From positions 1 to 26,538 of the IMG/VR virus record IMGVR_UViG_3300021442_000731: 26,538 nucleotides of DNA, one strand, 5' to 3'. Positions 1 to 26,538 of the stretch are shown here, one piece after another. The position numbers and the translations under genes were made by a program. The notes beneath the pieces were generated by a model. It ran no database searches. It saw nothing but the letters and a program-made list of their open reading frames with translations, and was not told the DNA's origin. The stretch is from a virus. How positions within the stretch are numbered: position 1 is the stretch's first letter; every line of letters starts with the position of its first letter.

Positions 1-191
1 TTTTCTATTTTATCCACAGTATTACTTAATCTGTCAAGCTCAGCCTTATGTTCTTCTCTTTCTGTAAGAAACTTCTGGGTAGCTTGACGAGATAATCTAT
101 GTCTATTTAGGGCGTCTTTATCTGTGGCTAAAAGTGCCTTCGAATGTATATCCCTAACAAAACGAGGGTCTTCGGTTTGTACTTTACTCAT
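1..191 (-). CDS. Hypothetical coiled-coil virion protein, N-terminal part (cut by window edge)
   Basis: The first 63 codons of a minus-strand gene whose 3' end lies outside the window. The ATG at 189-191 overlaps the last codons of the upstream DUF4815 gene (GATGAGTAA) by 8 bases, so the two are probably translationally coupled. The visible protein begins MSKVQTEDPRFVRDIHSKAL and continues as a charged, Lys/Glu/Arg-rich stretch with leucines spaced as in a coiled coil (about residues 30-63). Short proteins with an N-terminal FVRD..SKALL.TD pattern occur beside baseplate and fibre genes of marine T4-like phages, as I recall them; none has a function known to me. The position at the end of the baseplate array suggests a structural or fibre-associated role, but this is inference. 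Confidence 0.7.
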   Translation of the reverse strand, partial: MSKVQTEDPRFVRDIHSKALLATDKDALNRHRLSRQATQKFLTEREEHKAELDRLSNTVDKIE

Positions 192-3100
192 CCAATGCTA
201 TTGCCCTTAAATCTTTCACTTTAGGAACTTTTAATGTGCTAGAAGAAAGTAAACATAACTTAATTGAAAATGTTTTAAATTTCTTATAATTAGTTCCACT
301 GTCATCTGTATAATCAATTGAATCCCCAGGAGACCTATATATAAGCTCTTTATAATCATCTTCGTTCAAAGAATGAACAGAAGTAGCTGTTTCTTGTGTT
401 AATTGTATATAGTCTCTATCATCGAATGATGATGGATCATCTGGACTCAATACTTTTGCATACACGTGTATTACTGCAGTTTCTGGTTTATAAGCACTAA
501 TAATAACTTTTATATCTTCTGCTTCAAAACCATCTTCAAGATTAACTTTTCTTGTAATATATTTAGCGTTAATAGGTCCACCTTGTGGATCTAATTCACT
601 GCTAATAACAACATTTGCGTAGTTACTGCCAGTATGTCCCGAATCTGTTATTACTACCGTTGGTGTTGCAGTATATCCAGAGCCTCCATTAGTAATTGTT
701 GTATCAGTAATTAATCCTGCAGCAACTGTTAAATCCATTGTAGCGCCTGTACCATTCCCTCCAGAAATAGTTGCAACAGCTGAAGATGTATAACTCGCTC
801 CTGCATTAACTATATATACCTGTCCATCTGCAATGGCAGCATTATCAACATCATTTTCAATAGTAGTTAAACTAAATCTTGAAAGATCAATCATCGGAGA
901 AACAAATTTTGAAGTAGAACGAATTGTAATATGAGCACTAAAACAATTTGCTGTATTTGCCTTCATCATCATTCGTTCTTCCGGATAAACATTTTTATCT
1001 CTTTCGCCTGTCACATAATTTGTTGTTGAATATCCTCCAGCCGTATTAGTAGTCTTATATGCAAATCCAACTGTTGAACTATCAAATTGCATTAGTGATG
1101 AATTAAATTTATAAACATCAGAATAAACATTAGTTGTTGCTGCTGATTGACTAGATGTATTAGACATCAAGATTATATTACCTTGATTTATTGTAGTAAA
1201 ATGACATCTATTAACTCTCATCATTAATGATTCACCCGGAGATGTTTGTGGCATACCAGCATTAGTTGGCAAATATAATGTTTCAATATTTGGTTGTTTC
1301 GGTATTCTGATATTAGGACTAATCGATGTTGTGCTCAATGGACTCAATCCTTGTATTGCTGTCCATAATTGATATTCAGAACTATTTGAAATAATAACTA
1401 ATGCATACTCATCACCTGGTAAATATACTGGCGCTGGAAATTCAAATGTAGTATAATGAGATGTATTTGCTGAATCTGGCGCGGTCAGAACAGTATTAAT
1501 TTCTTCAGGCCTCTTCGAAATTTCTGCATGTGGAATAATGGTACCTGAACTTGGATAACCATTAATCATTGGTCTAATTTGTAATGTTACAGTTAATTGC
1601 GGTGTTGAACTATTAGCAGTTGCCTTTTGTCTAAACCATAAATCTACTGATTTAATAAAAGCACCTTCTGGAAAATTACTCTTATTAACTAAAAATGTTT
1701 GAGTCATGGGATCCATCCATCCGGATGATCCTTCAACTCTATTAATAGGACTAGATATTACATTTTCATTAGTAACATCTTCTCTTCGCGAAATAGACGG
1801 CCTAGTTGAAACTGAAGTAGGTTCTCTACCATCTACCATTCCTCTTGCATGAAAAGTACATTCTGCTGCCATAGTAGAACTTGAAACTACATCAGATTCA
1901 TGATCTGTAACTCTTAATAATCTTTCACCTGACTTATGAGCATATGCTGGCACAGAAAGAACTCCAGCAAATTCACCAGCCTGGTTAGATGCCATATAAT
2001 CTGCTTGACCTTTTGTTGGAACAGTTCTATTTGATATAACTCCTGTTACTCCGCTATTTGAAGTAAGAATAGTTGTTGAACCTGGTGAAAAACTTTGATC
2101 TATATCGGCATTATCACCATTTTGATCTACTGCTTTAATTACTTTAATATATGCGGTCGCGGTTCCACCTGAAGTAGTTAATTTTGGTAATATAACTTGC
2201 GCAACATTTGAACCTTCAGATATTGTTTCACCTAACTTCAAATGTTTGTCTGTATCAACACCATTAAGTGTTACAAAAGGCATTGGATAAACATTAGCTG
2301 TTACATTATCACCATCGAAGAATATGTAAACATTTGTTACAGGCTTTACTCCTTTAGCTACAAAATAAATTCTTTGATCATCTGGAGCATATTGTGAATT
2401 AAGCTCATGAGCACGCAACCAGAAAGTCACAGAAATATCTGTAACCTTATTACCAAGTGATCTTTTAATTGAATCTGGAATATTTTTTGAAGTTATGCCT
2501 TTTCGTGTTTGTCCTTGTGAAATAAGATTTGCTTTTCTTATTCCGCTAGAAGTAGAGCCGGCGTCTTTAACACTTATTTCTGGTTCTGGATTAATTTGTT
2601 CACCATGCCAATTCTTAGTCCAGTTATCCCACTGTGATCCATGACCCCCTCTATATGCACCAAATTGCCAGTTATCATTTACACCTTCTATATTAACTAA
2701 TACTTCCGGTCTTGTGTTAGTATCATACCATAAATCAGAATCCGGATATGTTTTAACACCGCCAGAAAATTGAGCCAAGGCAAATGGATTAATTGCTTTA
2801 TAAGTACTTGCTAAAGGTTGGTTAACCAAATTAGCAGATGTAAAAGGCAATGTTACTAATTCTTTTCCGGGTAAATGCCAAGAAACATTATTACTAGATC
2901 CGCCTGTCATATAAAAAGAATAATTATCTGTTTTAAATGGAGCTCTTAATTCATTTCTTTCTATATCAATTGAACATCTATAATCATTATTAATTACATC
3001 ACCAACTGAATGTCCTTTAAATCCATCTACTAAAATTCCATTTTTAAATCTATCACCAGCAGGATTGAAAAGCGAATCTTGTGTTGATCCACCAGAAATA

Positions 3101-6100
3101 GATGAAGCAGCTGCCTCTTTTTCCAACATTGATAATGCAGTATAATATTCTAAATTTTCAATTCTTTTTTCTAATTTACCAATATCTCTCATTGTATAAC
3201 GTCTATTATCAATATACTTTGTTTTAACATCATCCGTACTAAAAGTATATGGCGGAATAGTTAACGTATACAATGTCATGGAATCATCATCATCCGGAGG
3301 AGAAATTGGTTCTAATGCTGGGATTCCTTTAATTACTCTAAATTTCTTATCTTTAGATAAAGCCAATTTATCTTTACGACCCAAATAATATTGTGTATTA
3401 AATTGTAATGTATATTCCGGATCCGGTGTTCCACCGGCAGAACCTAACTGCGAAGATGGAATTGCTTCGTTATTAGATGTCATATCATTTGTCGTGTTAG
3501 AACCTTTATCGTTATTTGCTGAATAACGTGTAGGTCTAAAATCTATACAATCCCTTAATTGTATTTCTTGACCAGTTGTAGGACTTGTATATTTTGAAAT
3601 AGCAGAAAAATCAAACCCTTTTCTTTTAACACCATCTAAGCCATAATGATAGCCGGTATTAGAACTTACATCTGCATATGATGCAATTGAAAAATAACCT
3701 GCGAGAGCATCTTGAATTGGAGGTGTCAAAGCCGGATTACTAAAATGATCAACAATTGCTAATACTTGTCCTTTCGGAGAAGGGCTTCCAGGTTTTAATA
3801 TAATAGAAGACCAATCATAATAATTATCTCGTTGTCCATTATCTAAATCATAATTACTAGTAATATCTGAGGCAGTTGTTGAAGTCACTTCATCAAGCGC
3901 AGTTAACATTGCTGAACTTACAGGAGCTGCAGGATCTCCGGAATCAATTATATATACCAAATTAACAACATCAGAAATCATTAAATTATCTTTTTTGCCA
4001 GCAACTTTATTAGGAGTAGCAAAATGTACTTGTCCTTTAGATATATCTGAATTAGAAGACAAGTTGGTTGTATTCCCAATTGTTAATGTTTTAGATCTTG
4101 GCGAAGCATTTGCTGTTCTAATAGTTGATGTTACTTCAACTTGATATGCTCCATTTTTTGAATTTAAATTTAATGTTGTTTGAGTCGAACTATCAATAGT
4201 TGCTGTTCTACCTGTAGCATTATCAAAATTTAATATCTGCCCTTCAGTTAATTCTTCACCTGATATATTATCAATAGGGGGATTAGACGGATCATCAATT
4301 GTTTTTATAGTTACTGTATATAATTCTTTTGCTGTTGATGCGGGTTGTGCACCAGACCCTATAAAGGTACCAGCACTAGTTGACACAGTGGTCGTGCCTG
4401 CAATCGGTACAGAAACTACTTGAACTGTTTTAAATGTATAAGTAACCCCATCAGGTATAGTGGCCAAAGGTGAAAATGGTAATTGAAATAATAATGTATT
4501 TTTACTTACCCCAGATAATAGAGCTGTTCCTTCAGGATCATTATTAAATTTTGATAACTTATCAATATCTGCTTGTGTTGTTTTTACAACATGAGTATTA
4601 TTAGCAGCATTTAATTGATCAATAGCAGTATGTTTTACAATTAACGATCCTAAATCTTGAAATTTAAAAGAAATAGTAAATGATGAATTTGATAATACCT
4701 TTTGTGATAGAGCAGTATTAGCTTTAATGGTATGTTGTGAACCTATAGCAATATATTCCGCAACAGTAACAGTATCACTTGAAACAGTAGAGCCATTTGT
4801 AGTATTAACAGTTAATGTTGCACCTTTATATGCGCCATTTGCATAAGATGTGAGGCGCGCCGGTACGCCAATAGTTGTTAAATCATCACCTTCACCGGAC
4901 ACCTCGCCAGCGATAGTTTGATTTAAACGTATATCATATATTCGTGAAGAATATACAGAATGATAATGTGAAGTATTAGATGAAGATAAATCTGCTTGTT
5001 CCCAATCAAACGATCTTACTCTAGCTGTTCCCATTTTTGTTTGATTGTATTTTGTTAATGCATTAGTATCATTAGACATAGCATTAACAGCAGCGGAAGG
5101 ACAACAATGCAAATCTACAAGTTCATGTTTAGAGATATCAAAAGAACCTAAAACATTTTTAAGATATAAGGAATTACCATAATCTGATGCGATGATATAA
5201 TCTGATACATTTGCAGTATCACGACCTCTTTCTACATCAATATATTGTGTTGCAATACTTTCATATTCATAACCTTTTACATATGCTTTTCCTGCTTCTA
5301 ATCCTACTGAAAATAAAGCAGTATTACCTTGTTTATGAGGTTTTAATTGAATCCCAAACGGCCGAACTGTATACGAACCTGATTCATCATATGTTCTTCG
5401 TGCTAATGTTTTTTCAAGTTCACCATACATTGGGAATTTAGTTTCGGAAACCTTTACACCCTCTTCCATCCTAACTAATTCTATAAATTTTTCCCCAGCA
5501 AATTCTGTAATAGTATCAGAAGTTTTTGTAGTAGTTCCATCTGTGGCAACTACTTCAGTTACAATATCTAAAGATGTTAACGTCAAAAGCATTTTAAATC
5601 TGTCGGCACCAGGCGCGGCATAATTAGCAGTACCCTGTGCGTTATCTAAAATAGACGGATCATCATCTGTTTGAACAATAGATTCTGTTACTGTTAATCC
5701 AATTCTTTTGGTTGGGAAGTTACTATACTTGGCTAAGGCAACAGTTTGCGCGAGAACTATAACAAAATATCCACTTACATAAAAACATCCTTCTGTAATA
5801 CTTGCAAGAGAAGCTGTATTTTGAGCATATGCAACACCAGAAGTTCCACTTAAACTGACTGTATTAGCTTGTGTTGGTGTTGTTTCTAAAGTGGAAATTG
5901 TTTCACCATCTAGAAAATTTCCACCACCCAATTTAGAAAAAATTAATGTGGGTTGATCTGATACAGTAACAGCTTCGGCTTGAATAACTAAACCTTTTGC
6001 TCCTGAAGTTTCACCTGTAATAGTTTTTCCCGCAAATGAACCTATTGTAACATCTGCATTATCAAATGCGGATTCTAACTTTAAAGAATTAACTTGTGTA

Positions 6101-6315
6101 TTGAGTGTTACATCCCCACCGAAAACTTTGCTGCCTTCTTTGAAGATATGATCACCAAACCTGGTAACTTGCTCCTGCAAGATGGTTTGCATTTGGGTAA
6201 GTTCCCTTGCCTGAACAGCAAAACCAGGTCTGAATAAAACTCTATGAAAGTTTTTATCTTTATCATAGTCATCATAGTATGGTGCAATGTTAAAATTAGT
6301 TTTTACGCCTGACAC
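184..6315 (-). CDS. Large DUF4815-domain baseplate/tail-fibre structural protein (2043 aa)
   Basis: Very large virion protein, probably at the baseplate periphery in the place of T4 gp9/gp10, where fibres attach; that role is inferred from position. The N-terminus (residues 7-60) carries the DUF4815 signature, with APYYDDYDKDKNFHRVLFRP followed by a Gln/Glu-rich helix. Around residues 1035-1070 is a short coiled coil (RYTMRDIGKLEKRIENLEYY). Residues about 1530-1670 look like a beta-sandwich (GWMDPMTQTFLV to a YALVI strand), and residues about 1825-1900 hold two tandem Gly-Tyr beta repeats (NAGASYT, NGGSGYT). The rest is Ser/Thr/Asn-rich beta sequence. The start is GTG: the codon just upstream in frame is TAA, and the next Met is residue 42, inside the conserved domain, so GTG at 6313-6315 is effectively forced. 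It lies 23 bases after gp8 and overlaps the next gene by 8. No enzymatic motif is visible. Confidence 0.85.
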   Translation of the reverse strand: MSGVKTNFNIAPYYDDYDKDKNFHRVLFRPGFAVQARELTQMQTILQEQVTRFGDHIFKEGSKVFGGDVTLNTQVNSLKLESAFDNADVTIGSFAGKTITGETSGAKGLVIQAEAVTVSDQPTLIFSKLGGGNFLDGETISTLETTPTQANTVSLSGTSGVAYAQNTASLASITEGCFYVSGYFVIVLAQTVALAKYSNFPTKRIGLTVTESIVQTDDDPSILDNAQGTANYAAPGADRFKMLLTLTSLDIVTEVVATDGTTTKTSDTITEFAGEKFIELVRMEEGVKVSETKFPMYGELEKTLARRTYDESGSYTVRPFGIQLKPHKQGNTALFSVGLEAGKAYVKGYEYESIATQYIDVERGRDTANVSDYIIASDYGNSLYLKNVLGSFDISKHELVDLHCCPSAAVNAMSNDTNALTKYNQTKMGTARVRSFDWEQADLSSSNTSHYHSVYSSRIYDIRLNQTIAGEVSGEGDDLTTIGVPARLTSYANGAYKGATLTVNTTNGSTVSSDTVTVAEYIAIGSQHTIKANTALSQKVLSNSSFTISFKFQDLGSLIVKHTAIDQLNAANNTHVVKTTQADIDKLSKFNNDPEGTALLSGVSKNTLLFQLPFSPLATIPDGVTYTFKTVQVVSVPIAGTTTVSTSAGTFIGSGAQPASTAKELYTVTIKTIDDPSNPPIDNISGEELTEGQILNFDNATGRTATIDSSTQTTLNLNSKNGAYQVEVTSTIRTANASPRSKTLTIGNTTNLSSNSDISKGQVHFATPNKVAGKKDNLMISDVVNLVYIIDSGDPAAPVSSAMLTALDEVTSTTASDITSNYDLDNGQRDNYYDWSSIILKPGSPSPKGQVLAIVDHFSNPALTPPIQDALAGYFSIASYADVSSNTGYHYGLDGVKRKGFDFSAISKYTSPTTGQEIQLRDCIDFRPTRYSANNDKGSNTTNDMTSNNEAIPSSQLGSAGGTPDPEYTLQFNTQYYLGRKDKLALSKDKKFRVIKGIPALEPISPPDDDDSMTLYTLTIPPYTFSTDDVKTKYIDNRRYTMRDIGKLEKRIENLEYYTALSMLEKEAAASSISGGSTQDSLFNPAGDRFKNGILVDGFKGHSVGDVINNDYRCSIDIERNELRAPFKTDNYSFYMTGGSSNNVSWHLPGKELVTLPFTSANLVNQPLASTYKAINPFALAQFSGGVKTYPDSDLWYDTNTRPEVLVNIEGVNDNWQFGAYRGGHGSQWDNWTKNWHGEQINPEPEISVKDAGSTSSGIRKANLISQGQTRKGITSKNIPDSIKRSLGNKVTDISVTFWLRAHELNSQYAPDDQRIYFVAKGVKPVTNVYIFFDGDNVTANVYPMPFVTLNGVDTDKHLKLGETISEGSNVAQVILPKLTTSGGTATAYIKVIKAVDQNGDNADIDQSFSPGSTTILTSNSGVTGVISNRTVPTKGQADYMASNQAGEFAGVLSVPAYAHKSGERLLRVTDHESDVVSSSTMAAECTFHARGMVDGREPTSVSTRPSISRREDVTNENVISSPINRVEGSSGWMDPMTQTFLVNKSNFPEGAFIKSVDLWFRQKATANSSTPQLTVTLQIRPMINGYPSSGTIIPHAEISKRPEEINTVLTAPDSANTSHYTTFEFPAPVYLPGDEYALVIISNSSEYQLWTAIQGLSPLSTTSISPNIRIPKQPNIETLYLPTNAGMPQTSPGESLMMRVNRCHFTTINQGNIILMSNTSSQSAATTNVYSDVYKFNSSLMQFDSSTVGFAYKTTNTAGGYSTTNYVTGERDKNVYPEERMMMKANTANCFSAHITIRSTSKFVSPMIDLSRFSLTTIENDVDNAAIADGQVYIVNAGASYTSSAVATISGGNGTGATMDLTVAAGLITDTTITNGGSGYTATPTVVITDSGHTGSNYANVVISSELDPQGGPINAKYITRKVNLEDGFEAEDIKVIISAYKPETAVIHVYAKVLSPDDPSSFDDRDYIQLTQETATSVHSLNEDDYKELIYRSPGDSIDYTDDSGTNYKKFKTFSIKLCLLSSSTLKVPKVKDLRAIALDE
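640..830 (-). repeat. Two tandem Gly-Tyr beta repeats in the DUF4815 protein
   Basis: Two adjacent protein repeats of about 35 residues share a pattern of a hydrophobic strand, a Gly-x-x-Tyr-Thr turn, a second strand and a Gly/Asp turn (VYIVNAGASYTSSAVATI and TTITNGGSGYTATPTVVI). Similar units are found once in the gp8-like protein and several times in the gp7-like protein of this window. Confidence 0.6.
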
Positions 6316-6338
6316 TTATATCTCTTTCAGTTAAATTA

Positions 6339-8066
6339 TTAGAAGTTAATTATCAACTTAACATCTTCAATTTGGTCACTTGCTCTTGAAATTGGTGATC
6401 TATTTTCAACATATAAAATATCACCAGTATATTGTTTTAAGTCAGGTCCTTCAATAGCACTTGTATTAGCAGTTGTTGCACCACCGGATACAGTTAAAGC
6501 TTCATTAGATTGAAAAGAACCTGCTGTTTCGTCCCAACCATCTGAAGCATTTGAACCTTTAGTAACTTGAGACAATCTCAACTTACTTGTGCCTGAAGTC
6601 CAATCAACCACTCTTCCGGTTGCACCTGATACTGACCCTGTTACCAATTGATCAGAAGCATATGCAGATCCAGAAAAGGATTGTACTGTAATTCTAAGTG
6701 CCTGGTCAGCTAATGAAATTGTTGCTGGTATTCCTAAATCGTTATCTTGAGTAGTATTAGCAGCATTTGGATGCGAAATTAAACCAATTTTTCTAAAGTC
6801 ATTGGCAACGGTAAATTCACCAGACTCGTCATTTTCAAGCCTTACATTAACCATAACATTATAACCACCTAATTCTTCAGTTGAATCAAAGCCATGACCA
6901 CCTTTTGGTTCAATAACAGCCTGAACTGTTGCATCATCTGTATTCCAAGAATTATTTGCTAATACATTAACAATAGCATTTGTATATCCTGAACCTGCGG
7001 CTATTGTTACAACATCAGTTAACCCTGAAGTATTAGTTCCATTTGCTCTTGCATTCGCAGATTCGCCGTCACCTAAGATTTGTAATCTAGGTGCAACTTG
7101 AAAACTATCACCTTGTCCAGCTGCAGCCGAAGTAGCAGGTGCAAAAGTAATAACTTTTGTGCTACCAACATAATCTGTAATAGTTCCGCCTTGTCCTTCA
7201 GCGTCACCTGATGTAAAGAAAATATCTGAACCAATATAGATATTATCTGCAGCACTAGCAGTACTGTGAATACGAACAGAAGTAGTCGTATGTGAATATG
7301 CACTTCCAAAACCATTATCTAATGTGTTTGTTTCAAAAATCAAATATTCCACACCGCCAACTGTTCCGTTAGCAGTTTTTCTATAAATGTTAACAGCACC
7401 ATCCACAGCACTGTTTTCAACAGCTCTCTGTAAGGTGTTTTCCTGTGTGGCCGAAGCCATAACAGTATTTTGATAACGTACTTGTTGTACTGGAATATAA
7501 TTGGTTGTTACAAATTTCAGTGCCGAAGCAGCAGAAATTGTAAACATATATTTCCATTTATAACCATCAGAACCTGGTGTAACAATAGTTGTTGCTTGAC
7601 CAATTGGTTTTGCTAAACTATTACCCCCAGTGTTATTATTTGCTAAACACTTATATACATTATATTCATCTGTTAAGACATAAAAAGAATTTGCGAGCAT
7701 AGTATTTTCACTATTATTATAAGCGAAATATGGTGTATTGTTTGCCCAATTATATCTAGGAATACAATGTGTTACATCAGTAGATACAACTTTTTTAGCT
7801 GCAATCATATCTTTCCAATGATTATAATAAGTATTTGAAACTGAATCGGTGGGTGTAGGAGGTACTGTGTCTGTATCTGCCGCCGCGGCTCCTGCTACAT
7901 TAGCCCAGTTCTGGACACCACCGATAAAAAGATACATATTAGATTCTAAGTATGTATCGCCCGCGACTGTGTTCGCAAAAGTCGTCATTCCGCGATCTTC
8001 GTCAAAAGACTCCCGAAACTGTCTTGCATTGAACATTCTAAATTTATTTGTTACTAAAGCCGGCAT
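6339..8066 (-). CDS. 8: Baseplate wedge protein gp8-like (575 aa)
   Basis: Baseplate wedge subunit; in T4, gp8 dimers bind gp7 and gp10 in each wedge. The N-terminal 200 residues match the gp8 type of marine T4-like phages: TNKFRMFNARQFRESF, then NMYLFIGGVQNW, IPRYNW, FYVLTDEYNVYKCL and DGYKWKYMFTISAA.ALKF. At 575 residues it is much longer than T4 gp8 (334), and the extra part is beta-rich: a Gly-Tyr repeat near residue 360 (VTIAAGSGYT) and a SGATGRVVDW unit near the C-terminus. The ATG at 8064-8066 is preceded by a GGAG ribosome site 7 bases upstream. It follows the gp7-like gene by 28 bases, the same order as 7-8 in T4. No motif suggests an enzyme. Confidence 0.88.
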   Translation of the reverse strand: MPALVTNKFRMFNARQFRESFDEDRGMTTFANTVAGDTYLESNMYLFIGGVQNWANVAGAAAADTDTVPPTPTDSVSNTYYNHWKDMIAAKKVVSTDVTHCIPRYNWANNTPYFAYNNSENTMLANSFYVLTDEYNVYKCLANNNTGGNSLAKPIGQATTIVTPGSDGYKWKYMFTISAASALKFVTTNYIPVQQVRYQNTVMASATQENTLQRAVENSAVDGAVNIYRKTANGTVGGVEYLIFETNTLDNGFGSAYSHTTTSVRIHSTASAADNIYIGSDIFFTSGDAEGQGGTITDYVGSTKVITFAPATSAAAGQGDSFQVAPRLQILGDGESANARANGTNTSGLTDVVTIAAGSGYTNAIVNVLANNSWNTDDATVQAVIEPKGGHGFDSTEELGGYNVMVNVRLENDESGEFTVANDFRKIGLISHPNAANTTQDNDLGIPATISLADQALRITVQSFSGSAYASDQLVTGSVSGATGRVVDWTSGTSKLRLSQVTKGSNASDGWDETAGSFQSNEALTVSGGATTANTSAIEGPDLKQYTGDILYVENRSPISRASDQIEDVKLIINF

Positions 8067-8094
8067 TCGATAACTCCAATCTTTTATTAATTAA

Positions 8095-11000
8095 TTACTC
8101 TAAAACATGTTGAGCAACACCATCAATTCGTCCTTCCGGGAAGTATTTATTGGCTCGCTCATGAACGTTAAACGTTTGTGTTGTATAATTACCTACAATA
8201 TATTTAGCATCAAATTTACTGTAAATATTCATTCGTTCCCTATAATTACTACCTGTATTTATAAGGTTTTCATATAAGAGATAGTCATTCTCGATTTTCA
8301 ACTTACCCATAGTGGATGTTGCATCAGTTGTGCCGTCTTCCACTAATAATTCATCACCATCTTCGAGAAGCATCCCATCTTCTTCTTCTAATATAATATT
8401 TATATCATCAAATAGTATAGTCGACCCAGAAACAATATTTTCAACCGGTGTCGGATTCTGTAAGAAGGTTAATTCTAGGCTTAAGCCTGCGTATTCTCCA
8501 ACTTCGTCATAGTCATACACATCACCAATGCGCGGAACTGTTGAAATTGGACAATATGTTCTCCACGGCCAACTGTACTTGACTTTATCCCATGTTGGCG
8601 AATATGTACCATGAATAGGTGTATTCGCTGTTATTAATAATGTTTGTTCGGTTCCTTGTTGTCCGCCAAGTGTTTTTCCGATTATATTAAGTGGGTGATT
8701 ACTATAAGCCACATTTAATTTTACAGAGGCATCTCTATAGTCAACATAAAGTGTTGTATCCGTTGCCCATGTAAAAGATGTTTCTGCACCTTGGAAGAAG
8801 GTTGCCATCTCATGTGTTTGGTCTTTTGTTACTACTTCTGCCCAATTACCTGACAAACAATCTTCTTTTACAATACCAAGTAAGGAATGGACACTATCTA
8901 GTTGTGGTTTAGGTGTACCATTTACTTCACAAAATACTTTTTGAACTTTTCCATTAGACATCAAACCTACTACATTTCCTTCTACTAAATCCTCATTTGC
9001 TTGATAAACATGTAATTTCCATTGTGGGAAAGACAATTCTAATTGATTTACAGATGTTGCTTTTCCTAATTTAATTCTGTCCAAACTATCCGCAGAAGTT
9101 ATTGTAGGTGCTGCGGTAGTAATCCATCTTTCTATTCCTTCGTCGGGAGTCGCACTATAATTAGGATAGTATTCTTCTCCAGGATTTAAATCATAAACTC
9201 TTTCCGCTGTAGAATCTGTATCTCTAACTTCAACAAATTCACCAACCGCACCATCTTGTTCCACTATCCCTAACAATGAATGAACATAATTAATTCTTGG
9301 AAAACAAACACTTCCTGTTTGATATACTTGTTGAATTGTTCCGTCTGTTCTTAATCCTACAACTTGTCCTGCCCATACTTTTGCAACCGCTACTTCAAAT
9401 AAATTATCTGTCCGTAATGGATTATTTAATCTTTTATCTTTAGGTCTTGCATAAGACTGTCCATATTCAAAGGTTGGTTGTCTATAAGTTCCTCTTGCAT
9501 CGGTATCTGGTGTATTTACAGCTGTAGCCGGTCGAACTTGCATTAAATCAGTATCACGAACTACTATTTTATCTTCCGTTTTTATTGGTCCACCAAAGTC
9601 CGCATGATGATCACAATATGCAAATAATACATCTTCTGGGATATACTTTCCGGCTAATGTAGTTTCATATGTATAATCTGGAATTTTAAAATCTACATAA
9701 GATCCTCCGGTTCCAGGAGTACCTACAAGAGTGCTAGGAAATTCCATACTTGATGCCCAACTTCCATTATGTTCTCCATCAAGCACACTAGCAAATTTTA
9801 TTGCATGACTTGAATTAGTACTGTCTTCTTGCCAAAAACGATATGTAACACCTTTAATAAGTTTTATTGGCCATGCATTATCATTAATATTCACACCATC
9901 AAAAAGAAAATTAGAACTTGCAACTGTTACCGTTATTTCTCGTAATGCAGAATTCGGATATTCTATTGTAGATCTTGAAATAACTCTTTGGTTAAACATT
10001 TCTATTGGCAGAAACGTTTCTGTATCAATATATGTTGCAACGCCTGTTAAGTTTGGTAATGAGGCCGTTGCCATTCTTATAGGTAAAGTAGGCTCTTTCC
10101 ACGACAATACTGAAATAGTAGCATCACCAACTAATTCAATAGTTTCTTCACCATAAGATACATATGTTGTAATTGTAGGCATTACAAATTGGCCGTCAGG
10201 GGAACGATACTTTCCTAATATACCTATCTCTAACCAATAATCTGTGCCTCCTTTACGTACTAGATCCGGATTTCCATCTCCACCTAGGCCCCAATAGGTG
10301 TCGGGCGGTCTTTGTGCTCCTGCAGTTGCACCGGCAGCATTGGTCGAATGTATTGGGCCCCATCTATTTTCTGTATTATAGTGAGTTGACTTGCCCCATA
10401 ATGAAACTCCGCCATATGCACTGTGGCCTGTACATTCATTTCCTTCATAGTGACCAGGCCTTATATATTCTGCGATTACATTTGGATACCAAGGAGCAAT
10501 TTTCGTACTTTCATTAAGGGTATTTGTTTGATCATGCTCTATAAAATGGTGCTGTATTTCAACCCTTCCAGCTACTGATTGCTGGTATGGAGTATTTGAA
10601 GCAGGGCCAAATTGTCCTTGTAAATCTCCTCTATAATTCTTTTCATAATCCCATCCGAGACCATTTAACCAAGTAGTATCATCAATTCTTCCTAAGTGAA
10701 ATGCAAAATTAGTCTTTGATGTATCAGAACCAAATCCTACTGTTCGTGGATCCAAAAATTCAACATGATAATTATGTATGATACCTACATCAAAATTAAT
10801 TAATCCATCTACACTGGTATAAGGCATCATTGTTTGATTATAGCCCTTCCTCATATCCTTATCAATTGGGCCATATTCTGGAACATACGATGGAGTTCTA
10901 TCAACAAACAACTCCATTATCTTCTCTGTTTCAGAATCTGCATCGATTGACATACTTATAATAAATTCAATGCCTATTTCCCCAAATACGTTCCATCCAG

Positions 11001-14000
11001 CAGGGTGAACAAAAGATCTTACCATATCTCTAAATTCACTAATTTGAATATCAGATCTTAAAACATATGAAAAATCTTGATAATAATAAGAATCTTGTAT
11101 TCTAATAATATCACTAACCATTCCTAATTTGGATTTAAATGTACCGGGATAATTTGTTATAGTAGTTCGTTTAGCGGTAAAGGTCGCGTTATTATCACCT
11201 GTAGGTGCAGTAACTATAGGAACAGTAGTATAGTTTATACCAGCTTGTGAAATTACAACAGATTTAATAGCACCGGTTTTTAAAGCGCCAGATCTTAATA
11301 CAGCATTATTACCATAATTCGAAATTGCTTCATATGACTTAACATTTGATGATGCAAGGGCAGCTGTTCTAGCACCAGAAAGTGATATTACAGTTTCCCC
11401 AGCTGTAAAATCATCCTGCGGTTCCAATATCATAAATGTTTCTGGTTCATCTGCAGTATTAAATCCTTCGTATTCAATTTTTCCACGTGATGTAATATCA
11501 ACAATCTCCATCTTATCCATATGCAAATCATATGAAGTAGAACTTGTTGTATTAACATATAAAAATAATGAATGATATGAATTAGTAGGATGAATAGTAA
11601 ATTTGCCTTCATATGTATAAACTTGATCTTTATTAGTAGTAGCAACATCTTTATAAATTAGTACTTGTGTTAATCCTCCGGTTGCTCCATCAGATTCAAA
11701 ATTTACATCTGCGGCTGAACTACCATATTTTAAAATAACATTATTTAAAACCTTACTAGCTCTAAAGCTTACTCTTCCAATATATTGATCACCGGGTTTT
11801 AATATATTTTCATATTCTTCATCTACGCTATTATTTAAACCTTTAAGTCCAACATATGTTTCTAATTGATCATTAACAGCAATTTTGCCGCTATATGAAC
11901 CATATATTGTATTTGAAGATTCAATAGAAAGAGTATTATTACCTGTATCAAGTGATGAATCTGTCCAAGATTCATTCCCATTGTAGGATATTGTAACTGC
12001 GCCACCTACAGGTACACCTTTTCGTTTAGTTGAAAAAGAATAAAGTCCAGATGTATTATTTTCAAATGTTCCAATGTTATTTAAAAGAACATTTTCATCT
12101 TCAAGGGAAAATTGTGTATCTACTTCTTTTACCTTCATTGTACTAAAAGTAGAATTTGCAGTAGAATTAACAATTGGTTGTATTACTTGTACTTTTTTAC
12201 CTGAAGATTGGCCTATAATATATTCACCAAATTTATATTTTCCTACAACATCTTCACCAAAATTTAAATATGCTAATGCAGCCGTATTTTTTCCTGTAAT
12301 TGGGTCCTCAAATTCATATGACTTTTTCCCTAAAATAGTTTGATTAGACGCTTCATATGATGGCCCCTTTATATAATCAATACCAGTAGTTATAACTTGT
12401 ACATTAGAAATAGCACCGAATGGTGTAAAAGTATATTCTGTTGCTCCGTAATAACTATCAATGGAATAAGTATTATCCCCTAATTGATTTCCTTCTATTT
12501 CATAATAACTAGCCGGTTTAATTGAATTGATTTGAAACAGACTTGATTTACCAGGAACGGCTGTAGTATTTGCACTATAATATAAATCTCCATAACTATT
12601 TTGAACAAAGTTTGATGATATGTCACTTTCTATTACATAAACAAAGCATGAAGAATTCACTGATGGTCCAGCAATTGTGCCTTTGGTTCCTGTTTTAGAA
12701 TCATATATGTAAAACCCTGGTTGAATATCATCTTCAAAATTCACTGTAGCTAAAAGAATATTATCACCTTCGTCTGCTGTACCATCTGTACTATTAATTA
12801 CAATCCTACCATCACCTTCTTCAAGTAAAATATTTGCTCCGCCGTCCTCCTCATCTTGATTTATTACCTCCGCTACCCATGTAGTAGTATTACTTGAACT
12901 AAAATGGGTATTAATATTTTCAGGATACCTTACATCACCTGGATCATCAACAGAAAATGAAAATGCATTTAAAGAAATAGCGGCTGGAGCTTCGCCACCT
13001 TCTGCGGTTGAAATTACTTTATTAATTACCGAATCTGAAGTTCTAAATTTTCCTGTTTCAAGAACTCCACGAATAGCGCCAGTGTGATTAGAACCTAAAG
13101 TTCCGGTGCTATTAACTATTAACATCTCGCCGCCCATATAGCCATTACCACCATCATCAACAATAATTTCATCAATGGCACCATTAGCAGTTGACCCTAC
13201 ACGAGCAACAGCACCTTTTCCAGCGCCACCTGTAATTATAAGTTCATCGTTAACTTTATAAGCTGTACCATTACTTACAATATCAATTTCACCAATAACC
13301 GCAATACAAGTTCCTCTTGAAGATTCCTCTGGAAATGGCAGTGCTTTAACAGGATCGGAAGAACTATCACTACCCATAAGTTCATCTATAGTTGATTCTG
13401 TAACGTCGACATATGCTTCAATTGTTGCTATTGTTTCGCCGGGTTGAAAATCAGAATAGATATCAAAACGAGCATCATACCCTTTAACATAATCTGTCAA
13501 ATATAATTCTGTTACTGCAGTCGATCCTTCAACATAAGAAATAGAATTATCAACTGTTGCTGTAGCTTGAGAAAGTTCGCCTTTAATAACTTTACTATTA
13601 AAATCATCAGGATTTAGGGCAGTACCTGTATAAACTTTAATCGACTGCGATGAACTCCATGTTCCATCAGAAGGTCTTAATAATCTTTCTTTTGGATATA
13701 TAAAACTTAATTGATCAGAACCATATACAGTTCTCCATAACCAAAGAAAAGAATCTTCTGTACCTCTACTTCTATAAATGTCTCTTGCAGTTTTGACTGC
13801 TTGTCGTAAATCACCAACTGCACTAAAAGGAATATTTTGTAAGAAATCTTCTCTAAATTGTTGTAACATGTAGTTATCTGCAGCATCTACATCAGTCATT
13901 AAATCTATGTCAGCTGCGCCACGAAGAGGATTTCTCAACAAATCTTTATCTGTTTTCCCCACAGTCGCTTTAGCTCGAGTTGATCTACCTCTAACAGACT

Positions 14001-14748
14001 CCCCATGCATTAAAACTATTCCATTAATAGGTCGCGCAAATAATAAGTGAGGACTTAAATTATATTTCGGAGAAGTTGTATTTGCTGTTTCCAAATATTT
14101 GCCGGCTGGTACATCTTTTGCTTGGATACCGGTTACTAAACATTTGGAACCTGATACGGCACCTTCGATTACTTCACCAATAGCGAATGTAGCATCAGTG
14201 CCTCTTTCTGATTCAACTATAATTTCAGTATTAGCTGTTCCATCTTCTGGTGAGTCTTCCTTTACAACTCTAGAAGCGGCAGTATATTCTGTATAAGAAG
14301 TTGAAGGAGGATCTTTTATTGCTATGCCGTAGTTGCCACCATTTGCGCCACCTTTTCTAGGCATATAAAATATAAGGCCTTTTAATTCTTCTAATTCTAA
14401 TTCATAAACTGTTGAACCATCATCTGTGGCGGCTAGAGCAGGACCTTTATTTCCATAAACAGGATAATAGTGCCCGAACTGCATTCCTGCTTCAGTAGAT
14501 TCCGCATCGTCTGAAGGCTCATAAATAAAATTTCTTTGATCTAAAGCAGTTCCTCTAACATAATATGCTCCATCATCATCTTCTTGGACAATATTATATT
14601 CATCTAATTCTAAATCAGTATATTCTATTTGATAGGATTCTAAAAATTCAAAATACTTTGTCATGAAGACAGGAAGATTACTTCCCTCTTCGGTAAAGAA
14701 AGCCGGTAATTGATTTTGAATTATTTCAGATATTCTATTGTCGGCCAT
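8095..14748 (-). CDS. Giant gp7-like baseplate wedge protein with cupredoxin-like domain (2217 aa)
   Basis: Probably the counterpart of T4 gp7, the wedge scaffold, from its place between gp6 and gp8 and its modules; T4 gp7 is only 1032 residues. Residues 11-55 (QNQLPAFFTEEGSNLPVFMT) and 290-366 (FLQNIPFSAVGD.RQ, then YRSRGTEDSF and LLRPSDGTW) match the large wedge proteins of marine T4-like phages. About 1220-1262 is another such segment ending RSFVHPAGWNVFGEIG. Then come a His/Trp-rich stretch (about 1326-1471), a cupredoxin-like domain (about 1603-1725; His1648, Cys1712, His1715, Phe1718) and two copies of a 60-residue repeat (1784-1841, 1912-1973). Gly-Tyr beta repeats are scattered through it. 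The ATG shares one base with the gp6 stop (TAATG), implying coupled translation. No signal peptide or membrane helix is evident. Assignment to gp7 is moderately sure, to a baseplate structural protein very sure. Confidence 0.78.
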   Translation of the reverse strand: MADNRISEIIQNQLPAFFTEEGSNLPVFMTKYFEFLESYQIEYTDLELDEYNIVQEDDDGAYYVRGTALDQRNFIYEPSDDAESTEAGMQFGHYYPVYGNKGPALAATDDGSTVYELELEELKGLIFYMPRKGGANGGNYGIAIKDPPSTSYTEYTAASRVVKEDSPEDGTANTEIIVESERGTDATFAIGEVIEGAVSGSKCLVTGIQAKDVPAGKYLETANTTSPKYNLSPHLLFARPINGIVLMHGESVRGRSTRAKATVGKTDKDLLRNPLRGAADIDLMTDVDAADNYMLQQFREDFLQNIPFSAVGDLRQAVKTARDIYRSRGTEDSFLWLWRTVYGSDQLSFIYPKERLLRPSDGTWSSSQSIKVYTGTALNPDDFNSKVIKGELSQATATVDNSISYVEGSTAVTELYLTDYVKGYDARFDIYSDFQPGETIATIEAYVDVTESTIDELMGSDSSSDPVKALPFPEESSRGTCIAVIGEIDIVSNGTAYKVNDELIITGGAGKGAVARVGSTANGAIDEIIVDDGGNGYMGGEMLIVNSTGTLGSNHTGAIRGVLETGKFRTSDSVINKVISTAEGGEAPAAISLNAFSFSVDDPGDVRYPENINTHFSSSNTTTWVAEVINQDEEDGGANILLEEGDGRIVINSTDGTADEGDNILLATVNFEDDIQPGFYIYDSKTGTKGTIAGPSVNSSCFVYVIESDISSNFVQNSYGDLYYSANTTAVPGKSSLFQINSIKPASYYEIEGNQLGDNTYSIDSYYGATEYTFTPFGAISNVQVITTGIDYIKGPSYEASNQTILGKKSYEFEDPITGKNTAALAYLNFGEDVVGKYKFGEYIIGQSSGKKVQVIQPIVNSTANSTFSTMKVKEVDTQFSLEDENVLLNNIGTFENNTSGLYSFSTKRKGVPVGGAVTISYNGNESWTDSSLDTGNNTLSIESSNTIYGSYSGKIAVNDQLETYVGLKGLNNSVDEEYENILKPGDQYIGRVSFRASKVLNNVILKYGSSAADVNFESDGATGGLTQVLIYKDVATTNKDQVYTYEGKFTIHPTNSYHSLFLYVNTTSSTSYDLHMDKMEIVDITSRGKIEYEGFNTADEPETFMILEPQDDFTAGETVISLSGARTAALASSNVKSYEAISNYGNNAVLRSGALKTGAIKSVVISQAGINYTTVPIVTAPTGDNNATFTAKRTTITNYPGTFKSKLGMVSDIIRIQDSYYYQDFSYVLRSDIQISEFRDMVRSFVHPAGWNVFGEIGIEFIISMSIDADSETEKIMELFVDRTPSYVPEYGPIDKDMRKGYNQTMMPYTSVDGLINFDVGIIHNYHVEFLDPRTVGFGSDTSKTNFAFHLGRIDDTTWLNGLGWDYEKNYRGDLQGQFGPASNTPYQQSVAGRVEIQHHFIEHDQTNTLNESTKIAPWYPNVIAEYIRPGHYEGNECTGHSAYGGVSLWGKSTHYNTENRWGPIHSTNAAGATAGAQRPPDTYWGLGGDGNPDLVRKGGTDYWLEIGILGKYRSPDGQFVMPTITTYVSYGEETIELVGDATISVLSWKEPTLPIRMATASLPNLTGVATYIDTETFLPIEMFNQRVISRSTIEYPNSALREITVTVASSNFLFDGVNINDNAWPIKLIKGVTYRFWQEDSTNSSHAIKFASVLDGEHNGSWASSMEFPSTLVGTPGTGGSYVDFKIPDYTYETTLAGKYIPEDVLFAYCDHHADFGGPIKTEDKIVVRDTDLMQVRPATAVNTPDTDARGTYRQPTFEYGQSYARPKDKRLNNPLRTDNLFEVAVAKVWAGQVVGLRTDGTIQQVYQTGSVCFPRINYVHSLLGIVEQDGAVGEFVEVRDTDSTAERVYDLNPGEEYYPNYSATPDEGIERWITTAAPTITSADSLDRIKLGKATSVNQLELSFPQWKLHVYQANEDLVEGNVVGLMSNGKVQKVFCEVNGTPKPQLDSVHSLLGIVKEDCLSGNWAEVVTKDQTHEMATFFQGAETSFTWATDTTLYVDYRDASVKLNVAYSNHPLNIIGKTLGGQQGTEQTLLITANTPIHGTYSPTWDKVKYSWPWRTYCPISTVPRIGDVYDYDEVGEYAGLSLELTFLQNPTPVENIVSGSTILFDDINIILEEEDGMLLEDGDELLVEDGTTDATSTMGKLKIENDYLLYENLINTGSNYRERMNIYSKFDAKYIVGNYTTQTFNVHERANKYFPEGRIDGVAQHVLE
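8830..9015 (-). repeat. Second copy of a 60-residue internal repeat in the gp7-like protein
   Basis: Encodes residues 1912-1973. It has the pattern EGNVVGLMSNGKVQKVF, then SVHSLLGIVKED and NWAEVV, which aligns with residues 1784-1841 of the same protein. The shape (a site where value changes are followed by a Gly-Ile-Val strand and a Glu-Val strand) resembles small decoration-type beta folds, but I cannot name the family. Confidence 0.7.
9227..9399 (-). repeat. First copy of a 60-residue internal repeat in the gp7-like protein
   Basis: Encodes residues 1784-1841: AGQVVGLRTDGTIQQVY, then YVHSLLGIVEQD and EFVEV. It is about 128 residues upstream of the second copy. Only the protein pattern is conserved; the DNA of the copies has diverged, so the duplication is old. 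Confidence 0.7.
9565..9942 (-). other. Cupredoxin-like domain region within the gp7-like gene
   Basis: Encodes about residues 1603-1728. The order of elements is REITVTVASSNFLFDGV, YRFWQEDSTNSSHAIKF, a LVGTPGTGGSYVDFKI strand and AYCDHHADFGG. This matches the plastocyanin-like module seen in many marine phage structural proteins, which typically ends YYYC..H.GMGG. Candidate type 1 copper ligands are His1648, Cys1712 and His1715; the usual axial Met position is Phe1718. Confidence 0.6.
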
Positions 14749-16634
14749 TATGCAGTATTAGCTCCAAAAATTACTTGCGCGGGAATCTCATCAGAAGTTG
14801 CAATCTTAAAGTCACCAGTGAGCAATGAAGTATCAGAAATCATATTAACTACAACATCTTTCTTTTCAACAACAATAACTTGTTCTCTTACGGGAGTTAT
14901 ATCTAAAACGTTGGTTTCTACATATACTTCGATTGTATTATTATTTACAACAGCTTCAACTGTTATAGGTTTAAACGCAACTAAGGTCATTTTACCAGTA
15001 GTATAATCTAATGCTCCAACATTTGAATCAATAATAGCTGTTTCCCCAGCTGCTTCTTTTACAACTTGTATAATTCCATCTTTATCAGCTAATGTACAAG
15101 CATTTTCTACAACTTCAGTTGCTTCATTAGTATATTGAAATTTTGAAGATGTTAGTGTACCTTTATATCCAACATATGGATATTTTAATTGATTTGAAAA
15201 ATTTTGTGCATAGTTAAATGCTTGTGCTAATTCTACTACTACTCGTTTAAATAAAAGTACCGTTGTTTGGTTATTTAAAACGGCAGGATCAGTATTATCA
15301 ATTAAAGTAGTTAATCGAGAATATCTAAACCTTAAATCAAATTTTCCTAATTCATTTTCATTATAACCCAAAGCCACTCTAATAATATTTTCACCTATTT
15401 CTTGTGCGGATTGAATTGTTGCATTTGGATTAAATCTAACATCTGAATTTATTTTTAAATAAAGATAATCAGGAGCAACAATTACCGGAGTAACGGAAAC
15501 CATATTCTTTCTCAATAAAATATCATTTTTAATAGAAGCTTTATCTTTTGAGGTTAAATATAATCCGCTTTTAGGTTTTACTGCAATATATGCTTGTCCA
15601 TATCTTGGAGGATCATTTTCTTCACCTCCCCAACATGTTACAGATTCAGCATTAACCCATTCTTTTTCTACAATTCGTTTATAATCATTTAAAGTAACAC
15701 ATCTATTTTGTGTTTCATATAATTTAGGTGCACCATATTTTATTTGTTCTATTGTTTCTCTGGTGGCACCTCCATAACCTGATGTTGTCGCAGTTACAGC
15801 AACATTTCCATATCCGCCTATTAGATCAACTGCGGTAAAAGTAGATGCTTTATTTGTAATATCTCCATCAGAAATATTTGCTGACAAAATTACTTGGCTT
15901 CCATCTGCTGGTCTAAAACCTACTTTATTATCTCCAAATTGAACTTCAAATTTCCCATCAAATTCTTCATACAAAAAATATACTTTAGATGTTGCTGTTA
16001 CTTTAACGGTATCACTTACTTTATTATAAGTATCTATTATTGTAGCTGTTGGGGAAGCTTTTACTGTAACTGATAATGTTGTAACATCTGTAGTTGGATT
16101 TGGTAAAAGAAATTTTTGTTCCTTATCAGAATAATCAACCGCGTACTTATGAGTTAATCTTATACCTTGGTTTAATTGTACATCATCAACTGTAAATCTA
16201 CCATCAGATCCAATTATCGCGTTATATGAATTCGCAGTCGTAAAAATATATTTGTTATTATCTATAATTGAAGAAAATCTCCTATCTTTTTCTACAACCA
16301 TTGTAGTAGCAGTATCGTTTGGAGTAATATTCAATGTAACAATTGCTTTTGTTCCTTGAACAGATCTAGGCGTATAGCCCATTTGTTTTGCTTTTTGAAC
16401 AACAGAATTTCTAAGTTCTGCTGTGTCTAAAAACATTTCATTTGCTAACATATTTAAATAAAATGAATTATAATAAGTATTATATGCTAGCATATCCATA
16501 ATTACATCCAGTCCAGATCCAGCGAAGTCAAAATTTGCAAATTCACTTTGACTTTTTAAAAAGGCTATCATATTAGCCTTAATAGCCGGCATATCTAGTT
16601 CTGAAACATTTAATTTTGCTACATCTGTTGCCAT
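14748..16634 (-). CDS. 6: Baseplate wedge protein gp6 (628 aa)
   Basis: Wedge subunit that in T4 forms the continuous inner ring of the baseplate and joins neighbouring wedges; it belongs to the baseplate J-like family. Length is close to T4 gp6 (660). The N-terminus fits: FLKSQSEFANFDFAGSGLDV, then DMLAYNTYYNSFYLNMLANE and a GYTPRS strand (residues 25-95). The most telling segment is VTCWGGEENDPPRYGQAYIA near residue 330, followed by VKPKSG. The ATG at 16632-16634 lies 3 bases after the gp25 stop, and the AAGGA ribosome site overlaps that stop (GGTAAGGAATGG), so gp25 and gp6 are probably coupled. The stop shares a base with the start of the gp7-like gene. The order 25-6-7-8 agrees with a wedge-assembly block. 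Confidence 0.93.
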   Translation of the reverse strand: MATDVAKLNVSELDMPAIKANMIAFLKSQSEFANFDFAGSGLDVIMDMLAYNTYYNSFYLNMLANEMFLDTAELRNSVVQKAKQMGYTPRSVQGTKAIVTLNITPNDTATTMVVEKDRRFSSIIDNNKYIFTTANSYNAIIGSDGRFTVDDVQLNQGIRLTHKYAVDYSDKEQKFLLPNPTTDVTTLSVTVKASPTATIIDTYNKVSDTVKVTATSKVYFLYEEFDGKFEVQFGDNKVGFRPADGSQVILSANISDGDITNKASTFTAVDLIGGYGNVAVTATTSGYGGATRETIEQIKYGAPKLYETQNRCVTLNDYKRIVEKEWVNAESVTCWGGEENDPPRYGQAYIAVKPKSGLYLTSKDKASIKNDILLRKNMVSVTPVIVAPDYLYLKINSDVRFNPNATIQSAQEIGENIIRVALGYNENELGKFDLRFRYSRLTTLIDNTDPAVLNNQTTVLLFKRVVVELAQAFNYAQNFSNQLKYPYVGYKGTLTSSKFQYTNEATEVVENACTLADKDGIIQVVKEAAGETAIIDSNVGALDYTTGKMTLVAFKPITVEAVVNNNTIEVYVETNVLDITPVREQVIVVEKKDVVVNMISDTSLLTGDFKIATSDEIPAQVIFGANTA

Positions 16635-16637
16635 TCC

Positions 16638-17060
16638 TTACCTATACAAAAAAGTTTCGAATTCTTCCGAAGTCATTTGCCCTAACAGTGAAAAAATAAT
16701 CTGTATTCTATATCTGTTACGATCTTCTTCTGATATTACTATTATGTCTCTTATAGTAGCACGAGGTTCTAATACTCTTAATGCATCCGCAACTCTTTGT
16801 ACTACTCTAACTTCTGTCATTGCATTCATTGGTTCAAATAATAAATCTTGAATACCAGCACCAATTTCGGGATGACCTAAACGTTCATTTTGCCTTGTTT
16901 GTAGAATATTACGCATGGATTGTTTTATAACAGTAGCATTTCTTGTTTTAATAAGATCGCCTGTTACCGGATGGACTTTAAAAGACAAATCTACATCAGA
17001 ATATATTGTTTGTTGCGTATCTGGATCGTATTCTATTTCAGTGTATTGAGTTTGAGCCAC
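16638..17060 (-). CDS. 25: Baseplate wedge protein gp25 (140 aa)
   Basis: Small wedge protein that in T4 binds gp6 and gp53 in the inner baseplate and helps start sheath assembly; the family is shared with TssE of type VI secretion. Visible hallmarks are a hydrophobic core with VIKQSMRNILQTRQNERLGH (residues 44-63), IQDLLFEPMN and the family's EPR motif at residues 98-100 (VLEPRATI). Length is near the T4 protein (132). The start is GTG: a TAA lies four codons upstream in frame with no ATG between, the next Met is residue 49, and an AAGGAA ribosome site sits 5 bases before the GTG. A TATAAATA box in the gap ahead suggests its own late promoter. It is 3 bases from gp6. Confidence 0.95.
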   Translation of the reverse strand: MAQTQYTEIEYDPDTQQTIYSDVDLSFKVHPVTGDLIKTRNATVIKQSMRNILQTRQNERLGHPEIGAGIQDLLFEPMNAMTEVRVVQRVADALRVLEPRATIRDIIVISEEDRNRYRIQIIFSLLGQMTSEEFETFLYR

Positions 17061-17065
17061 AGTAT

Positions 17066-17071
17066 TTCCTT
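17066..17071 (-). promoter_or_regulatory. Ribosome binding site that fixes the GTG start of gp25
   Basis: AAGGAA on the minus strand, 5 bases before GTG at 17058-17060. Together with the upstream in-frame TAA at 17070-17072 it supports GTG as the true start. Confidence 0.65.
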
Positions 17072-17079
17072 ATTCAATT

Positions 17080-17087
17080 TATTTATA
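17080..17087 (-). promoter_or_regulatory. Candidate T4-type late promoter for gp25
   Basis: An exact TATAAATA octamer on the minus strand in the 27-base gap between the 1141-residue gene and gp25. T4 late promoters use this sequence as their -10 element with no -35 element. A start a few bases downstream would leave a leader of about 12-14 bases holding the AAGGAA ribosome site. It would drive gp25-gp6-gp7-gp8 separately from the hub genes. The octamer is AT-only, so chance is possible, but intergenic sequence is scarce here. Confidence 0.5.
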
Positions 17088-20000
17088 TTACCAGCCTTCA
17101 TTAGCAAGCTTATCCAAATAATCATAAACTTCATCTGCTTGAGCATTAATGTCTATTAAATAATCTTCGAATTTATTTCTACTAGCTTGTATTTTATCAT
17201 CCTGTGCTTTGGCTGCTTTTTTACCAATAGACAATTCAAAATCCCAAACATCATGAAAAGCAAGATTTACGGGTGGTGAATCTGCGCCACCTGTTTGAAT
17301 AATAGAATCAATTGCTATATGCTGATCATCAATAACTTCTTGAATATATTTTGTAAATGTTCCCTCAGTAAGAGTTACAATTAAAAGATCATCTTGTGAT
17401 ACACCAATAGCATTCCAAGTTTCAGCAATTTCTTCTTCTTCTTCTAATATCATTTCAACACCTCCACCACCAACAAACCCTGTTGATTCCGGAACTGTCC
17501 CATTTATTTCTATAATAGTTCCAACTGGATATTGTGTTGTAGTTCGAAATTTTCCTTCAGCAGCCTGACCAAAACGAGAACCTTGTTCATGTTTTGGTAA
17601 TGTTTTATATTCAGTCCCTGAAACAGTCATGAAAGTAGAAATAGTATTCGCCCTCGCTTTAAATTCTCGTAATCTATATCCTGGATGATAATAATGAGTA
17701 GCATTAGCATTATTTTCTGTTTTATACTTATAATCTGTGTCCCAATCGTCTTTCCGTAGGACTACATCATAAGGTAAAGCTTCTTCTAAATCAAGCTTGA
17801 ACGGTTCATCAAGAACAGCTACAGTTGTATTTGACAGATACTGAACAGTTCTTACTGAGTCTGATCCTGGATTACTAGGATCCATAATAGTGATTGTTGT
17901 ATTCTGTTTTACTTGTCTTTGACCTGCTTCAAAATCATCAACTTCGTCTACAAATTCACCTTTCAAAATTAATAATGATTTTCCTTTAGATCTTAAACTA
18001 CCAGGAATCACATCTGCATCTGGTGTTTCTAGAATCGTATTAATTTCTACTGTTATCAATATTTCATTAATTCTTTGTACCAATAAATCCAATTCATTTA
18101 AATCATTATCTCTCAATCCAATGAGTTCATAAAATACGGCTTCATTTGCGCCAGAAGATAAAAACTTGGGAGGGCTTTGAGTTGGATCCATTACCCCATA
18201 AAGAGGTACATCATTTATTTTTTTTCTTAAACTAGCAGCGCCGCCACCAGTACCATTTAACTTTTTTAAAATATCACCTAAAGCTTTTTTTGTTGCTTTT
18301 AAAAAATCTAATTTTGCTACTCTTAATTCTTCAGGAGTTCTAGGATCACCAACTATGACTTCTTCATCCTCTTCTCCAATAGATCCAGTTGATTTCCAAT
18401 ATACTGCATTAATAATATTTTTACCATCCCAATCTTTTATTAATGGTAATTCACCTGATGTACCATTTAATAAACATTCATAATTAACACCTTTATAATA
18501 TAATAAATCACCTGCATTATATGATTTTTCATCTTTAAAAATAGGTGTTGCTAATTCATCCATCTTCGCGGATTGTTTTTCTTCAGCTGGTGTTTGTTTT
18601 CTTAAACCTAATAATAATGCTAAAGCTTCAATAGATTTAATTAATGGGCCTCCTGTTGGGCCTCCACCTAAGAAACAAACACCGGCACAAAACTTTAATG
18701 CTTCTGGTGGTTTACGAGGCCCTCCAGCTGCTAACATTCTAGATCTAAATTCAGTTGTGCCACCTAATTTAGGGGCCAAATATAAAGTGTATATTCCGGC
18801 TGCAGGAATACCTATCGCAAATAATTCTAGAATTTCTGTAACTTCATTAGAAAATGCTTGAAGTTCATCCATTTTTGAATCTAAATATTTTATCATTGGT
18901 TCAATTGACTTCTTAGCACTTTGAACTGTTCCTTTCATTCCTCTAACGTGACCTTCAGTTCTGTCTAAAAGCGCGCCCATTGGAGGAATTAATTCTTCTA
19001 ATCTCTTCCCTCTCCAATCTGGTTTTTCAGGCTGGCCTCCATCATAAAATTCTTCAACTATTTTTCCAGCAACACAGATTCCGTCATCAATTTGGGCATA
19101 TTCACTTCCAGCTGGACTACCTGCAACGGATGGGTCCTCATCTCCGGACTTCTCCGCATATCCTCCATCGGCATATGTGATAGTGCTGGGTAATGGATAG
19201 CCTGTATCGTCTAGTTCAACAATATCTTTCTTTGTAGTTGGTAAAGCCTCAAAAACAATATCACCTTTTTTAAATTCGTCCCCTGAAGTAATATATTCAA
19301 TTTCTAATTCTTGTTGTTGATAGGGCACTAAATTTTTATTTACTCTAATTTGAGTATGTCTTTTTCTAATTTCGCTAGATGTTAATTCAATATTATGTGA
19401 ATCTGTCAAATGGGAAGGAGTTGTTAATTCCTGTATTATCATACTTTCAGTACTGATGACATTAATAACCCTCGCTTTTACACCTGCTCTATTATTCATC
19501 AAAATTTTTGGGGTTTTTTTCTGGTCCATAACATTAAACTGGCCCATTGTATCATCTTCTTCTTCATAGCCTCCACTCGCCCCACCTACATTCCCCGTGA
19601 CCACCCCCCCGACCGAGGTTGCTTTAATATTTTTATTACTTATCCAAGATACTTTTATAGTATGTTTCTTTTTGGCATTTTTAGTCCATATTGCCTTTAC
19701 ACTTTTTATTAATTTTTCAAAAGATTCTAAATCAATAAGTTTTTGAAAGGCTTCTAAAATCTCCATAAACTTATCAAAATCTGGCGCGCCAGCAATAATA
19801 ATAATTCCACCTACAGTTGCAGAAGGTGTAAATATTGGTCTGCCAGACAAATAATAATCTTCAGACATTACAGTGTCTGCAGAAATATCTTGGCGTCCAA
19901 CAATTTTAGGTGTATCATTTTCATCATCAAAAGACCTATCAATAGTTTGTAATATCCCACCAGGTGTAAGAGTTATTAATCCTAATGCCTGATTAATGTA

Positions 20001-20513
20001 TATAAAAGCATTTTCTGTGGTTAAATCAATATCACCATCAAATTTTTTGAACGTAGTATCTTCAACATATAATTGTTCGCCTGAATCAATATCTTTTGCT
20101 AACACATCAGTTCCCAGATTACTTGCTTTTGTTAGCTCAAAAGGCGGCTTCTTAGCCCTCGTTGCCTTTGCATAATATTTGCCACCTATAAATAATCCTC
20201 CTGTAACAGGGTGTCTTTGTAAAGTACTTTTAGCGTCAACTGATTCAGCGTGAACAGGCAAATAATAAAACCCTAATCCTCGTAAATCTTCTAATAATTT
20301 TAAAATTTCATCCAGAATTGCATCAATTGCGGCAAAAAGCGGATCTACAGTAGCAAGCAACAATGCTTTATTAATTTCGTAAACGTTTTTAATAAAAGCT
20401 GCATTCTCTTTATGAAGTTCTAAACCTTTTTGAGCGGCTTCAAAAAACCCTTTTAAATGTGATATATCACCTAGGGTTTGGGAAGACCATTGATCAGCTT
20501 GTTCGTCCGCCAT
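17088..20513 (-). CDS. Unrecognised large baseplate-associated structural protein (1141 aa)
   Basis: No T4 counterpart that I recognise. Large proteins beside gp5 with a similar N-terminal pattern (hydrophobic helix, then L.DLR..G.YYLP) occur in marine T4-like phages, as I recall them. Residues about 15-75 are helical (NAAFIKNVYEINKALLLATV then ILDEILKLLEDLRGLGFYYL). A Gly-rich linker near residue 300 (SVGGVVTGNVGGASGGYEEE) is encoded by a G-rich tract. Residues about 510-600 combine a helical RTEGHVRGMKGTVQSAKKSI segment with an apolar FAIGIPAAGIYTLYLAP, and about 657-710 resemble a carbohydrate-binding module (SYNAGDLLYYKGVNYECL with later Trp). The C-terminus is again helical. The ATG follows an AGGGA ribosome site and overlaps the small upstream gene by 20 bases. 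Between spike and wedge genes, it may bridge hub and wedge or touch the cell surface; this is speculation. Confidence 0.75.
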   Translation of the reverse strand: MADEQADQWSSQTLGDISHLKGFFEAAQKGLELHKENAAFIKNVYEINKALLLATVDPLFAAIDAILDEILKLLEDLRGLGFYYLPVHAESVDAKSTLQRHPVTGGLFIGGKYYAKATRAKKPPFELTKASNLGTDVLAKDIDSGEQLYVEDTTFKKFDGDIDLTTENAFIYINQALGLITLTPGGILQTIDRSFDDENDTPKIVGRQDISADTVMSEDYYLSGRPIFTPSATVGGIIIIAGAPDFDKFMEILEAFQKLIDLESFEKLIKSVKAIWTKNAKKKHTIKVSWISNKNIKATSVGGVVTGNVGGASGGYEEEDDTMGQFNVMDQKKTPKILMNNRAGVKARVINVISTESMIIQELTTPSHLTDSHNIELTSSEIRKRHTQIRVNKNLVPYQQQELEIEYITSGDEFKKGDIVFEALPTTKKDIVELDDTGYPLPSTITYADGGYAEKSGDEDPSVAGSPAGSEYAQIDDGICVAGKIVEEFYDGGQPEKPDWRGKRLEELIPPMGALLDRTEGHVRGMKGTVQSAKKSIEPMIKYLDSKMDELQAFSNEVTEILELFAIGIPAAGIYTLYLAPKLGGTTEFRSRMLAAGGPRKPPEALKFCAGVCFLGGGPTGGPLIKSIEALALLLGLRKQTPAEEKQSAKMDELATPIFKDEKSYNAGDLLYYKGVNYECLLNGTSGELPLIKDWDGKNIINAVYWKSTGSIGEEDEEVIVGDPRTPEELRVAKLDFLKATKKALGDILKKLNGTGGGAASLRKKINDVPLYGVMDPTQSPPKFLSSGANEAVFYELIGLRDNDLNELDLLVQRINEILITVEINTILETPDADVIPGSLRSKGKSLLILKGEFVDEVDDFEAGQRQVKQNTTITIMDPSNPGSDSVRTVQYLSNTTVAVLDEPFKLDLEEALPYDVVLRKDDWDTDYKYKTENNANATHYYHPGYRLREFKARANTISTFMTVSGTEYKTLPKHEQGSRFGQAAEGKFRTTTQYPVGTIIEINGTVPESTGFVGGGGVEMILEEEEEIAETWNAIGVSQDDLLIVTLTEGTFTKYIQEVIDDQHIAIDSIIQTGGADSPPVNLAFHDVWDFELSIGKKAAKAQDDKIQASRNKFEDYLIDINAQADEVYDYLDKLANEGW

Positions 20514-20673
20514 CTTTTCCCTTTTGATGTTCTATCAATGTATTTTTTACTCGTGTCATTAATTTATTTTCTAATTCTATTAATCTTTGTGTTTTTCTCA
20601 TTAATTCAAACAACTTGGGGTGTGGAACAAATCTATCTGGTTGTTGCCATTCTTCTTCTTTTTGATCTTTCAT
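20494..20673 (-). CDS. Small coiled-coil protein downstream of gp5 (59 aa)
   Basis: A short gene that fills the only space between gp5 and the 1141-residue gene. The ATG at 20671-20673 comes 1 base after the gp5 stop (TAATATG) and the TGA stop at 20494-20496 overlaps the next gene by 20 bases, the typical arrangement of a real coupled gene. The protein starts MKDQKEEEWQQPDRFVPHPK, then has an amphipathic helix with leucines and methionines in heptad-like spacing (LFELMRKTQRLIELENKLM) and a basic tail. There is no strong ribosome site of its own, so it probably relies on ribosomes finishing gp5. I do not recognise a family. A small coiled-coil partner or chaperone for spike or baseplate assembly is possible but not shown. 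Confidence 0.6.
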   Translation of the reverse strand: MKDQKEEEWQQPDRFVPHPKLFELMRKTQRLIELENKLMTRVKNTLIEHQKGKDGGRTS

Positions 20674-20674
20674 A

Positions 20675-22711
20675 TTAGTCTGCCATTAATGCATTTAAAT
20701 TTGCTTGATCTTCAACAATAGATGTATACCAATCTTCAGTTACATTTGGTAATGTTTTATTCAAAACCGGAGGCCCGGTTGGCCCCAGATCCATATATCC
20801 ATGTGTATGATCGCCCATTACTTTATAAAGTGTAGCTATAATATTTCTTAAAGAAGTTACATCATTCTTTATAGAAATTAATCCTGTAGCATCTATTGCT
20901 ATTGCGCCCCCTGCTGCAGTTTCCAACGTAAAAGTACTTCCTGCTCCCATAGCTGAAAGAAGAATACTAGAACCACCTTTATCACTATTTGCTAGTGAAA
21001 TTTCACCTGTTTCATTTTTTATCGTAAGAGATCCAAATAGTGAAAATAATTCTATATCAGCACTGATTTTATCATCTGCCGGCATCATTGCCAAATAACC
21101 GCCAGCCGAAGTCTTTGCGGCAGACGGACTAAACGCCGGTAATTCATTCATTTGTATCATAATGCCGCCAGAGTTTTTTACATCTGCACTTCTTATATCA
21201 ATAACTCCATTTTGAACCGAAACTTGTTTGCCGTATATTTTCCCTTGGTTCATTACATTTAATCCAGTAATTACTTCTTCTGAACCATGAGATATATTTT
21301 GTTGAAAACTTTGGGCCGCCATAGACATGCTGCCCATTGCATTCATGGCCAATGTACCAGCATTTAATGTTTGGGTTCCATCTACATTTTCTTCTCTATC
21401 TCCAGCAACCTTTGTTGCTTGCCCTGACTTAGCTCCAGGATCAGAAGGATTTAAACTAGGATTTTCATTTGGTGTTTGTCCTTGTTCAACTTTCGGTGCA
21501 TTGAGTTTAATAGATTCTTTAGCATTAAATTCAATTCGTTTAGCATTAACAAATGTTACCCCATTTCTAGTATACATTTCAATATTACCATCTTCAGCTT
21601 CTAAATGTACATCTCCTCTTCCGCATACTCTTAACCAATAATCTTCTGAACCACCTTTTGAGGCAACAGCTAATTCATATCCATAATCTACAGATTCATA
21701 TTTATTACCGCCTATTTGATCATACCTATCCCTCATAACACAAGACCACATATCTCTATTTGCTTTATCAACAACATCACCTGTTGGTCCCATTTCTTTG
21801 TAGGAACCCGTTCTATGCATCCAATGCAATCTTTCAGAGGTTGGTGTATCATCTATTTCTATAACATGACCACTCTCGGATTGATGAACATGGTTATAAG
21901 GATACGTTGCATCATAAGGTGATTCCGGTTCTCTAAAATATGGCGATCGACCTAAGGGCTCCGGTTGGCTTGGTTTAGAGAACTTTCCTAATGTCGGCAT
22001 TCGAACATCTTTTTTAAGTTGAAGAGGGGAATCAGCATTTCCAATTATCTGAATTGAACCTGGTTCGGTGCCCGGCTTTACTCTATTCATAAGTTTAGCT
22101 GATGCATCCGCAAACCCTCTTGCCAACCTAGGTGTAGTAGGTTCATTTAAAAATCTTATATTAGGAAAATTATAAGCAAAATCCCAAATCTCTTTATCCT
22201 CGTGCTTTTTCGGATCATCTGTGCGCTCAGTGATCTTAACACCATTATTCATATCTAATTCAATTTTTAAAGGAAATTGAGGAATATCTGTAAATTCGAC
22301 TTCCGCTTCAATAATTTCACCAGTATCTTCGTCGATCTGAAATGGTTTGGGATTCCAAGTTCGTGGATCATTAAACCCATCCCGTGGATCACACGCTTTA
22401 TCAGGTCTTCCTGGTAATGTCCCTAGCATAATAGGATCTGATGCATCTTCTCCATCTTTGAAAAACGCTAAAACCCAAGTTCCTTCAACTGGACCAGTTG
22501 GACTTGTCCCAACTTGAGTTTGAGAAGCAGAAGTAAGTGGCATTAAAGGAAAAGACCAAGGCAATGTCGATGTTGGTAATTCTAATTTATCTCTCGTGTG
22601 CCAGCCTAAATATCTTACTCGACATCTTCCCATATATAGAGGATCATATCTATCTTCAACGACGCCAACTGCCCAAATAAAGCCTTCACGGCCCATAAAA
22701 TTTGTTTCCAT
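20675..22711 (-). CDS. 5: Baseplate hub spike protein gp5, without lysozyme domain (678 aa)
   Basis: Central spike below the tail tube. Residues 1-115 form the gp5 OB-fold domain: FIWAVGVVEDRYDPLYMGRC, RVRYLGWHT, PTSTLPWSFPLMP, then GPVEGTWVLAFFKDG and IMLGTLPG. From about residue 273 the sequence changes to the VgrG-like beta-helix pattern (SGHVIEIDDTPTSERLHWMH, then GDVHLEAEDGNIEMYTRNG and NAKRIEFNAKESIKLNAPKV). T4 gp5 (575 residues) has a lysozyme domain between these parts; here residues 115-270 show no lysozyme-like segment and no Glu/Asp/Thr catalytic pattern, so the spike would pierce without cutting peptidoglycan. The C-terminus continues as a Gly/Ser-rich helix to a short tail. The ATG is 4 bases after the hub gene stop with a TAGGA ribosome site over that stop. 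Confidence 0.92.
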   Translation of the reverse strand: METNFMGREGFIWAVGVVEDRYDPLYMGRCRVRYLGWHTRDKLELPTSTLPWSFPLMPLTSASQTQVGTSPTGPVEGTWVLAFFKDGEDASDPIMLGTLPGRPDKACDPRDGFNDPRTWNPKPFQIDEDTGEIIEAEVEFTDIPQFPLKIELDMNNGVKITERTDDPKKHEDKEIWDFAYNFPNIRFLNEPTTPRLARGFADASAKLMNRVKPGTEPGSIQIIGNADSPLQLKKDVRMPTLGKFSKPSQPEPLGRSPYFREPESPYDATYPYNHVHQSESGHVIEIDDTPTSERLHWMHRTGSYKEMGPTGDVVDKANRDMWSCVMRDRYDQIGGNKYESVDYGYELAVASKGGSEDYWLRVCGRGDVHLEAEDGNIEMYTRNGVTFVNAKRIEFNAKESIKLNAPKVEQGQTPNENPSLNPSDPGAKSGQATKVAGDREENVDGTQTLNAGTLAMNAMGSMSMAAQSFQQNISHGSEEVITGLNVMNQGKIYGKQVSVQNGVIDIRSADVKNSGGIMIQMNELPAFSPSAAKTSAGGYLAMMPADDKISADIELFSLFGSLTIKNETGEISLANSDKGGSSILLSAMGAGSTFTLETAAGGAIAIDATGLISIKNDVTSLRNIIATLYKVMGDHTHGYMDLGPTGPPVLNKTLPNVTEDWYTSIVEDQANLNALMAD

Positions 22712-22715
22712 TATC

Positions 22716-24548
22716 CTACTCTATATTCGACATTGCGTCAAGATCTTGTTTAGTAATATTCTCATTCGAGCTAACTGGGTCCGGGGTTTTATCCCCAAGC
22801 CGCGATGCTAGAATTTCTTCTTTACTAGTGTTATTCCCGCTTTTGTTCGTATTTAATCTTTGATCAAATGCAGGTAAATCATGATCCCATGAATCTTTTC
22901 TAATTTGAACATCCATTGTATATTTCATCATGTTAAAATTGTGTTTAATTTTTGTTATCAAATATCTGCCGCTTAAAAACTTATCATATTGGCCTGTTTC
23001 CGGATCCACATCACCGGCTCCGATTTTCTGAAGATTAAAAGAAGGGGCAAAAAAACTTATAATTTCTCCAACTCTTAATGAAGAATCTCCATTCAGTTTA
23101 AGAGTAAGTTTAATATTATCTAACTGTTGTAATTGTGAATCTCTTAATTGTTTTCTTCTTTCAAGATTACTTTCTTTTATACCAGCTTCCTTTCCGCCAC
23201 CAGCCGATTTTCTATTTTTTTCATAAAGATAACTATGATTAAAATCTGTTGCCATAAATTTTATCTTAGCAGCTTCTCCCCCAGAATTATCATTTAAAAG
23301 ATCATTTTTATCTGAACATAATTTCCCGGCTGAATGTGATTGAGATAATGATAAAGTTAAATCTGGTATTTTCTTTTTTGAGATCTCCGCCGGAGGGTGA
23401 TGACTAGATGTGGTGGTCATGCCATCAGGACTTTCTGTTTCAGTATTCGGATCTTTTTCAATATAACGATACCCTGTAATTTCATATCGCATTCGAGTCA
23501 TATCATGTGTTATCAATTTTGATGCGTACATGCCTTCCCGTAAATTATCAACAATATCGAAAAGACCATCAACTTCCCATTCTAGTACTCTATTTGTTAT
23601 ATCGCCTGGCTTATTTGGATGCATTATTGGTTCTGGTGTTGCATAAACTTCTCTTTTACCCTTTTGTCGGTTCATTATAGATTCTAAACTTTCAAATCTA
23701 AACGCGGAAAATGTTTCATAAAACATATATAAAGCTCCGCCAGTTTGTTTTTCTTCTGCTCCACCTTCATCTGCATTTTCAGATTCAGGTTCATTTTTTG
23801 ATAATGCCTTTTCAGCTAAGTCAGCAAAAACTTCAAACGGTTTTTTAAAAGGAAACGAAATATTCTGTATATCAGTAGTTGGTTCAATTATTAATGGTTT
23901 AACTTGCTGCGAACCGCAATAACTAAGATAATCTGATTGTAATGGCCAAATAATATCATTTTTATAGATGTCTCTAATAACTTCATCAATAGTAGTATTT
24001 GTATATCCTCTACTAATTCGAGTTTTTTCATTAATAATTGCCTCTACAGAACAGCAATGTAAAACATATTTTTTTACTCTTTCAGAAGTTGACACTATAG
24101 CTGATGTTGATGTTACTCTAAAAACCTTATCAAGAACAGAATCCCATTTCTTATAGTCTTTATCCGCCGTGTTATCGCCCTCGCCGGCCGTCACACCTTG
24201 TGTTGATGCTACAATATGAATAAATTCTTCACCAATGATAGGAATTATTTCTCTCAACCCAAATGATTCAACTATAGCAACATCCATTAACAAATAAGGT
24301 TTAGAAATATCCTCATAAAGAGATATAGTATCGAATATTGGTATTATATTGATCACTGCACCTTTGGCGCTATCGCCGCTAGTGATATGAGGGGACATAA
24401 TATCTAATGTATCAACAATATAATCACCGGTGCTCCGCGTCTCCGGTTCTTTGGAACTGCCGGGATCCAATGGTGATGTTGATGGAGTTCTATCTCTAAC
24501 ATCCCAAGCAGGCAAATTTTGACCAGCGCTGGTTGTTTCATCTGGCAT
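22716..24548 (-). CDS. Baseplate hub protein, probably gp27-like (610 aa)
   Basis: Probably the hub ring that holds the gp5 spike, as gp27 does in T4; it lies directly before gp5. Evidence is a pattern common to hub proteins of this fold: NIIPIFDTISLYEDISKPYL, then DVAIVESFGLREIIPIIGEE (residues 67-108), and a C-terminal segment near 518-550 (SGRYLITKIKHNFNMMKYTM followed by a DVQIRKDSWD strand) as in VgrG-type late-control proteins. It is longer than T4 gp27 (391), with a Pro/Ser/Thr-rich N-terminal tail of about 40 residues and an acidic Glu-rich loop (residues about 245-270). Identity with gp27 is by position and pattern, not by close similarity. The ATG at 24546-24548 is 8 bases after gp53; the ribosome site is weak. 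The stop is TAG. Confidence 0.65.
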   Translation of the reverse strand: MPDETTSAGQNLPAWDVRDRTPSTSPLDPGSSKEPETRSTGDYIVDTLDIMSPHITSGDSAKGAVINIIPIFDTISLYEDISKPYLLMDVAIVESFGLREIIPIIGEEFIHIVASTQGVTAGEGDNTADKDYKKWDSVLDKVFRVTSTSAIVSTSERVKKYVLHCCSVEAIINEKTRISRGYTNTTIDEVIRDIYKNDIIWPLQSDYLSYCGSQQVKPLIIEPTTDIQNISFPFKKPFEVFADLAEKALSKNEPESENADEGGAEEKQTGGALYMFYETFSAFRFESLESIMNRQKGKREVYATPEPIMHPNKPGDITNRVLEWEVDGLFDIVDNLREGMYASKLITHDMTRMRYEITGYRYIEKDPNTETESPDGMTTTSSHHPPAEISKKKIPDLTLSLSQSHSAGKLCSDKNDLLNDNSGGEAAKIKFMATDFNHSYLYEKNRKSAGGGKEAGIKESNLERRKQLRDSQLQQLDNIKLTLKLNGDSSLRVGEIISFFAPSFNLQKIGAGDVDPETGQYDKFLSGRYLITKIKHNFNMMKYTMDVQIRKDSWDHDLPAFDQRLNTNKSGNNTSKEEILASRLGDKTPDPVSSNENITKQDLDAMSNIE

Positions 24549-24556
24549 ATCGTAAA

Positions 24557-25114
24557 TTATCCGTATCGTTTAGATTGTGCTTCTTTAAAAATACTTTCAA
24601 TATATTGAAGGTCAATTACTTTAATATTTCTATTTCTTTCATTTATTTGAAATTCGTGATCATATTTTGTTATTCGTGATCGAACCGTATCTGACAAAAC
24701 ATTCCATGTTTCATAATCAACTACAACTTTTATCTCTTTTTCAGTATCTGTTTTCGCTTGAATAATTTGATGATATTCATGAATTATTTTTCTTGCGCGT
24801 TCTGCAGATCCATATTTACTTTGAAGCAATTTTCTAAAATCTTGTGAACTCAAAGGCCAATCAAAATAAGGATTAAACATCCTATTTGCTAAAAATATAA
24901 CCCAATCATATTTAACATTACCATAAAGCATATATGATGTTATATCTGGTCTTTCAGTATCACCAATAGTATGTTGATCAAACTGTATACCTTTATCTAT
25001 AACATTTTGTTTTATTAAATTTCTAACAAATATATTAACAGCAGTAGATGTATCTAAATATTTACTTTTTGTTATATTATATTCAACTTTTGGTAGATAA
25101 GAAAAATATGACAT
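24557..25114 (-). CDS. 53: Baseplate wedge protein gp53 (185 aa)
   Basis: Wedge protein; in T4 gp53 joins wedges around the hub and contacts gp6 and gp25. Length is near T4 gp53 (196). The N-terminus MSYFSYLPKVEYNI and the core IGDTERPDITSYMLYGNVKY (50-69), DWVIFLANRMFNPYFDWPLS (70-89) contain the family's E-R-P, L-Y-G and W-P-L positions. The C-terminal half is helical and charged. The ATG shares one base with the stop of the preceding tail-tube cap gene (TAATG), and an AAGGA ribosome site lies 6 bases upstream, inside that gene. In T4, gene 53 also lies between 4 and 5, so local order is partly kept, except that gp4 is on the opposite strand here. Confidence 0.93.
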   Translation of the reverse strand: MSYFSYLPKVEYNITKSKYLDTSTAVNIFVRNLIKQNVIDKGIQFDQHTIGDTERPDITSYMLYGNVKYDWVIFLANRMFNPYFDWPLSSQDFRKLLQSKYGSAERARKIIHEYHQIIQAKTDTEKEIKVVVDYETWNVLSDTVRSRITKYDHEFQINERNRNIKVIDLQYIESIFKEAQSKRYG

Positions 25115-26013
25115 TAAAATCCTTGTGTGACATCTTCTTTTGTTATAATAACCGTTTCAGTAAATGTAAGGGTCATTTTAATTTCAAAAGGTGCTCCATC
25201 TTCAAAGAAAAATGGTACCCCTGCTGCAGCGTAATTAACCACGCAAGCATTACATACGCTTCTTGCTATTTTAAAAGGTGCGGCACCTATGGTTAATCCG
25301 GTATAACTAGTACCGGTTTTTGTTCCATTATGTCCAAAAATAATATTAAATACATTTGGAAAAGAAAAAAAGTTTGAACCCGCGCCTCTTTTACGTGTGC
25401 CGAACGCTGCACCTGCTAGCTTTCCACTACCTCCTGCATCTCCCAAATGGGAATCTGCATAACCGGGTAATGTTGCTTTTCTAAAAAGTTGTATAATTTT
25501 TCGTATTGTTTCGGATTCGTCGCTTGATTTCGCTATCATTGGAAATTCAAAAGCAAATTTTCTAAATTTACCCGGACCTTGATATAATAAAGACATTTTG
25601 GGATTAACAGCCACATTTGTACCACCTATCGCTCTTTTTAAAAAATCATCTTTTTTAATTAAGTTACTAACTGAAGCTTCTACAATACTTGAAACTTTGC
25701 TGCCAGAAGTTACTGAATCAGCAATGGAGGATAAAGCTTTCGATACATCAACCTCTTTTCCCGAAGTAAAATATGGAGTTAAGGCTTTTGCGGCTTCCTC
25801 TGAAGTTTCCGTTAAAACAGTACCTAACCCTTCTTGTTCTGCATATACTGCTTCCGATGTGGTAATCATCGCTTGTGCGCTCATAGGTAGTGCTACCGAC
25901 CATTCCATCTGTCCGTCTCCGCCGCCAAATTGTGCAGGATAAGAATTGAACATAACCCAATGTGCTTCATCCAATGTTTGTAATTCCTTAGGATAATGTA
26001 ATGGCGTGTCCAT
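25114..26013 (-). CDS. Tail-tube cap / baseplate-tube junction protein (gp48/gp54 family, 299 aa)
   Basis: Sits on the hub and starts tail-tube polymerisation, as T4 gp48 and gp54 do. The core at residues 137-183, NPKMSLLYQGPGKFRKFAFE followed by FPMIAKSSDESETIRKIIQL and FRK, matches the family pattern of Phe-Arg-x-Phe, then a helix with R-x-I-I-x-L-F. The C-terminal part (about 218-299) with FPNVFNIIF, CNACVVNYAAAGVPFFFEDG and KMTLTFTET also fits. It is a little shorter than T4 gp48 (364) and gp54 (320), and I cannot decide between them; only one such gene is here, whereas T4 has both. An AGAGGA ribosome site lies 5 bases before the ATG at 26011-26013. It is the first gene of the leftward array, with a TATAAATA late-promoter octamer 53 bases upstream. 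Confidence 0.85.
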   Translation of the reverse strand: MDTPLHYPKELQTLDEAHWVMFNSYPAQFGGGDGQMEWSVALPMSAQAMITTSEAVYAEQEGLGTVLTETSEEAAKALTPYFTSGKEVDVSKALSSIADSVTSGSKVSSIVEASVSNLIKKDDFLKRAIGGTNVAVNPKMSLLYQGPGKFRKFAFEFPMIAKSSDESETIRKIIQLFRKATLPGYADSHLGDAGGSGKLAGAAFGTRKRGAGSNFFSFPNVFNIIFGHNGTKTGTSYTGLTIGAAPFKIARSVCNACVVNYAAAGVPFFFEDGAPFEIKMTLTFTETVIITKEDVTQGF

Positions 26014-26032
26014 TTAATTCCTCTGTTTTTGT

Positions 26033-26040
26033 TATAAATA
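26033..26040 (+). promoter_or_regulatory. Candidate T4-type late promoter for gp4
   Basis: Exact TATAAATA octamer in the divergent intergenic region, 45 bases before the gp4 ATG. The expected start is near 26046. Confidence 0.6.
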
Positions 26041-26044
26041 GGTC

Positions 26045-26058
26045 TATAGCGCGTTATA
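26045..26058. promoter_or_regulatory. GC-centred near-palindrome between the two late promoters
   Basis: TATAGCGCGTTATA, with six of seven base pairs symmetric (the remaining pair is G opposite T). It lies between the facing TATAAATA boxes, at the predicted starts of both transcripts. It could be an operator, a small hairpin in both leaders, or chance in a region rich in TATA. Confidence 0.35.
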
Positions 26059-26066
26059 TTATAAAT

Positions 26067-26074
26067 TATTTATA
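26067..26074 (-). promoter_or_regulatory. Candidate T4-type late promoter for the leftward baseplate array
   Basis: Exact TATAAATA octamer on the minus strand, 53 bases before the tail-tube cap ATG. The expected start is near 26060, so the leader would carry the near-palindrome and the AGAGGA ribosome site. Confidence 0.6.
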
Positions 26075-26085
26075 TTGAAACAAAC

Positions 26086-26529
26086 ATGGCTTATAAAGGA
26101 AAATATAAACCTAAATATCGTAGTAAATATAAAGGCGATCCTACTAAGATAATTTATCGAAGTTTGTGGGAAAGGCGTTTTATGGTATATTGCGATGAAA
26201 ACCCAAATATTATTAAATGGGCCAGTGAAGAAGTAATTATTCCATATAGGTCTCCACTTGATAAAAGAATACATAGATATTATCCTGATTTCTGGGTTAA
26301 AACTAAAATGCATGATGGATCTATTGAAACATCATTAATTGAAATAAAACCTAAAAAACAAACTGTTCCACCCAAAAATACAGGTAGAAAACGAAAGAGT
26401 GGAAGATTTTTATTAGAAATAAAAAGATATGGGGTTAATGAAGCAAAATGGAAAGCTGCATCTGCAGTTTGTAAAAAGAAAAAATGGAAGTTTATTATAT
26501 TAACTGAGGATCAATTACTATCTAAATAA
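26086..26529 (+). CDS. 4: Head-completion protein gp4, predicted PD-(D/E)XK nuclease (147 aa)
   Basis: Late head-assembly factor; in T4, gp4 (150 residues) is needed, with gp50/gp65, to make filled heads competent for tail joining. The fit over the whole length is good: a Lys/Tyr-rich start (MAYKGKYKPKYRSKYKGDPT), then IIYRSLWERRFMVYCDENPN, HRYYPDFWV and SLIEIKPKKQT. The spacing Glu29, Pro67-Asp68, Glu86-Ile-Lys88 is that of a PD-(D/E)XK nuclease, similar to TnsA-type enzymes. The C-terminus is basic (KKKKWKFII). It is the only complete plus-strand gene, and it starts 72 bases from the divergent tail-tube cap gene behind a TATAAATA box. No clear ribosome site precedes the ATG at 26086-26088. 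Confidence 0.92.
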   Translation: MAYKGKYKPKYRSKYKGDPTKIIYRSLWERRFMVYCDENPNIIKWASEEVIIPYRSPLDKRIHRYYPDFWVKTKMHDGSIETSLIEIKPKKQTVPPKNTGRKRKSGRFLLEIKRYGVNEAKWKAASAVCKKKKWKFIILTEDQLLSK

Positions 26530-26532
26530 TAC

Positions 26533-26538
26533 ATGGCA
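26533..26538 (+). CDS. Possible start of the next plus-strand gene (two codons only)
   Basis: ATGGCA begins 3 bases after the gp4 stop and runs off the window end. The close spacing fits an operon with gp4, but two codons do not allow identification. Confidence 0.3.

Follow-up and report, generated by a model that had tools for sequence, protein, structure and literature searches.

Why a phage baseplate protein should carry the ligand pattern of a plastocyanin-like copper protein, and what such a segment might do there, is the question raised by this locus, which lies in a viral DNA stretch of 26,538 nucleotides (the window, meaning the whole stretch that was analysed). The gene concerned belongs to a minus-strand baseplate cluster of ~34% GC, in which the order gp25, gp6, the gene for the 2217-aa protein, and gp8 places it between gp6 and gp8. 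The genes and segments needed to describe this setting are as follows:

6339-8066, minus strand: gp8 baseplate wedge (context), from wedge-model/PHROG matches
8095-14748, minus strand: 2217-aa baseplate-wedge or virion structural protein at the gp7 position, from wedge-model and PHROG matches and synteny
10978-11103, minus strand: segment (aa 1216-1257) aligned with the last part of the Pfam Baseplate_wedge model, from a Pfam match
14748-16634, minus strand: gp6 baseplate wedge (context), from wedge-model/PHROG matches

The match of the 2217-aa protein to Pfam PF23786 reached 25.2 bits, below the cut-off of 27, and PHROG baseplate-wedge and virion-structural families gave weak profile matches; no sequence match to the PDB was found for this protein. 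The candidate label "gp7-like" is based on synteny together with these weak profile matches. By gp6, the nearest cultured phages were Methylophilales phage Melnitz and the Pelagibacter phages Mosig and HTVC008M, at 36-38% identity. In the same cluster, a protein of 1141 aa (P0006, window 17088-20513) is encoded between a gp5-like hub and gp25; it had no PHROG match and matched a carbohydrate-binding model weakly (CBM_5_12, with 23.3 bits against a cut-off of 26.2).

The preliminary description had recognised a plastocyanin-like pattern in this protein at window positions 9565-9942, and this interval of the minus strand does correspond exactly to residues 1603-1728 of the ORF at 8095-14748. The four key residues were also found where they had been placed, with SSHAIKF starting at residue 1646, GTPGTGGSYV at residue 1676, and the Phe as the third residue after C-x-x-H. 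The module and its positions are listed below:

9571-9942, minus strand: cupredoxin-like module (aa 1603-1726), from profiles, an AlphaFold2 model, and a PDB fold search
9805-9807, minus strand: His1648, putative first copper ligand, from motif and family alignment
9613-9615, minus strand: Cys1712, putative copper thiolate ligand, from motif and family alignment
9604-9606, minus strand: His1715, putative second His ligand, from motif and family alignment
9595-9597, minus strand: Phe1718 (codon TTT), axial position, occupied by Met or Tyr in close orthologues, from motif and orthologue alignment

Only one other C-x-x-H is present in the 2217-aa protein, at residue 1439. When an independent profile was used, built from 74 marine-phage copies with the window and its orthologues left out, residues 1605-1725 scored 42.5 bits (E 2.4e-12 for a 1000-protein search), against a best score of 11.9 bits in shuffled controls of the whole protein (n = 1000). 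As judged from these comparisons, the resemblance exceeds chance. A profile of the full alignment, orthologues included, detected one copy of the module in the window record (E 9.7e-34), and the module lies in the C-terminal, phage-specific part of the wedge protein.

An AlphaFold2 model based on 83 aligned sequences gave the module a pLDDT of 82.9 and a pTM of 0.79; a single-sequence model of the domain was discarded (pLDDT 36.7). In the alignment-based model, strand 118-123 is predicted to end at Cys1712 (model residue 123) and the last strand (130-136) to start directly after the axial position (129), so that the penultimate strand closes with the Cys and the axial residue comes immediately before the final one, the placement seen in plastocyanins. 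The best 50 PDB matches of the model (Foldseek) were essentially all of cupredoxin type, including multicopper oxidases, rusticyanin, AcoP, and nitrite reductase, with E values no better than 3.5e-3, a best probability of 0.99, and query-normalised TM scores of 0.32-0.47 among the matches listed. A search of BFVD returned 51 matches of the model at E <= 1e-3, mostly marine phage proteins, and those with names were cyanophage fibre, connector, and virion structural proteins. The Greek-key beta-sandwich of the cupredoxin fold superfamily is thus seen in prediction only. The structure prediction suggested in the preliminary description as a check returned a cupredoxin-type fold, both in the AlphaFold2 model and in the PDB fold search, and such a fold is likely for the module, though not proven.

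The relation of the module to described copper proteins was more distant. Direct search gave no match to PF00127 in the window protein, only 4 of 83 relatives matched that family (best E 0.066), and on sequence grounds the module is not assigned to the plastocyanin/azurin family (PF00127). In hhalign comparisons with amicyanin and plastocyanin, the C-x-x-H motif alone was aligned, at a probability of 8%, and because the profile comparison matched only this motif, we do not claim sequence homology to these proteins. Sequence comparison of the domain with the PDB gave chance matches only, no Pfam or NCBIfam model naming the module was found, and a petE-type plastocyanin gene of host origin was rejected, as the module belongs to a structural protein. 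What the module has in common with amicyanin and plastocyanin is a His followed by C-x-x-H and an axial residue, with the spacing of amicyanin (CTPHPFM, PDB 1aac), and the cupredoxin fold, which in the module is predicted; unlike those soluble electron carriers, it is part of a giant structural protein and has no significant sequence similarity to them. It also resembles the type-1 sites of fungal laccases with axial Phe or Leu in combining His2Cys with a non-coordinating axial residue (PMC6487685), but neither a trinuclear copper cluster nor oxidase domains are apparent in the window protein. Natural type-1 copper sites may have Met, Phe, or Leu as the axial residue; in laccases, those with Phe or Leu are associated with high potentials, and one laccase study found a smaller Cu2+ population at the site when the axial residue was non-coordinating (PMC6487685).

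Ligand conservation was followed along 252 distinct copies, gathered partly with patterns outside the ligand motif (among them the IMG/VR scans) and partly without that precaution (among them the prokaryote-genome search). The His-Cys-His triad was complete in 222 copies, and the Cys was absent in the other 30, of which 21 lacked all three ligands, 8 retained the first His only, and one had a chance His at the second-His position; some of these triad-less members are distant, with long branches and unsure alignment. Not a single copy among the 252 showed the Cys without both His, as would be expected if His1648, Cys1712, and His1715 make up a metal triad. Their arrangement is the His ... Cys-x(2-4)-His of type-1 copper sites in canonical positions, and Phe1718 is among the axial residues (Met, Gln, Leu, or Phe) of such sites. 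The axial residue was Met in 214 of the 222 triad-bearing copies, as anticipated in the preliminary description, in which the related marine modules were said to end in C-x-x-H-x-x-M, and Phe (3), Tyr (3), Leu (1), or Gln (1) in the remaining ones; we know of no natural type-1 site with an axial Tyr. The putative ligand assignment given there is likewise supported, at the level of sequence, by the all-or-none behaviour of the Cys with both His and by the set of residues between which the axial position varies (Met, Phe, Leu, Gln, and Tyr), the first four being known from natural type-1 sites. The presence or absence of the site changed 11 times on the best tree of all copies, with 3 changes forced by supported branches, and because this tree is poorly resolved, we do not claim many independent losses of the triad.

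A tblastn search with a typical copy recovered 78 phage records, from Synechococcus, Prochlorococcus, Pelagibacter, and Methylophilales phages and from uncultured marine ones, and whole-record searches found up to five copies per cyanophage; scans of IMG/VR gave at least 600 rows. In contrast to this abundance, 84,980 prokaryote species genomes yielded 23 loci only, nearly all from marine bacteria and one from a marine archaeal MAG. Some of these loci may be phage contigs, and one is located inside a 1.06-Mb Bacteroidetes contig. A Candidatus Actinomarina protein of 221 aa (L296, 3650-4312) presents a lipoprotein-like N-terminus and one C-terminal copy with His-Cys-His-Met, and it is possibly a cellular relative or the source of the module.

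The C-x-x-H-x-x-M modules of marine phages, found within the PHROG tail-fibre families phrog_693 and phrog_30742, are the same domain by profile and share with the window module an equal triad spacing and the same kinds of virion proteins. They have an axial Met. The window copy differs from them by its Phe, by the greater length of the loop that precedes the Cys strand, and by its location in a wedge protein at the gp7 position. The module was also found in the gp7 gene of cyanophages S-CAM22, P-SSM7, S-MbCM6, and S-CAM8; its other locations in cyanophages are a ~410-aa gene annotated there as gp9, fibre genes, and genes for giant structural proteins. As in the window, the gp7 of S-CAM22 and P-SSM7 carries the module inside a baseplate-wedge gene adjoining gp8, but its architecture is different, with a GHSKIIGMSYDGYPIYGPYGY segment between copies that was not seen in the window protein. 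This segment is read as YHYH-like, so that in both phages (L124, L125) a triad-bearing copy, a YHYH-like segment, and a triad-less copy follow one another; for YHYH domains in jumbo-phage tail proteins, a zinc site and a hydrolase role have been predicted (PMC7824862). Two further cyanophage copies are peculiar. Gene gp080 of PSS2 (L126, 2980-3318) is a free-standing gene of 112 aa that consists of the module alone, is annotated as a baseplate wedge subunit, and shows Asp, Ala, and Thr where the three copper ligands would be. The copy of P-RSM6 (L259), with CHHHTGQGD, presents an axial Gln, which is the axial residue of stellacyanin-type copper sites.

In the lineage of the window itself, the module was present at the same place in 17 of 17 orthologue contigs covering the site, which had been found by their upstream region, and a recent insertion was accordingly rejected. 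The axial residue was Phe (TTT) in the window and in L025-L028, Tyr (TAT) in L023, L024, and L037, and Met (ATG) in L022, L032, L033-L036, and L323, with the triad intact in every one of these orthologues, in two deep clades. When trees were built from the protein without the module (main forks with bootstrap values of 98-100), the Met sequences fell outside the aromatic ones in both clades, and as aromatic residues occur within both and Met is basal in both, replacement of Met by an aromatic residue was recurrent. The axial Phe had been presented as an oddity of this copy; it is indeed rare in the family, but within this lineage aromatic residues replaced Met independently in two clades. The dN/dS of the domain was 0.17-0.49, versus 0.20-0.30 for the whole protein, and in comparisons of Phe copies with Met or Tyr copies it reached 0.38-0.49, versus 0.23-0.29, a faster evolution that could correspond to early decay or to diversification. 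The possibility that the module is a formerly copper-binding one, also raised at the outset, is unlikely for the window copy, given its complete triad and the purifying selection acting on the domain, but it fits many cyanophage copies and the L004-L006 lineage, in which all three ligands were lost and the rest of the domain sequence was kept.

The orthologue alignment also revealed a second conserved element:

10360-10458, minus strand: His/Cys-rich block PGHYEGNECTGHSAYGGVSLWGKSTHYNTENRW (aa 1431-1463; His1433, Cys1439, His1442, His1456), from the orthologue alignment

This block, PGHYEGxxCxGH, is located ~270 residues upstream of the module and was near-invariant in all the triad-bearing orthologues examined, its H-x5-C-x2-H pattern being kept even in the divergent L323. 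The lineage of L005, L006, L030, and L031, in which none of the three ligands remains, has no such block; L324, on a contig that stops short of the module, lacks it as well. This distribution, which goes back to one loss event, suggests a coupling between the block and the copper triad. The block is possibly a second metal site.

Taken together, we consider it rather probable that the module is a display unit of cupredoxin fold whose copper site, three-coordinate and of type-1-like character, stabilises the fold and is not a redox device. Residues ~1603-1726 would form a cupredoxin-fold beta-sandwich in the wedge protein, as one member of a family that has been shuffled between different marine-phage proteins (tail, fibre, and baseplate) and a small number of surface proteins of marine bacteria. 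His1648, Cys1712, and His1715 would make up the type-1-like site with amicyanin spacing, derived from a C-x-x-H-x-x-M parent family, and the bound copper would be three-coordinate because Phe1718 occupies the axial position. The metal, probably taken from the host or from seawater, would rigidify the two loops that hold the ligands, in a module acting as a structural or adhesive unit; under a structural role of this kind, drift at the axial position (Met, Phe, Tyr, Leu, Gln) may occur, and whole copies may lose the site yet keep the fold. The data themselves show the predicted fold, the family, the conservation and coupling of the ligands, and the recurrent axial change. Copper binding, the stabilising role, and a host-facing orientation of the module are what we infer from the data above. 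This structural or display role is favoured because the hosts of the phages with the module are unrelated, one genome can contain several copies, the triad is often lost, and profile searches found no redox-partner domain in the 2217-aa protein; redox sensing, proposed in the preliminary description, found no support.

Other readings have to be weighed against this one. That the fold is another beta-sandwich, for instance Ig-like, with the His/Cys pattern a coincidence of its surface, would agree with TM scores below 0.5 in the PDB matches listed, with the useless single-sequence model, and with the annotation "Ig domain-containing" of one phage relative; however, the alignment-based model is confident, its PDB matches are consistently cupredoxin-type, and the ligands occupy canonical positions in the succession of strands, so we regard it as most improbable. 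Quite improbable, too, is a site for zinc or copper(I), or a pairing of Cys1712 with Cys1439 of the upstream block, in place of a type-1 copper site. The presence of the upstream block in all triad-bearing orthologues and its absence from the triad-less lineage point in that direction, but through one loss event only, and in the wider family the Cys is tied to both His without any upstream block, while the axial Met, Leu, Gln, and Phe are residues of type-1 copper sites. Moreover, disulphides are unexpected in proteins assembled in the cytoplasm, such as this one.

A cupredoxin-fold sandwich acting purely as adhesive or spacer, with no metal in the virion and the triad of the window copy as a leftover, is unlikely but has more in its favour: 30 distinct copies lack the Cys, the L004-L006 lineage keeps its remaining domain sequence after losing all the ligands, the second gp7 copy of S-CAM22, P-SSM7, S-MbCM6, and S-CAM8 is also devoid of them, and the domain outpaces the whole protein in the comparisons of Phe with Met or Tyr copies. 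Against this, every orthologue with an axial Met, Phe, or Tyr, in two deep clades, retains the complete triad, and a Cys never found without both His in 252 copies would be unlikely if the site were idle in most of them. A redox-active site is very unlikely in our opinion; there, the Phe would raise the potential of the copper, and the module would serve for sensing or for electron transfer at the surface of the host. The high potentials that go with an axial Phe or Leu in laccases (PMC6487685) and the repeated changes of the axial residue in the window lineage would suit it, but no partner domain or electron acceptor was found in the protein, the module is common to many virion proteins of phages with unrelated hosts, and triad-less copies are common. 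As a bolder reading, and a long shot, the tails of marine phages could be equipped with a range of copper-bearing modules, their axial residue being tuned (Met, Phe, Tyr, Gln, or Leu) or discarded, with the copper site, perhaps along with the upstream His/Cys site, taking part in adsorption or triggering through copper or the redox state at the host surface.

No description that connects cupredoxins with the baseplates or tail fibres of phages, or with structural proteins of cyanophages, was found in the full text of the open-access literature, which is weak evidence of novelty because only open-access papers are covered; the sole match for copper-binding marine-phage tails, a paper on viral nirK (ISME J. 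2020), was unrelated. If the copper site is real, virions of marine phages would be metalloproteins in a manner for which we found no description, with a bearing on the stability of tail proteins in seawater and on the effect of copper on adsorption. The module family also offers naturally occurring variants of the axial residue and losses of the site, all within one fold, and it serves as a warning for annotation, as small matches resembling copper proteins in marine viruses can be parts of the virion and not photosynthesis genes.

Finally, an internal repeat was spotted by eye C-terminal to the cupredoxin module, at window positions ~8840-9410 (aa ~1780-1970 of the 2217-aa protein, P0001), where two similar segments end in xxVHSLLGIV, one with VCFPRINYVHSLLGIV and the other with VFCEVNGTPKPQLDSVHSLLGIV.
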